Source: an uncultured Pelagibacteraceae bacterium
GTDB taxonomy: Bacteria; Pseudomonadota; Alphaproteobacteria; Pelagibacterales; Pelagibacteraceae
Reading direction: 5' to 3'
DNA length: 64,000 bases
NCBI GenBank assembly: GCA_902570695.1
Contig: CACFZE010000001.1
Coordinates: forward strand, 62,001 to 126,000
Shown here: piece after piece, positions 1 to 64,000 of the stretch
How the letters are laid out: each line of letters starts with the position of its first letter
Numbering within the stretch: position 1 is the first letter of the stretch
Notes under the pieces: model-generated
Database searches by the model: none
What the model saw: the letters and a program-made list of their open reading frames with translations, nothing else
What the model was told of the DNA's origin: nothing
Program-made: the position numbers and the translations under genes

Positions 1-375
1 TCTGGAAATTTACTATACATATCTGGTCAAATATCAATTGATGAGAATGGAAAATTAATTAAGGGAAAACTCGGAAAAGATTTTAATACTGAACAAGGTT
101 ATGAGGCAGCTAAAAGATGCGCATTAAGTATAATATCTCAAGCAAAAAAAGCATGTGGTGATGATTTATCTAAAATTAAATCATGTTTGAAACTTACTGG
201 ATATGTTAATTCTACTGATGATTTTACTCAGCAACCAAAAGTCATAAATGGAGCCTCAGATCTAATAAAAAGTGTATTTGATGAAGCTGGCTCACATGCA
301 AGAGCTGCTGTCAGTACTAACAGCCTTCCGTTAGGTGTTGCAGTTGAAGTTGACGCAATATTTGATCTTAATTAA
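1..375 (+). CDS. RidA (YjgF/YER057c/UK114) family protein, 5' end outside window
   Basis: The open frame runs from base 1 to a TAA at 373-375, so about 124 C-terminal residues are visible and the start is outside the window. Family features are the LYISGQI strand near the visible start, a middle segment KSCLKLTGYVNSTDDF, and SHARAAVSTNSLPLGVAVEVDA at the end, with the Arg used by RidA-type imine deaminases to hold the substrate carboxylate. RidA proteins are small cytosolic trimers that hydrolyse reactive enamines and imines. The substrate of this member cannot be told from sequence. Its stop codon directly abuts the stop of the convergent ugd gene (0 nt between them). Confidence 0.85.
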   Translation, partial: SGNLLYISGQISIDENGKLIKGKLGKDFNTEQGYEAAKRCALSIISQAKKACGDDLSKIKSCLKLTGYVNSTDDFTQQPKVINGASDLIKSVFDEAGSHARAAVSTNSLPLGVAVEVDAIFDLN

Positions 376-1665
376 TTATCTACCAATACTAAAATAATTT
401 ATTTTATTTTTTTTCATTTCAGAAATTGAATAAAGATTTCTCATATCAAAAACTTTAAAATTTCTTTTTTTGGTAATTTTTTTAAAGTTGAGTTGTTTAA
501 ATTCATTCCATTCTGTATGAATAATTATTAAATCTGCACTTTTACAAGCATCTTTTATATTTTCAAAAAAGTTTATATTTTTAGATTTTAATTCCTTCTT
601 CTTACCAGTTGGTTCGTAATAATTTACATGTGCGCCCTTCCTTGCTAAAAATGATATCATTTTTAATGAAGAGGACTCTCTCATGTCGTCAGTGCCTGGT
701 TTAAAGGTAACACCCAAAAATGTAATATTTTTATTTTTAATTTTGTTATTCATTATTTTGCTAATTTTATTTAATAATAAATTAGTTCTTTTCTCATTTG
801 AATTAATTACTGATTTTACAACTGAAAGATTTGTTTTAAACATTCGACCAGTTGAAACAAGTGCTCTTGTATCCTTTGGAAAGCATGATCCACCATAGGC
901 TGGGCCAGCTCGTAGAAATCTGCTTCCAATCCTTTCATCTAAACCCATGCCAATTGCAACTTCTTTAACGTCTATATTTGATTTTTCACATAAATTGGCT
1001 ATTTCATTAATAAATGTAATTTTAGTTGCTAAAAAAGCGTTTGATGCATATTTAATTAATTCTGCTGATCTTCTAGAAGTATGAAAATATCTTCCACCCT
1101 TCTTAATTAAAGGTAGATATAATTTTTTCATAATTTTATTTGCTTTATTGCTACTAGTACCTACAACAACTCTATCTGGGAATTGAAAATCTCTGATAGC
1201 TTCACCTTCTCTTAAAAATTCAGGATTAGATACAACATCGAACTTATTTTTATTTTTATTTGATTTTAAGATTTTTGTAATTTTATCACCAGTGGTGACT
1301 GGGACTGTAGATTTAGTAACTATTATTTTATACCTATTTAGATTAGATTTTATACTTTTGGTCACATTAAATACATATTTCAAATCAGCTTTATTATTTT
1401 TAGTAGGAGTTCCAACGCAAATAAATATTATATCTGACTTTTTTATTGAGCTAGAAATATCTGTTGTAAATAAAAGTCTTTTTTTTTTTAAATTTCTTAC
1501 AACTAATTCTTGAAGACCAGGTTCATAAATTGGGATTATTCCTTTACTTAATTTTTCTATAGTTTCTTTATTAATATCAACACATGTAACTGTATTACCT
1601 AAGTCAGAAAAACAAGATCCAGTAACTAACCCAACATAACCAGACCCTATAATACAAATTTTCAT
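376..1665 (-). CDS. ugd: UDP-glucose 6-dehydrogenase
   Basis: This enzyme oxidises UDP-glucose to UDP-glucuronate with two NAD+, supplying surface polysaccharide or lipid precursors. The 429-residue protein is full length for the bacterial family. It opens with a Rossmann motif (GSGYVGLVTG, residues 7-16), followed by VDIN at the end of the second strand. The catalytic cysteine lies in GGSCFPKD near residue 260, and the C-terminal UDP-binding domain begins near residue 320 (TFLGVTFKPGTDDMRESSS). The gene overlaps the end of galU by 4 nt, so the pair that makes and then uses UDP-glucose is co-transcribed. Confidence 0.95.
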   Translation of the reverse strand: MKICIIGSGYVGLVTGSCFSDLGNTVTCVDINKETIEKLSKGIIPIYEPGLQELVVRNLKKKRLLFTTDISSSIKKSDIIFICVGTPTKNNKADLKYVFNVTKSIKSNLNRYKIIVTKSTVPVTTGDKITKILKSNKNKNKFDVVSNPEFLREGEAIRDFQFPDRVVVGTSSNKANKIMKKLYLPLIKKGGRYFHTSRRSAELIKYASNAFLATKITFINEIANLCEKSNIDVKEVAIGMGLDERIGSRFLRAGPAYGGSCFPKDTRALVSTGRMFKTNLSVVKSVINSNEKRTNLLLNKISKIMNNKIKNKNITFLGVTFKPGTDDMRESSSLKMISFLARKGAHVNYYEPTGKKKELKSKNINFFENIKDACKSADLIIIHTEWNEFKQLNFKKITKKRNFKVFDMRNLYSISEMKKNKINYFSIGR

Positions 1666-2477
1666 AGCTTAGAAATTTCAATTCCAGATTTAATATAACC
1701 TTTCATGGATCCACAATCTAAATAATTACCTGCAAATTTATGTCCAATGAATAAATATTGATCTAATATCATTCGCCTTATTGCATCAGTAACATGTATT
1801 TCACCACCTTTACCTTTTTTTTGATTTTTTAGATAATGAAAAATTTTCTTTGATAATATGTACCTACCTATTATCGCATTATTTGAAGGAGCATCTTTAG
1901 TATTAGGTTTTTCAATTACATCTGCAATTTTAAAATTTAATTTGTCAAAATTTTTTTTAATTGAATAAATTCCCCAACGATCTACATTGTTTTTTTTAAC
2001 TTTCATGCTGGCCATTACAGATCCTTTTAATTTTTTATGAATCTTTATCATATCTTTTGAACAATTTTTTTTCATAATTAAATCATCAGGTAACAACATT
2101 AAAAAATAATTATTTTTTATAAACTTTTTAGTTTTTAGTACAGCATCACCAGTTCCCATGGGTTTATTTTGATAAACAAATTTGATTTTTTTTCTAAAAA
2201 AAAGAATTTTTTTGTACTCTTTAATTATTCTAGGATCTTTCTTTTTTTTAATAATTGATTTATAAAAATTATCATTATTGAAATATTTCTTTATCATCTC
2301 TTTTTTTTTTGAAATAATAAAAATTATTTCATTTACACCAGCTTCAATACATTCATCTAAAATATACTCAATACCTGGTTTTCCGTTTATTGGAAGCAGT
2401 TCTTTAGGAAAAACACTTGTCAAAGGTAGCAAACGTGTACCCAAACCAGCAAGAGGAATAATAGCTTGTTTAATCAT
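1662..2477 (-). CDS. galU: UTP--glucose-1-phosphate uridylyltransferase
   Basis: GalU makes UDP-glucose from UTP and glucose-1-phosphate. The 271-residue protein starts with the nucleotidyltransferase signature LAGLGTRLLPLT, followed by FPKELLPI with the catalytic Lys and YILDECIEAGV. Later motifs include MGTGDAVL, LLPDDLI (metal-binding Asp), VIEKP and GGEIHVTDAI near residue 225. Length and motif order match bacterial GalU rather than RfbA. It is first in a two-gene operon with ugd and diverges from panC across a 34-nt gap. Confidence 0.93.
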   Translation of the reverse strand: MIKQAIIPLAGLGTRLLPLTSVFPKELLPINGKPGIEYILDECIEAGVNEIIFIISKKKEMIKKYFNNDNFYKSIIKKKKDPRIIKEYKKILFFRKKIKFVYQNKPMGTGDAVLKTKKFIKNNYFLMLLPDDLIMKKNCSKDMIKIHKKLKGSVMASMKVKKNNVDRWGIYSIKKNFDKLNFKIADVIEKPNTKDAPSNNAIIGRYILSKKIFHYLKNQKKGKGGEIHVTDAIRRMILDQYLFIGHKFAGNYLDCGSMKGYIKSGIEISKL

Positions 2478-2491
2478 TAAGATGTTTTACT

Positions 2492-2497
2492 TATAAT
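2492..2497 (+). promoter_or_regulatory. panC: Candidate -10 element for panC
   Basis: A perfect TATAAT lies 14 nt before the panC ATG in the 34-nt divergent gap shared with galU. No convincing -35 hexamer is seen at 16-18 nt. Transcription from here would give a leader of only about 8 nt. Confidence 0.35.
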
Positions 2498-2511
2498 CAT
2501 ATTTATTAAAA

Positions 2512-3315
2512 ATGAAAATTTTAAAAAATATTTTTGAACTAAATAAGGCAGTAAAAAATTACAAAAATGTTGGATTTGTACCTACAATGGGGGGAATTCA
2601 TAAAGGCCACGTATCTTTAATAAAAATTTCACAAAAAAATAACAAAGAAACAATAGTTAGTATTTTTGTCAATCCAACTCAATTTAATCAAAAAAAAGAT
2701 TTTAAGAATTATCCTAGAAATATAAGAAAAGATATTTCGATATTAAAAAAACTTAAAGTTAATTATTTGTTTTTACCAGAGGTCAATGAAATATATAAAA
2801 ATAAAATGAAAAATTTTAAACTTAATAAATCTGATAAAATTTTATGCGCTAAATATAGAAAAGGTCATTTTGAGGGTGTATTAAACGTGATGAATAGATT
2901 GTTATCTATTGTTAAATCTAGGCATGTATATATGGGTGAAAAAGATTTTCAACAATACGTGTTAATTAAAAGAATATTAGGAAAAAAATATAAAATAAAT
3001 ATTATTAGTTGTCCTACCATTCGAGAAAATAATAAAATTGCTTTATCTACAAGAAACGAATTGTTAAATAAATCATCTATAAAAAAAGCATCAAAAATAG
3101 CCATCAAATTGGATAAGATTAAAAGACTATCACAAACTAATAAATATGTGGATTTATCAAAATATAAATATGAGCTTGAAAATAAATTTAAAATAAAGAT
3201 TGATTATCTTGAATTTAGAGATGAAAAAAAAATGAAATTAGATAATTTTAAATTTAAATATAGACTATTTATTGCGTATCATATTAATGGAGTAAGATTG
3301 ATTGATAATTTTTGA
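2512..3315 (+). CDS. panC: Pantothenate synthetase
   Basis: PanC condenses pantoate with beta-alanine using ATP to form pantothenate, the coenzyme A precursor. The 267-residue protein has the family motifs in order: FVPTMGGIHKGH (residues 23-34, nucleotide-binding HxGH type), FVNPTQF, RKGHFEGVLNVMNRL, YMGEKDFQQ, and LSTRN (the KMSKS-like loop). It is slightly shorter than typical PanC (about 280) and very Lys-rich. It is a lone plus-strand gene; its stop touches the stop of the convergent mgtE gene with no bases between. Confidence 0.93.
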   Translation: MKILKNIFELNKAVKNYKNVGFVPTMGGIHKGHVSLIKISQKNNKETIVSIFVNPTQFNQKKDFKNYPRNIRKDISILKKLKVNYLFLPEVNEIYKNKMKNFKLNKSDKILCAKYRKGHFEGVLNVMNRLLSIVKSRHVYMGEKDFQQYVLIKRILGKKYKINIISCPTIRENNKIALSTRNELLNKSSIKKASKIAIKLDKIKRLSQTNKYVDLSKYKYELENKFKIKIDYLEFRDEKKMKLDNFKFKYRLFIAYHINGVRLIDNF

Positions 3316-4689
3316 TTATAAAAAATAAGCTCCTACACCTAAGAAAGATACAAATCCAATTACATCTGTTATTGTTGTAACAAATACACTAGAAGAAATT
3401 GCAGGATCAATTTTCATTTTATTTAATGTTACAGGCACTAAAATACCAAAAAGACCAGCAACTATCATAGTTAAAACCATTGAAATTGAAATTATTAGAG
3501 AGAGCTGAACATCATTAAACCATATCTGAACAATCAAAGAACTTATAATTGCAAAAATAACTCCATTTAAAACTCCAATATTAAATTCTTTAATAATATT
3601 ATTCGTAAAATTATTTTTTGTTAAATCCTGTGTTGCTAAAGATCTTACTGTGACAGCTAATGTTTGCATGCCAGCGTTACCACCCATTGATGCTACGATT
3701 GGCATTAAAAAAGCCAATACTACCATTTGCTCTATAGTAGCACCGAATAGACTAATGCAATAAGTTGCTAGAAAAGCTGTAAACAAGTTTAATAACAACC
3801 AGTTAAATCTTCTCTTCGTTTTTGTTATTACTCCATCAGTTATTTCTTCATCGCCTACTCCAGCTAACCTAAGTACGTCTTCTTCAGCTTCCTCTTTTAA
3901 TACTGTTAGAACATCATCATAAGCTATCATCCCGACTAATTTGTCAGACTTATCTACTACAGCAGCTGAACTCAAATTATAATTTTCAAATAAATTACCT
4001 ACTTCCTCTCTATCCATATCAACCGGTATTAGTGTTTGAGATTCAGCCATAATAGACATCATTTTTGTATCTCTTGGAGTTCTTAATACTCTTGACGAAG
4101 GAACTGTACCAATGGGTTTGAATTCTTGATCAACAATAAATATTTCTAGAAATTCTTCAGGAAGTTCTTTATTTTCTCTAAGATAGTCTATCGTTTGTCC
4201 TACAGACCAATTACTTGGTATAGCTGTAAATTCACGCTGCATTAATCTAGCAGCAGAATCTTCTGGATAACTTAAGCTTTCAAGTAATGCAAATCGATCT
4301 TTTGGAGGTAATGAGCTAAGGATTGTATTTTTTTCTTTTTCATCAACATTTTCTAAAATCTTAATTGCATCGTCTGACTCTAAATTTTTTAGTATATTCA
4401 CAATTGAATCAGATGATAAATAAGCAATCATCTCAGACTGAATTGATTCGTTTAATTCAACAAAAACTTCAGGATCAACTTTGAAACTATTTAATTTTAT
4501 TAAATTTTCTCTATCATTTTGACTTAAATGTTCAATTATGTCGGCAGCATCTGCCGGATGCATAGCATTTAATGAATTTGTAATAAATTCGGCATCATTT
4601 GAGGCGATTTTATCTGTGACAACTTTGATGAATTCTTTGTTAAATTCAAAGTTAACTTTTTTATCTTTTATTTTTTTCACTATAGTCAT
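3316..4689 (-). CDS. mgtE: Magnesium transporter MgtE
   Basis: This is an inner-membrane Mg2+ channel/transporter gated by cytoplasmic Mg2+. The 457-residue product has the family order. The N-terminal helical N domain (residues 20-130) contains AMHPADAADIIEHL and two repeats of the type LPPKDRFALLESL. A pair of CBS domains follows (about 135-255), then about five membrane helices from about 290 with the hallmark MPIVASMGGNAGMQ. The frame is open to 4836, but I chose the ATG at 4689. The first family-like residues begin there, an AGGT ribosome-binding sequence lies about 8 nt upstream, and the longer start would overlap lipB. Confidence 0.9.
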   Translation of the reverse strand: MTIVKKIKDKKVNFEFNKEFIKVVTDKIASNDAEFITNSLNAMHPADAADIIEHLSQNDRENLIKLNSFKVDPEVFVELNESIQSEMIAYLSSDSIVNILKNLESDDAIKILENVDEKEKNTILSSLPPKDRFALLESLSYPEDSAARLMQREFTAIPSNWSVGQTIDYLRENKELPEEFLEIFIVDQEFKPIGTVPSSRVLRTPRDTKMMSIMAESQTLIPVDMDREEVGNLFENYNLSSAAVVDKSDKLVGMIAYDDVLTVLKEEAEEDVLRLAGVGDEEITDGVITKTKRRFNWLLLNLFTAFLATYCISLFGATIEQMVVLAFLMPIVASMGGNAGMQTLAVTVRSLATQDLTKNNFTNNIIKEFNIGVLNGVIFAIISSLIVQIWFNDVQLSLIISISMVLTMIVAGLFGILVPVTLNKMKIDPAISSSVFVTTITDVIGFVSFLGVGAYFL

Positions 4690-4750
4690 AAAATTTACCT
4701 GTAATTTAGTTGGCACTATTAATACAAAATAAAAATAATACAAATTTATA

Positions 4751-5374
4751 ATGACAATAGAGATCAAAAAGTCAGTAAAACCAATAAAATATAAATCTGC
4801 GATAGATATACTTGAAGATAGACTGGAGCAAATCAAAGTAAATAAAAATAAAGAACTTATTTGGATACTTGAACATGAAGAGATTTATACTGGTGGAACA
4901 AGTTTTAGTGATAAAGAGATTTTAGATAAATCTATAAACTTTATTAAAACAAATAGAGGGGGAAAAATAACATATCATGGTCCTGGTCAATTAGTTTTTT
5001 ATTTTGTGATTGACTTAAATAAAAGAGGTAAAAATATAAAAAAAATTATAACTGCAATCGAAAAAACAATCATAGATACTTTAAAAAACTATAATATAAA
5101 GTGTTTTGCTGACAGGAAAAATATTGGAATTTGGTTTGAGCACAAATCTGGTAAAATAGATAAAATTGCAGCAATAGGTATAAAAGTAAAAAAATGGATT
5201 GCTTATCACGGTTTTGCATTAAATATCTCTAATGATCTTGATGTATACAGAAAGATAGTTCCTTGTGGAATTAGAGATAGGGGGGTTTCAAATTTATCTA
5301 AGATCAAGAAACAAAATTATAAAAATATTGAAAATGATTTGATAAAAAATTTTTTATCAAACATTAAAAATTAA
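4751..5374 (+). CDS. lipB: Octanoyl-[ACP]:protein N-octanoyltransferase
   Basis: LipB moves octanoate from acyl carrier protein to the lipoyl domains of 2-oxoacid dehydrogenases and the glycine cleavage H protein. The 207-residue protein carries [16 protein letters not shown] near residue 77, [21 protein letters not shown] with the conserved Lys near 145, and the catalytic Cys in IVPCGI near 178. It diverges from mgtE across a 61-nt gap, and its 3' end overlaps the convergent pseudouridine synthase by 11 nt. Confidence 0.93.
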
Positions 5375-6272
5375 GTCTTTTGGTTTTTAACATATTTCTA
5401 AAATAATCTGGAGGCGTAGCTCTAAAAGTATATTTTTTCTCGTTTATTTTAAATTTTATTTCATAGGAATGTAACATTAGATTTTTATTATTTATTTTTG
5501 AGTTATTTGTTGAATTATATTTTTTATCACCAATTATGGAGTTTCCTAAATTAAATAATTGTTTTCTTAATTGGTGCTTTCTTCCAGTTATTGGGTTTAG
5601 CTGAATAAAGGTCGCATTATTATTTTTATCTAAAATTTCATATTTTGTTTCAGCTTTCTCAACAATTTTTTTTTTATTTTCAAATCTTATCAAATCATCT
5701 TTTATTACACCTTTATCAATTAAAATTAATTCACCATTACATATTGCTAAATATGTTTTATAAACTTTTCTTAATCTAAAAAGTGAAGTAAGCAGTTGGG
5801 CTGTTTCCCTATTCTTTGCGATTATAAACACTCCAGAAGTATCCTTATCTAATCTGTGAACAGAATAAGGTTTCTCGTCTCTAAATAAATTACTTTTTGC
5901 AAATATATCAATAATATTTTTTTTAGATTTTGTACCACCCTGTACCGAAATTCCTGATTGTTTATTTAGAACAACAAAATTGTTATTATTTTCAATAATT
6001 AAATCTTCATTTTCTTTTATAATTTCATTGCTAGGATTATATTTTTTTTTGAGTTGCACAACTTTTTCCTCAAAATTTAAATTAAAAATATTAAGTTTGT
6101 CACCCGTTTTAACTTTTTGGGAGCTTTTTACTTTTTTTTGATTTAATTTTAATTTTCCATTTCTTAGGTTTTTTTCAATTAGTCCTTGTGGAATTTTTCC
6201 TAAATGATTTCGAATAAATCTATCAATACGCATGTCATTAAAAGATTTATCTACGTTAATTGATTTTTTCAT
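5364..6272 (-). CDS. rluC: RluC-like 23S rRNA pseudouridine synthase
   Basis: RluA-family enzymes isomerise uridines in 23S rRNA to pseudouridine. The 302-residue protein has an N-terminal S4-type RNA-binding region (about residues 7-65). The catalytic domain follows, with the signature [10 protein letters not shown] containing the catalytic Asp, then [10 protein letters not shown] and [19 protein letters not shown] is closer to RluC than to RluD, but the exact target uridines are inferred. It follows the lyase-like gene by 2 nt, so the two are probably co-transcribed. Confidence 0.8.
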
Positions 6273-6274
6273 TT

Positions 6275-7192
6275 TTATTTTAATTCATTGCAGCTATAAT
6301 TTTCCTGATCTAGCCTAAGGTCTTTGCACTTTTTACCTATAGCTATGGAGTCATAATATACAATTGTATCAGCTCTTTTCGGAGGATTACCTTTATGCAT
6401 TATATTAAACCTATTTATATTACTTTTGTATATTCCAAACTTCATATACGACTGTTTACTTATATTATTATTAGTCAACCCATTGTAATTAACTACAAGT
6501 TCATTATTAGCCCAAATCTTAATAAAACTCTTATTTGGCCAATCAACAAATTCTATATTAATAACAAAATCATTCCATTTACCTTTTACATTATTTGCTT
6601 TTAAAATTTTATAAGTGTCAAACCCTCCAAAACTATGATTTACAAAATCTGTCCATTGCAAATCTCCATTTGGTGCAATTCTAAACATAAAATTTACTGG
6701 ACCTGCTTTAGAATGTATTTGCCATATAGTATTACTTATAGGAATAGTAAATTCACTATTGTCCGGGATATAAATACTAAATTTAAACCATGTATTTTTA
6801 GACTTTAATCCTAACATGCTAACTTCGGATCTTTCTCTAAAGGTATTGCACTCGTCTGATTTTCTTTGTTGACCACAATCACCATCACCGTTTTTAAATT
6901 TCCAAGCAATTTTGCCAGATCTAACAATTTTATTTTGAATTAACAATCCATCTTTAGGAAAGTTATATAAAGGCGATAAGTGCATTCTGCATTTGGTTTT
7001 TTTTCCATGACTCCATTGGCAATCTATATTTGATAAGTCTATTAAATCTTTTTCATTATCTAAATTAAACCAAGGCATGTTATCGTCACCTAAAGTATAA
7101 AATTTTAAGCCATCAATTTTTGGTGGATTTGCTTTTAAATTATTAGTTATAAAAAAAAATATTATAATTATTTGAAAAATTATATTTTTCAT
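6275..7192 (-). CDS. Secreted protein of the heparin lyase I (Polysacc_lyase) type
   Basis: This 305-residue protein has an N-terminal hydrophobic signal sequence (residues 1-21, cleavage likely after NLKA). A beta-rich body follows, with Cys pairs that could form disulfides in the periplasm. The middle part NTFRERSEVSMLG, WFKFSIYIP, TIWQIHSKAG and KWNDFVINIEF resembles the jelly-roll fold of heparin lyase I type polysaccharide lyases, including the R-E-R-x-E segment. The family call is from pattern memory, so the substrate and even catalysis are uncertain. It lies after the end of the ribosomal cluster and before the rluC-like gene. Confidence 0.5.
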   Translation of the reverse strand: MKNIIFQIIIIFFFITNNLKANPPKIDGLKFYTLGDDNMPWFNLDNEKDLIDLSNIDCQWSHGKKTKCRMHLSPLYNFPKDGLLIQNKIVRSGKIAWKFKNGDGDCGQQRKSDECNTFRERSEVSMLGLKSKNTWFKFSIYIPDNSEFTIPISNTIWQIHSKAGPVNFMFRIAPNGDLQWTDFVNHSFGGFDTYKILKANNVKGKWNDFVINIEFVDWPNKSFIKIWANNELVVNYNGLTNNNISKQSYMKFGIYKSNINRFNIMHKGNPPKRADTIVYYDSIAIGKKCKDLRLDQENYSCNELK

Positions 7193-7257
7193 TTAGTTAA
7201 TATAAAATACTAGATAATTGTTTTACAACATCAATTAAATAAAATATGAATTAAATA

Positions 7258-7701
7258 CTAAGCTGTGGCTTGCTTTTTGTCTTCAACTTTTGGTGTATCT
7301 TTAGTTGGGTTCTTTTTCTTTTTATCAACTCTTTTTGCTTCAACATCTCTGTCTACAAATTCAATTACTGCCATTGGCGCATTATCACCATATCTAAATC
7401 CAGCCTTTATAATTCTCGTATAGCCACCTTTTCTATTTTCATATCTCTTAGAAAGAGTTTTTTTAACTTTATTTGTAGATTTAATGTCTTGCAATTTCGA
7501 AATTAAAGTTTTTGTATTAGATAAAGTGTCTTTCTTGCCTAGAGTTATTATTTTGTCTGCTTGAGGTTTTAAAACTTTTGCTTTGGGCAATGTAGTTGTA
7601 ATTTGCTCATACTTTATTAATGAGTTAAGCATATTTTTAATCAGAGCTTTTCTATGTTCTGAAGTTCTGTTGAGCTTTTTATAGCCCATCTTGTGTCTCA
7701 T
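7258..7701 (-). CDS. rplQ: 50S ribosomal protein L17
   Basis: L17 helps form the region around the peptide exit tunnel on the large subunit. The N-terminus [20 protein letters not shown] is the standard L17 opening, and the core ends with [16 protein letters not shown]. The 147 residues exceed the usual 120-130 because of a Lys/Asp-rich tail after residue 121. It is the last gene of the alpha operon, overlapping rpoA by 1 nt. No clear terminator hairpin is seen in the 65 nt after it. Confidence 0.96.
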
Positions 7702-8729
7702 TAGATAGCTTCCTCTAGTTTTTTAGATAATTCAGCAATATTATCTGGTGGCCAGTTCGGAATTTCCATTCCAAGATATAATGACATCCCTGTTAATACT
7801 TCTTTAATCTCATTTAATGATTTTCTTCCAAAATTAGGTGTTCTTAACATTTCACCCTCTGATTTTTGAACTAAATCACCAATATAAATAATATTATCAT
7901 TTTTTAAGCAGTTCATTGATCTAACGGAAAGCTCTAATTCATCAACTTTTCTTAATAAGTTCTTATTAAATTCTGGCTCTGATGGTTGCTCTTTAACAAT
8001 AACTTCTTGTGGTTCATCAAAATTAACAAACATGCCTAATTGATCTTGAAAAATTCGAGCAGAATATGCGACTGCATCTTCTGCAGAAATTGACCCATTT
8101 GTTTCAACTTCCATGGTTAATTTATCATAATCTAAAGCTTTTCCTTCTCTAGCAGTACTTACTGAGTAAGATACCTTTTTAACTGGACTAAACAATGAGT
8201 CTATTGGAATTAATCCCAGAGGCGGTTCCTCTGGTTTGTTCATATCAGCTGATATATATCCTTTACCAGATCCTACTGACATTTCCATATGAAATTTAGT
8301 ATTTTCATCTAAATTGCAAATTACTAAATCTGGATTTAATATTTCAATATTAGCGACAGGTGTTATATCAGAAGCTTTTATTTCTCCTGGACCTTTAGCA
8401 TCAAGTATTAATTTTTTTTGTTCATCTGATGAACTCTTAAGTGCTAATGATTTTACATTTAACACTATATCTGTAACATCTTCTCTTACACCTTTGATTG
8501 ATGTAAATTCGTGTAAAACACCATCTATTTGAATAGATGTTACCGCTGTACCCCTTATTGAGGATAAAAGTATTCTTCTAAGTGAGTTGCCCAAAGTTAA
8601 TCCATAACCTTTTTCCAGTGGTTCAGCAGTAATTTTTGCAAATGTTTTATCATCACTTATTTGAACATCTAGTTTTGCAGGCTTGATTAGTGATTTCCAA
8701 TTTTTTGAATTTACTTCTGTTTGCTCCAT
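7701..8729 (-). CDS. rpoA: DNA-directed RNA polymerase subunit alpha
   Basis: The alpha subunit dimerises to assemble RNA polymerase and contacts upstream promoter DNA and activators. The 342 residues show the N-terminal assembly domain (about 20-240; [22 protein letters not shown] and GYISADMN). A linker joins it to the C-terminal domain (about 260-335; [21 protein letters not shown] and [12 protein letters not shown] with the helix-hairpin-helix). It overlaps rpsK and rplQ by 1 nt each, so stop-start coupling is likely. Confidence 0.98.
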
Positions 8730-9166
8730 TAAACTCTCCTTTTTTTAGGTGGCCTCGTACCATTATGTGGCATTGGTGTTGTGTCTTTAATTGATATAAT
8801 TTTAAATCCTCTAGCTTGCAAAGCTCTTAAAGCAGTTTCTCTTCCAGAACCTGGTCCCTTAACTTCAACAGATAAAATTTTCATTCCAACCTCAAGAGCT
8901 TTAGCTGCTGCTGCATCGGCAGCAACTTGTGCTGCATAAGGTGTAGATTTACGAGAACCTTTAAATCCCTTTTGACCTGCTGATGCCCAAGATACCACAT
9001 TTCCGTTTGTATCTGCTATTGAAACAATAGTATTATTAAAAGTTGATTGAACATAAGCAATTCCATTTATAATATTCTTTTTTCCTTTTTTCTTTTTGGA
9101 ATAAGAACTTTTTTTTGGTTTAGACTCTATTTTCTGCTCTTTATTTTCAGTGTCTTCTTTTTTCAT
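8729..9166 (-). CDS. rpsK: 30S ribosomal protein S11
   Basis: S11 lines the platform of the small subunit near the E site. The core is typical ([58 protein letters not shown]). A basic, low-complexity N-terminal extension of about 30 residues (Lys/Glu/Ser) makes it 145 residues rather than about 129. It overlaps both neighbours by 1 nt in the alpha operon. Confidence 0.97.
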
Positions 9167-9549
9167 TATTTTTTAAGCGGTGTTAATTTTTTTCCAGCAA
9201 TCGCAATTGCTTTTCCTTTTCTAGTCCTTGAATTACATCTCGTTCTTTGACCCCTAACAGGAAGTTTTTTTCTATGCCTAGATCCTCTATAAGTTGCAAG
9301 ATCAATTAATCTTTTTATACTTAATGATGTTTCTCTTCTCAAATCACCTTCAACAGTAAATTTTTGATCAATATACTCTCTTATTTTCAAAATTTGATCA
9401 TCAGTTAATTCATTAACTCTCTTTGATTTTGGTATTTCTAATTCAGTGCAAATTTGTTGAGAAAATTTATTTCCAATTCCATAAATATAAGTAAGTCCAA
9501 CATGAACTAATTTATTTTGTGGTATGTTTACACCTGCAATACGAGCCAT
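9166..9549 (-). CDS. rpsM: 30S ribosomal protein S13
   Basis: S13 sits in the head of the small subunit and bridges to the large subunit and P-site tRNA. The 127 residues open with [16 protein letters not shown], contain YIYGIG and [21 protein letters not shown], and end with the basic [16 protein letters not shown] tail. It is the first gene of the alpha operon. A strong promoter-like sequence lies just upstream (9573-9600), predicting a leader of about 17 nt. Confidence 0.98.
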
Positions 9550-9572
9550 AGTTTTTGTGATAAATTGTGCCT

Positions 9573-9600
9573 TTTATATAAGAAGATTAGTCAAAGTCAA
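9573..9600 (-). promoter_or_regulatory. rpsM: Sigma70-type promoter for the alpha operon (rpsM-rpsK-rpoA-rplQ)
   Basis: On the minus strand, TTGACT (9595-9600) and TATAAA (9573-9578) are separated by 16 nt in the 55-nt gap between adk and rpsM. Each hexamer matches consensus at five of six positions. This would let the alpha genes be transcribed independently of the long upstream ribosomal cluster. Confidence 0.6.
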
Positions 9601-9604
9601 CGCC

Positions 9605-10168
9605 TTAAACATTCAAAAAAGCCTCTATTTTAGAGGTAATTTCATCAATTTCCATTGTTCCGTCAATCGCATGAAAGTTTGGATTTTTAGAATAATAGTC
9701 TAATACTGGTCTAGTCGTTTCGATATAAGTATCATATCTCTTTAATATTGTGTCTAAATCATCATCAGACCTTTTTTCTAAAATTTTTCTTTTTTTTATT
9801 CTTTCTACAATTGTTTCTTTATTAACATCTAAAAAAAAAATATGATCTATCTTCTGATTTGATGCATTCAATAATAAATCCAGATTTTTAGCTTGATTTA
9901 AAGATCTAGGATAACCATCAAAAATAAGCTTTTCTTTTTTATTAGAGTCGAAGACATGGTTTTTTAAAAGATTATTAACAATTTCATCACTTACAAATTT
10001 ACCATCATTCATATTGTTTATTATTTTTTTTCCTATATCAGTATCTTTTTCAATTTCGTTTCTTAAAATGTCACCTGTAGAGATTTGATAACCATTTAAT
10101 TTTTTTACTAAATATTTAGCTTGAGTACCTTTTCCAGCTCCAGGAGGACCAAACAGTATTATATTCAC
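9605..10168 (-). CDS. adk: Adenylate kinase, short form
   Basis: Adk interconverts ATP + AMP and 2 ADP. The 187 residues begin with the P-loop GPPGAGKGTQAKYL (residues 7-20), followed by the AMP site GDILR and DGYPRSLNQA. Between KKRK and RSDDD there are only a few residues, so the long LID insertion with its Zn or beta-hairpin segment seen in about 214-residue enzymes is absent. Placement between secY and rpsM is typical of alphaproteobacteria. Its start abuts the secY stop. Confidence 0.96.
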   Translation of the reverse strand: MNIILFGPPGAGKGTQAKYLVKKLNGYQISTGDILRNEIEKDTDIGKKIINNMNDGKFVSDEIVNNLLKNHVFDSNKKEKLIFDGYPRSLNQAKNLDLLLNASNQKIDHIFFLDVNKETIVERIKKRKILEKRSDDDLDTILKRYDTYIETTRPVLDYYSKNPNFHAIDGTMEIDEITSKIEAFLNV

Positions 10169-11449
10169 CTATCTACCAAATTTTGTTTTTTTTATAAGTT
10201 GCTCATATTGAGAACTCATCATCCTTGTTTGAATTTGTGTAACTGTATCAATCGCAACAACAACAACAATTAGAACTGAAGCACCACCTAAATAAAATGG
10301 AATAGGATAATTTGCAATTAGAAATTCTGGCATTAAACAAACTAGCGTAAGATATAGTGCGCCTATTGTTGTTAATCTTGTCAGTATTGTATCTATATAA
10401 AGAGCAGTACTTTCTCCTGGTCTTATTCCTGGAATAAATCCTCCATATTTTCTTAAATTTTCAGCTGTTTCTGTTGGATTGAACGTTATCGAAGTATAAA
10501 AAAAAGTAAAAAATATTATTCCTGATGCATATAACAACATATACAACGGTTGTCCTTGTGAAAAATATGATGAAATATTTAAAAATGTTTCATTTTGAGA
10601 AACATTAAAATTTGAAAAAGTTACTGGCAATAATAATAAAGCTGAAGCAAAAATAGCAGGTATTACACCTGCTGAATTAATTTTCAAAGGTAGATGCGAA
10701 GAATCTCCTCCATACATTTTATTTCCCATTTGTCTTTTAGGATAATTTATAAGAATTTTTCTTAACGCTCTTTCCATAAATACAATAAACACTATTGTTG
10801 CTATTAGTAATATAAATATAAAAATTATCATTACAGTTGAGATTGCGCCTGTTCTTCCTAACTCAAAAGTTGTTACTAAAGCTCTTGGAATTTCAGCTAC
10901 AATACCTGAAAAAATAATTAATGAAATACCATTACCAATACCTCTTTGAGTTATTTGTTCCCCAAGCCACATTAAAAAAATTGTTCCTGCAACTATTGTT
11001 GTAACAGTTGAAATTTTAAAAAATATGCCTGGATTAATTACTAAATCTGCTGACGATTCTAAACCAACAGCCAGTCCATATCCTTGTATAGTTGCTAATA
11101 ATACAGTTCCATATCTAGTTATTTGAGTAATTTTTTGTCTTCCTATTTCGCCTTGTGCCTTTAAATTTTTAAAATATTCTGAAACACCTGTAAGTAATTG
11201 GACTATAATTGAGGATGATATATATGGCATTATTCCAAGAGCAAATATTGCCATTCTACTTACAGCACCACCAGCAAAAACATTAAACATACCTAATAAA
11301 CCTTTTTGATTACCCTCCATCATTATTTGAAGTTGTTCAGGGTCTATACCTGGCAGAGGAACAAATGTACCCAACCTATAAACAGCAAGAATAAATAATG
11401 TAAAAAGTATTCTATTTCTTAAATCGTTAGATTGTGTTGAGGCACTCAT
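10169..11449 (-). CDS. secY: Protein translocase subunit SecY
   Basis: SecY is the channel subunit of the SecYEG inner-membrane translocon. The 426 residues contain about ten hydrophobic helices, starting at RILFTLFILAVYRLGTF. They also contain the plug/TM2 region LGIMPYISSSIIVQLL, GIGNGISLIIF, and the C-terminal RPGESTALYI and TQIQTRMMSSQYE. It overlaps rplO by 1 nt. The partner SecE is encoded at 34052-34243; secG is not in the window. Confidence 0.98.
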   Translation of the reverse strand: MSASTQSNDLRNRILFTLFILAVYRLGTFVPLPGIDPEQLQIMMEGNQKGLLGMFNVFAGGAVSRMAIFALGIMPYISSSIIVQLLTGVSEYFKNLKAQGEIGRQKITQITRYGTVLLATIQGYGLAVGLESSADLVINPGIFFKISTVTTIVAGTIFLMWLGEQITQRGIGNGISLIIFSGIVAEIPRALVTTFELGRTGAISTVMIIFIFILLIATIVFIVFMERALRKILINYPKRQMGNKMYGGDSSHLPLKINSAGVIPAIFASALLLLPVTFSNFNVSQNETFLNISSYFSQGQPLYMLLYASGIIFFTFFYTSITFNPTETAENLRKYGGFIPGIRPGESTALYIDTILTRLTTIGALYLTLVCLMPEFLIANYPIPFYLGGASVLIVVVVAIDTVTQIQTRMMSSQYEQLIKKTKFGR

Positions 11450-11910
11450 TATTTAGGTTGATTTTTAACAGTAATTTGTCCACCAGCTTTTTTAATTTTT
11501 TCGATAGCAGTTTTTGAAGAATAATCTGCTTCAATTTCAATTTTAGATTTAATTTCACCATTTGATAAAACTTTGAATTTATTAATTGTTTTTCTAAATA
11601 ATTTAGATTTTTTAAATGTATCTATATTTATTTTCACATCCGCACTAATTTTTTTTGTATCAATAAGTCTTTGCAAATTACCTAAATTTATCACTGCAAC
11701 ATAATCTTTATTTATAGGGTTAAAACCTCTTTTAGGCAGTCTTCTGTATAATGGCATTTGACCACCCTCAAAACTTTTTATAGCTACACCAGACCTTGAT
11801 TTTTGTCCTTTTACACCTCTGCCAGAAGTTTTTCCTTTACCAGATCCTATTCCTCTTCCTACACGAATTTTTTTTATTTTAAGATTATTTAATGTGTTTA
11901 AAGATGTCAT
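11449..11910 (-). CDS. rplO: 50S ribosomal protein L15
   Basis: L15 is a late-assembling large-subunit protein. Its 153 residues carry the glycine-rich rRNA-binding N-terminus GRGIGSGKGKTSGRGVKGQK, the SFEGGQMPLYRRLPKRGF segment and a C-terminal beta domain (KAGGQITV). It overlaps secY and rpsE by 1 nt each. The gene normally found between rpsE and rplO, rpmD (L30), is absent; there is no space for it. Confidence 0.97.
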   Translation of the reverse strand: MTSLNTLNNLKIKKIRVGRGIGSGKGKTSGRGVKGQKSRSGVAIKSFEGGQMPLYRRLPKRGFNPINKDYVAVINLGNLQRLIDTKKISADVKINIDTFKKSKLFRKTINKFKVLSNGEIKSKIEIEADYSSKTAIEKIKKAGGQITVKNQPK

Positions 11911-12410
11911 TATCCTCTTTTCTCAATTATTTCTGATATTTTTTTATTTCTTAAGATCGAGATGTTTTTAGGCGAATTTTGTTTAGACAAAGCTTTGATA
12001 CACGCTCTGATCACATTATGGGGATTTGCTGTGCCTAAAGATTTAGCCACAATGTCCTTAATGCCTAACACTTCACAAACTGCTCTAACTGGACCTCCAG
12101 CTATTATACCAGTTCCTTTAGGAGCAGATCTTAATTTTATTTTTCCTGCACCGTCTTTACCATATATGTCATGATGGATAGTTCTACCATCTCTAAGAGG
12201 TATTTGAATTAAATTTCTTCTAGCTAACTCATTTGCTTTTTTTATTGCATCAGGAACTTGTTTTGCTTTTGCGTGCGCAATACCAATTTTACCATTTTGA
12301 TTACCAACTACAACTAAAGCAGAAAAGCCAAATCTTCTCCCACCTTTAACAACTTTAGTTATCCTGTTTATGTGAACTAATTTTTCTACAAATTCTGTAT
12401 TTTTATCCAT
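11910..12410 (-). CDS. rpsE: 30S ribosomal protein S5
   Basis: S5 sits at the mRNA entry site and affects decoding fidelity. The 166 residues have the double-stranded-RNA-binding-like N domain ([20 protein letters not shown]) and the C domain with [32 protein letters not shown] and [11 protein letters not shown]. The stop overlaps the start of rplO; rplR precedes it by 2 nt. Confidence 0.98.
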
Positions 12411-12412
12411 AT

Positions 12413-12763
12413 TTAAAATTCCATTCCATTTTTCCTTAATGTTTCAGCAAAAATTTTAACTCTTCCATGATATTTGTAAACACCCCGATCAAAGTAAATT
12501 TTTTTAATATTTTTTTCATTTGCTTTCTTTGCTAATATTTCAGCTACCATAGAAGATAATTCTGATTTATTTTTTTTCTGTCCTTTAATTTCTGTATCTA
12601 TTGATGAAGCAGAAACTAAAGTAATATTTTTTATATCGTCAATTATTTGCGCACTTATATTTTTTGACGATCTTGAAACGCTTAATCTGTATCTGTCTTT
12701 AGATACATTTTTAAGTTTTTTTCTTACTCTAAATTTTTTTCTTTCAATAGTACTTAATCTCAT
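12413..12763 (-). CDS. rplR: 50S ribosomal protein L18
   Basis: L18 binds 5S rRNA in the central protuberance. The 116 residues show [19 protein letters not shown] at the N-terminus, the central [15 protein letters not shown] and C-terminal [19 protein letters not shown], all standard for the family. It overlaps rplF by 1 nt. Confidence 0.97.
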
Positions 12764-13302
12764 TATTTTTTCTTACCTTCTTTTCTTAAAATATATTGAC
12801 CCTTTTCTTTTATTCCTTTTCCTTTATAAGGCTCAGGTGGTCTAATACTTTTGATTTGTGAGGCAACCATACCAACTTGTTGTTTATTTGAACCACTTAT
12901 TTTTAACGTTGTTTGTTTTTCAACAGCTATTTTAATACCTTCTGGTATATCGTAATTAATGTCGTGACTAAATCCTAGCTGCATATTTAAAACATTCCCT
13001 TTTAAAGAAGCTCTGAAGCCAACACCTGTAAGTTCCAATATTTTTTCATAGCCACTACTTGTTCCAATAATTGCGTTATTAAGTAAGCTTCTATTCATGC
13101 CCCATAATCTTTTAGATGTATCATCAAGTTTTTTAGGTTTTATTGACACATCTTTACCTTCATTAATATTGAGATCAAACATTTCTAAATCTAATTTGAT
13201 AATTTGTTTTCCTAATGGTCCTTCAACATTAACCGTGTTGCCAGATAGTAAAACTTTTACTTTATCTGGAATTGGTATAGTTATTTTTCCTATTTTAGAC
13301 AT
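12763..13302 (-). CDS. rplF: 50S ribosomal protein L6
   Basis: L6 lies near the sarcin-ricin loop and factor-binding site. The 179 residues contain two related alpha/beta domains: [23 protein letters not shown] in the first, and [13 protein letters not shown] through [27 protein letters not shown] in the second. It overlaps rpsH and rplR by 1 nt each. Confidence 0.98.
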
Positions 13303-13694
13303 TAAAATACCTTACAAATAATTTCACCACCAAGTTTTTTCTTTCTTGCATCTACATCTGTCATTACACCTTGTGGTGTTGATACAATTGCAATACCAAG
13401 GCCATTGTTAATTTTTGGAAGACTGCTAGCGCTAGAAAAAATCCTCCTACCTGGTTTGGAAATTCTTTCAATAGTATTTATAACTGGGTTACCAGAGTTA
13501 TATTTTAAATTTATTTCAATTAGAGGTTTTTTATCATCATTGATTTTGTAGTCTATGATATAGCCTTCGGACTTTAATACATCAGCAATCTTAGCCTTAA
13601 ATTTTGAAGATGGTAATGAAACATTACTATGATTTCTCACTTGAGCATTTTTAATTCTTGCTAACATATCACCTATTGGATCACTTAAACTCAT
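13302..13694 (-). CDS. rpsH: 30S ribosomal protein S8
   Basis: S8 is a primary 16S rRNA-binding protein of the central domain and, in other bacteria, a translational repressor of the spc operon. The 130 residues open with MSLSDPIGDMLARIKNAQ, carry RISKPGRRIFSS and end with the conserved GLGIAIVSTPQGVMTD. A 10-nt gap to rpsN is one of the few real gaps in this cluster. Confidence 0.98.
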   Translation of the reverse strand: MSLSDPIGDMLARIKNAQVRNHSNVSLPSSKFKAKIADVLKSEGYIIDYKINDDKKPLIEINLKYNSGNPVINTIERISKPGRRIFSSASSLPKINNGLGIAIVSTPQGVMTDVDARKKKLGGEIICKVF

Positions 13695-13704
13695 ATTTTC
13701 CTTT

Positions 13705-14010
13705 CTACCAACTCGATTTTACCATTCCAGGAATTTTACCCTCTAAGCCAAGTTGTCGAAGGGCTATTCTTGAAATTTTTAATTTTCTGTAAACACCGTG
13801 TGGTCTACCTGTAATTTGACACCTATTCATAACTCTAACTTTTGCCGAATTTCTTGGTAATTTTGACAATTTTTGCTGAGCTTTAAATCTTTCCTCTAAG
13901 GATAATTTCTTATCCATTATTATCTTTTTTAACTTCAATCTTTTCTTGTAAAATTTGTCTGATAATTTTATTCTTCTGTTATTCTTATTTATTGCACTCA
14001 TTTTAGCCAT
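13705..14010 (-). CDS. rpsN: 30S ribosomal protein S14 (zinc-free form)
   Basis: S14 binds 16S rRNA in the head of the small subunit. The 101-residue length and the C-terminal [20 protein letters not shown] without the CxxC pairs mark the zinc-independent long form. The start overlaps the stop of rplE. Confidence 0.97.
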
Positions 14011-14564
14011 TAGTTGCTCCTTTTTTCTCTAAATGGAAAATTTAAATGTTTTAATAATTCAAAACTGTGTTCTTCTTTTTGAGATTTGATAACTATTGTA
14101 ATGTCTAAACCTCTAATTTTATCTACTTTATCAAAATTTACCTCGGGAAATATAATGTGTTCTTTAACACCAAAAGTATAATTTCCAAATTTATCAAAGC
14201 CGTTTGGACTCAATCCCCTAAAGTCTTTTATTCTTGGTAATGCTATATTTGTTAATCGATCAATAAATTCATACATTTTGTTTTTTCTTAGTGTTACCTT
14301 CAAGCCTGAATTTGTGTTTTTTCTAGTTTTAAAATTTGCAATAGATTTTTTGAATTTAGTTACTACAGGCATTTGACCTGTGATATTTGCCAGATCCTCT
14401 TGGCAAGATTTTAGAATTTTTTGATCATTTCCATCAAGACCTAAGCCCATATTTAAAACAATTTTTTGTATTCTTGGTCCCATATATAAGTTTTTATAAC
14501 CAAATTTTTCTTTTAGTATTGGCTCAATTTCTTTGGTTATTGTTTGTTTTAATCTAGGTGTCAT
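14010..14564 (-). CDS. rplE: 50S ribosomal protein L5
   Basis: L5 binds 5S rRNA and contacts P-site tRNA. The 184 residues include [53 protein letters not shown] and [15 protein letters not shown]. It overlaps rplX and rpsN by 1 nt each. Confidence 0.98.
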
Positions 14565-14803
14565 TATTTTTTAGCCTCATTTTTATTTTTAGTATTAAAG
14601 ATTGCTAAATTCGAGAGATGTACAAAGTTTTCTTTCGAAACTATTCCACCTTTCTTTTCTTTTGTTGTTTTCACATGTTTTTTTACCATGTTAATACCTT
14701 TAACTTTTGCCCTGTTTTTCTTTCTATCGATTTCAATGACGTCACCTTCTTTATTTTTATCCTTACCGCTCAATATCTTTACTTTAATTCCTTTTTTAAT
14801 CAT
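14564..14803 (-). CDS. rplX: 50S ribosomal protein L24 (short)
   Basis: L24 starts large-subunit assembly and lies near the tunnel exit. The 79 residues contain the KOW motif ([19 protein letters not shown]) and the segment [14 protein letters not shown]. At 79 residues it is shorter than the usual 100-105; the C-terminal segment that normally carries a Cys/Arg-rich loop is missing. It overlaps rplN and rplE by 1 nt, so the truncation is not a misread boundary. Confidence 0.93.
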
Positions 14804-15171
14804 TATAATACCTCCGGAGCTAAGGAAATTATTTTCATTTGTCCTCTGTTTCTTAATTCTCTAGTGACTGGTCCAAAAATCCTAGTGCCTATCGGCTCCC
14901 CTTTGTCATCTGTTAAAACAGCTGCATTGTTATCAAATCTTACTTTAGATCCATCGTTTCTATGAATGCCTTTTTTAACTCTAACAACAACAGCTTTATG
15001 AACCGCTCCTTTTTTAACCTTTCCTTTCGGAATTGCTTCTTTAACTGCTACAACGATAGTGTCACCAATACTTGCATATCTTCTTTTAGATCCACCTAAT
15101 ACTTTTATGCATTCAATTTTTTTTGCACCAGTATTATCAGCTACAAATAATTCTGTCTGAACTTGTATCAT
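14803..15171 (-). CDS. rplN: 50S ribosomal protein L14
   Basis: L14 forms part of the intersubunit interface. The 122 residues open with [27 protein letters not shown] and include [27 protein letters not shown] and [13 protein letters not shown], a near-consensus L14. It overlaps rpsQ by 4 nt and rplX by 1 nt. Confidence 0.98.
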
Positions 15172-15404
15172 TTAGAAACTCCTATCACTTCAAATTTTTT
15201 CGACTTTGAGTAAGGTTTGCACTCTTGTATGGATACTTTATCTCCGTTTTTATATTTATTCTCTTCATCATGAACGCTATATTTTTTTCTAGCTTTAATT
15301 ACTTTTTTTAATACTGGGTGTTGATATTTTCGCTCAACTAAAACTGTAATGGTTTTATTTGGCTTATCGCTGACAACTATTCCATTTAATACTTTTTTAG
15401 GCAT
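15168..15404 (-). CDS. rpsQ: 30S ribosomal protein S17
   Basis: S17 binds the 5' domain of 16S rRNA. The 78 residues show [41 protein letters not shown] and [14 protein letters not shown], the standard OB-fold S17. It overlaps rpmC by 8 nt upstream and rplN by 4 nt downstream. Confidence 0.97.
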
Positions 15405-15585
15405 CTTTTCTCACTACTAATGTTTTTAATCTCGCAATATTCTTCTTTGTTTCGTTTATTTTTGATGGACTTTTTATCTGACCATTAATTTTTTGAAATC
15501 TAAAGTTAAAAAGATCTTTTTTTAATTTTTCAATATTTATCAAAGCTTGCTCTTTGGTCATTTTTTTTATCTCACTTTTTTTCAT
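15397..15585 (-). CDS. rpmC: 50S ribosomal protein L29
   Basis: L29 is a small two-helix protein at the tunnel exit near the SRP and trigger-factor docking site. The 62 residues carry [34 protein letters not shown] and [13 protein letters not shown], all typical. It abuts rplP and overlaps rpsQ by 8 nt. Confidence 0.95.
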
Positions 15586-15993
15586 TTAAATTCTCTTTAT
15601 AAACTTACATTTAATTGGCAGTTTAGCAGATGCTTTGTATAAAGCCTCTCTAGCAATTTCTTCTGTTACTCCGTCAACCTCAAATAAAATTCTTCCTGGT
15701 TTAACTCTGCATGCCCAAAATTCAGGTGAACCCTTTCCTTTGCCCATTCTTACCTCAGTAGGTTTTTTTGATACAGGTATATTAGGAAACATTCTTGTCC
15801 AAACTCTACCTTGTCTTTTCATATGTCTAGTTAAAGCAACTCTAGCTGCCTCAATTTGTCTTGATATAATTCTTTCTGGCTGAATAGCTTTCAAACCAAA
15901 AGAGCCATAATTCATTGAATTACATCTGGAAGCGTTGCCGTGAATTCTTCCCTTGTGTGCTTTTCTAAACTTTGTTCTAGTTGGTTGTAACAT
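15586..15993 (-). CDS. rplP: 50S ribosomal protein L16
   Basis: L16 organises the A site of the large subunit. The 135 residues begin [16 protein letters not shown], contain [21 protein letters not shown] and [20 protein letters not shown], and end with the KLPIKCKF segment. It lies between rpsC (2 nt) and rpmC (0 nt). Confidence 0.98.
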
Positions 15994-15995
15994 TA

Positions 15996-16655
15996 TTATG
16001 CTTTATTCCTCTCTTGGCTAAATTCTTTTGTAAAAATTTCTCCTTTATATATCCAAACCTTTATTCCAATTATCCCATAAGTGGTAAGAGCTTCTGCTTC
16101 AGCATAATCGATATCTGCTCTTAAAGTATGAGATGGAATACTTCCATCTCTTAACCATTCTGTTCTTGCAATTTCATTTCCTCCGAGTCTTCCACTACAA
16201 GATACTTTAATTCCTTTTGCTCCTAGTCTTAATGCAGATTGCATTGCTCTCTTCATTGCTCTCCTGTAGGAAACACGTTTAACTAACTGTTGAGCAATGT
16301 TCTCAGCAACTAAAAATGAATTTGTCTCAGGTTTTTTAACTTCTTTAATGTTTAGCACTATTTCGTTTGCACTTAATTTTGATAATTTCCCTTTAATTTT
16401 TTCTATATCACTTCCTTTTTTTCCAATTACAAATCCAGGTCTAGAAGTATAAATTGTTACGAAACATTTTTTTGCTGATCTTTCTATCATTACTTTTGAG
16501 ACACCTGAATTGATAACATTTTTTTTAATGAATTCTCTGATCTTAAAATCTTCAATTAAATAATTTCCAAATTCTTGTTTTTTTGCGTACCAAACGGAAT
16601 CCCATCCTCTATTGATACCTAATCTTAAACCGACTGGATTAACCTTTTGTCCCAT
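15996..16655 (-). CDS. rpsC: 30S ribosomal protein S3
   Basis: S3 sits at the mRNA entry pore. The 219 residues open with [20 protein letters not shown]. The KH domain has [16 protein letters not shown], and the C domain contains [23 protein letters not shown] and the [13 protein letters not shown] segment. It overlaps rplV by 17 nt, the longest overlap in the ribosomal cluster. Confidence 0.98.
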
Positions 16656-17034
16656 GTTCCTTCTCTTTTTGTTTCATTTGCTCACTCAAAACTATTGTTA
16701 TGTTTGAGTATGGTTTCATAATTTCTGCAGCTCTTCCTTTAGCTCTAGCTCTAAATCTTTTCATTATTACCTGTTTTCCACAGAAAGCTTCCTTAACGAA
16801 TAAATTGTCAATATCGTATTGAAAATTATTTTCTGCATTAGCAACTGCTGATGAAATTGTTTTTTTAACATCTTTAGAAATTCTTTTTTCTGAGAAAGAT
16901 AAATTTCTAATTGCAATTTCTACTTTTTTACCAACTATTGATTTAAGTATAGGTTTTAATTTTCTTACACTAGATCTTACATTCTTATTTATTGATCTAA
17001 CTTGTTTTAAATCTATATCTTTATTTTTACTCAT
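16639..17034 (-). CDS. rplV: 50S ribosomal protein L22
   Basis: L22 lines the peptide exit tunnel with a long beta hairpin. The 131 residues have the family pattern: [43 protein letters not shown] and [24 protein letters not shown]. Its 3' end overlaps rpsC by 17 nt, so start and stop are read in different frames. Confidence 0.97.
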
Positions 17035-17036
17035 AT

Positions 17037-17345
17037 TTATTTCTTATCAGTTCCTTTTGCTCCACCCTCGACTTTTGCTTTTTTATCGGCTGGCGTATGA
17101 CCAAAAAACTGTCTTGTTGGAGCAAATTCTCCAAATTTATGTCCCACCATGTCTTCGGAAACAGTTATTGGTATAAATTTTTTACCGTTATAAATTAAAA
17201 AACTGAATCCTACAAAGTCAGGTATTATTGTTGACTTTCTAGACCAAGTCTTAATTGGTTTTTTATTAGGATCATTTTTAATCTTTTCAACTTTTTTAAT
17301 TAAACTTTCCTCAACAAACGGTCCTTTCCAAACAGATCTTGCCAT
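17037..17345 (-). CDS. rpsS: 30S ribosomal protein S19
   Basis: S19 lies in the head of the small subunit near S13. The 102 residues start [15 protein letters not shown] and contain [34 protein letters not shown] and [12 protein letters not shown], all near consensus. There are gaps of 2-3 nt on both sides. Confidence 0.98.
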
Positions 17346-17348
17346 AAA

Positions 17349-18182
17349 TTAAGCTCTCTTCTTCTTTCTTCTTCTTATTATAAATTTATCAGTTCTTTTA
17401 TTGTCTCTTGTTTTTAATCCTTTTGCTGATTGTCCAGTAGGAGAAACAGGATGTCTACCACCTGCAGATTTTCCTTCACCACCACCATGAGGGTGATCTA
17501 CTGGATTTTTAACAACCCCTCTGGTATGTGGTCTTCTTCCTAACCATCTTGATCGACCAGCTTTACCAATTTTAATGTTTTTTTGATCTGGATTAGATAA
17601 CACTCCAATTGTAGCCAACGCTCTTGAATCTATTTTTCTAACTTCACCTGAAGTCATTTTTATAATTGAGTAATTTCCATCAATACCTGAAATCGTTACA
17701 GACGAACCAGCTGCTCTTGCTATTTTTCCACCAGCACCTGGCTGTATTTCAACATTATGTATATCAATACCTACTGGAATATCCTGAAGTGGTAAACAAT
17801 TTCCTATTTTAATTTCTGAAGAAGAACCATTTTGTATATGATCACCAACTTTTATTTTTTGTGGAGCAAGATAATAGAATTTTTGGTTATCCTCAAATTT
17901 AACCAACATTATGTGACATGACCTGTTTGGGTCATACTCAATTCGTTCTACAATTGCCTTCATATCGTTCTTTTTTCTATAAAAATCTATTTTTCTATAT
18001 TTATGTTTGTGTCCACCCCCATGATTTCGTGAGGTTATTCGACCATAATTATTTCTTCCTTTTGAAGAATAATTTGCACTTGTTAATGGTTTAAAAGGCT
18101 TACCTTTCCATAAACCCTCTCTACTTGTTAAAATAGTTCCTCTGGTAGATTTCGTGTAAGGTTTAAATGTTTTTAAAGCCAT
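17349..18182 (-). CDS. rplB: 50S ribosomal protein L2
   Basis: L2 is needed for subunit association and peptidyl-transferase assembly. The 277 residues contain GRNNYGRITSRNHGGGHKH, YDPNRSCHIMLVKF, IEIQPGAGGK-type segments, GRSRWLGRRPHTRGVVKNPV, and DHPHGGGEGKSAGGRHPVSP with the conserved functional His. Gaps of 3 nt separate it from both neighbours. Confidence 0.98.
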   Translation of the reverse strand: MALKTFKPYTKSTRGTILTSREGLWKGKPFKPLTSANYSSKGRNNYGRITSRNHGGGHKHKYRKIDFYRKKNDMKAIVERIEYDPNRSCHIMLVKFEDNQKFYYLAPQKIKVGDHIQNGSSSEIKIGNCLPLQDIPVGIDIHNVEIQPGAGGKIARAAGSSVTISGIDGNYSIIKMTSGEVRKIDSRALATIGVLSNPDQKNIKIGKAGRSRWLGRRPHTRGVVKNPVDHPHGGGEGKSAGGRHPVSPTGQSAKGLKTRDNKRTDKFIIRRRKKKRA

Positions 18183-18185
18183 AAT

Positions 18186-18479
18186 TTAAATTCCTGTTGT
18201 TAAGTCAATATTTTGACCTTTTTTAAGGGTAATAATTGCTTTTTTAAAACCCTTCTTTTTAACTTTTTTTCCTCTAGTAGATTTAATTAGTGTTTTTTTA
18301 TTAATGATATTAATTTTTGTTACGTTGACTTTAAATATTTTTTCAATTGATCCTTTTAAAGTTTTTTTATTTGCACTATGCGGCACTTTAAAAACAATTT
18401 TATTTTGTTCTGATAAATTTGTTGATTTTTCAGTTACAACAGGGAACAAAATTTTATCGTACAGACTTAATTTATCCAT
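18186..18479 (-). CDS. rplW: 50S ribosomal protein L23
   Basis: L23 docks trigger factor and SRP at the tunnel exit. The 97 residues show LYDKILFPVVTEKSTNLSEQNK, FKVPHSANKKTLKGSIEKIFKVNVTKIN and the basic GKKVKKKGFKKAIITLKKG loop. It overlaps rplD by 1 nt. Confidence 0.97.
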   Translation of the reverse strand: MDKLSLYDKILFPVVTEKSTNLSEQNKIVFKVPHSANKKTLKGSIEKIFKVNVTKINIINKKTLIKSTRGKKVKKKGFKKAIITLKKGQNIDLTTGI

Positions 18480-19102
18480 TATTGATACCTTTTTTCTAAT
18501 TCTTTAACTGAACTCTCAGTAAAAATAATTTTTTTATATTTAACTAAATCAAATGCACTGAAATGATTTGCATCAGTTAATTTGACATTAGGAATATTTT
18601 TAGTTGACCTTAAGATATTATCTTTTGATTTTGTATCCACAATTAATAATGAGTTGTTTGCATTAAACTTCTTTAAAAGTTCAAACATTTCTTTTGTTTT
18701 TTCAATTTTTTTCCCAAAATCATCAAAAATAATTACGTTATTTGATTTATTTTTTTCAGTAATAAGTGAAGCTATACTCATTTTTTTTTCACTCTTGTTT
18801 AATTTTCTGTTTTTGTAGTTATCCTGACCTTTTGGTCCATGAGCTATTCCACCACCTACAAATATAGGAGCCTTTTTACTGGAGTGTCTTGCATTTCCAG
18901 TACCTTTTTGTGAATAGATTTTAGACGTTGAACCAGTAATTTCGTTTCTTTGTTTTGTCTTTGCTTTTCTACCTTTAAAATTAGCGTTTAGTTTATAGAT
19001 TACACCGCTCACCAATTGATTATTAATTTTAGCGCTAAAAATTTTATCTAGCACCTCTATACTTTGTTTTTTTCCATCAATACTTAATTTATCTATTTTC
19101 AT
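18479..19102 (-). CDS. rplD: 50S ribosomal protein L4
   Basis: L4 is a tunnel-lining protein; in Escherichia coli it also represses the S10 operon. The 207 residues carry the extended loop (GRKAKTKQRNEITGSTSKIY, QKGTGNARHSSKKAPIFVGGG) and a C-terminal Rossmann-like domain (NNVIIFDDF, SLLIVDTK). Both stop and start adjoin neighbours (0-1 nt). Confidence 0.97.
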   Translation of the reverse strand: MKIDKLSIDGKKQSIEVLDKIFSAKINNQLVSGVIYKLNANFKGRKAKTKQRNEITGSTSKIYSQKGTGNARHSSKKAPIFVGGGIAHGPKGQDNYKNRKLNKSEKKMSIASLITEKNKSNNVIIFDDFGKKIEKTKEMFELLKKFNANNSLLIVDTKSKDNILRSTKNIPNVKLTDANHFSAFDLVKYKKIIFTESSVKELEKRYQ

Positions 19103-19816
19103 TTATTTTTTCTTTTTATCTGAAGATTTTTTTTGTTTTTCAATTTGCTCAATTTTTTCTTCAATTGACATACGGTTAATATCTTTGACTGATTTTCTAA
19201 TTAAAACTTCTGTATTTTTTGATCCAGGAATAGAACCTTTTAAATATAGCAAATTATTTTCTTTATCAGCTTTTATAACTTCAATATTTTGTATAGTTCT
19301 AATTTTATCCCCCATATGACCAGCCATTTTTTTTCCTTTAAAAACTTTACCTGGGTCCTGCCTTTGTCCTGTTGAACCATGAGATCTATGAGAAATTGAA
19401 ACACCGTGAGTAGCTCTTAATCCACCAAAATTATGCCTTTTCATTGCACCGGCAAATCCTTTACCGATTGTCTTAGATTTAACATCAACAAATTTAACAT
19501 TCTCAAATATTTCTAATCCAATTTCATTTCCTTCCTTGAAATTCTCGATATTTTCTAACCTAAATTCTTTAAGAGTTTTTTTTGGCTCAGTATTCTTTTT
19601 GGCAAAATAACCTTTCATGGCTTTAGTTAATTTTGAGTTTTTTATTTTTCCAAATCCTATTTGAACAGCGCTATATCCTCTGTTTTCTTTGTTAATAACG
19701 TTTATTACTCTTCCAGTCTCCATTTTTAAAACAGTAACTGGAACTGATTGGCCAGTTTTAAAAAACTCTCTAGACATTCCTATTTTTTTTCCAATTAAAG
19801 CTAAATTATCCATCAT
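19103..19816 (-). CDS. rplC: 50S ribosomal protein L3
   Basis: L3 is an early-assembling protein reaching toward the peptidyl-transferase centre. The 237 residues include [63 protein letters not shown] and a Lys-rich C-terminal extension after residue 215. The start reads ATGATG. The first ATG overlaps the rpsJ stop as ATGA and is the one annotated, but the second is equally possible. Confidence 0.97.
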
Positions 19817-20121
19817 ATTTTAATCTCCACATCTACCCCAGATGCTAAATCAAGTTTCATTAATGCTTCAACTGTTGCGGGTGTAGGTTCAATAATATCA
19901 ATTAATCTTTTATGAGTTCTGGTTTCAAATTGTTCTCTACTTTTTTTATCTATATGTGGTGATCTTAAAACAGTATATCTCTCTATTTTTGTTGGTAGAG
20001 GAATTGGACCTTTAATATTGGCTCCTGTTCTTTTAACAGTATTTACAATCTCTTCAGTTGACTGATCCAAAACCTTATTATCGTAAGCTCTTAATTTTAT
20101 TCTAATATTTTGTTTATCCAT
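19813..20121 (-). CDS. rpsJ: 30S ribosomal protein S10
   Basis: S10 is a head protein that also pairs with NusB in antitermination. The 102 residues include [50 protein letters not shown] and [31 protein letters not shown]. It follows fusA by only 2 nt, so the S10 cluster has no room for its own promoter here. Confidence 0.98.
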
Positions 20122-20123
20122 AA

Positions 20124-22199
20124 TTAACCTGTTTTCTTAGTAACCTCATCTTGAACATTTTGTGGAACCTTGTCGTAATGATCAAAAAACATTGAGTATT
20201 GAGCTCTACCTTGTGACATAGATCTTAAGCTATTTATATAACCAAACATATTTGCTAATGGCACCATTGCTGTTATTACTGTTGCATTTCCCCTTTGCTC
20301 TTGTGTACTTATTTGACCTCTTCTACTATTCAAATCACCTATTACATCCCCCATATAGTCTTCTGGGGTGACTACTTCTACTCTCATTACTGGTTCTAAA
20401 AGTTTTAGAGTGCCTCTTGCACATGCCTCTTTAAAACACTGTCTTGAAGCAAGTTCAAAAGCTAATACACTCGAGTCAACATCATGGTGTAAACCATCTA
20501 AGATTGTAACTTTATAATCAATTAAAGGAAATCCAGCTAGAATACCACCGTCAGCTATTGTCTCTACACCTTTTTCAACACCCGGTATAAATTCTTTTGG
20601 TATTGCTCCACCTTTAATTTTGCTTTCAATTTCTCTACCTTTGCCTGGTTCTAGTGGTTCAACAGATAATTTTACTCTAGCAAACTGACCTGCTCCACCA
20701 CTTTGTTTTTTATGTGTATAATCAAACTCTGCGGCATTTAATATTGTTTCTCTGTAAGCAACTTGAGGCGCTCCTACATTTGCTTCAACCTTGAATTCTC
20801 TTTTCATTCTATCAACAATAATATCTAAATGTAATTCACCCATACCTTTGATTATTGTTTGACCTGACTCTTCGTCTGATGACACTCTAAATGAAGGATC
20901 TTCTTTAGCTAACCTTCCTAATGCTTCACCCATTTTTTCTTGATCAGCTTTTGATTTAGGTTCAACTGCAATTTCTATAACTGGATCTGGAAATTCCATT
21001 GGCTCAAGTAATACTGGTGCATCTTTATTTGCCAATGTATGACCTGTTATTGTATTTTTTAACCCAGCAAGCGCAACTATATCACCTGTACTTGCTTCTT
21101 TGATGTCTTCTCTTGAATTAGCGTGCATTAGAAGCATTCTTCCAACTCTTTCCTCTTTGTCTGAAGAAGTATTATAAACTCCAGTTCCAGATTTAACTGT
21201 ACCTGAATAAATTCTAATAAATGTAAGACTTCCTACAAATGGATCTGTTGCTACTTTGAAAGCTAATGCTGAAAAAGGCGCACTATCCTCAAACTTCATT
21301 TCAATTTCCTCATCTGATTCTGGTTTTGTACCCATAATGGATCCAAGATCCTCTGGACTAGGTAAGTAATCTACAACCGCATCTAATAATGGTTGAACAC
21401 CTTTATTTTTAAAAGCAGAACCTGTTAAAACTGGCACGAAATCGAAGTTTAAGCATCCTTTTCTTACGCATTTAATCAAATCTTCTTGTTTAATTTCTTC
21501 ACCACCTAAATAGGCTTCCATCAGTTTTTCATCTTGTTCAACTGCTGTCTCAACTAATTCTTGTCTATATTTATCACATGTCTCTTTAAGATCATCTGGA
21601 ATATCTTTTTCTTCCCATTCAGCACCAAGGTCTTCATTTTTCCAAACAATTGCTTTCATTTTAACTAAATCGACAACACCTTGTAATGATGCCTCTATTC
21701 CAATAGGCACCTGCATAACTAAAGGTTTAGCTCCAAGTCTATCTTTAATCATATCGACACATCTAAAGAAATCTGCACCAGTTCTATCAAGTTTATTAAC
21801 AAAACAAATTCTAGGAACTTTATATTTATCAGCCTGTCTCCAGACTGTTTCAGACTGCGGCTCAACACCAGCAACACCATCGAATACTGCAACAGCACCA
21901 TCCAATACTTTTAAAGATCTTTCAACTTCAATTGTAAAATCAACATGGCCAGGAGTATCAATAATGTTTATTCTATGCTCTCTCCAAAAACAAGTAGTTG
22001 CAGCTGATGTTATTGTAATACCTCTTTCTTGCTCTTGTTCCATCCAATCCATCGTGGCAGCTCCATCATGAACTTCGCCAATTTTATGACTTTTACCTGT
22101 ATAGTATAAAATTCTTTCTGTCGTTGTAGTTTTGCCAGCATCTATGTGAGCCATGATACCAATGTTTCTATATTTATTTAGTGGGTGAGTTTTTGCCAT
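20124..22199 (-). CDS. fusA: Elongation factor G
   Basis: EF-G is the GTPase that drives translocation and ribosome recycling. The 691 residues carry G1 [15 protein letters not shown] (about 18-32), [19 protein letters not shown] and [10 protein letters not shown], then domains II-V with [23 protein letters not shown] and [21 protein letters not shown]. The frame is open to 22211, but the ATG at 22199 gives the family N-terminus [14 protein letters not shown] and avoids overlapping rpsG. Unlike most proteobacteria, no tuf gene follows; rpsJ comes next after 2 nt. Confidence 0.97.
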
Positions 22200-22204
22200 A
22201 TGTA

Positions 22205-22675
22205 TTACCATCTAAAATGTGCAAAAGCTTTATTTGACTCTGCCATTTTATGTGTATCTTCTTTCTTTTTAATCGCTGAACCTCTTTTTTGATAAGCATC
22301 AAAAATTTCATTAAATAATTTATCAGACATTTTTTTATCTTTTCTTTTTCTTGATGCATCAATAATCCATCTTAATGCTAATGCTTGTGATCTTTTAGCT
22401 TTAACTTCTACTGGAACTTGATAGGTGGCACCGCCGACACGTCTCGATCGAACTTCTACAGTTGGTCTTACATTATTTATTGCATCATTAAATACTGTTA
22501 AAGGTTCGTCTTTTGATTTTGATTTAATTTTATCAATTGCATCATAAACTATTTTTTCAGCAATAGTTTTTTTACCATCAAACATTATTGAATTAATTAA
22601 TTTTGGAATTATTACTGATTTGTATTTAGGGTCTACAATTGGAATTTTCTTAGGAGCTTTTCTTTTTCGAGACAT
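22205..22675 (-). CDS. rpsG: 30S ribosomal protein S7
   Basis: S7 nucleates assembly of the 16S 3' domain and lies at the E site. The 156 residues begin [10 protein letters not shown], contain [45 protein letters not shown]-type consensus (split here by one segment) and [17 protein letters not shown], and end AFAHFRW. It lies 2 nt after rpsL and 5 nt before fusA. Confidence 0.98.
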
Positions 22676-22677
22676 GT

Positions 22678-23049
22678 TTATTTACCTTTTTTCGTTCCAT
22701 ATAATGAACGTCTTTGTTTTCTATTTGCAACTCCTTGGGTATCTAGATTACCACGAAGAATATGATACCTCACACCAGGTAAGTCTTTAACACGTCCACC
22801 TCTTATTAATACTACTGAATGCTCTTGTAAATTATGTCCTTCACCAGGAATATATGCCGTAACTTCAAAACCATTTGATAATCTAACTCTTGCAACTTTT
22901 CTTAGTGCCGAGTTTGGTTTCTTGGGTGTAGTTGTATAAACTTTTACACAAACACCTCTTTTCAAAGGTTGTTTCTGTAACGCAGGAACTTTGTTCCTAG
23001 ATATTTGTTTATCTCTTCCTTTTCTTAACAACTGGTTAATTGTTGGCAT
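22678..23049 (-). CDS. rpsL: 30S ribosomal protein S12
   Basis: S12 is the decoding-centre protein in which streptomycin resistance mutations arise. The 123 residues are near consensus: [65 protein letters not shown] and [16 protein letters not shown]. The Lys in TTPKKPNSA and the following KP are unmodified by resistance-type changes. It is the first gene of the str-S10-spc series, with a 94-nt predicted leader. Confidence 0.98.
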
Positions 23050-23110
23050 AAAATTTTATATAAGTTTGATTTTTAGATGAAATAACTGTCAGGTTATTTG
23101 TGGCAGCGTT

Positions 23111-23127
23111 TAGTGCACTAGTCACTA
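23111..23127 (-). repeat. Palindrome in the rpsL leader
   Basis: TAGTGCACTAGTCACTA contains a perfect 10-bp palindrome (TAGTGCACTA, 23111-23120) plus a partial third half-site. It lies between the predicted -10 box and the rpsL start. It could be an operator or an RNA element, or chance; nothing else identifies it. Confidence 0.3.
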
Positions 23128-23149
23128 CATTCCAACCAAAAACACGCAC

Positions 23150-23177
23150 AAAATACTATAGAAATTCCATTTGTCAA
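23150..23177 (-). promoter_or_regulatory. rpsL: Sigma70-type promoter for rpsL-rpsG-fusA-S10 cluster
   Basis: On the minus strand a perfect TTGACA (23172-23177) and TATTTT (23150-23155) are 16 nt apart in the 157-nt gap between rpoC and rpsL. No comparable sequence was noticed again until the alpha-operon promoter at 9573-9600, so it may drive about 13 kb of ribosomal genes. Confidence 0.65.
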
Positions 23178-23206
23178 ATTAAAAGAAACAGAAAAATGAC
23201 GAATTT

Positions 23207-26200
23207 TTATTGATTTACAGGGCTTTCTGCTTGCTCAATCTTCTCGTTCTCAGCAATGAATTTTTCATCGTCTAAACGAGCTTTTTTGTTCCACAAATTT
23301 TTAACAGATCCAGTTCCAGCGGGAACTAATCTACCAACAATTACATTTTCTTTTAATCCTGATAGTTTATCTACTTTACCTTTAATCGCAGCGTCTGTTA
23401 AAACTCTTGTTGTTTCTTGGAAAGAAGCAGCTGAAATAAATGACTCTGTTTGAAGTGAAGCTTTAGTTATTCCCATTAAAACTCTTTCTCCAACTGCTGG
23501 ATTTTTACCATCTTTAATTAGCTGCTCATTCATATTTTCAAATCTTATTCTATCGACAATTTCTCCAGGAAGTAATGTGCTGTCACCTTGTGTTTTAACT
23601 TCAATTTTTTTCAACATTTGTCTTAAAATAACTTCAATGTGCTTATCATTGATAATTACACCTTGGAGTCTATAGACATCTTGAACTTGGTTAACAAAAT
23701 ATTCAGTTAATTCTTCTATACCTAATATTCTTAGAATGTCATGAGGTAATGGTTGACCATCTAACAGGTACTCACCTTTTTTTATTTTTTCTCCTTGATT
23801 AAAATTAATATGTTTTCCTTTTGGAATTAAATAACTTGATGTATCACCATTTTCAGATTCAATTGTTACTCTTTGCTTCCCTCTTACCTCTTTACCAAAT
23901 ATTACTTTACCATCATTCTCTGCAATAATTGCGCTATCTTTTGCTTTTCTTGCTTCAAACAATTCTGCTACTCTCGGTAGACCTCCTGTTATATCTTTAG
24001 TCTTTGTAGTCTCTTTAGGCAATCTAGCTATTACATCACCCGCCGAAATTTTTTGTCCGTCTTTAACAGATAAAATTGAGTCTGGAACTAGGTAGTATCT
24101 TGCTTCATTATCATCAGCTTTTTTAACAACATTTCCTTTTGAATCTCTTAAAGTAATTCTTGGTTTTAAATCTGTATTTTTAGATTGAGTTTTCCAATCT
24201 ACAACTGCTTTAGTAGAAATCCCAGTTGCATCATCAGTTGTTTCTGCGATTGATACACCATCTATTAAATCTACATAGTTTGCTATTCCATCTTTTTCGG
24301 CAATAACTGGTGTTGTGTATGGATCCCACTCGCATATTTTAGAACCCTTTTTGACTTTATCTCCATTCTCAAAGAAAAGTTTTGATCCATATGGAACTTT
24401 ATATGCAGCTACTTGTAATCCATTATCATCTTCTATTGATAATTCAGTATTTCTACCCATTACAATTAAATTCTTTTTTGAATCTATTAATAGATTTGTA
24501 TTAACAATTTTCAATATACCATCATTATTAGATACAATTTGAGAGTCTTGTTTAACTGACGCTGTTCCTCCAACGTGAAAAGTTCTCATTGTAAGCTGAG
24601 TTCCTGGTTCACCGATAGATTGGGCAGATATCATTCCAATCGCTTCACCAACATGAACCATTTTACCTCTTGATAAATCTCTACCATAACAAGTGGCGCA
24701 TACACCTTCTTTTAAACTACATGTCATAACTGAATAAACATTCAAGTTTTTTACACCTGCAGAGTCAATTTTTTCGCATGCAGCCTCATCGATCATGCTA
24801 TTTTTCTTTATTAAAACTTCACCAGTTAATGGATTTTTAACGTCTTTTGCGGTTACTCTTCCAAGAGCTCTTTCTGATAAACTGACCATTATATTTCCAC
24901 CCTCTAAGACCTCGGTAAGTTTAATAAAGCTTGGGTTATCACATTTTACTTGAGTGATAGTTAAATCTTGAGCAACATCACAAAGTCTTCTAGTTAAGTA
25001 TCCTGAGCTTGCAGTCTTCAATGCTGTATCAGCTAGTCCTTTTCTAGCACCGTGTGTTGAATTAAAATACTCTAAAGCTGTTAATCCCTCTTTAAAGTTT
25101 GATGTAATTGGAGACTCAATAATTTCTCCAGATGGTTTTGCAATTAAACCTCTCATACCAGCTAATTGCTTCATTTGAGCCGCAGACCCTCTTGCACCAC
25201 TATCTGCCATCATAAACACTGAATTAATTTTTAGACCATCTTCTGTCATCTCTGTAGCTGAAATTCTTTTCATCATTTCAGATGCAACTTTATCCGTACA
25301 TTTTGACCAAGCATCAATAACTTTATTATATTTTTCACCTCTAGTTATTAATCCCTCTGCATATTGGTTTTCATAATCTGATATTAATTTTTTTGTCTCA
25401 TCAATTAATTGCTGTTTGTTATCTGGAATGACTAGATCGTCTTTACCAAATGATATTCCAGCTTTAAATGCATGTTTAAATCCAAGATCTTTTAATTTAT
25501 CACAAAATATTACTGTACTTTTCTGACCAGAAAATCTGAAAACATGATCAATAACTTCAGATACTATTTTCTTAGGCAACAATCTGTCTACTAAAGCAAA
25601 CTTATTATTTATATTTTTTGGAATTAAATTTGCTAAAAGAAATCTTCCAGCTGTGCTTATATGTTTTTCATATTTTGTATTACCTTTTTCGTCAACAGTT
25701 GCAAATCTTGAGACAATTCTTGAGTGAACTTTAATTTGACCAATTTCTAAGGCATGCTCAATCTCTGAGGTATTTACAAAGTAACCCTCAATTCTATCAG
25801 TTTGATATGGTGGTTGAGAAAGATAATATATACCTAGAATCATATCTTGACTTGGAACAATTATAGGTTTTCCATTTGATGGACTTAAAATGTTATTTGT
25901 TGACATCATTAAAACTCTTGCTTCTAATTGTGCCTCTAAACTTAATGGTACGTGTACTGCCATTTGATCACCGTCAAAATCTGCATTAAATGCTGCACAT
26001 GTTAATGGATGTAATTCAATTGCGTTTCCTTCAATTAATTTTGGTTCAAATGCTTGAACGCCTAATCTGTGGAGAGTTGGAGCTCTGTTTAATATCACAG
26101 GGTGTTCTCTGACAATTAATTCTAAAGCATCCCAAACTTCATTTCTTTCTCTTTCTACAAGTTTCTTGGCTTGTTTTATTGTTGAAGCTAATCCAAGTTT

Positions 26201-27370
26201 ATTTAATCTTGCATAAAGAAATGGTTTGAATAACTCTAAAGCCATTTTCTTAGGTAATCCACATTCATGTAATTTTAAATCTGGTCCAACTACGATCACT
26301 GATCTTCCAGAGTAATCAACTCTTTTACCTAATAAATTTTGTCTAAATCTTCCCTGTTTACCTTTTAACATTTCTGCTAAAGATTTAAGAGGTCTCTTAC
26401 CTGTGCCTGTGATTACTCTTCCTCGTCTTCCATTATCAAACAATGCATCTACAGATTCTTGTAGCATTCTCTTTTCATTTCTTACAATTATATCTGGAGC
26501 TTTTAGATCCATTAATCTTTTTAAACGATTATTTCTATTTATAACTCTTCTATATAAGTCATTTAAATCTGATGTAGCAAATCTACCTCCATCTAAAGGA
26601 ACTAAAGGTCTTAACTCTGGTGGAATTACTGGTATTGTTGTTAAAATCATCCACTCAGGTTTATTTCCCGTCTCTATAAATGACTCAATTAATTTTAATC
26701 TTTTAATAGATCTTTCCTCCGAAACTTTTGATTTAGTCTCCTTAATTGATTTAATTAATGCCTCTTTTTCTTGCTCTAAATTTATCGATTTTAATATTTC
26801 TAAAATTGCTTCGGCTCCAATACCTGCAGTAAATGACTCTTCACCATATTCATCTTGATATTTAATAAGTTCTTCTTCACCTAAAAGCTGGTTCTTCTTA
26901 AGACCTGTTAAACCTGGCTCAATAACTATAAAGTTTTCAAAATAGAGTACTCTTTCCACCTCTTTAAGCTTCATATCTACTGCAAGAGATATTCTGCTTG
27001 GTAAGGATTTTAGAAACCAGATATGAGCTACTGGAGTTGCTAGGTTTATGTGACCCATTCTTTCACGTCTTACATTTGATTTAGTTACCTCAACACCACA
27101 TTTCTCACATATAATTCCTCTAAATTTCATTCTCTTGTATTTACCGCAAAGACATTCATAATCTTTTATAGGTCCGAATATCCTTGCACAAAATAGCCCA
27201 TCTTTTTCTGGTCGAAACGTTCTATAATTTATAGTTTCAGGTTTTTTAATTTCGCCATATGTCCATGACTTAATTTTCTCTGGACTAGCAAGGGTAATTT
27301 TTATGCTATTAAAATTTTGTGCTTCTGAAATTTCTGTTGATTTAAATAGATCTGTTAACTCTTTACTCAT
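23207..27370 (-). CDS. rpoC: DNA-directed RNA polymerase subunit beta'
   Basis: The beta' subunit carries the catalytic Mg2+ site. The 1387 residues are full length. Near residue 70 is the zinc-binding [20 protein letters not shown]. The absolutely conserved [16 protein letters not shown] (three catalytic Asp) is near 460, the second Cys cluster ([16 protein letters not shown]) near 885, and the trigger-loop region [21 protein letters not shown] near 915. It follows rpoB by 1 nt. Confidence 0.99.
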
Positions 27371-27371
27371 A

Positions 27372-30300
27372 TTAGTTTAGCTCCACATTTAATGCTAGAG
27401 ATTTAATTTCTTTAACCAAAACGTTAAATGACTCTGGAATACCAGATTCAAAATTTTCTTCACCTTTTACAATTGTTTCATAAACTTTAACTCTACCAGC
27501 AACATCATCAGACTTAACAGTTAAAATTTCTTGAAGTGTATATGATGCTCCATAAGCCTCTAAAGCCCATACTTCCATTTCACCAAACCTTTGACCACCT
27601 AATTGAGCTTTGCCCCCTAAAGGCTGCTGAGTTACTAAACTATATGGTCCTGTAGATCTAGCATGAATTTTATCCTCTACTAAGTGATGAAGTTTTAACA
27701 TATAAATAGTACCGACTGTTACTGGTCTATCAAATCTTTCACCTGTTCTACCATCCCACAAAGTCGTTTGTCCTGAATTTGGCAATTCTGCCAGTTCTAA
27801 CATTCTTGTCACATCATTTTCTTTAGCTCCATCAAAAACTGGCGTGGCTATAGGTACGCCATGCCTGATATTAGAACATAGATCTTCAAACTCTGAGGGA
27901 TTTAATTTTTCAATATCTTCATCATATATTGCATTTCCATAAACCTTCTTAAGAAAAGATTTAATCTTCTCGGTTTTTTCTATTTTCTTTTGATTATCAT
28001 TTACTAATTGATTTAATTTTTCACCCAATTCAGTACACGACCAACCCAAGTGTGTTTCTAATATTTGACCAACATTCATCCTGCTTGGAACTCCTAAAGG
28101 ATTAAGAACTATATCTACTGGTTTACCATTTTCTCTATATGGCATGTCCTCAACTGGAACTATTTTACTTACAACACCTTTATTACCATGTCTTCCTGAC
28201 ATTTTATCTCCTGGTCTTAATCTTCTTTTGATTGCTACAAAAACTTTCACCATTTTCATCACACTTGGCAATAAATCATCTCCTTGTCTAATTTTTAAAA
28301 CTTTATCCTCAAATCTTTCTTGGATATCTTGTTTTGCACTATTGTATTGATCTTTAATCTGGTTAAGAGAAGATGACTTTGCTTGATCCTCGACAGATAT
28401 TTTAAACAAGTCTGAAATTGGTATATTTTCAATTATTTCATCAGAAATGACGGTATTACTATCAAAATCTTTTATTTTTTTATTAATTTTTGTCCCATTA
28501 AGAATTGACGATAACCTTTGTTTAATGCTTCGTTCTAATATCTCTTCTTCAACTTTTCTATCCTCTTGAACACTCTCTATTTCTGCTCTTTCAATAGTTA
28601 TTGATCTTTCATCTTTATCTATACCATGTCTATTAAATACTCTTACATCTACAACTATGCCACCACTTCCACTTGGCATTTTTAAGGATGTATCAGTTAC
28701 ATCTATTGCTTTTTCACCAAAAATAGATCTTAATAATTTTTCCTCTGGACCAGATGCTGTATCCCCCTTTGGAGTTACTTTTCCAACTAAAATATCTCCA
28801 GGTTTAACTTCGGCTCCAATATAAACTATTCCAGACTCGTCTAGGTTTTTTAATGCTTCTTCATTTATATTTGGTATATCTCTAGTAATATCTTCTTCAC
28901 CAAGTTTTGTATCCCTTGCCATTACTTCATATTCTTCAATGTGTATAGAGGTAAACACATCATCAGTTACACATCTTTCGGAAATTAGTATAGAGTCTTC
29001 AAAATTATATCCTTGCCAAGGCATGAATGCTACAGTTACATTTTTACCCAATGCAAGTTCTCCTATTTTTGTTGATGGACCATCAGCTATAATATCTCCA
29101 GATTTAACTTTATCACCTACTCTCACTAAAGGTTTTTGATTTATACAAGTATTTTGATTGGATCTTTTAAATTTTTGTAAATTATATATATCAACACCAG
29201 ATTTAGAATAATCTTTTTCGCTTGATGCTTTAATAACAATTCTCTTTCCATCAATTTTATCGACAACTCCATCTCTTTTAGCAACAATTGTAACACCGGA
29301 GTCTAAAGCAACATCACTTTCAATACCTGTCCCGACAAGAGGGGCTTCGGGCTTTAATAAAGGGACAGCCTGTCTCATCATGTTTGAACCCATCAATGCT
29401 CTATTTGCATCATCATTTTCTAAAAAAGGAATTAGAGAAGCTGCAACTGAAACAAGTTGTTTTGGAGAAACATCAATATAATCAATATTATCAGGCTTTG
29501 CCAAAATAAAATTTAGATTTTGCCTACACGATACTAGTTCCTCAGTAAATTTTCCATTTTTATCAATTAATGAATTGGCTTGTGCAATGGTGAATTTAGT
29601 TTCTTCCATTGCTGAAAGATACTCAATATTATTTTGAACAATTCCATCTTTTACTTTTTTGTAAGGACTCTCAATAAACCCATATTTATTAATTTTAGAA
29701 TAAGTAGAAAGACTATTTATTAATCCAATATTTGGTCCTTCTGGAGTTTCTATTGGACAAATTCTACCATAATGTGTTGGATGAACATCTCTAACTTCAA
29801 AGCCTGCTCTTTCTCTTGTTAAACCTCCAGGACCTAAAGCTGAGACACGTCTTTTATGTGTAATTTCAGATAATGGATTTGTTTGATCCATAAATTGAGA
29901 TAGTTGTGAAGTTGCAAAAAAATCTTTCAATGAAATTGTTAAAGGTTTAGCATTTATCAAGTCTTGTGGCATTGCGGATTCTACATCCAGGGTAGTCATT
30001 TTTTCTTTAATAGCCCTTTCCATTCTATACACACCTATTCGCGCTTGATTTTCTACTAACTCACCTACAGATCTTACTCTTCTATTTCCTAAGTGATCTA
30101 TGTCGTCAACCTCATCTTTTCCATCTCTTAGATCCAACATTTTTTGTACTATGGCTAAAATGTCATCATTTCTTAAAATGGTAATTTTGTCAGAGCATGT
30201 TAGTTCTAATCTTGAGTTCATTTTTACTCTACCAACATCAGATAAATCATATCTATCTGAACTAAAAAATAAGTTATTAAATATTTGAGTGGCTATTTCT

Positions 30301-31454
30301 ATTGTTGGTGGTTCACCTGGTCTTAAAACTTTATATATTTCAGTTATAGCATCATTTTTATTTTCATTTTTATCATTAAATATACTTAATAATAAATAAG
30401 GTCCTTTATTTATTGAATTTGTTCTTGAAATATCTAAAGATTTTATATCAGATTCTATAATTTTACTTATTATAGTCTCGTTTAATTCTGTTCCAATTTT
30501 AAATATATCCTCTCCTATAGTAATATCTCTATGTAAAAATTTACCATATAGTGACTCGCTTGAGACAAAAATTTCTTTTAATCCATCATTTGAAAGCTTT
30601 TTAGCTGTTAAAAAATTTATTTTTTCTCCTAATTTAACAACTACTTTGTTATTTTTAGCATCAATTACTTCTTCTGAAAAATTCTTAGCTTTATAATTTT
30701 CTGGATCAAATTTTGTTTTCCATTTACTTAAATTTTTATCGTAGGTTAGTGTTTCTTTTTGGTAAAATTCGTCAACCATGTCATTTTTTGAAAAACCTAG
30801 TGCTTGTAGTAAAGTAGAAACTAATATTTTCTTTTTTCTATCTATTCTAAAATATAATAAATCTTTAACATCAAATTCAAAATCTAACCAAGATCCTCGA
30901 TTTGGAATTACACGACAGTTAAATAATAACTTTCCACTTGCATGAGATTTGCCTTTATCATGATCGAAGAAAACACCAGGACTTCTGTGCATTTGGTTAA
31001 CCACAACTCTTTGAACTCCATTAGTTATAAAAGTTCCACTGTTTGTCATCATTGGAACTTCACCCATATATACTTCTTGTTCTTTGGCTGAGAGAATATC
31101 TTTTGTATTATTTTCTTGATCTATTTCATAAACTACCAATCTCAAGGTACATTTGAGAGCTGCTGAATAAGTTAGACCTCTAGCAATACACTCCTCTACA
31201 TCAAATTTTGGTTTCTCTAATTTATAAGAGACATATTCTAAAGTAGCTTTATCATTTAAGTCTTCTATTGGAAAAATACTTTTAAAAACTCTATCAAAAC
31301 CTTTTACAAGATGTTGTTCAACATCTTGTTTAAATTCAGTTAGCTCTTTGTATGAATTTTTTTGAACTTCTATAAGATTTGGTATTGAAAGACTTTCTTT
31401 AAGTTTACCAAAACTTTTTCTAATACTTTTTTTTTCTGTAAAAGATAATCGCAT
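27372..31454 (-). CDS. rpoB: DNA-directed RNA polymerase subunit beta
   Basis: The 1360-residue beta subunit shows the rifampicin-pocket region [45 protein letters not shown], here with the drug-sensitive-type residues. It also has [30 protein letters not shown] and the C-terminal [24 protein letters not shown]. It starts 48 nt after rplL and lies 1 nt before rpoC. Confidence 0.99.
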
Positions 31455-31475
31455 CTATGCTACTGATCAAAAAAA

Positions 31476-31489
31476 TTTAACCAGTTAAA
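31476..31489 (-). terminator. Weak attenuator-like hairpin between rplL and rpoB
   Basis: The inverted repeat TTTAACTGGTTAAA on the minus strand is followed at once by a run of seven T. Only five A/T-rich pairs can form around a CTGG loop, so it would be a weak partial terminator. Its place matches the known rplL-rpoB attenuator position of other bacteria, but the sequence evidence is slim. Confidence 0.25.
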
Positions 31490-31502
31490 AATCCTATCTA
31501 AT

Positions 31503-31874
31503 TTATTTTAGTTCTACTTTTGCGCCTGCTGCTTCGAGTTTTTGCTTTATCTCTTCAGCCTCTTTTTTATTAACACCTGTTTTGACTTCTTTTGGTGCGC
31601 CTTCAACTAAATCTTTTGCTTCTTTAAGTCCTAAAGCAGTTATAGCTCTAACTTCTTTTATAACGTTAATTTTTTTATCTCCAGCTGCGGTAAGCATTAT
31701 TGTAAATTCATCTTTTTCTTCTGCTGGTGCTGCTCCTCCTGCTGCTGCTGGTGCTGCTGCAACAGCTGCTGCTGCAGTCACTCCCCATTTTTCTTCAAGT
31801 TGTTTTGAAAGTTCAGCTGCCTCTACGACAGTTAAACTTGATAAGTCATCTATAATTTTATTTAAGTCAGCCAT
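31503..31874 (-). CDS. rplL: 50S ribosomal protein L7/L12
   Basis: L7/L12 forms the mobile stalk that recruits translation GTPases. The 123 residues have the N-terminal dimer domain ([28 protein letters not shown]), an Ala/Gly hinge of about 20 residues, and the C-terminal factor-binding domain ([28 protein letters not shown]). It follows rplJ by 18 nt and precedes rpoB. Confidence 0.98.
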
Positions 31875-31892
31875 TGTAAATCTTGTCCCTGG

Positions 31893-32402
31893 TTATTTTT
31901 TTGATTTTTCGAGCGCTAAAATAGCGATTTTTGACGCCGGCGCAAGTAAAATACTTGCTATTTTTTGTGCTGGAGACCTCAATATTCCTACTATTTTGGC
32001 CCTAGCTTCATCCAATGAAGGTAAGGTAGCTACATTTTTGACGCCAGCCACGTCTAAAATGTCGGAACCCATGATTCCTCCTAGAATCTTTAAATTTTCG
32101 TTTTCTTTTGAAAAATTTGTTAATATTTTTGCAGAAGTTATTGCATCTTCAGACAAAGCTACTGCAGTAGGACCTGAAAACAAGTCTGAAAGATCTTTGC
32201 ATCTTGTTTTTTCTAGAGCTAATTTTGTTATTCTATTATTTGTAATTTTAAATTTTATACCATGCTCTCTCATTTTAGCTCTTAAGTCATCAAGTTGGTT
32301 CATCGTTAAACCTTGATAATGAGTGACTATTACAGCTTCAGATTTTTCGAACTGATTTGTCATATCAGATATATACTGTTTCTTTTGCTCTTTATTCATC
32401 AT
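31893..32402 (-). CDS. rplJ: 50S ribosomal protein L10
   Basis: L10 anchors the L7/L12 dimers to 23S rRNA. The 169 residues include FEKSEAVIVTHYQGLTMNQLDDLRAKMRE, KITNNRITKLAL and LFSGPTAVALSED, and end in a helix for stalk binding. The start is ATGATG; either ATG is possible. It is 2 nt after rplA. Confidence 0.97.
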   Translation of the reverse strand: MMNKEQKKQYISDMTNQFEKSEAVIVTHYQGLTMNQLDDLRAKMREHGIKFKITNNRITKLALEKTRCKDLSDLFSGPTAVALSEDAITSAKILTNFSKENENLKILGGIMGSDILDVAGVKNVATLPSLDEARAKIVGILRSPAQKIASILLAPASKIAILALEKSKK

Positions 32403-32404
32403 AA

Positions 32405-33094
32405 CTAAATACTCTTACCTAATTTGATTTTATACGAAACACCCATTGTTGAAGTTATAAAAGCTTGCTTAATTAATTCGCCTTTAATTGTATTATTTGA
32501 TTTTTCCTTTTCTAATGCATCTAATACCGCATTAAAATTCAATATTAATTTGTCATCAGAAAAAGATTTTTTTCCTATACTCAGACCTATATTTCCATCT
32601 TTATCATTTCTTATTTCAACTTGTCCAGATTTTGCATCGGTTATAGCTTTTTTTACATCATTGGTTACTGATCCTAATTTAGGATTTGGCATCAATCCTT
32701 TTGGACCAAGAACTTTTCCTAATTTTGAAAGCTTAATCATCATTCCTGGGGTACAAATTAATTTTTCAAAGTTTATATTTCCTGCTTTTATTTCGTCTAT
32801 AAGCTCATCACCACCAACAACTTCTGCTCCAGCATCTTTTGCTTCTTGAGATTTATTATCCTCACAAACAACTCCTATTTTGACTTTTTTTGAACTTCCG
32901 CCAGGTAAATTAATCACTGTCCTAATATTGATCTCACTTTTCTTTTGCTTGTTATTAATTTGTAAATTTAGGTCTAAGGATTCATCAAATTTTGTAGTAC
33001 AATTTTGCTTTAAAATAGGAATTAATTTATCAACAGACTCAGATTGCAAATCTTTGGTTTTTTGTGGTAATTTCTTATATCTTTTTGATGACAT
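32405..33094 (-). CDS. rplA: 50S ribosomal protein L1
   Basis: L1 forms the stalk that guides deacylated tRNA out of the E site. The 229 residues contain INIRTVINLPGGSSKKVKIGVVCED, LICTPGMMIKLSKLGKVLGPKGLMPNPK and KSGQVEIRNDKDGNIGLSIGKKSF. It overlaps rplK by 1 nt. Confidence 0.98.
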   Translation of the reverse strand: MSSKRYKKLPQKTKDLQSESVDKLIPILKQNCTTKFDESLDLNLQINNKQKKSEINIRTVINLPGGSSKKVKIGVVCEDNKSQEAKDAGAEVVGGDELIDEIKAGNINFEKLICTPGMMIKLSKLGKVLGPKGLMPNPKLGSVTNDVKKAITDAKSGQVEIRNDKDGNIGLSIGKKSFSDDKLILNFNAVLDALEKEKSNNTIKGELIKQAFITSTMGVSYKIKLGKSI

Positions 33095-33522
33095 TATTCT
33101 ACTACCTCAATACCCATAGATCTTGCAGATCCAGCTATAATTTTTGCAGCTTCATCAACATCATGTGCATTTAAATCTGCCATTTTTTTTTCAGCAATTT
33201 CTTTTAATTGTTTTTTTGATATTTTTGCAATTATATTTCTTCCAGGTTCTTTTGAACCACTTTTTAATTTTACAGCCTCTTTAATAAAATGAGATGCTGG
33301 TGGTGATTTAATTATAAAATCAAACTTTTTATCTTTATAAACTGTAATGATAACTGGTACAGGTTTACCCGCAAAAGATTTTGTTTTTTCATTAAAAGCT
33401 TTACAAAAATCCATTATATTAATTCCTCTTTGGCCTAGAGCTGGTCCAACTGGAGGTGCTGGATTTGCTTGACCTCCATTTATTTGTAATTTTATATATC
33501 CACTTATTTCTTTTTTTGCCAT
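33094..33522 (-). CDS. rplK: 50S ribosomal protein L11
   Basis: L11 binds the GTPase-associated centre and is the thiostrepton-target protein. The 142 residues begin with the conserved [34 protein letters not shown] and end with [14 protein letters not shown]. It overlaps nusG and rplA by 1 nt each. Confidence 0.98.
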
Positions 33523-34052
33523 TAGCTTGCCTTTTCTACTTGACTATATTCTAAATCAACAGGTGTTGGTCTTCCAAATATTGATACTGATACTTTGAGT
33601 CTCAATTTTTCTTCATCAATATCTTCAACTAAACCACTGAATGAAGCAAAAGGTCCATCTATAACTTGAACTTTTTCACCAACATTGTATTCAACACCCG
33701 ATTTTGGTTGTACTACACCATCTTTAATTTGACCAAGTATTTTTTCAATTTCTTTTTCAGATACAGGTATTGGTGTACCTTTTGTTCCTAAAAAACCACT
33801 TACTTTTTTTAAATTTTTAATCATGTGATAAATCGTATTATCCATTTCGCTCTTTAACAAAACATAACCTGGAAAGTATTTTTTCTTTCTTTGAACTCTC
33901 TTACCTCTTTTAACTTCAGTAATATCATGAGTAGGAACAATAATTTCCTCAATTTTATCTGCAAGATTTGCTTTTGTGGCTTCCTCTTTTATTTCTTGAG
34001 CAACCTTATTTTCAAAGCTTGAGTGGGATTGCACGATATACCAATTTTTCAT
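33522..34052 (-). CDS. nusG: Transcription termination/antitermination factor NusG
   Basis: NusG couples RNA polymerase to the ribosome or Rho. The 176 residues show the NGN domain ([51 protein letters not shown]) and a C-terminal KOW domain ([21 protein letters not shown]). It overlaps secE by 1 nt. Confidence 0.98.
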
Positions 34053-34243
34053 TACAGATTAACCTTTAAAACTAACTCTAAAAAAAACTGAAGAACTTGG
34101 TCTAATAATAAAAAAAATAACGCTGCAACTATAGCCATTGCAACTACCATCAAGGAACCTTGGATAACTTCTTTTCCAGTAGGCCAAGTAACTTTAAAAG
34201 CCTCTTGCTTTACATCCTGAATAAATTTTAAAGGGTTTTTCAT
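34052..34243 (-). CDS. secE: Protein translocase subunit SecE
   Basis: SecE is the clamp subunit of the SecYEG translocon. The 63-residue one-helix form shows FIQDVKQEAFKVTWPTGKEVIQGSL followed by a single transmembrane segment (about residues 31-58). Conserved Lys, Trp and Pro around residue 20 identify it. Placement between tRNA-Trp and nusG is conserved in bacteria. Confidence 0.96.
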   Translation of the reverse strand: MKNPLKFIQDVKQEAFKVTWPTGKEVIQGSLMVVAMAIVAALFFLLLDQVLQFFLELVLKVNL

Positions 34244-34253
34244 AATATTATTT

Positions 34254-34329
34254 TGGCAGGAGCGGAGGGAATCGAACCCCCAACCTCCGGTTTTGGAGAC
34301 CGGCGCTCTACCAATTGAGCTACACTCCT
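34254..34329 (-). tRNA. tRNA-Trp (anticodon CCA)
   Basis: A full cloverleaf reads on the minus strand from AGGAGTG at 34329 to an encoded CCA at 34254-34256. The anticodon loop is CTCCAAA within a CCGGT/ACCGG stem, and the T loop is TTCGATT. It lies in the 93-nt gap between tuf and secE, so it is probably cut out of the tuf-secE-nusG transcript. Confidence 0.97.
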
Positions 34330-34336
34330 ATGGAGT

Positions 34337-35527
34337 TTACTCTATAATTTTAGTTACTACTCCAGCTCCTACTGTTCTTCCACCTTCTCGAATAGCAAAA
34401 TTTAACTTCTCTGCCATTGCAATTGGTGTAATTAATTTTACTGTAAATTTAGCATCATCACCAGGCATTACCATTTCTGTTCCAGCTGGTAACTCAACTT
34501 CACCTGTAACATCAGTTGTTCTGAAATAAAACTGAGGTCTGTATTTTGTAAAAAATGGAGTGTGTCTTCCACCCTCTTCTTTTTTTAATACATACGCCTG
34601 AGCTTCAAATTTAGTATGTGGAGTTATTGAAGCAGGTTTACATAATACTTGGCCTCTCTCTACATCTGTTCTTTCAACACCTCGTAGAAGAGCACCAATA
34701 TTATCTCCAGCCTCACCTGAATCTAATAGCTTCCTAAACATTTCTACACCAGTACATACTGTTTTTTTTGTTTCTCTAATTCCAACAATTTCTATTTCAT
34801 CTCCGGTTTTAATTATTCCTGACTCTACTCTACCAGTTACAACCGTACCTCTACCTGATATTGAAAATACATCTTCAACAGGCATCAAGAAATCTTTATC
34901 TTTTGGTCTGTCTGGTTGTGGTATGAATTCGTCAACTGATTTCATAAGTTCCATTATAGAATTTTTTCCAATCTCATCATCTCTACCTTCAACAGCCGCT
35001 AATGCTGAACCTTTGATAATTGGAGTTTTATCTCCTGGGAATTTATATGACGTTAATAAATCTTTTATTTCTTCTTCTACAAGTTCAATCATTTCTTTAT
35101 CGTCTACTTGATCAACTTTATTTAAGTAAACAACTATAGCTGGAACACCGACTTGTCTTGCTAGAAGAATATGTTCTCTAGTTTGCGGCATTGGGCCATC
35201 TGCAGCATTTACAACTAAAATTGCACCATCCATTTGTGCAGCTCCCGTAATCATATTCTTTACATAATCTGCGTGTCCAGGACAATCTACATGTGCATAG
35301 TGTCTTTTCTCAGTTTCATATTCTACGTGAGCAGTTGAAATTGTAATTCCTCTTTCTTTTTCCTCTGGAGCTTTATCAATTTGATCATAAGCAGTAAATT
35401 GAGCACCACCTGACTCTGCTAAAACTTTTGTTATCGCAGCAGTTAATGTTGTCTTACCATGATCGACGTGACCAATCGTTCCAATATTACAGTGCGGTTT
35501 ATTTCTTACGAACTTTTCTTTTGACAT
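34337..35527 (-). CDS. tuf: Elongation factor Tu
   Basis: EF-Tu delivers aminoacyl-tRNA to the ribosome. The 396 residues carry [16 protein letters not shown] (about 19-34), [39 protein letters not shown] and NKVDQVDD, then domains II-III ([38 protein letters not shown]). A GAGGT ribosome-binding sequence precedes the ATG. It is the only tuf in the window and is flanked by tRNA-Gly and tRNA-Trp rather than by fusA. Confidence 0.99.
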
Positions 35528-35565
35528 TACTTGTTTACCTCATTTATTTTTCATAATTTAATTTT

Positions 35566-35639
35566 TGGAGCGGGTAAAGGGAATCGAACCCTTACATCCA
35601 GCTTGGAAGGCTAGCGTTCTACCATTGAACTACACCCGC
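35566..35639 (-). tRNA. tRNA-Gly (anticodon TCC)
   Basis: The cloverleaf reads on the minus strand from GCGGGTG at 35639 to encoded CCA at 35566-35568. The anticodon loop is CTTCCAA with a five-pair CTAGC/GCTGG stem containing one wobble, and the T arm is GGGTTCGATTCCC. It lies between tRNA-Tyr and tuf in the same direction and is likely processed from their common transcript. Confidence 0.96.
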
Positions 35640-35679
35640 AACACCCAAGTACACTCCATGTTGAAAAAAGAATATTGAA

Positions 35680-35765
<86 letters not shown>

Positions 35766-35777
35766 TTAATAGTTTTA

Positions 35778-35791
35778 GGGGGAAGCACCCC
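35778..35791 (-). other. GC-rich leader hairpin ahead of tRNA-Tyr
   Basis: GGGGTGCTTCCCCC on the minus strand can form a 4-5 pair G-C hairpin between the predicted promoter and the 5' end of tRNA-Tyr. It stands out in very A/T-rich DNA. No T-run follows, so it is not a usual terminator; a role in 5' leader processing is a guess. A second 6-bp inverted repeat (CATGTT at 35791 / AACATG at 35813) surrounds the sequence just upstream. Confidence 0.35.
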
Positions 35792-35821
35792 ATGTTCAAT
35801 AAAGCTTTAAACAACATGCGT

Positions 35822-35849
35822 TTTATATATTTTTATTGTACAAATGCAA
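35822..35849 (-). promoter_or_regulatory. Candidate promoter for tRNA-Tyr/tRNA-Gly/tuf/secE series
   Basis: On the minus strand, TTGCAT (35844-35849) and TATAAA (35822-35827) are spaced by 16 nt, followed by a G/C-containing discriminator ACGCATG. It is the only good match in the 137-nt divergent gap between tRNA-Tyr and rlmB. Confidence 0.5.
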
Positions 35850-35902
35850 TATGTGAAATAAAGGAAAATTGCTCAAAAAATAGTGTAAATTCAACAATTA
35901 TT

Positions 35903-36646
35903 ATGAACAAATCATCTTTTTTTATAGTTGGTAAACATGCAGTAATAGAGGCATTAAAAAATCCTAAAAGAAAAGTTTTAAAAGTTTTTCTAACTGAGGA
36001 GAGTAAAAAAAATATACATAGGGTTAGTTCTAGAAAAAATCTCTTAAAGGATATTAAAATCTATTACAAAACGAGAAAAGAGCTTGATAAATATTGCTCG
36101 AAAGATGGAATTACTCATCAAGGTTATGTTGCAGAAATTGAACACTTTGAAAAAAATGATTTAAAAGAATTTATCAAATCAAAGAATGATTTAACAATCG
36201 CATGTTTAGATGAAGTAACAGATGCCAGAAACATAGGTTCATTAATCAGAAGCGCTGCATCATTTGAAATAGATGGAATAATTATCAAAGAAAGACATTT
36301 TCCCTCAGAAAGTAAACTAATGTTTAAATCTGCAAGTGGATGCATGGAACACATAAATATATTTGAAGTGTCCAATATAAATTCTACTCTTAAGTTCTTA
36401 AGAGAAAAAAATTTTTGGATTTATGGTTTTGAAGCAAAAAGTATTAAAAAGTTTAATGATATTAAATGGGATGGTAATAATATTCTACTTTTTGGTTCAG
36501 AAGGTTTTGGTATGAGAGAGCATACAAAAAAATATACAGACTTTTTGGTAAAAATAGATATAAATAAAAATATTGAGAGTTTAAATATATCTAATAGTGC
36601 AGCAATAGTTTTTCATCACATAAATCAATATAAAAATAAAACTTGA
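35903..36646 (+). CDS. rlmB: TrmH-family rRNA 2'-O-methyltransferase (RlmB-type)
   Basis: RlmB-type SPOUT enzymes methylate the 2'-O of a guanosine in the 23S rRNA P loop. The 247 residues have the N-terminal substrate-binding domain (FFIVGKHAVIEALKNPKRKVLKVFL) and the knot motifs: ARNIGSLIRSAASFEIDG, LFGSEGFGM and LNISNSAAIVFHHI. The frame is open back to 35675, but those residues lie inside tRNA-Tyr and the divergent promoter. The ATG at 35903 gives the family N-terminus. Confidence 0.88.
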   Translation: MNKSSFFIVGKHAVIEALKNPKRKVLKVFLTEESKKNIHRVSSRKNLLKDIKIYYKTRKELDKYCSKDGITHQGYVAEIEHFEKNDLKEFIKSKNDLTIACLDEVTDARNIGSLIRSAASFEIDGIIIKERHFPSESKLMFKSASGCMEHINIFEVSNINSTLKFLREKNFWIYGFEAKSIKKFNDIKWDGNNILLFGSEGFGMREHTKKYTDFLVKIDINKNIESLNISNSAAIVFHHINQYKNKT

Positions 36647-36670
36647 TAATCTTAAAAATCGTAATACAAA
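36643..36670 (+). promoter_or_regulatory. Candidate promoter for tRNA-Thr
   Basis: TTGATA (36643-36648, overlapping the rlmB stop) and TACAAA (36665-36670) are 16 nt apart, and the tRNA starts 10 nt after the -10 box. Only four of six bases match in the -10 box, so co-transcription with rlmB is also possible. Confidence 0.4.
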
Positions 36671-36679
36671 ACTACTCGC

Positions 36680-36755
36680 GCCCTTGTAGCTCAGCTGGTA
36701 GAGCAATTGATTTGTAATCAATAGGTCCGCGGTTCGAGTCCGTGCGGGGGCACCA
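36680..36755 (+). tRNA. tRNA-Thr (anticodon TGT)
   Basis: The cloverleaf runs from GCCCTTG (pairing with CGGGGGC, including two G-T wobbles) to an encoded CCA at 36753-36755. The anticodon loop is TTTGTAA in an ATTGA/TCAAT stem, and the T loop is TTCGAGT. The last A of CCA directly abuts the stop codon of the convergent nadK gene. Confidence 0.96.
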
Positions 36756-37526
36756 TTAATTAGTTTCGTTTCGTAACTGTTCAATTTTAATTTTTTTTTG
36801 AAGGCTTCTATTTTTATCAAATATTAAGTTAAATTTAATTCTTTTGTTAGTTTTAATAGATATTGATTTAGCATTTCTTACCTCGATATTATCAGCGACA
36901 GCGCTTATGGGTCTCTTTATATGATTTAAATTCTTAATTGTGATTTTAGATTTATCACTAACTATTTTTCCTTTCCATCTCCTAGGTCTAAAAGCACTGA
37001 TTGGACTTATAGATAACTTATTAGAATCTATACTTAGTATAGGACCATGAACAGAAAGGTTATAGGCTGTACTACCAGCAGGTGTTGATACTAAGACACC
37101 ATCAGAAATTAAATGTTTTATAATTTGTTTTTTACCATTTGAAATTGTTAATGATGCAGTTTGTCTACTTTGTCTTAGAACTGAGATTTCGTTAATAGCA
37201 ATACATTTTTTTATAATATTTGATTTATTTTTTACACTCATCTCTAATGGAGATATTGAGACTAATCTTCCTTTAATTAAATTTTTATAGTTTGTTTTTT
37301 CAGAAAATTTATTCATTAGGAAACCATAGTTTCCTGAATTTATTCCATAAAAAGGTTTTTTGTGTTTATTATATTTTTTTAATGTTTCGAGCATAAATCC
37401 ATCACCACCTATCACAATGATTAAATTAGATTTTGACAAAGAATATGTTTTTATTCTTTTTAAGACTGCATTTTTAATTTTAGATGATCTAGAATTTTTG
37501 TCAGAAATTACAAAAGGATTAACCAT
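36756..37526 (-). CDS. nadK: NAD kinase
   Basis: NadK phosphorylates NAD+ to NADP+. The 256 residues contain the catalytic GGDGFMLETL near residue 42, GINSGNYGFLMN, the NEISVLR segment, VSTPAGSTAYNLSVHGPIL and PISAFRPRRWKG. The frame is open to 37565, but that extension is tRNA-Leu sequence. The ATG at 37526 starts 4 nt after the tRNA CCA end, so the gene is probably expressed from a tRNA-Leu-nadK transcript. Confidence 0.9.
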   Translation of the reverse strand: MVNPFVISDKNSRSSKIKNAVLKRIKTYSLSKSNLIIVIGGDGFMLETLKKYNKHKKPFYGINSGNYGFLMNKFSEKTNYKNLIKGRLVSISPLEMSVKNKSNIIKKCIAINEISVLRQSRQTASLTISNGKKQIIKHLISDGVLVSTPAGSTAYNLSVHGPILSIDSNKLSISPISAFRPRRWKGKIVSDKSKITIKNLNHIKRPISAVADNIEVRNAKSISIKTNKRIKFNLIFDKNRSLQKKIKIEQLRNETN

Positions 37527-37529
37527 TAG

Positions 37530-37615
37530 TGGTGCCCTCGGCCAGACTCGAACTGGCACTCCCAAAAGGGCAAGGATTTTAAGTCCTTTGTGTCTACCAA
37601 TTTCACCACGAGGGC
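37530..37615 (-). tRNA. tRNA-Leu (anticodon TAA)
   Basis: An 86-nt class II tRNA reads on the minus strand from GCCCTCG at 37615 to encoded CCA at 37530-37532. The anticodon loop is CTTAAAA in an AGGA/TCCT stem. The variable arm is long, and the T arm is CCAGTTCGAGTCTGG. It lies just upstream of nadK in the same direction. Confidence 0.95.
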
Positions 37616-37659
37616 ATTTATAAAGTTCATCGTTATATATATTAAAATTTATATCTCAA

Positions 37660-38952
37660 CTATATTAAATTGTATTGATATTCTCTAGCTTCAATTATTT
37701 CTTTGTGTAAATTTAGCTCAACATCATCCAATCTTATAAATTGATCTTTCATTATGTCATTCTTTAAGACTGCATTATCAGTATAACCCATAGGTAAAAT
37801 TCTTTCTTGTTTAGATCTTTTGGATGAAATCAACCTTCCCCTTGCACAATAACCCCCTTCTCCATCAAGTTTTTGACCTGCCTTTAAATTTTTTTTTGCG
37901 ACACTAGCTATCTCAGCATTAAAGTTTTTTGTATGACCTGTAGCCTTATTATCAAGCACTATAGAGTAAATTGATTGAGCTAATTCTAATCCAATATAAT
38001 GATAAGGCCTCCAAATAGCTGAATAACTTCCAGAGGAATCTGTTACCATTCCATAGTCTTTAAAACAGTTTTTCACATACTCATTTTGAGCTTTAATAAC
38101 AATATACACTCCCCATCTAAGATCATTAGGGATATCTTTTTTATCTAAATCTATGCTTGAAATAACTTCTACTTGACCAGAGTGATCTAATAAACCTCCC
38201 TCTGATTTTGGAATTAATTTTTTAGCAATGTCATAAACTCCGATTGGAGGATATGTTAATCCACTATTTGGACATTTTAAGTCTGTAGCATTGCTAACAG
38301 CACACATTTCTATTGATGATTTATCCCCACATAAAAAACTATTAAACATTTTAGGATTCATCCCAGATTCATTTTCAGCTCTTTCTTTAGTTAAACCATA
38401 ATGTCCCCAAACAGTTTCTGGTGTTGAATATTCAAATGATGGATGATATTTAGTTCCTTTACCTGCACATATAACTTCAAAACCATTTAATTTTGCCCAT
38501 TCAATTTGTTCTAATATTAATGATGGCTGATCACCATAAGCCATTGAACAGATCACATTATTTTTCTTTGCTAGATCAGACAAATACTTTCCGCATAAAA
38601 CATCTGCTTCAACATTAACCATTATTACATGCTTTTTGCTTTCTATGATTTTCTTTGCATGTAATGTGCCTGCTATAGGGTTGCCTGTAGCTTCAATAAA
38701 TACATCAATTTCTCTGTTAAAAACTTTGTCTAAATTATCTGCAAAATTAATATTTTGTATAGTTTCGCTAGATAATCCACTATTTAAACAATTTTTTTTT
38801 GCTCTCTCAATATCAAGCTCTATGATTGAATCTAAAATAATTTTGTTTAATTGATTATATTGAGCGAGAAACATTGAAACAAATTTCCCACAGCCAACAA
38901 AAGCAACTCTAATTGGTTTTTTTAAATTTTGAAGTTTAGTATATAAATACAC
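37660..38952 (-). CDS. Homoserine dehydrogenase-like oxidoreductase with C-terminal SAF domain (COG4091 type)
   Basis: The 430-residue protein has an N-terminal NAD(P)-binding fold (RVAFVGCGKFVSMFLAQY, residues 14-31; DVFIEATGNP near 103). A catalytic middle domain follows, then a C-terminal SAF-like segment (NLKAGQKLDGEGGYCARGRL, about 360-382). This arrangement matches the COG4091 group described as predicted homoserine dehydrogenases with SAF domains, whose substrate is generally unknown. True threonine-pathway homoserine dehydrogenase is different in layout, so I do not call it hom. It is the last gene of a minus-strand group after azlC and azlD. Confidence 0.7.
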   Translation of the reverse strand: MYLYTKLQNLKKPIRVAFVGCGKFVSMFLAQYNQLNKIILDSIIELDIERAKKNCLNSGLSSETIQNINFADNLDKVFNREIDVFIEATGNPIAGTLHAKKIIESKKHVIMVNVEADVLCGKYLSDLAKKNNVICSMAYGDQPSLILEQIEWAKLNGFEVICAGKGTKYHPSFEYSTPETVWGHYGLTKERAENESGMNPKMFNSFLCGDKSSIEMCAVSNATDLKCPNSGLTYPPIGVYDIAKKLIPKSEGGLLDHSGQVEVISSIDLDKKDIPNDLRWGVYIVIKAQNEYVKNCFKDYGMVTDSSGSYSAIWRPYHYIGLELAQSIYSIVLDNKATGHTKNFNAEIASVAKKNLKAGQKLDGEGGYCARGRLISSKRSKQERILPMGYTDNAVLKNDIMKDQFIRLDDVELNLHKEIIEAREYQYNLI

Positions 38953-38956
38953 AGAT

Positions 38957-39274
38957 CTATCTTAATAAGAAAAAAATAATAAACCAATAAGATAATAATC
39001 CTGAAACAATAGTAGCGATTACACTCTTTGAGTAAAATCCAACAACTAAAGCAACAATTGCACCATAAATTTTTGGATCTGTGATTTCTACTAACAAACC
39101 AAAATCATTAAAAAAAACACCAGGAAATATTATTGCTGGAAATACAGCTGCTGGAACATAGTTAAGAACTTCTTTAACTTTTGTTCCAAGCATTTCTCTA
39201 TCAATTAAAGCGACCATGGCCATCCTTGAAAAATAAGTAACAATTCCAGAAATAATAATTGATAACCAGGTCAT
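38957..39274 (-). CDS. azlD: AzlD-family branched-chain amino acid exporter subunit
   Basis: AzlD is the small partner of AzlC in two-component inner-membrane exporters of branched-chain amino acids and related compounds. The 105 residues contain about four hydrophobic segments. Typical sequences are ISGIVTYFSRMAMVALI, VLNYVPAAVFPAIIFPG (the conserved Pro-rich turn) and ATIVSGLLSYWFIIFFL. It overlaps azlC by 4 nt. Confidence 0.85.
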   Translation of the reverse strand: MTWLSIIISGIVTYFSRMAMVALIDREMLGTKVKEVLNYVPAAVFPAIIFPGVFFNDFGLLVEITDPKIYGAIVALVVGFYSKSVIATIVSGLLSYWFIIFFLLR

Positions 39275-39957
39275 TTTTTCAGTCTCAGCATTATAAAAGC
39301 TGCAATTAAAGCAACAATTGGAGATAATATTATGTAAGATTTGAATGGGGCATTAAATAATATTAGTGAAGCAAATCCAGATACCAACATCACAAAAACA
39401 TGATCTAATTTTCTTAAGTCATTTACAATAATCGCTAAAAAAGTGAGAGGGATCGCAAATTTTAAACCCAATTCTTCAGGAATAAATGAGCCCAATATAA
39501 TTCCACTAATTGTGGATAACTGCCAACAAAACCAAAGTGTTACTCCTGTACCAAGAACATAATAATGTGGATTAGATAAATTTTTATTCTGTCTTAAATA
39601 CTTATTAGATTCTGCAAAGCCTTGGTCCACAATAAAATAAGATATAATTAATTTTTTAATAAAGCTCAGTTTTTCTAAATACTCAGATAAAACTGCTCCA
39701 TATAATAAATGTCTTGAGTTTATTACTCCAACTGATGTAATGGCTACTAATGATGAAGCTCCACCTGACAAAAGTTGCATAAATATTATCTGTGAAGCAC
39801 CTCCAAAAATAATCAAGGAAGTTGCATAAACTAAAATTGGATTAAAACCTAATTCAATACCAATAGCTCCAGTTATAATTCCAAAAGGAATTACTGATAA
39901 CATATGAGGTAAAACAGCAACTATACCTTTAAAAAATATTTTTGATTTTGAAAGCAT
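39271..39957 (-). CDS. azlC: AzlC-family branched-chain amino acid exporter subunit
   Basis: AzlC is the larger permease subunit. The 228 residues contain several hydrophobic segments with the family pattern VLPHMLSVIPFGIITGAIGIE, LIIFGGASQIIFMQLL, VGVINSRHLLYGAVL and the polar YFIVDQGFAES motif. It overlaps azlD and follows the cyclotransferase-like gene by 3 nt. The exported substrate is not shown by the sequence. Confidence 0.87.
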   Translation of the reverse strand: MLSKSKIFFKGIVAVLPHMLSVIPFGIITGAIGIELGFNPILVYATSLIIFGGASQIIFMQLLSGGASSLVAITSVGVINSRHLLYGAVLSEYLEKLSFIKKLIISYFIVDQGFAESNKYLRQNKNLSNPHYYVLGTGVTLWFCWQLSTISGIILGSFIPEELGLKFAIPLTFLAIIVNDLRKLDHVFVMLVSGFASLILFNAPFKSYIILSPIVALIAAFIMLRLKK

Positions 39958-39960
39958 TAA

Positions 39961-40365
39961 TTAAAAATTCACTAAAGCTTTTTTGAGATATTTTTGGTCT
40001 AACTTACAATCTTTATAACCTTGTTTAACTACATTTAGATACCTTTCAGTTGGATATCTAAAAATTGTTTTTTTAGGCATGATATAAGTCATCACAGTAT
40101 TGTTGTAATATTTAAAATACATTTTTTTATAGAGAATTGGATAATCTTCATAAATATCAAGTTTTTTTTCATCACTTTTTGATATCTCGTACAATCCACC
40201 GGGCACAATTGAATTATTTTTCTTTTCTATATCTGCGGCACGATATTTGCTTCTGAAATTAAGTGTATATCCTTTTAAATTTATCTTTTTAATAAATTTG
40301 GAATCTTTACATCTTCTTTTCATTTGAAAATGATTTAGATTACTTCCATAAGCAAAATAAAGCAT
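39961..40365 (-). CDS. Gamma-glutamylcyclotransferase-family protein
   Basis: These small cytosolic proteins cyclise gamma-glutamyl peptides or related amides to 5-oxoproline. The 134 residues start MLYFAYGSNLNHFQM, the YGSN loop that binds the gamma-glutamyl group. The acid in YEDYP near residue 74 is the likely catalytic Glu, and the C-terminal region is basic. Context suggests amino-acid or glutathione-derivative turnover next to an amino-acid exporter, but the substrate is unknown. Confidence 0.75.
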   Translation of the reverse strand: MLYFAYGSNLNHFQMKRRCKDSKFIKKINLKGYTLNFRSKYRAADIEKKNNSIVPGGLYEISKSDEKKLDIYEDYPILYKKMYFKYYNNTVMTYIMPKKTIFRYPTERYLNVVKQGYKDCKLDQKYLKKALVNF

Positions 40366-40367
40366 AA

Positions 40368-41117
40368 TTATCTCTCAACTATTTCAATTTCTTTATCTTT
40401 AACAAATTTAAGTATTTCTGAATTACATTTATCAATTTTTGTTTTATCTACTGATCTGACAACAATTGATACCCCTAATTTTCCAGCTTTAAAAAAAGGA
40501 TAACTTCCAATTTCAACTTCAGAATTATTATTTTGGACCTCTGTTAAAGATTTAGCTATTTCACTCTCAACAGTTCTTAAATTAATTGTTTCACTCAATA
40601 TTGGTTCCCCTCCAACCAACAGATTATTTAAACTTCCGAGCATAGCCTTCATAATAGATGGAACTCCTGGAAGACAAAATACATTTTCAACATAAAAGCC
40701 AGGCGCGCCGCTAGATGGATTTAAAATTAAATTAGCGCTAACAGGCATTTTAGCCATCTTTTGTCTACCTTCATTAAATTCTCCTGGCTTATAATAATTT
40801 TCTAGTATTGAAAAAGCCTCTTTATGAAAACCGTATTCAATATTAAATGCTTTAGAAACAGACTCTGCTGTAATATCATCATGAGTGGGTCCTATTCCTC
40901 CTGTTGTAAATATATATGAATATTTTTTTCTTTGTTCATTAACTGTATTTATTATAATACTTTCATCATCAGGAATGACTCTAACTTCTGCAACAGGTAT
41001 GCCTAATGAATTTAACCAAATAGCTAATGTGCTTGTGTTAACATCTTGTGTTCTACCCGATAGAACTTCATTACCGATAATTAAAATACCAGCATTTATC
41101 TCTTTTTTATTTTGCAT
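40368..41117 (-). CDS. CinA-type molybdopterin-binding domain protein (COG1058)
   Basis: The 249 residues correspond to the MoaB/MogA-like N-terminal domain of CinA. It begins AGILIIGNEVLSGRTQDVNTSTLAIWL and carries IFTTGGIGPTHDDITAESVSKAF near residue 70 and VFCLPGVPSIMKAML near 150. CinA N domains in other bacteria act as ADP-ribose or NAD-related pyrophosphatases. The C-terminal nicotinamide-nucleotide amidase domain is absent here, so no symbol is given. It diverges from sfsA across 22 nt. Confidence 0.8.
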   Translation of the reverse strand: MQNKKEINAGILIIGNEVLSGRTQDVNTSTLAIWLNSLGIPVAEVRVIPDDESIIINTVNEQRKKYSYIFTTGGIGPTHDDITAESVSKAFNIEYGFHKEAFSILENYYKPGEFNEGRQKMAKMPVSANLILNPSSGAPGFYVENVFCLPGVPSIMKAMLGSLNNLLVGGEPILSETINLRTVESEIAKSLTEVQNNNSEVEIGSYPFFKAGKLGVSIVVRSVDKTKIDKCNSEILKFVKDKEIEIVER

Positions 41118-41139
41118 ATGTAAATATAAGTAAATTTAT

Positions 41140-41826
41140 ATGAAATTTACAAATAGCCTTATTAAAGGAAAATTATTAAAAAGATATAAGAGATTTTTCG
41201 CCGATATAAAAGTAAATAACAAGATTATAACGGCACATTGTCCTAACACCGGATCTATGCAGGGTCTTTTAGATCAAGGTAATGAAGTTCTAGTTACAGA
41301 ACACAATGATCCAAAGAGAAAACTGAAATTTACGTTAGAAATTATTAAAGCAAATAAAAGATACGTTGGTGTAAATACTCATAGAGCTAACAAAATCGTT
41401 AATCATGGATTAGAAAATAAATTAATATCTGAGTTTAAAACTATCAAAAATATTAAACCAGAATTTAAATTTAGTGATGATACAAGATTTGATTTTTTAT
41501 GTGACAGCTATTTAATAGAAGTAAAGAATGTAACATTATTTAGAGAAAATGATATTGCGGAATTTCCTGATGCAGTAACATCAAGAGGAACAAAACATCT
41601 AAATATGCTAATTAAATCAATTAAAAAAGGATATAAACCACATGTCTTATTTTTAACGCAAATTCAAAATATTAATAACTTTAGAATTGCAAAAGATATT
41701 GATCAAATTTATTTTGAAAACTACAAAAAAGCAAAAAAAGCAGGAGTCAAATTTCTCGCTTATAGATGCAAAATTAGCTCTAAAGAGATTAAAATTGAAA
41801 AAAAAATTAATATTATAGATGAGTGA
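41140..41826 (+). CDS. sfsA: SfsA family DNA/RNA-binding protein or nuclease
   Basis: The 228 residues match SfsA: LIKGKLLKRYKRFFADIK, AHCPNTGSMQGLLDQG, VNTHRANKIV, the nuclease-like DFLCDSYLIEVKNVTL (Asp, Glu-x-Lys), FPDAVTSRGTKHLNML and HVLFLTQ. Some members act as 3'-phosphomonoester-related nucleases; the role in this organism is not known. It overlaps map by 8 nt and heads the plus-strand operon running to grxD. Confidence 0.9.
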   Translation: MKFTNSLIKGKLLKRYKRFFADIKVNNKIITAHCPNTGSMQGLLDQGNEVLVTEHNDPKRKLKFTLEIIKANKRYVGVNTHRANKIVNHGLENKLISEFKTIKNIKPEFKFSDDTRFDFLCDSYLIEVKNVTLFRENDIAEFPDAVTSRGTKHLNMLIKSIKKGYKPHVLFLTQIQNINNFRIAKDIDQIYFENYKKAKKAGVKFLAYRCKISSKEIKIEKKINIIDE

Positions 41827-42589
41827 TTATAAAGAAAAATTTGAAAAGATGAGAGTTGCTGGAAAACTTGCATCTGAAACTTTAGACATGCTTACAGATT
41901 ATATTAAACCAGGAGTATCGACAGATAAGATCGATAAATTAGGTTATGAATTTATAAAAGATAATGGTGGCTATTCAGCTCCATTATTTTATAGAGGTTT
42001 TGAAAAATCACTCTGCACATCATTAAATCATGTAGTTTGTCATGGAATACCATCTGAGAGAATTTTAGAAGATGGTGATGCAGTTAATGTTGATGTGACA
42101 GCGGTCATTGATAATCATTATGGAGATACAAGTAGAATGTATGAAGTTGGAAATGTTCCAGTTAAGGCAAAAAATTTAATCCAAGCAACCTATGACTCTT
42201 TGATGAAAGCAATATCTATTTTAGAACCAGGTAAAAAACTTGGTGATATAGGGTTTGAAATTCAATCTTATGTTGAAAGCAAAGGTTATTCGGTTGTAAA
42301 AGATTTTTGTGGACATGGAATAAGCAATGTATTTCATGAACCTCCTAATATACTTCATTACGGATCTAAAAATACCGGTAAAGAACTAATACCTGGTATG
42401 ACTTTTACTATTGAACCAATGATAAATTATGGAAAATATGACACAAAAGTTTTAAATGATGGGTGGACAGCAGTGACTAAAGATAAATCATTATCAGCTC
42501 AATTTGAGCACACTGTTGGTATCACTGAAGATTCATATGAAATTTTCACAGAATCTGTTAAAGGTTATACGAGGCCCCCATATAATTAA
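41819..42589 (+). CDS. map: Methionine aminopeptidase (type I)
   Basis: Map removes the initiator Met from new proteins. The 256 residues have all five metal ligands in their usual frames: Asp in VNVDVTAV, Asp in YGDTSR, His in CGHGISNVFHEPP, Glu in FTIEPMIN and Glu in QFEHTVGIT. VVCHGIP also holds the conserved substrate-side His. Its TAA overlaps the purB ATG as TAATG. Confidence 0.96.
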   Translation: MSDYKEKFEKMRVAGKLASETLDMLTDYIKPGVSTDKIDKLGYEFIKDNGGYSAPLFYRGFEKSLCTSLNHVVCHGIPSERILEDGDAVNVDVTAVIDNHYGDTSRMYEVGNVPVKAKNLIQATYDSLMKAISILEPGKKLGDIGFEIQSYVESKGYSVVKDFCGHGISNVFHEPPNILHYGSKNTGKELIPGMTFTIEPMINYGKYDTKVLNDGWTAVTKDKSLSAQFEHTVGITEDSYEIFTESVKGYTRPPYN

Positions 42590-43881
42590 TGATATCAAGA
42601 TATTCTAGAAAAGAACTTGTCAGTATTTGGTCTGAAGAAAATAAATATAAGATTTGGCTAGATGTAGAAATCGCTGCAGCTGAAGCTATGGAAAAATATA
42701 AAATTATTCCTAAAGGAGTTGCATCATTAGTTAAAAAAAAAGGCAAAATCAAAGTTAAAAGAATTCATGATATAGAAGCAAAAGTTAAGCATGATGTAAT
42801 AGCTTTTTTGACATCAATTACAGAACAAACGGGTCTGAAAGCAAGATACCTACACCAAGGCATGACATCCTCTGATGTTTTAGATACAACTTTAAATATT
42901 CAATTGGTTCAATCAGGAAATATTTTATTAACAGACATTGATAAAATTTTATCTGTTCTAAAAAAACAGGCTAAAAAATATAAACTAACTCCATGTATTG
43001 GAAGAAGTCATGGTATTCATGCGGAACCAATTACATTTGGACTAAAATTAGCATCATTTTATGAAGAATTTAAAAGAAACAAATTAAGATTAAAAGATGC
43101 AATAGAAAATGTATCAACATGTGCAATTTCTGGAGCTGTGGGAACGTTTGCAAATATAAATCCTAAAATTGAAACTTATGTTGCAAAAAAATTAAAATTA
43201 AAAGCTGAGCCAATTTCAACTCAAATTATACCAAGAGATAGACATGCACATTATTTTGCAGTTCTTGGGATTATTGCTGGATCTGTTGAAAGAGTAGCCA
43301 CAGAAATAAGGCATTTACAAAGATCAGAAGTCTATGAATTACAAGAATACTTTTCAAAAGATCAAAAGGGCTCATCTGCTATGCCTCATAAAAAAAATCC
43401 AATATTAAGCGAAAATCTCACCGGACTTGCAAGAATGGTAAGAAGCTATGTAATTCCAGCCTTAGAAAATATTTCTTTATGGCATGAAAGAGATATTTCT
43501 CATTCTAGTGTTGAAAGAAATATTGGCCCAGATGCAAATATAACTTTAGATTTTGCTTTAGTTAGACTGTCAGGAATTTTAGAGAAAATGATTGTTTATC
43601 CAAAAACGATGATAAAAAATTTAAACTTAACAAGAGGTCTTGTTTTTTCTCAAGAGGTAATGTTAGAACTTACTAAATCAGGTATCGCTAGAGAGAAAGC
43701 GTATAGATTGGTTCAGTCTCACGCAAAAGCTAGTTTTGCAAAGAATACAAACCTATTAACACTTTTAAAAAGTGATAAATCGATCACTAGTAAAATAAGT
43801 GAAAAAAGATTAGATAAAATCTTTACTTATGACAAACACTTAAAAAATGTAAATTATATATTTAAAAGAGTATTTAAATAA
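42589..43881 (+). CDS. purB: Adenylosuccinate lyase
   Basis: PurB removes fumarate from SAICAR in IMP synthesis and from adenylosuccinate in AMP synthesis. The 430 residues show MTSSDVLDTTLNIQL, GRSHGIHAEPITFGLKLA (catalytic His), the signature SSAMPHKKNPILSENLTGLAR with the flexible catalytic loop, and HERDISHSSVER. It joins map and purC through TAATG overlaps. Confidence 0.97.
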   Translation: MISRYSRKELVSIWSEENKYKIWLDVEIAAAEAMEKYKIIPKGVASLVKKKGKIKVKRIHDIEAKVKHDVIAFLTSITEQTGLKARYLHQGMTSSDVLDTTLNIQLVQSGNILLTDIDKILSVLKKQAKKYKLTPCIGRSHGIHAEPITFGLKLASFYEEFKRNKLRLKDAIENVSTCAISGAVGTFANINPKIETYVAKKLKLKAEPISTQIIPRDRHAHYFAVLGIIAGSVERVATEIRHLQRSEVYELQEYFSKDQKGSSAMPHKKNPILSENLTGLARMVRSYVIPALENISLWHERDISHSSVERNIGPDANITLDFALVRLSGILEKMIVYPKTMIKNLNLTRGLVFSQEVMLELTKSGIAREKAYRLVQSHAKASFAKNTNLLTLLKSDKSITSKISEKRLDKIFTYDKHLKNVNYIFKRVFK

Positions 43882-44666
43882 TGAAAAAAGGAAAAAAATT
43901 ATACGAAGGTAAAGCTAAAATAATTTTTGCAAGTAGCGACAAGAAATATGTTATCCAACATTTCAAAGATGATGCAACCGCATTTAATAATCAAAAAAAA
44001 GCAGTGATGGATGGTAAAGGAATTTTAAATAATAGGATTTCTGAACATATACTAACTCAGTTGAATAATGTTGGTATCAAAAATCATTTAGTAAAACGTT
44101 TAAATATGAGAGAACAACTCGTTCGGCATGTTGAAATTATACCTATTGAATTTATTGTAAGAAACATTGCAACTGGTTCATTAACTAAAAGATTGGGTAT
44201 TGAAGATGGGACAGTTTTAGACAATCCATTAATTGAGTATTGCTTAAAAGATGATGATTTAGGAGATCCCTTAGTAAGCACCGAACACATATTAGCTTTT
44301 AATTGGATGGAAAATGATGAATTAAAAATGATTAATAAAGAATTAAATAGAATTAACGATTTTCTTCAAGGCATGTTTAGAGGCGTTGGAATTAAACTTG
44401 TAGATTTCAAAGTGGAATTTGGAAGATATGAAAAAAATGGAAAAAAAGAGATCATGCTTGCAGATGAAATAAGTCCAGATACTTGCAGACTATGGGATGC
44501 AAATAGTGATAAAAAATTAGATAAGGATAGATTTAGAAAAGGCCTTGGTAATTTAATTGAGGCTTATCAAGAAGTTGCAAGAAGATTAGATATACTTCAT
44601 GAACAATCAAATATAAGACCATTAAAATACACCAAGCCACAAGCAGTAAAGATTAAAAAAAAATAA
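43881..44666 (+). CDS. purC: SAICAR synthetase
   Basis: PurC ligates aspartate to CAIR using ATP. The 261 residues begin KLYEGKAKIIFASSDKKYVIQHFKDDATAFN and include IPIEFIVRNIATGSLTKRLG, DPLVSTEHI and LADEISPDTCRLWD. It overlaps purB and purS by 1 nt each. The order purB-purC-purS-purQ-purL places five purine genes in one transcript. Confidence 0.97.
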   Translation: MKKGKKLYEGKAKIIFASSDKKYVIQHFKDDATAFNNQKKAVMDGKGILNNRISEHILTQLNNVGIKNHLVKRLNMREQLVRHVEIIPIEFIVRNIATGSLTKRLGIEDGTVLDNPLIEYCLKDDDLGDPLVSTEHILAFNWMENDELKMINKELNRINDFLQGMFRGVGIKLVDFKVEFGRYEKNGKKEIMLADEISPDTCRLWDANSDKKLDKDRFRKGLGNLIEAYQEVARRLDILHEQSNIRPLKYTKPQAVKIKKK

Positions 44667-44899
44667 TGAAAATTAAAGTAATTGTAACTCTTAAAAATGG
44701 AGTTTTAGATCCTCAGGGAAAGGCTATTCAACAAACACTTAATGGAATGAACTTTGGAAATGTAGAAGATGTGAGACAAGGTAAATATTTTGAAATTGAA
44801 GTTAAAGAGAAAGATGAAAAAAAAGCGAAGTCTTTAGTAGATGATATGTGTAAAAAACTATTAGCCAATCTTGTTATTGAGGATTACAAAATAGTTTAA
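44666..44899 (+). CDS. purS: FGAM synthase subunit PurS
   Basis: PurS is the small structural subunit linking PurQ to PurL. The 77 residues match the family: KVIVTLKNGVLDPQGKAIQQTL, VEDVRQGKYFEIEV and a C-terminal helix (AKSLVDDMCKKLLANLVIEDY). Its presence goes with the small PurL type. Confidence 0.94.
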   Translation: MKIKVIVTLKNGVLDPQGKAIQQTLNGMNFGNVEDVRQGKYFEIEVKEKDEKKAKSLVDDMCKKLLANLVIEDYKIV

Positions 44900-44902
44900 T
44901 AA

Positions 44903-45586
44903 ATGAGATCATCAGTCATTATTTTTCCAGGATCAAATTGTGATAGAGACATGGATGTAGCTCTAAAAAAATTTGGTTTTAAAAATCAAATGGTTTGGCA
45001 CAACGATCAATCTATCCCAAAATCAGATTTGATAGTATTGCCTGGTGGTTTTTCTTACGGTGATTATTTAAGGTGTGGAAGTATTGCTTCTAAATCAAAG
45101 ATTATAAAATCAGTAATTGATTTTGCTAATTCTGGAGGTTTAGTATTAGGTATTTGTAATGGATTTCAAATCTTAACTGAAACTGGTTTACTAAAAGGAA
45201 TTTTGCAACAAAACAAGTTTCTTAATTTTATATGCAGTAATGTTTTTGTAAAAGTTAAAGATAAACAAAATAAATATTTTAAAGATTTAAAAAAGGATGT
45301 TTTAGAACTTCATATTGCCCATAATGAAGGAAATTACTTTTGTAGTGATGATGAATTAAAATCATTGGAAGACAATAATCAAATAGCTGTAACGTATTGT
45401 GGAGAAGATGGTGCAGAAAATGAATCAACTAATCCAAACGGAGCAATTAAAAATATAGCTGGAATATTTAACAAAAATAAAAATGTATTGGGAATGATGC
45501 CTCATCCTGAGAGAATGATAGACAAATATTTATCAGGTGAAGATGGTTCATTATTTTTCAAAAATATCTTGGATAATTTTAAATAA
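44903..45586 (+). CDS. purQ: FGAM synthase subunit PurQ (glutamine amidotransferase)
   Basis: PurQ releases ammonia from glutamine for PurL. The 227 residues contain [31 protein letters not shown], the nucleophile Cys in [15 protein letters not shown] near residue 86, and the His-Glu pair in [10 protein letters not shown] near 197. It overlaps the purL ATG by 1 nt. Confidence 0.97.
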
Positions 45587-47778
45587 TGGAAGTAACAGAA
45601 GCAATTGCAATAGACCACGGATTAAAAAAAGAAGAATTTGCTAAAATATGTGAACTTCTTAAGAGAACACCTAATTTAACTGAGCTTGCGATTTTTTCTG
45701 CAATGTGGAATGAACATTGTTCATATAAGTCCTCAAGAAAACATTTAAAAAAAATGCACACTAAGGGAAAGCAAGTCATCCAAGGACCTGGAGAAAATGC
45801 GGGTGTTATTGATATTGGAGATGATGATGCAATTGTATTTAAAATTGAAAGTCATAATCACCCATCATTTATTGAACCATATCAAGGTGCAGCAACTGGA
45901 GTTGGTGGAATTATGAGAGATGTATTCACAATGGGAGCAAGACCAATAGCGAATTTAAATTCAATTCATTTTGGTTCACCTCAACATAAAAAAACAAGAA
46001 ACTTATTAAGAGGAGTTGTTAAAGGGATAGGTGGATATGGAAATTGTATTGGAGTTCCAACGATTGCTGGTCAAACTACGTTTGATGAGTCTTACAATGG
46101 AAATATTTTAGTAAACGCTATGACTCTTGGTTTAGTAAATAAAAATAAGATTTTTTACTCAAAAGCAGCTGGATTAGATAAACCAGTAATATATGTAGGT
46201 TCAAAAACTGGAAGAGACGGAATTCATGGTGCCAGTATGGCTTCAGCAACATTCGATGATAAAATTGAAGAAAAAAAACCAACAGTTCAAGTTGGAGATC
46301 CTTTTACTGAAAAATTATTACTTGAGGCGTGCTTAGAATTAATGGCTGACAATTCTATTATTGCAATTCAAGATATGGGTGCAGCAGGATTAACATCTTC
46401 AAGTGTAGAAATGGCATCAAAAGGAAATCTTGGTATTGAATTAAATCTAAGCAAGGTTCCTTGTAGGGAAGAAAAAATGACTCCATACGAAATAATGTTG
46501 TCTGAAAGTCAAGAGAGAATGCTTATAGTTCTTGAAAAAGGAAAAGAAGAACACGCAAAGAAAATATTTGATAAATGGAACTTAGATTTTGCAGTTATAG
46601 GCAAAACAACAAATTCAAAAAAAATTGAATTAATATTTGATAATAAAAAAGTCGCTGAAATACCAATTGATCTTCTTGCTGAAAATGCTCCAATATATGA
46701 TCGTCCTTGGAAAAAAACTAAATTACCTCAAAAATTAAAATTTGATAAAGACGAATTTAAATCTCTAAAATTGTCAGATTGCCTAAAGAAGATTTTAAGT
46801 AATTCAAATATTTCAGATAAAAAGTGGATATCGGATCAATATGACCACACGGTAATGGGTGACACAATTCAAAAACCTGGAGGTGATGCTGGAGTTGTTA
46901 GAGTTCATGGGACCAATAAAGCGGTGGCAGCATCAGTAGACTCGTCTGCATTATATTGTTTCTCACATCCATTAACCGGAGGAAAGCAAATAGTTTGTGA
47001 GAGCTATAGAAATCTTATTTCGGTAGGAGCTAAACCTATTGCTATTACAAATTGTTTAAACTTTGGAAATCCAGAAAAAGAAAAAAATATGGGTGAATTT
47101 GTAGAATGTGTTGAAGGAATTACAGAAGCAAGTAAATATCTAGATTTTCCAGTCGTATCTGGAAATGTATCATTTTATAACGAAACAAAAGATAAAGGCA
47201 TAAAGCCTACACCGACAATTGGAGGTGTTGGACTAATCTCTGACTATCAAAAAATGCTTACTATGGATTTTAAAACTGAAGGAAACTTAGTTTATGTCAT
47301 TGGTAAAACTGATGGGCATTTAGATCAAAGTATTTTTGCAAGAGAGCTTTTAAATGAAAAAAAAGGTCCACCACCAACTGTTAATTTATTTAATGAAAAA
47401 AACATTGGTGAGACTGTATTAGATTTATCTAGAAAAAATCTTATTGTGAGTTGCCATGACGTATCATTAGGTGGAATTTTAACAGCATTATCAAAAATGT
47501 GTATTAAAGGAAAAAAAGGAATAAAAATTAATTCACTTAAAGGTTTAACAAATAAATATGAATATTTCTTTGGTGAAGATCAGGCTCGATATATTGTTGA
47601 AATACCTAAAGCTAGTTTGAAGAAAGTAATCGAGATTTTAAACAAATATTCTGTACATTTTGATGAATTAGGGACAGTTAATGGTCAATCCATCGTATAT
47701 AAAGATGACATCAATTTGCCTATTGAAGAATTGGCAGATGCACATAAATATTGGTTAAATAAGTATATGGATAGCTAA
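45586..47778 (+). CDS. purL: FGAM synthase subunit PurL
   Basis: PurL converts FGAR to FGAM with ATP and ammonia from PurQ. At 730 residues it is the small form (the single-chain enzyme is about 1300). Motifs include [19 protein letters not shown] (catalytic His), [41 protein letters not shown] and a second half-repeat beginning [12 protein letters not shown]. Its stop overlaps bolA as TAATG. Confidence 0.97.
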
Positions 47779-48008
47779 TGGCAATGGATTTAAAAGAAAT
47801 TGAGAGTTTAATTAAGGAAGGATTACCTGACGCAAAAGTTGAAATTCAAGATTTAGCGGGTGATGGAAATCACTATTCTGCTACAGTGACATCATCTAAA
47901 TTTTCAGGTAAAAGTAAAATAGAACAACATAAAATGGTATATAATTCTTTAAAAGGTAAAATGGGAAATGAGCTTCACGCTTTAGCAATTAAAACAAAGG
48001 AAATTTAA
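47778..48008 (+). CDS. BolA-family protein
   Basis: The 76 residues show the BolA/IbaG fold signature: IESLIKEGLPDAKVEIQDLAGDGNHYSATVTSSKF and HKMVYNSLKGKMGNELHALAIKTK. The His in LHALAI is the usual iron-sulfur ligand. BolA proteins form [2Fe-2S] bridged heterodimers with monothiol glutaredoxins, and the next gene encodes such a partner with no gap. Start could be either of two ATGs six bases apart. Confidence 0.88.
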   Translation: MAMDLKEIESLIKEGLPDAKVEIQDLAGDGNHYSATVTSSKFSGKSKIEQHKMVYNSLKGKMGNELHALAIKTKEI

Positions 48009-48347
48009 ATGGAACAAGAAACAAATGATTTAATAAAAAGTGAAATTGAAAATAATGATGTGTGTCTATTTATGAAAGGTACACCTGATGCACCCCAGTG
48101 TGGATTTTCAATGGCTACATCAAATATTTTAAAAGTTCTTGAAGTAAATTTTAAAGGTGTAAATGTATTAACAGATCAAAAGCTAAGAGAGGGTATAAAA
48201 GTATTTAGTGATTGGCCGACTATTCCTCAATTATATGTTAAAAACGAGTTTATTGGTGGATGTGACATCGTAAAAGAAATGTATGAGAGTGGAGAACTTG
48301 CTAAACTCTTTGAGTCTAAAGGAATAAATTTTAAATCAAAAAATTAA
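48009..48347 (+). CDS. grxD: Monothiol glutaredoxin (Grx4 type)
   Basis: This cytosolic carrier handles [2Fe-2S] clusters, working with BolA. The 112 residues contain VCLFMKGTPDAPQCGFSMA with the CGFS active site (Cys near residue 35), WPTIPQLYVKNEFIGGCDIVKEMY, and the ending [10 protein letters not shown] diverged copy of its last 13 codons is found at 51142-51183. The stop lies 1 nt from the stop of the convergent autotransporter gene. Confidence 0.95.
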   Translation: MEQETNDLIKSEIENNDVCLFMKGTPDAPQCGFSMATSNILKVLEVNFKGVNVLTDQKLREGIKVFSDWPTIPQLYVKNEFIGGCDIVKEMYESGELAKLFESKGINFKSKN

Positions 48348-48348
48348 T

Positions 48349-50886
48349 TTAAAACTTTTTAATCATTGAGATTTTAGCGTTTTTATCAAGATTTTCATTA
48401 AATTCTTGGTCTAATTTGAAATTGAAATCTAGGCCATAAATATTTTTTGCAACATTAAGTCCAGCAGAAAAATCTTCAGTTCCTCCAAATTGCATTGCAT
48501 ATTCTGTTTCACGTTTAGATTTAAAGTTTAAACCAAATGAAAATGTATCCGTATGTTCGTGTTTTTCACCTTGAATACGTTTGTAGCTAGTGTTGATTGA
48601 TAAGTTATTTTTGGAGTCGTAACTAAAGCCAACTTCAGATGTTAACATATAATCTGATATTGTATCTTGTGTATAGGTATAAGTTGTGCTGGTATCAGAC
48701 ACGTAATTTAATTTAGTTACAGACGAGTCGGAAAAATCTAAGCCAAATTCAATTAAGCCAAATGGTTTTATTTTACTGTCATTGAATTTAACAAGATTAT
48801 TTACACCAAATCCTAAAGATAAAAGTCCACTTTTTACTTCTTGATCATCATAAGAAAGAGCGTTCGTTCCAACCTCTTGGTATCCCTCAAGTTCTGTATA
48901 TCCAAGATCTACTCTTAAAGCTGGAACTAAATTAAAGTTTCCTTTGTCAATTGTTTTTCCAAAATTAACCGATCCAAATATTTGATTTCCATCTCTTGAA
49001 GCAGTTAATGTATTAGAATCAGACTTTCGCTCAATATCGCTTTTAATTTTTCCAATTCCGATTGATCCTTCGATAAAATTATTATCGTCTAATGGTCTTG
49101 TTCTGTACATTGAAATATTATAATTTTTGCTATCGATACCACTTCCGTTAGATCCTATATCAGTATCGCTTTGCCCATATTGAATAGCAAAACCATAAAT
49201 ATCATTATCATTTATTTTTTTATCAAATCCAAAAGCAATACCTTGGCTATCTATTTCCTTTTCAGATGATGTGCTAGTATCACCAATTTTAGTAACACTT
49301 ATTGAGCCTTCTGACCAAGTAGACCAATTATCAGACAAATTTAAATTTTCATTTATATCAATCGATGCCGTAATAACATTTGATAATGATGCAAGCATTG
49401 CATTTGAAAATTGAAATTTAATATTCTGGTTGGTTAAATTAGTTTCTTTTCTATGATGTCTTAACCATTGCATACGATTAATTACTGGAGTTGTAACGTA
49501 TTGCAAAATTCTCTTTGGTGCTTCTGTTTGTGCTTCAATTGATCCAACAACATCTTTATCGGTCAATGGATCAATAGATGAAGTAGTTTCACCTGTTGTA
49601 AAGTTAAGAGTGGTAGAATTAGTAAACCCTGCATAAGACGCGCTATCAACATCATCAAAAGCGGTAGCAGCAATAGTAATATAATAACTAGTTTCCCCAT
49701 CTAGTGTGCTTGAGGGGTTAATTGTAATAATGGTTGAACCAGAACCGGATACCAATCCGCCTGCAACATTGATTGTCTCAACGGTTGAATTATCGGATGA
49801 TTTTTTAATTAATATATTTCCACTTTCAGCATCAACAGCTTCAGAGAATGTTAAAACAATATTATCATTTACTCCAACACTAGTTGCGCCGTCACTAGGG
49901 GAAGAAGAAGATAGAGTTGGTGCGGTATTGATTAATTCAAAACCTGTAGTTAATGTATATTCATCCACACTGTGTGTGCCAAGAGGTGCTGTCTTGTCCG
50001 TAATAAACATTTTTGTTCCATCATTATTAAAGGTAATGCCTGTAGGATTAGTACCTTGAGAACTCACATCAAAACTACCCACAAAAGAAGCGGTGGAAAC
50101 ATCAAAGCCCGTAGAGAGCGTATATTCGTTAATATCATCTCCCGTATCGCCGGCAACAAACATTTTTTTTCCGTCGTTGCTAAATGCTAGGCCTTGAGGT
50201 GAAGTATCTTGGGACTGGGTTACAAAGCTACTATCATAGGAGGCGGTGGAAACATCAAAGCCGGTCGATAGTGTGTATTCAACAACTTCATCAGAAGAAT
50301 TTGCAGCATTAACAAACATTTTTGTACCATCTGAATTGAATGCTAAACCATTTGAACCACCTGCATTGGAAGAAATACTTAAATTACTATCGTAGGATGC
50401 AGTAGAAATATCGAAACCTGTAGTGAGATGGTATTCAAAAACTCTTTGATTCTTCCACCCTGCTACAAACATTTTTGTTCCATCGTTGTTAAATGCTAAG
50501 CCTCTTGGGTTGGTATCTTGGGAATGAACACTAAATAAACTATCATAGGAAGCGGTTGAAATATCGAAGCCTGTAGTGAGATGGTATTCTCGAATGGCAT
50601 TGGAATTATCTCCAACAACAAACATTTTTGTACCATCGTTGTTAAATTTTATGTCTTGTGGGTATCCTCCTTGATAACCGCTTAAGATGTAAACGTTGAT
50701 ACTATCAACATATGTAACTCCCGCAAAAACTTTAGATGATGATAGTATTAAAATAATGAAAAGAATACTCGAACTCTTAATAAAATTTTTAAATAAAATA
50801 AGTATATAGTCTGTAGTTTGCTGACTAAAACAAAGAGCTAAAAAATTTTTAGATAGTTTGTATGTTTTATAAAATAATGTATTCAT
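48349..50886 (-). CDS. Autotransporter-like surface protein A (beta-propeller repeats, Ig-like domain, beta-barrel)
   Basis: The 845-residue protein has a long, hydrophobic signal region ending KVFA (residue 55). Five repeats of about 52 residues follow (about 64-317), each with GLAFNNDGTKMFV and EYTLSTGFDVSTAS, resembling beta-propeller blades. One SbsA/Big_5-type Ig-like domain spans about 320-431. A C-terminal outer-membrane beta-barrel (about 520-845; WSTWSEGSISV, RDGNQIFGSVNF, DDQEVKSGLLSLGFG) ends in Phe, as BAM substrates do. It is probably displayed on the cell surface; ligand unknown. The barrel is homologous to that of the neighbouring surface protein B. The 35-residue extension before the signal core may mean a later start. 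Confidence 0.75.
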   Translation of the reverse strand: MNTLFYKTYKLSKNFLALCFSQQTTDYILILFKNFIKSSSILFIILILSSSKVFAGVTYVDSINVYILSGYQGGYPQDIKFNNDGTKMFVVGDNSNAIREYHLTTGFDISTASYDSLFSVHSQDTNPRGLAFNNDGTKMFVAGWKNQRVFEYHLTTGFDISTASYDSNLSISSNAGGSNGLAFNSDGTKMFVNAANSSDEVVEYTLSTGFDVSTASYDSSFVTQSQDTSPQGLAFSNDGKKMFVAGDTGDDINEYTLSTGFDVSTASFVGSFDVSSQGTNPTGITFNNDGTKMFITDKTAPLGTHSVDEYTLTTGFELINTAPTLSSSSPSDGATSVGVNDNIVLTFSEAVDAESGNILIKKSSDNSTVETINVAGGLVSGSGSTIITINPSSTLDGETSYYITIAATAFDDVDSASYAGFTNSTTLNFTTGETTSSIDPLTDKDVVGSIEAQTEAPKRILQYVTTPVINRMQWLRHHRKETNLTNQNIKFQFSNAMLASLSNVITASIDINENLNLSDNWSTWSEGSISVTKIGDTSTSSEKEIDSQGIAFGFDKKINDNDIYGFAIQYGQSDTDIGSNGSGIDSKNYNISMYRTRPLDDNNFIEGSIGIGKIKSDIERKSDSNTLTASRDGNQIFGSVNFGKTIDKGNFNLVPALRVDLGYTELEGYQEVGTNALSYDDQEVKSGLLSLGFGVNNLVKFNDSKIKPFGLIEFGLDFSDSSVTKLNYVSDTSTTYTYTQDTISDYMLTSEVGFSYDSKNNLSINTSYKRIQGEKHEHTDTFSFGLNFKSKRETEYAMQFGGTEDFSAGLNVAKNIYGLDFNFKLDQEFNENLDKNAKISMIKKF
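49594..49929 (-). other. Ig-like (SbsA/Big_5) module in surface protein A
   Basis: Residues 320-431 (TAPTLSSSSPSDGATSVGVN through TTLNFTT) closely match each of the three Ig-like modules in the neighbouring protein B. Shared features are the VDAESGNILIKKSSDNSTVETI core and ATAFDD...SYAG, marking a shared and shuffled domain. Confidence 0.8.
49936..50697 (-). repeat. Five tandem propeller-like repeats in surface protein A
   Basis: Residues 64-317 hold five units of about 52 residues. Each unit carries FNNDGTKMFV followed by EY-LTTGFD-STASYDS. Five visible blades could close to a propeller only if the flanks contribute or the number varies between strains. Conserved DNA (for example the Asn-Asp-Gly-Thr-Lys stretch) could support slippage or recombination. 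Confidence 0.8.
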
Positions 50887-51052
50887 TTTTTAATAACAAC
50901 AACGTAATATAAAAAAATAAATTTTTTAATAATAATTCTGGATATAAAATTTTAGTTAATTAAAAAACTTTAAATAAGTTTATTTTGGGTTTTAATTGTT
51001 CAAAAATAGCTAAATTGCTTAATTTTTCTTTAACAGTAATTTTAAAAAGGTG

Positions 51053-51146
51053 TTATCTAGAATAATATTCGATTACTAGATTTGGTTCCATTACAACTGG
51101 ATAAGGCACTTCTTCAAAAGAAGGAACTCTTACAAACTTAACTTTT
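51053..51146 (-). pseudogene. Remnant of a second rpsD: last 31 codons and stop
   Basis: On the minus strand the frame reads [20 protein letters not shown] followed by [10 protein letters not shown] and TAA. Over the last 30 codons this is identical in protein to the C-terminus of intact rpsD at 54024-54641. The DNA differs at seven positions, all synonymous (for example AGA/AGG, GAA/GAG, ATC/ATT, CTA/TTA, GTG/GTT, CCT/CCA, AAG/AAA). It therefore diverged while part of a working gene and then lost the rest. It ends abruptly where the grxD remnant begins. Confidence 0.9.
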
Positions 51147-51183
51147 TGAGACAAAAGGAATAAATTTTAAATCAAAGAACTGA
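51142..51183 (+). pseudogene. Remnant of a second grxD: last 13 codons and stop
   Basis: On the plus strand the frame reads [13 protein letters not shown] and TGA. Intact grxD ends [13 protein letters not shown] and TAA at 48347. Codon differences are mostly synonymous (CTC/CTT, AAA/AAG, AAT/AAC) plus one Ser-to-Thr change. It overlaps the end of the rpsD remnant at the shared string AACTTTTT. As at the real locus, the stop codon immediately abuts the stop of an autotransporter gene. Confidence 0.85.
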
Positions 51184-53928
51184 TCAAAATAACTTTCTAA
51201 AATTGATAGTAAAGCTATTTAAAAAAGTATCCTTATCATTTCTATAATGATCTAAACTTAAATTTAAATCTACATCATTTTTTAAATTCATACTAAAACC
51301 TAGTGTAACTTGACCATGATAAGTATCCTGGTCAGCAATTGCATTAGCATAAATAGTTGATGCATCGTTAATGTAATAAGCCTCAGATAATGAATTAACG
51401 GTTGTACTTTTTCCAAATTCAAATTTTAATAATTGAGTTATTATTCCACTTTCTATTTCAACCGATTTTGAATAGTTATAGCCTAACGATAAAGTTGCAC
51501 TTTTGACATTTTGATCATCATAAAAAACAGAGTCATCATCACCATTTTCTGTGTAGTCATCAAGCATAGTATATCCAAGATCTAACCTTGAGTAGTAGTT
51601 TGTATTTACTCCTTCAATAATATATTCCATGCTAGGCTCAAATAAATAAGTAAAACTTCCATAGATTTGTTTACCATCTCTTGTACCTTTGTTTTGTCCA
51701 CCCTCTACTGATCTCGCTAGATTTACCTCCATCTCACCTAATCCAATAGCAGCCTCAATATAGGTCCTTTCTTTTAATTTTATGCTTCCATATCCAAGTA
51801 TAGAAGTTGATGATGCATCCATGTTAGCTTCATTACTTCCGACCTGAGTTTTTTGCCAAGATTGACTTACTGCCATTCCAAAAGTTCTAGCAGCACTAAT
51901 TTTCTTATCGATACCAAAAGTTAAACCATCGCTATGTATATCTTGTCCCAGATTTTCTCCTTTATGACCTATTCTTCCAAACGAAAGATTTCCTTCAGAC
52001 CATGCGGCCCATTTTTTAGTCTCTTTTTTGGGTTTTAAGTATTTAATTGCTAGTGCATCGAATATTCTATCTGCAAATGGATCATTTAAATTCATGGCTA
52101 ATTCTATGTTTTGATTAAAAGAATTATTTTGCATTGGTCTTATAAAGTTCATTCTACTATTAACTCTATTCATTGATTGAGACATTGAATTGATAGCAGC
52201 TGCAGATTGATTTTTAATCAGTGTTTTCACCGTTTTGTTAAAAATTCTTCCCTTTTTAGTAATAAAGTTAAGTGCAGTTTTGCTAGATATACCGGCGTAT
52301 GAATTTCCGGCGGTATCATCAAACGCGGTTGCAGCTATTATCAAATAATATGAAGTATTAACTTTAAAATTTTTTATTGGATCAATAATAATTTTTGAAG
52401 TACCTGTACCTCTAACTCTATCGCTAGTTACAGCTATTGTTTCAAAAATGCTATCATCAGAACTTCTCTTAATTATTATATTCCCACTTTCAACATCTAC
52501 ATTTTCATCAAAGTTTAAAATTATATTTGATGAAACAGCTACATTGGCTGCATTATCTGCAGGAGTGGAAGTACTTAAAGTAGGATTTGCTGTATCAACT
52601 GTTGTAAAACTTAACGCAGTTGTACTTGAAATACCGGCATAAGAATTACTTGAACTGTCATCAAAAGCAGTACTATCAATTAAAACGTAATACTCGGTCG
52701 AACCATCAAAATCAGATGCTGGATTTATAGTAATTACTGTACCACTACTTCCACCTCCAATCATAAGTAATCCACTATTTCCAGTTACTTGATTGCTTGT
52801 AACACTAATGGTTTCAACAGTACTGTCATCTGAGGTTTTTTTAATTGTTATGTTGCCACTTTCAGTATCAACAGTTTCGCTAAAAGTAAGAACTATGTTC
52901 GCATCCACAGCAACATTAGTTGCATTATCAGCTGGACTAGACGAACTTAAAGTTGGCGCCGTTGTATCAACAGTTGTAAAACTTAATGCTGTTGTGCTTG
53001 AAATTCCTGCGTATGAATTACTTGAACTATCATCAAAAGCTGTAGCATCAATTAAAACATAGAACTCTGTTGATCCAGCTAAATTGGATGATGGATTAAC
53101 AGTAATTTGCGTTCCCCCACTACCACTTACTTGATTGCTTGTAACATCAATAGTTTCTATTGTGCTATTGTCAGACGTTTTTTTTATAGTAATATTTCCA
53201 CTCTCAACATCTACATTTTCATCAAAATTAAGAACAATATTTGCATCGACTGCAACATTGGTTGCATTGTCAGCAGGAGTAGATGAACTAAGAGTTGGTG
53301 CCGTAGTATCTGCAGCTGTTCCAAAAAATTCAATTTCATTAATTTGGTGCATACTGCCAGAAACAATTGAACTCACATAATATCTAAAATATGAATATGC
53401 TGATGGAGTATTGTAATCAACACCGCCACCTTCATATAAACGTACTTGTAATCGTGTTGAGCCCCACGGGGAGGTTCCATTATTATTGTAGACATAAATA
53501 TCTGTCCAATTCGATCCATCATTTGAACCTTGTATCTTCCATACGTCTGGGTCTCTGCTAGGAACATCATTTCCTGATGTAATTGTAAAACTATCGAGGA
53601 CGTACGCTTGTGAAAAACCTACTTGTATCCATTGCGTGGGTCCGTTACAGCACCATTTATCATTTGATGCTCCAACTTTATTATCAAATACATTATATGC
53701 CCCTTCAGCATGCCAATAATTTTCACTACTGGCACTAATTGAGCTCCAATTCCAACCAAGATTACTTCCATCAACTCCATCATTTTCTGGATCAGTAAGA
53801 TCATCACCTACCAAAGCACTTGTTCCGGTTCCTAAAACAGTGACCGAATAAGAACTTTCACTCCAACCAATTAAGATTAATAATAAGAAGAGTTTTAAAA
53901 ATAAACGACAAAAATTAAGTAATCTCAT
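51184..53928 (-). CDS. Autotransporter-like surface protein B (discoidin-like domain, three Ig-like repeats, beta-barrel)
   Basis: The 914 residues start with a clear signal peptide (1-28, LFLLLILIGWSESSYS). A discoidin or F5/8C-like carbohydrate-binding domain follows (about 55-205; YNVFDNKVGASNDKW, WIQVGFSQAYVLDSFTITSGND, WKIQGSNDGSNWTDIY, INEIEFFG). Three SbsA/Big_5 Ig-like repeats span about 209-556, then a linker and a beta-barrel (about 640-914; AWSEGNLSFGRIG, TRDGKQIYGSFTY, YDDQNVKSATLSLGY) ending in Phe. It is probably exported by Sec and inserted by BAM, displaying the passenger for binding glycans or other cells. The ligand is unknown. Confidence 0.75.
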   Translation of the reverse strand: MRLLNFCRLFLKLFLLLILIGWSESSYSVTVLGTGTSALVGDDLTDPENDGVDGSNLGWNWSSISASSENYWHAEGAYNVFDNKVGASNDKWCCNGPTQWIQVGFSQAYVLDSFTITSGNDVPSRDPDVWKIQGSNDGSNWTDIYVYNNNGTSPWGSTRLQVRLYEGGGVDYNTPSAYSYFRYYVSSIVSGSMHQINEIEFFGTAADTTAPTLSSSTPADNATNVAVDANIVLNFDENVDVESGNITIKKTSDNSTIETIDVTSNQVSGSGGTQITVNPSSNLAGSTEFYVLIDATAFDDSSSNSYAGISSTTALSFTTVDTTAPTLSSSSPADNATNVAVDANIVLTFSETVDTESGNITIKKTSDDSTVETISVTSNQVTGNSGLLMIGGGSSGTVITINPASDFDGSTEYYVLIDSTAFDDSSSNSYAGISSTTALSFTTVDTANPTLSTSTPADNAANVAVSSNIILNFDENVDVESGNIIIKRSSDDSIFETIAVTSDRVRGTGTSKIIIDPIKNFKVNTSYYLIIAATAFDDTAGNSYAGISSKTALNFITKKGRIFNKTVKTLIKNQSAAAINSMSQSMNRVNSRMNFIRPMQNNSFNQNIELAMNLNDPFADRIFDALAIKYLKPKKETKKWAAWSEGNLSFGRIGHKGENLGQDIHSDGLTFGIDKKISAARTFGMAVSQSWQKTQVGSNEANMDASSTSILGYGSIKLKERTYIEAAIGLGEMEVNLARSVEGGQNKGTRDGKQIYGSFTYLFEPSMEYIIEGVNTNYYSRLDLGYTMLDDYTENGDDDSVFYDDQNVKSATLSLGYNYSKSVEIESGIITQLLKFEFGKSTTVNSLSEAYYINDASTIYANAIADQDTYHGQVTLGFSMNLKNDVDLNLSLDHYRNDKDTFLNSFTINFRKLF
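52261..53304 (-). repeat. Three tandem Ig-like repeats in surface protein B
   Basis: Residues 209-320, 323-444 and 447-556 repeat the unit TAPTLSSS-PADNATNVAVDANIVL followed by ESGNITIKKTSD, ATAFDDSSSNSYAGISS and TALSFTTVD. Unit 2 has a Gly/Ser-rich insertion (GLLMIGGGSSG) and unit 3 is the most divergent. This suggests ancient duplication followed by a more recent copy of units 1-2. Confidence 0.85.
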
Positions 53929-54023
53929 AATTATGTTTATTTATATAAAAATTATAGCAAATATAACTAATTAAAATGTATACCTAATATGACGACTACG
54001 AAATGATATATAATTGTTAGTTT

Positions 54024-54641
54024 TTACCTAGAATAATACTCAATTACTAAATTTGGTTCCATTACAACTGGATAAGGAACTTCTTCAAAAGATGGAACTC
54101 TTACAAATTTAACTTTTTTATTTTTTTCATCTAACTGTAGATATTCTGGAACTTCTCTTTCTTTGTTAGCAAGAGCAATATCAATTAAAGCAAGTTGTTT
54201 AGATTTATCTCTAATTTCAATCGTATCTTCTTCTTTAACCTGGTAACTTGCTATATTAACTTTTTTTCCATTAACTTTAACATGACCATGATTAATTAAT
54301 TGTCTTGATGAAAAAATAGTGTTTGATAACTTTGATCTATAAATTACAGCATCCAATCTTCTCTCTAATAATCCAATTAAATTTTCAGCTGTATCGCCTT
54401 TTTTCATAATCGCTTTCTTATAAACATTTCTAAACTGTCTTTCATTCATGTTTCCGTAATAAGACTTCAATTTTTGTTTTGCCTGAAGTTGAATTCCGTA
54501 ATCTGAAGGTTTTCCAGCTTTTGTTTGTCCATGCTGTCCTGGAGGATAGGCTCTTGTATTAAAAGGACTTTTGGGTCTCCCCCATAAATTTACTTTTAAT
54601 CTTCTATCTACTTTATGTTTAGAGTTTAATCTTTTTGTCAT
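54024..54641 (-). CDS. rpsD: 30S ribosomal protein S4
   Basis: S4 starts 30S assembly and is a translational regulator of the alpha operon in other bacteria. The 205 residues begin [28 protein letters not shown], contain an S4 RNA-binding domain ([32 protein letters not shown]) and end IEYYSR. A diverged copy of the last 31 codons lies at 51053-51146. A near-perfect promoter sits so close that the leader would be about 5 nt. Confidence 0.98.
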
Positions 54642-54652
54642 TAGTATGAGGT

Positions 54653-54680
54653 CTTATAAGCCTAAGTTATGTTTTGTCAA
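54653..54680 (-). promoter_or_regulatory. rpsD: Strong sigma70-type promoter for rpsD
   Basis: On the minus strand, perfect TTGACA (54675-54680, overlapping the trmJ stop) and TATAAG (54653-54658) are separated by 16 nt. Transcription would begin near 54646, about 5 nt before the ATG at 54641, giving an almost leaderless mRNA. Confidence 0.7.
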
Positions 54681-55396
54681 TCAACCTTTTCCTTACTTAA
54701 ACCAGCAAATACACTCGATAAAATACGAGTTTCTTTTTCTGAAAGATTAAGTTTATAGAAAATACTTCTTAAATTTTCCATCATGATTGGTTTTTTTTCT
54801 GGTGGATGAAAAAAATTCTTATTTTCTAAATTATTAATGCATAAATTCAACATTCTTTGAAGGTTATTCTTATTTGCACTTTTAATTTTTTTTGACTTTT
54901 CAAAGGAAAACTTTTTATTTGAAATTAGCCCGCTTACTATTTGAGCTACTATAATTAGACTATGAGACAAATTTAAAGATCTAAAATTCTTATTACTTGG
55001 AATTTGTAAAGTATAATCAGCATAACTAACTTCATTATTTGATAATCCAGATGCTTCTGATCCAAAAAGAAAACCAACCTTTTTTTTGTAATTAATCTTA
55101 TTTAAATCAGTTATTGATATATGTTTAATATTTTTATTTCTAAATCTTGCAGATGTTGCAACTAATATATCCAAATTACTTAATGATGTTTCTAAATTTT
55201 CATATACTTTTGCTTTTTTAATAATATCCTTTGCCCCTACAGATGTTGCAATAATTTTATCATTTGGAAATGAGGGTTTTGGATTAACAATTGATAGGTT
55301 ATTAAAATTAAAGTTTTTTAAAGCTCGAGCACATGCTCCTATATTTTCAGATAGTTGAGGTTTATGTAAAATGAAAGTTATATTTTTAAATGACAT
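54677..55396 (-). CDS. trmJ: TrmJ-type tRNA 2'-O-methyltransferase
   Basis: TrmJ methylates the 2'-O of nucleotide 32 in tRNA anticodon loops. The 239 residues start MSFKNITFILHKPQLSENIGACARALKNF and carry the SPOUT motifs FLFGSEASGLSNNEV and LNLSHSLIIVAQIV, with a C-terminal helical tail. A TTG three bases upstream also opens the frame, but the ATG overlaps the cimA stop as TGATG. It could be another TrmH-type methylase; the motif wording favours TrmJ. Confidence 0.8.
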   Translation of the reverse strand: MSFKNITFILHKPQLSENIGACARALKNFNFNNLSIVNPKPSFPNDKIIATSVGAKDIIKKAKVYENLETSLSNLDILVATSARFRNKNIKHISITDLNKINYKKKVGFLFGSEASGLSNNEVSYADYTLQIPSNKNFRSLNLSHSLIIVAQIVSGLISNKKFSFEKSKKIKSANKNNLQRMLNLCINNLENKNFFHPPEKKPIMMENLRSIFYKLNLSEKETRILSSVFAGLSKEKVD

Positions 55397-56997
55397 CAAG
55401 TACTTGCAGGAGCATTATCCTTAAATAGCTTGTAATCCAAGCTATCAACAAGGGCTTTAAATGATGCATCAATAATATTTGGAGAAACTCCTATTGTGAA
55501 CCAATTACCATGTTTTGAGTCTGCACTTTCAATTGAAACTCTTGTTACAGCACCAGTTCCCGTATTTAATATTCTAACTTTATAATCAACTAATTTTAGA
55601 TCTTTTAAATACTCTGAATATTTTTCAAGTTTATTAACATTCTTTCTAATTGCGTTATCCAAAGCATTAACTGGTCCGTTACCTTCGCCTTCACATAATA
55701 TTTCATGACCATCCACCTCTAGTTTTGCTTTTGCAAATGATATTACTTCTCCAGTAGAATCTTTTTTAACAGAAACATCATATTCATTAATTGAAATGTA
55801 TCTTGGTATTTCACCCATCAATCTTCTAGCTAAAAGCTCAAAAGATGCATCAGCACCATCGTAACTATATCCAATGAACTCTCTATCTTTTACTTCATGA
55901 AGAAGTTTTTTAATTTTTGGATCGTCTTTTTTAATATTAATGCCAATTGCATTTAATCTAGACATTATATTAGATTGTCCAGATTGATCAGAAACAACAA
56001 TATTCCTAGCATTACCTACTTCATCAGGATTAATATGCTCATAAGTTTTCGGATCTTTTTGTACAGCTGATACATGCATTCCACCTTTGTGTGAAAATGC
56101 AGATGCACCCACATAAGGTAAATGTTTATTTGGTTTTCTATTCAGTATTTCATCTAATAATCTTGAACATTGAGTTAAATTTTTAATGTTTTCAGGTTTA
56201 ATATTAATTTCATATTTGTCTGAAAAATCTTTTTTTAAAAAAAAAGTTGGGATCAAAGACATTAAATTTGCATTACCACATCTTTCTCCAAGTCCATTTA
56301 TTGTACCCTGAACCTGTCTAACTCCTGCTTGTACAGCTACTAAACTATTGGCAACTGCATTTTCAGTATCGTTGTGGGCATGAATTCCAAGGTTTTTTCC
56401 GGGTATATGCTTTGTTACTTCCTCAACAATTTTAGAAACTTCGTGAGGCAAAGTTCCTCCATTGGTATCACATAATACAATCCATCTTGCACCACTATCA
56501 TATGCAGCTTTTAAACATGATATTGCATATTCAGGATTAGATTTATAACCATCAAAAAAATGTTCAGCATCAAACATAAATTCTTTACCTGAATTAACTA
56601 TATGCTTTGCACTCTCGCTTATATTTTCTAAATTTTGATCGTTTGAAATACCTAAGGCCACATCAACATGAAAATCCCAACTTTTGCCAAATAAACAAAC
56701 TGATGAACTCTTTGAATTAATCAGAGATGACAACATAGGGTCATTTTTTGCACTATGCTCTGATTTTTTAGTCATACCAAAAGCTGTAAGATTTGCATTT
56801 TTAAAGTTTTGATCCTTGTTAAAAAATTCTGTATCTGTTGGATTTGCTCCTGGCCAACCACCCTCTATATAATCAACTCCTAAGTTATCCAAAGATTTAG
56901 CGATTTTTTCTTTTTCATTTAATGAGAAATCAACTCCTTGGGTTTGTGCCCCATCTCTAAGAGTTGTGTCAAATATATAGATTTTTTCTTTACTCAT
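55396..56997 (-). CDS. cimA: (R)-citramalate synthase
   Basis: CimA condenses pyruvate and acetyl-CoA to citramalate, a route to 2-oxobutyrate and isoleucine that does not need threonine. The 533 residues carry FDTTLRDGAQTQGVDFSL, GIHAHNDTENAVANSL, GLGERCGNANLMSLIP and the C-terminal regulatory domain from about 395. The Gln-rich TLRDGAQ and overall length match CimA rather than LeuA. A GTG start 12 nt upstream is possible, but the ATG at 56997 forms the usual ATGA overlap with cysS. Confidence 0.88.
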   Translation of the reverse strand: MSKEKIYIFDTTLRDGAQTQGVDFSLNEKEKIAKSLDNLGVDYIEGGWPGANPTDTEFFNKDQNFKNANLTAFGMTKKSEHSAKNDPMLSSLINSKSSSVCLFGKSWDFHVDVALGISNDQNLENISESAKHIVNSGKEFMFDAEHFFDGYKSNPEYAISCLKAAYDSGARWIVLCDTNGGTLPHEVSKIVEEVTKHIPGKNLGIHAHNDTENAVANSLVAVQAGVRQVQGTINGLGERCGNANLMSLIPTFFLKKDFSDKYEINIKPENIKNLTQCSRLLDEILNRKPNKHLPYVGASAFSHKGGMHVSAVQKDPKTYEHINPDEVGNARNIVVSDQSGQSNIMSRLNAIGINIKKDDPKIKKLLHEVKDREFIGYSYDGADASFELLARRLMGEIPRYISINEYDVSVKKDSTGEVISFAKAKLEVDGHEILCEGEGNGPVNALDNAIRKNVNKLEKYSEYLKDLKLVDYKVRILNTGTGAVTRVSIESADSKHGNWFTIGVSPNIIDASFKALVDSLDYKLFKDNAPAST

Positions 56998-58355
56998 TTT
57001 AATTTCCACGAGGTTGTATCATCTTTATCCTCAATTAAAATACCCTTATCTAAAAGATCTTTCCTAATTTTATCAGCTAATTCATAATTTTTTTCATCTC
57101 TTGCTTTATTTCTCTCAACTATTTTTGAATTAATTTCATCTTCTGAAAGAGAAATTGTATTTTTTTTTGTTTGTAGCCACTCTTCAGAAGTATCAGTTAA
57201 TAAACCTATAAAGTTGCAAGCTTTTACAAAAGTTGCTTTATCCTCGTTCGTTCCAGTTGAAGCTTTACTATATAAAGAATGTAAATTAGCAATATAGCCA
57301 GGAGTGTTTAAATCGTCATATAAAGGATCTAATAATTCATCTGGTAATATTGTACTTTTATGAACATCAGAATAGGCTGAATACCATTTACTTAAAGTCT
57401 TTTCACATTCAGAAATTAGTTTTTCATTCCAATCTAATCCTTGTCTATAGTGAGCACTAATTAACGCTAATCTTAAAACTTGACCATTATATTTATTTTT
57501 AAAATCTTTTATTTTTATTATGTTCCCCTGAGATTTTGCCATTTTTTCATTAGAAAGAGTTATAAATCCATTATGAACCCAATAATTAGCAAATGAATTT
57601 GTTTCATTTGCACATCTTGATTGAGCAATCTCGTTTTCATGATGAGGAAAAATCAAGTCTCTACCACCCCCATGAATATCAAATTCTTCACCCAAATATT
57701 TTTTAGACATAACTGAACATTCTAAGTGCCAACCTGGTCTACCTTTGCCCCAAGGAGAATCCCAGGAAGGCTCTTTATCTGTTGACGGTTTCCATAACAC
57801 AAAGTCTTCAGGATTCTTTTTTATTTCTGAAACCTCCACTCGTGAACCAGCTATTAATTCATCTAACTTTTTATTAGATAGTTTTCCATAATCACTAAAT
57901 TTTTTAACTTCAAAATAAACATGCTTATCCTTTGAGTATGCAAACCCTTTTTTCTCTAATTCTGTGATCATTTCAATCATTTGTTTTATGTTTTCTGTTG
58001 CCTTTGGTTCGTTGTTTGGTGTTTCACATTTTAAGTAATTACAATCCTTATGAAAATTTTCAGTAATTTTTGAAGTTAAATCTTTTATTGAAATATTTTG
58101 ATCATTAGATGCTTTGATTATTTTGTCATCTATATCTGTTATATTTCTGATATATTTTACAGATGTTACCCCATATCTATTTTTTAAAATTTTATACAGA
58201 ATATCAAAAACAACTAATGGTCTGGCATTACCAATATGTGGATCATCATAAACAGTAGGACCACAAACATACATGCCTATGGATTTTTCATTTTTGGGTG
58301 TAAATTTTTCTTTCTTACCACCAAGACTATTAGTTAAAAATATATCTTTAGCCAT
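56994..58355 (-). CDS. cysS: Cysteinyl-tRNA synthetase
   Basis: CysS attaches cysteine to tRNA-Cys. The 453 residues show MYVCGPTVYDDPHIGNARP (Zn ligand Cys and HIGH-like HIGN) and GWHLECSVMSKK plus HGGGRDLIFPHHENEIAQS for the zinc site. MAKSQGN is the KMSKS loop, and a C-terminal helical domain follows. A 16-bp inverted repeat lies 25 nt upstream of the start. Confidence 0.97.
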   Translation of the reverse strand: MAKDIFLTNSLGGKKEKFTPKNEKSIGMYVCGPTVYDDPHIGNARPLVVFDILYKILKNRYGVTSVKYIRNITDIDDKIIKASNDQNISIKDLTSKITENFHKDCNYLKCETPNNEPKATENIKQMIEMITELEKKGFAYSKDKHVYFEVKKFSDYGKLSNKKLDELIAGSRVEVSEIKKNPEDFVLWKPSTDKEPSWDSPWGKGRPGWHLECSVMSKKYLGEEFDIHGGGRDLIFPHHENEIAQSRCANETNSFANYWVHNGFITLSNEKMAKSQGNIIKIKDFKNKYNGQVLRLALISAHYRQGLDWNEKLISECEKTLSKWYSAYSDVHKSTILPDELLDPLYDDLNTPGYIANLHSLYSKASTGTNEDKATFVKACNFIGLLTDTSEEWLQTKKNTISLSEDEINSKIVERNKARDEKNYELADKIRKDLLDKGILIEDKDDTTSWKLK

Positions 58356-58379
58356 ACAACTAGGAATATACTTAAATTG

Positions 58380-58395
58380 TAGATTTGTGAATCTA
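58380..58395. repeat. Perfect inverted repeat between nadE and cysS
   Basis: TAGATT-TGTG-AATCTA forms a 6-bp stem with a 4-nt loop in the 45-nt gap. It has no T-run on the minus strand, so it is not a standard terminator. It could be an operator or a weak RNA hairpin. Confidence 0.35.
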
Positions 58396-58400
58396 TTTGA

Positions 58401-59138
58401 TTAATTAGGAATTTTGCATACTGGAATAGGTTCCATTTTATGCAAATTTGCACTTCGAATTGAATTATATTTATCTCGATTTACAGAATTTTCATTATCC
58501 ATCGCTTCTTCTAATTCTTTATATGACAAACCAAGCTGACCTTCATCTGTACGACCATCATCCCACAAACCATCAGTAGGAGGAGCATCAATAATCTTTT
58601 TTAAAATTCCAAGTTCTTTCCCAAGCTCCCATACCTCAGTTTTATTACAATCTGCTATTGGAGAAATATCTACTCCACCATCTCCGTATTTAGTATAAAA
58701 ACCAACTCCAAAATCTTCAACTTTATTTCCTGTTCCGACAACTATTCCGTTGTTTGCAGCAGCTACTTGATAAAGTGTTGTCATTCTTAATCTTGCTCTA
58801 GAGTTTGCCATCCCGTGTTCACTACCAAAATTATTTAGTGTTCCTTCGAATGTTTTGAATAAACTATCTAATTCTAATGTGTGTCCCTCTACATTGCTAA
58901 AATTCTTCTTTAACCATTCTTGATGTGCCAAACTTAGATCATGTTGTGCAGATTTTTGTTTAATAGGCATTGATAAAACAATTGTTTTTAAACCAGTCAT
59001 TGCGCTTAATGTACTTGAAACAGATGAGTCTATTCCACCAGAAATACCAATGACTAAAGATTGAGCTTTTTTTGGCATAGAATTCACATAATCTAAAATC
59101 CATTTTTTTATGTGATTCACTTTATCTTTGGGTGTCAT
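58401..59138 (-). CDS. nadE: NH3-dependent NAD+ synthetase
   Basis: NadE amidates deamido-NAD+ to NAD+. The 245 residues form the short, ammonia-using type with no N-terminal nitrilase domain. They carry the PP-loop VIGISGGIDSSVSSTLS near residue 28, NSRARLRMTTLYQVAA and GTGNKVEDFGVGFYTKYGDGGVDISPIADCNKTEV. The C-terminal ELEEAMDNEN segment is family-like. It sits between the class II DAHP synthase gene and cysS. Confidence 0.93.
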   Translation of the reverse strand: MTPKDKVNHIKKWILDYVNSMPKKAQSLVIGISGGIDSSVSSTLSAMTGLKTIVLSMPIKQKSAQHDLSLAHQEWLKKNFSNVEGHTLELDSLFKTFEGTLNNFGSEHGMANSRARLRMTTLYQVAAANNGIVVGTGNKVEDFGVGFYTKYGDGGVDISPIADCNKTEVWELGKELGILKKIIDAPPTDGLWDDGRTDEGQLGLSYKELEEAMDNENSVNRDKYNSIRSANLHKMEPIPVCKIPN

Positions 59139-59175
59139 AATTTAAATATAAGAAAAAAAATTTATTTTTAAACTG

Positions 59176-60555
59176 TTAAGATGCCGCTTTAATTGCAGAT
59201 TTAGAATACAAACTATTCTTTTTTATCTCATCTGAAATTAAAAACGCTAATTCTATAGCTTGATCAGAGTTCAATCTTGGATCGCAGTGAGTATGATATC
59301 TGCTTGATAAATCTGCATCGGATATTTTTTTTGCTCCACCTGTACACTCTGTCACATCTTGGCCTGTCATTTCAACGTGAAGGCCACCGGCATAAGAACC
59401 TTCTGCTTGATGAACTGCAAATACATTTTTAACTTCGCTTACAACATCATTAAACGGTCTCGTTTTAAAACCAGTAGTTGATTTAATTGTATTTCCGTGC
59501 ATTGGATCACATGACCAAACAACATTCAAACCTTCCTTTTTAATTCCTCTAATTAATTTTGGTAAAAATTTTTCAACATTCTGATGGCCAAATCTTGAGA
59601 TTAAAGTTATTTTTCCTTTTTCATTTTTAGGATTTATAACTTCACATATTTTTGCAATCTCATCAGGTTTAGAAGTTGGACCACATTTGATACCAATTGG
59701 ATTTTCTATGCCTTTACAAAACTCAACATGCCCTCCATCTAATTGTCTTGTTCTATCCCCTATCCAAACAAAGTGAGCTGAAGTATCGTGATATTCACCC
59801 GTGGTTGAGTCTACTCTTGTCATGCTTTCTTCAAAAGGTAAGTGTAAAGCCTCATGAGAAGTCCAAAAATTAACTGTGTACAATCTATTATTAAAATCGG
59901 ATGTAATTCCACAAGCATCCATAAATGCTAATGCATCTGCTATTTTATCTTCTAACTCTTTAAATTTTTTAGCTTGTGGACTTTTCTTAATATAATCTAA
60001 ATTCCATAAATGAACCTTATTTAGGTCAGCAAAACCACCTTTTGAAAACGCTCTTAAAAGGTTTAAAGTTGAAGCAGATTGAGAGTAAGCCTTAAACATT
60101 CTTTTTGGATCAGGTCTTCTTGCTTTTTCATTAAAATCTATTGCATTTATATTGTCTCCCAAATAACTTGGTAATTCTTTATCCCCTTGTTTTTCAGTTG
60201 GTGCGCTTCTTGGTTTTGAAAATTGTCCAGCAATTCTTCCAAGTTTTACAATAGGTAAAGAAGCTGAGTAAGTCATTACTAAAGCCATTTGAAGAATAAC
60301 CTTGAAGGTATCTCTTATATTGTCAGGATGAAATTCCGCAAAACTTTCTGCACAATCACCACCTTGTAATAGAAAAGCTTTTCCATCATTTACCATTGCT
60401 AACTGATCTTTCAAATGTCTTGTTTCACCTGCAAATACTAAAGGAGGAAAGGTTTTCAATTTATTTAAAACCATCTCCAATTCCTTCTCATCTTCATATT
60501 GAGGAATATGTTTGACAGGGTATTTTCTCCAGCTATTTATTTTCCAATTTTTCAT
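59176..60555 (-). CDS. 3-Deoxy-7-phosphoheptulonate synthase, class II (plant type)
   Basis: This is the first enzyme of the shikimate pathway, joining phosphoenolpyruvate and erythrose-4-phosphate. The 459 residues open with the class II start (WKINSWRKYPVKHIPQY), then FAGETRHLKDQLA, FLLQGGDCAESF (metal-site Cys), GRIAGQFSKPRSAPTE and WSCDPMHGNT, with HVEMTGQDVTECTGGA near the C-terminus. Class I AroF/G/H enzymes are about 350 residues and unrelated in sequence. Confidence 0.95.
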   Translation of the reverse strand: MKNWKINSWRKYPVKHIPQYEDEKELEMVLNKLKTFPPLVFAGETRHLKDQLAMVNDGKAFLLQGGDCAESFAEFHPDNIRDTFKVILQMALVMTYSASLPIVKLGRIAGQFSKPRSAPTEKQGDKELPSYLGDNINAIDFNEKARRPDPKRMFKAYSQSASTLNLLRAFSKGGFADLNKVHLWNLDYIKKSPQAKKFKELEDKIADALAFMDACGITSDFNNRLYTVNFWTSHEALHLPFEESMTRVDSTTGEYHDTSAHFVWIGDRTRQLDGGHVEFCKGIENPIGIKCGPTSKPDEIAKICEVINPKNEKGKITLISRFGHQNVEKFLPKLIRGIKKEGLNVVWSCDPMHGNTIKSTTGFKTRPFNDVVSEVKNVFAVHQAEGSYAGGLHVEMTGQDVTECTGGAKKISDADLSSRYHTHCDPRLNSDQAIELAFLISDEIKKNSLYSKSAIKAAS

Positions 60556-60589
60556 TTCAACTCTGAATTGTTTTATCAGACTTTATTAT

Positions 60590-62410
60590 TTATTCAACAG
60601 TGACAGATTTAGCTAAGTTTCTTGGTTTATCGATATCGTATCCTTTATCTAGTGCAGAGTAGTAAGCTAGCTTTTGCAAAGGTATAGTAGTTAAAAAAGG
60701 AATAAGTTCATCAGATATGGCATCGACTTCAATCTGCTCCCAAATATTTTCTGAATAAATTTCATCAGTACTTTTATTTGTTATTAGTAAAACTTTTGCA
60801 CCTCTAGATATAACTTCTTGCATATTTGAAATAGTTTTTTTGTAATGCTCATCTCTTGGAGCAATTACTACTACAGGCATACCTTCTTCTATGAGTGCAA
60901 GAGGTCCATGCTTCATTTCTCCTGCTGGATAACCTTCGGCATGAACATAAGCAAGCTCTTTTAGTTTTAAAGCACCCTCAAGTGCAATTGGATATGAATA
61001 GCCTCTTCCTAGAAACATTGATCCTTTAGAATTAGCAAAATCTTTTCCAAGAGTTTGAATTTTATCTTCAATATTCAATGTATTTTTTGCAGATTTAGAT
61101 AAAGACAGTAAATCTTTTATCTTTTTTTGGTAATCTTTTTTATTAATTGATTTTTGTTCATAAGAAAGCTTTGTACATAATAAATAAAGAACTAACATTT
61201 GTCCCAAGAAAGCCTTTGTAGATGCAACACCAACCTCTGGACCACAATGTATAGGTAAAACTAGATCGGCATCTCTTGCAATTGAACTTTCAACAACATT
61301 TACGACAGCACAAGTTTTAACATTATTCTTTTTGCACAAATCTAATGCTGCAAATGTATCTGCAGTCTCTCCTGATTGAGAAACAAACACATAAAGACAA
61401 TCTTTTTTAAATTTAATTTTTCGGTATCTAAACTCTGAAGCTATATCAACACTCACATCTAAACTGGTATTTTGCTCAAACCAATACTTAGCAACAAGGC
61501 ATGAATGATATGCTGTTCCACATCCAATTAAAATTACTGATGAAATCTCATTGATTTTCCAGGGAAAATTATAAATATTTATTTCTTTGTTATGTTTGTC
61601 GATATACTCATTGACACAATTTTTTAGAGTAATTGGCTGCTCGTCTATTTCTTTGGCCATATAATATTTGTAATCGCCTTTTTCATAATTTTGATCATCC
61701 TTAGAAAGATTTAAAATCTTCTTGTTAACTTTGGTTCCATCAGCATCAAAAAATTCGACTTGATCTTTTTTTAATATGCAAAATTCTCCATCATTTAAAT
61801 ATGTAATTTTATTAGTCATTGACTTTAATGCATAAGAGTCTGAACCAAGGTAGTGTTCGTCTGGACCATAACCAACTGCAAGTGGAGAGCCTCTTCTTGC
61901 CCCAACTATTAAATCTGGTTGATCTTTAAATATTATTCCTAATGCAAAGCTACCATGTAATTTTTTTAAAACTTTTATAATTGTATTTTTAAGGTTATTT
62001 TTTTTTAAATAATCAGTTACCAAATGAACAATTACTTCTGTATCTGTTTGGGATTTAAACTTATAGCCTTTATTTTCTAATAACTTTTTTAGAATAGTTG
62101 AATTTTCAATTATACCATTGTGAACTACAGATACATCTTCTGATGAATGGGGATGTGCATTTATTGAACTAGGTTTACCATGTGTGGCCCATCTAACGTG
62201 TCCGATACCAATAGAGCCAGATATTTTAGTTTGTATTATGTTTTTCTCTAAAGCGTCTACTCTACCCTCACATTTGACCTCATTTATATTTCCATTTGAA
62301 AGAGTTGCTAAACCTGCAGAGTCGTAGCCTCTATACTCAAGTTTTTTTAATGAACTTATAATTCTTGGAGTAACCTCTTTAGAGCTTGTAATTCCAACTA
62401 TTCCACACAT
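60590..62410 (-). CDS. glmS: Glutamine--fructose-6-phosphate aminotransferase (isomerising)
   Basis: GlmS makes glucosamine-6-phosphate for peptidoglycan and lipopolysaccharide. The 606 residues begin with Met then the N-terminal nucleophile Cys of CGIVGITSS. They include LEYRGYDSAGLA, GHVRWATHGKPS and NAHPHSS in the amidotransferase domain, two SIS sugar domains (ILIGCGTAYHSCLVAKYW; MFLGRGYSYPIALEGALKLKELAYVHAEGYPAGEMKHGPLALI), and the end DKPRNLAKSVTVE. No glmS ribozyme-like leader is possible in the 3-nt gap before it. Confidence 0.97.
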   Translation of the reverse strand: MCGIVGITSSKEVTPRIISSLKKLEYRGYDSAGLATLSNGNINEVKCEGRVDALEKNIIQTKISGSIGIGHVRWATHGKPSSINAHPHSSEDVSVVHNGIIENSTILKKLLENKGYKFKSQTDTEVIVHLVTDYLKKNNLKNTIIKVLKKLHGSFALGIIFKDQPDLIVGARRGSPLAVGYGPDEHYLGSDSYALKSMTNKITYLNDGEFCILKKDQVEFFDADGTKVNKKILNLSKDDQNYEKGDYKYYMAKEIDEQPITLKNCVNEYIDKHNKEINIYNFPWKINEISSVILIGCGTAYHSCLVAKYWFEQNTSLDVSVDIASEFRYRKIKFKKDCLYVFVSQSGETADTFAALDLCKKNNVKTCAVVNVVESSIARDADLVLPIHCGPEVGVASTKAFLGQMLVLYLLCTKLSYEQKSINKKDYQKKIKDLLSLSKSAKNTLNIEDKIQTLGKDFANSKGSMFLGRGYSYPIALEGALKLKELAYVHAEGYPAGEMKHGPLALIEEGMPVVVIAPRDEHYKKTISNMQEVISRGAKVLLITNKSTDEIYSENIWEQIEVDAISDELIPFLTTIPLQKLAYYSALDKGYDIDKPRNLAKSVTVE

Positions 62411-62413
62411 TAC

Positions 62414-63025
62414 TTATAATTTCCTTTTGTAATTTTTCTTTTCTTTTTGATTTGATCTAGTTAACGCCAATGAGCCTTTGCTTACATTTTTAGTAATTAC
62501 AGATCCTGCGCCTATAACACTTTTTTCATTTAACGTAACGGGTGCTACTAAAGATGTATTTGAACCTACAAATACTTTATCCTTAATATTTGTTTTACTT
62601 TTTTTTCTTCCATCATAATTACAAGTTATTGTTCCAGCTCCAATATTAACTTCCTTCCCCACTAGTGTATCTCCAATATATGATAAATGATTAACTTTAG
62701 AATTTTTATTTATTGTAGATTTTTTTACCTCAACAAAATTTCCAATTTTTGATCCAGATTTTATTTTTGTTCCGGGTCTTAAACGTGCATATGGACCTAC
62801 ACTTACATCATTATCTATTTTAACGCCCTCAAGATGAGAGAAAGATAAAATTTTTACATTGTTTCCTATTCTCACTTTATCGGCAAACACAACATAAGGT
62901 TCTATCTCTACATTTTTTCCAATTTTAGTATCTTTAGAAAAAAAAACTGTCTCAGGCCCCTTCATTTTGACACCTTTTTTTAAAAATTTATCTCTAAGTT
63001 TATTTTGTAAATTTTGACTATTCAT
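62414..63025 (-). CDS. Stand-alone GlmU-like acetyltransferase domain (left-handed beta-helix)
   Basis: The 203 residues match only the C-terminal half of GlmU. The hexapeptide repeats run from about residue 30, with [22 protein letters not shown] (substrate Arg), NFVEVKKS (Lys), VNHLSYIGD with the catalytic His, [14 protein letters not shown] and [14 protein letters not shown]. The N-terminal uridylyltransferase domain of about 230 residues is absent, and the upstream 69 nt contain no remnant. It would acetylate glucosamine-1-phosphate; the uridylyl step must be elsewhere. It is transcribed just before glmS, 3 nt away. Confidence 0.85.
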
Positions 63026-63094
63026 TAGATAGTTGTATATAACTGGGTATTGATTTAATTAATTCACAATTTATTTCTTATTAATACTTTTTAA

Positions 63095-63775
63095 ATGACA
63101 CAAAAATTCACAGTTCTTTTTGATTTAGATGGTACGTTAGTAGACACAGCACCTGATCTAATGCTTGCTCATAACCATGTTATGAAGAAATTTGGATACC
63201 CCACAAAATCTCTTGATGAACTTAAAAATACTGTTGGTCAAGGAGCTGGGGCAATGATTGGTAGATCTATATGGAGCCAGGCCAAAAAAGAATTAACTTC
63301 GATTAATGAGAAAATTAAAAATGAAATGACAGATGAATTTATTTCTTATTATGGAAAAAATATTTTAAATGAAAGTACTCTGATGCCTGGTGTAAAAGAT
63401 TTTTTAAATTGGTGTAAAAAAGAAAATATATCAATGGCTGTATGTACGAATAAAACAGAACATCTTGCAGTAGATCTTTTAAAAAAAATTGGGATATATG
63501 ATTACTTCGAGTATGTTGCGGGTTATAATACCTTTGATTATTGTAAACCTGATCCGAGACATATAACAACAATCATAGAAATTTTAGATGGTAGTAAAAA
63601 TAAATCAATTATGATTGGTGATAGTGAGTCGGATGCAAATGCAGCAAAAGCGGCGGATATTCCAATGATTTTATTAGAGGATGGATATACTGAAAAAAAT
63701 ATTGATGAAATTTATCATAATCACTTAATAAAAGACTTTGTGGGTGTCGAAAAAATTGTATCTAAATATCTTTAA
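63095..63775 (+). CDS. gph: HAD hydrolase, phosphoglycolate phosphatase type
   Basis: The 226 residues have the HAD motifs in order: VLFDLDGTLVDTAPDL (nucleophile Asp and acid Asp), CTNKTEHLA (Ser/Thr motif), the CKPDPRHI segment with the motif III Lys, and IMIGDSESDANAA. The cap is the small four-helix C1 type. Gph homologues clear 2-phosphoglycolate, but several HAD phosphatases look alike, so the substrate is inferred. It diverges from the GlmU-like gene across a 69-nt gap. Confidence 0.8.
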   Translation: MTQKFTVLFDLDGTLVDTAPDLMLAHNHVMKKFGYPTKSLDELKNTVGQGAGAMIGRSIWSQAKKELTSINEKIKNEMTDEFISYYGKNILNESTLMPGVKDFLNWCKKENISMAVCTNKTEHLAVDLLKKIGIYDYFEYVAGYNTFDYCKPDPRHITTIIEILDGSKNKSIMIGDSESDANAAKAADIPMILLEDGYTEKNIDEIYHNHLIKDFVGVEKIVSKYL

Positions 63776-63828
63776 TATTGATTAATTTATTTTAACTATT
63801 AAAACAAAATCACAAATTAGGAGTTATT

Positions 63829-64000
63829 TTGTTATTACATAGAATTAAAGTATATCCATCAAAAATAAATCTTCCAAAGAAGAAACAGCTTGCTTGGAAA
63901 ATAGCAGAGATAGCAAGTGATAATGCTAAATTAAATAAAAATTCAATAGAAATGGTTATTAATAGAATTATTGATAACGCTTCTGTTGCTATAGCTTCCT
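63829..64000 (+). CDS. PrpD/MmgE-family (2-methylcitrate dehydratase-like) protein, 3' end outside window
   Basis: The first 57 codons are visible. An AGGAG ribosome-binding sequence (63819-63823) sits 5 nt before a TTG at 63829. The product reads LLHRIKVYPSKINLPKKKQL, AWKIAEIASDN and VINRIIDNASVAIAS, the opening of PrpD proteins. PrpD dehydrates 2-methylcitrate in propionate breakdown; the wider MmgE/PrpD family includes other dehydratases and isomerases. The TTG start is preferred because no ATG fits the family alignment or the Shine-Dalgarno spacing. Confidence 0.75.
   Translation, partial: MLLHRIKVYPSKINLPKKKQLAWKIAEIASDNAKLNKNSIEMVINRIIDNASVAIAS

Follow-up and report, generated by a model that had tools for sequence, protein, structure and literature searches.

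The window, by which we mean the whole stretch of 64,000 nucleotides that was analysed, corresponds to positions 62001-126000 of contig C1 in an uncultured Pelagibacteraceae genome of 1.30 Mb and 27 contigs (G000, the source genome). Between the convergent core genes grxD and rpsD it carries a surface gene (A), the 3' tail of a second rpsD fused to the 3' tail of a second grxD, and another surface gene (B). Order and positions agree with the original prediction, as does the short string shared by the two tails, and the names of the core genes are also taken from it. grxD orthologues adjoin rpsD in relatives, and rpsD orthologues were found in 114/151 genomes. The features of the locus are:

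48009-48347, forward strand: grxD (monothiol glutaredoxin), an open reading frame; left core gene and apparent left homology arm.
48349-50886, reverse strand: surface gene A, 845 aa; weakly beta-propeller-like front, Big_5 Ig-like domain, autotransporter beta-domain.
50887-51052, no strand: upstream flank of A, which moves along with the cassette.
51053-51147, reverse strand: R', a leftover 3' end of a second rpsD (95 nt, stop included), 93% identical to the genome's own rpsD.
51140-51147, no strand: the microhomology AACTTTTT, common to the rpsD and grxD 3' ends; the join.
51140-51183, forward strand: G', the 3' end of a second grxD, 13 codons plus the stop.
51184-53928, reverse strand: surface gene B, 914 aa; F5/8 type C (discoidin-like) domain, three Big_5 domains, autotransporter beta-domain.
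54024-54641, reverse strand: intact rpsD (ribosomal protein S4), an open reading frame; right core gene and apparent right homology arm.

Pfam scans of A gave matches to PF13205 (6.2e-16) and PF03797 (2.5e-36), and a match of its front part to PF08450 (0.00027) under the cut-off of that family. B matched PF00754 (1.2e-11), PF13205 (1.7e-45, in three stretches) and PF03797 (1.5e-19); the PF03797 matches of both genes are above the cut-off. Judged by these domains, both proteins are autotransporter-type with the C-terminal beta-domain of type Va, and their passengers are predicted to be exported to the cell surface. B is no relic, since it is under purifying selection (dN/dS 0.13-0.17); the dN/dS of A is 0.32, a value resting on few changes. 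The dS values given below come from a simple Nei-Gojobori count.

R' differs from intact rpsD at seven positions, all of them synonymous as had been noted before, and additionally at the junction base, which turns a K into a Q. The grxD tail was confirmed to consist of 13 codons and the stop. Searched for within the interval, the two tails score 145 and 72 bits and are thus not chance resemblances, as the best match in the reversed intervals reaches 42.8 bits and the best wrong-strand match in the real intervals 48.2 bits. Of the eight families of direct repeats in the window that are 40 nt or longer, they make up two, the grxD and G' tails pairing over 53 nt at 83% identity and the R' and rpsD tails over 100 nt at 91%. 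In four relatives with an empty site, microhomology of at least 8 nt is found at 1.3e-4 to 3.6e-4 of the cut-point pairs when whole rpsD is combined with whole grxD, and at 7.7e-4 within the last 150 and 80 nt. Chance microhomology of 3 or 4 nt is common (7-8% and about 2.5-2.8% of cut-point pairs, respectively). AACTTTTT is present in both gene ends at 26/157 loci.

When the 132-nt junction was searched against 399 genomes of the genus, a full-length match was seen, among the matches listed, in the source genome and in G077 (AG-898-G21) alone. G077 has the same gene order and the same interval length (5676 bp), and its junction is 98% identical. From position 48267, near the grxD end, through A to position 51171, a stretch of about 2.9 kb, 16 substitutions separate the two genomes (0.55%), as against a divergence of about 5-7% in B and in most of the core stretches; dS amounts to 0.014 in A, 0.20 in B and 0.41 in rpsD. 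The block formed by A and the scar ends between 48266 and 48628 on the left and between 51122 and 51214 on the right, with grxD tails near both ends. Its low divergence compared with B and the core genes indicates that the block was recently exchanged between lineages carrying older resident B alleles. These identity steps near the grxD and rpsD ends show that both core genes serve as homology arms, a role that the original prediction had proposed for them. Seven of the 16 substitutions in the block lie within 21 bp of gene A (50662-50682), beside a small indel, and are perhaps a small recombination or mutation patch.

Strains carrying only one of the two alleles had been predicted, and for B they were found. 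A scan of named genomes with B gave 17 loci, and B stands alone and at full length between grxD and rpsD in four of the genomes, AG-907-M07, AG-894-B06, AG-894-G18 and AG-915-G14. Furthermore, grxD lies directly before B in AG-900-I19, where B is cut by the contig end, and before a gene matching B from residue 204 on in AG-337-E19, and B adjoins rpsD on a short contig of AG-917-P19. Six of the single-cell genomes (SAGs) with B include grxD, and in four of these the sequence from the grxD stop into the B flank equals that of the G077 scar; AG-894-G18 is one base off and AG-915-G14 differs more. The scar of the window has one base different from those four in that part of the grxD tail. The hexamer GAGACA, the 5' part of the scar's grxD half, is absent from all six and present in G339 and G348, which suggests that the grxD half of the scar is a mosaic or that its exact donor lies outside the sampled genomes. 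Over its 44 nt, G' is closest to the grxD of G339 (95%), whose single gene is merely 51% like B.

Beyond the source genome and G077, a near-identical A was found in one of the 399 genomes, G013. There, purL, grxD and A share a contig; identity per 200 bp is 98.5-100% in A, and the flank formed by purL and grxD is 92-97% identical. The last difference before A lies at 48290 relative to G013 and at 48266 relative to G077, in both cases after about 5% divergence. A second contig of G013 (C25) starts in the flank of A and runs into an intact rpsD; its first 67 nt match with one difference, and this rpsD equals R' for 33 nt and then diverges. G013, which is 76% complete, has one autotransporter match at E<=1e-60 (two of three candidates scored), as compared with two each in the source genome and G077. 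Taken together, the sequences strongly suggest that G013 is the predicted A-only strain, although its locus is divided between two contigs, the roughly 215 bp in between being unseen. At the corresponding position of G284, a stretch 97% identical to the upstream flank of A is followed by an intact rpsD; R' matches this rpsD for its first 42 nt, beside a different single surface gene, and then diverges. The best rpsD end for R', among the matches listed, belongs to G337 (94% over 95 nt). The expectation that intact strains would have rpsD and grxD 3' ends exactly matching the whole tails was not borne out, as we found no such strain. A recent local copy of the genome's own rpsD and grxD, which had been named as a possible source of the tails, is ruled out, because the tails carry other changes and lead into the flanks of other strains.

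The occupancy of the site was surveyed by taking the rpsD 3' side from 162 other genomes of the genus, G013 and G102 among them, which together with the window gave 163 loci. These genomes were picked from those with rpsD matches (114/151; 295/399), long-enough contigs being favoured, and are therefore not a random sample. Six loci without grxD on the piece were set aside, leaving 157 with both genes. The site is empty in 104 of them, the distance between the stops of grxD and rpsD being -13 to 25 bp. The remaining 53 hold inserts of 602-8330 bp that fall into ten content classes, as assigned by grouping with BLAST and by Pfam scans of one or two representatives of each group. A single methyltransferase-like gene is found in 20 of the filled loci, a single surface gene in ten, a pair of 88- and 527-aa genes in seven and two surface genes in five. 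The same 88+527-aa pair is joined by a 232-aa FkbM-like methyltransferase in four and by a 227-aa methyltransferase-like gene in two, and two loci hold a 247-aa methyltransferase-like gene. One locus each contains three surface genes, a surface gene with two unassigned ORFs, and a surface gene with a sulfotransferase-like gene (at or just under the Pfam cut-offs). Surface genes thus occur in 18/53 filled loci and a gene grouped with methyltransferase-like proteins in 28/53. The gap between grxD and rpsD is a recombination hotspot and a general exchange point of this SAR11 genus that is usually empty. With its varied cassettes and mostly empty state it is not specific to surface genes, so the swapping of surface genes that had been proposed holds in that surface alleles are exchanged, but the site also takes methyltransferase-like and other cassettes.

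Several further loci were observed beside this survey. The single-contig genome G384 also has a surface gene at the site, with about 2 kb of the interval unread. In L191 (G356), twelve tandem ORFs of 187-207 aa, alike by eye and most with secretion-like N-termini, occupy positions 467-7731 and adjoin an ORF that ends like a methyltransferase-like cassette beside rpsD; there is no grxD within 8.5 kb. L121 (G001) has at least 14 kb of other genes beside rpsD, the last ORF resembling by eye the 247-aa methyltransferase-like cassette, and no grxD on the piece, and the site may hold a large island there. The pieces L202-L207, on which neither grxD nor rpsD is present, contain B-like surface genes (52-54%) beside other autotransporter-like matches and are possibly an HVR1-type array of SAR11.

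Two further genomes carry scars resembling that of the window. In G137, a fused tail separates two surface genes; its rpsD portion measures 87 nt, is 78% identical to the genome's own rpsD and contains stop codons, and its grxD portion measures 21 nt. The second of the two genes shares 93% identity with the only surface gene of G037, and the grxD end and gene flank are also as in G037; the first gene is 56% identical to the second. Taken alone, the 21-nt grxD tail scores 39.2 bits, which is within noise, and its assignment rests on place and flank. G069 shows grxD followed by a 77-nt rpsD tail (four residues changed relative to its own rpsD), a 17-nt grxD-like stretch and a gene, so that the first slot is empty. 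This gene is 91% like the single genes of G056, G029 and G111, and the 17-nt stretch has two mismatches to the same three strains and three to the next, which is within noise, so that here too the assignment rests on place and flank; an alternative alignment gives 102 nt of rpsD at 81% and no grxD part. The breakpoints differ over the three scars, lying 95, 87 and 77 nt from the end in rpsD and 44, 21 and, if real, 17 nt from the end in grxD, and decay rises from the window through G069 to G137. The microhomology at the junction is 8 nt in the window, about 4 nt in G137 and, if the grxD part is real, about 3 nt in G069; the latter two lengths say little, because 3-4 nt are common by chance. 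Such varied breakpoints and decay point to repeated illegitimate joins and argue against a functional site that is being kept. Similar scars have formed at least once more, in G137, and probably twice, in G069.

A clear scar is absent in three of the six loci with several surface genes (G143, G150 and G348), and the spacers of G150 and G348 contain no tails; other routes to tandems must thus exist. In G348 (L170), grxD and rpsD enclose a row of three surface genes, the last of which is 76.5% identical to A over 554 rear residues. Two candidate remnants were rejected. An rpsD remnant between the two genes of G143 scored 43.7 bits, which hardly exceeds the reversed control (42.8) and falls short of the best wrong-strand match (48.2, L099), and was left uncounted. 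A grxD-like match of 49.1 bits just after grxD in L167 is probably no scar and likely cassette sequence, since the grxD frame of the query (L044) overlaps the start of the 88-aa cassette gene. Exchange within genes is also supported by apparent mosaics: the second gene of G150 resembles B (74%) in the front half and A (62%) in the rest, and in G138 a stretch similar to A (86%, residues 80-435) is combined with a rear part of 55%.

We explain the tandem, with a probability of about 0.7, by an illegitimate join at a short microhomology together with homologous exchange in the core genes, a combination that resembles homology-facilitated illegitimate recombination. Papers on that process reportedly concern Acinetobacter, Pseudomonas stutzeri and pneumococcus. 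A cassette would normally be swapped by homologous recombination through the flanking core genes, and because of such swapping most strains would carry none or one. In the ancestor of the tandem, DNA of an A-type donor would have recombined with a B-type strain by homology on one side, probably in grxD/purL. On the other side the end would have been illegitimate, the rpsD of the A strain, cut 95 nt from its end, being joined at AACTTTTT to the grxD of the B strain, cut 36-44 nt from its end. A would thereby have been added and B kept, with both core genes intact and the fused tails left as the scar, and the block of A and scar would later have spread among B-bearing lineages by ordinary homologous recombination. 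The identity steps near grxD fit a homologous resolution of the other end; later exchanges could also produce them. G069 would be the clearest one-step case, because an insertion into an empty site leaves just its layout. The original prediction had two complete loci joined end to end; the junction and the parents were found, but a one-sided insertion into a single-gene strain suffices, and we infer this order of events.

As regards the entry of donor DNA, a ComEC model matched none of 59 genomes of the genus that were at least 90% complete (control 10/14), and a DprA model had no match in the source genome (control 11/14), so that the classical uptake route is unsupported. ComEC was thus undetected in these 59 genomes despite the signs of recombination at the site.

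A different order of events would begin with a duplication, in which a unit of grxD tail, cassette and rpsD tail was duplicated by slippage between the rpsD and grxD ends at the microhomology, and a different allele later took the place of one copy by homologous recombination. Tandem duplication with breakpoints in rpsD and grxD leaves exactly such a scar, allele replacement at the site is evident, and the matches of R' to G013 (33 nt) and G284 (42 nt) would fit a replaced first copy; these short matches agree with later exchange under the one-sided and the duplication-first history alike. However, none of the six multi-surface-gene loci among the 157 holds two near-identical genes, the slot mates of G137 being 56% identical, and the rpsD-tail scar of G069 with its empty first slot needs an extra loss step. 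We consider this history unlikely, though credible. That the fused rpsD-grxD tail is instead the attachment site of a mobile cassette would agree with the position of the cassettes between the two stop codons in 53/157 loci, as with a fixed target. Three scars with three breakpoints share no constant core, however, the tails decay, and no integrase family was found in the 12 cassette proteins scanned with Pfam, with which the other ORFs were grouped by BLAST. The differing breakpoints and the decay rule out a fixed attachment site, and a site-specific element is very improbable.

Chimeras occur in single-cell and metagenome assemblies, and several of the close relatives are assemblies of these types, so an artefact of assembly or whole-genome amplification had to be weighed as well. 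The same junction recurs at 98% in G077, a genome with about 5-7% divergence in B and the core flanks, and the scar of G137 is decayed, with stop codons, and hence old. The presence of the junction in a second, diverged genome largely rules out an assembly chimera, in keeping with the original prediction, and leaves the chance of such an artefact next to negligible. A more far-reaching possibility is that the tandem acts as a reversible two-slot store, in which recombination between the paired direct repeats would drop A or B and the block of A and scar could move as a ready-made add-on into any B strain. If so, a population could keep and trade surface alleles without a mobile element; we regard this combined proposal as doubtful.

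SAR11 bacteria are among the most abundant in the sea. For the turnover of surface genes in their small genomes, in which ComEC was undetected, the site offers fossils of the process: it shows empty, single and double occupancy, both parents, scars in varied decay and one block moving between lineages. The mechanism is thereby made testable with existing single-cell and long-read data. The benefit, we infer, would lie in the variation of exposed proteins under phage or grazer pressure.

SAR11 has been reported to recombine widely (PMC7542561, PMC12374537), general hotspots of horizontal transfer have been treated (PMC5635113), and merodiploid tandems arise in transformed pneumococci (PMC3784515); these statements, like the comparisons that follow, refer to excerpts of the papers. 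Among the matches listed from the open-licence literature, neither this site nor a fusion of housekeeping tails separating surface alleles was found to be described, and glutaredoxin and ribosomal protein S4 were both absent from the excerpt of a study on SAR11 ecogenomics (PMC7318151). The hypervariable region HVR1 of SAR11 contains tandem autotransporter genes (Wilhelm et al. 2007, PMC2217521), of type V and varying in number between strains as here, whereas neither rpsD nor glutaredoxin is matched in the main text of that paper, and the passages compared describe no housekeeping-gene scars. Small variable segments from species-level comparisons (PMC2884548) are likewise short, lie between conserved genes and have been proposed to arise by illegitimate recombination; tandem pairs of alleles with core-gene tails fused as at our locus are absent from the portion compared.

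Replacement flexible genomic islands of aquatic prokaryotes are exchanged by homologous recombination (Lopez-Perez et al. 2014, PMC4033161). As in these islands, different genes occupy one site in related strains (104 empty, 53 filled), exposed structures are involved, and substitution changes sharply at the borders, as seen between the source genome and both G077 and G013. Replacement islands are present in all strains and encode exposed structures, whereas here 104/157 loci are empty and surface genes make up 18/53 of the filled ones; the exchanged unit comprises one to a few genes, and a further allele can be placed next to an existing one, leaving a scar. Homology-facilitated illegitimate recombination (PMC3240628) has one homologous and one illegitimate end, and non-homologous sequences are joined in it, often at a short microhomology, as at our junction; it was shown experimentally there and is proposed here, in a genus in which ComEC was undetected. 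The same process has been proposed for the T6SS immunity gene arrays of Vibrio (Kirchberger et al. 2017, PMC5361080), which also combine one homologous with one illegitimate end, keep the older gene and retain partial gene ends. The old effector is displaced in Vibrio, whereas both surface genes are complete here, and our leftovers are the ends of flanking housekeeping genes. A and B match autotransporter and adhesin-type domains and do not form an effector-immunity array. With the Vibrio arrays and the replacement islands as close analogues, the earlier statement that no system of this form had been described was too strong: the tandem is real, recurrent and well explained, and is a variant of known processes rather than a new system.
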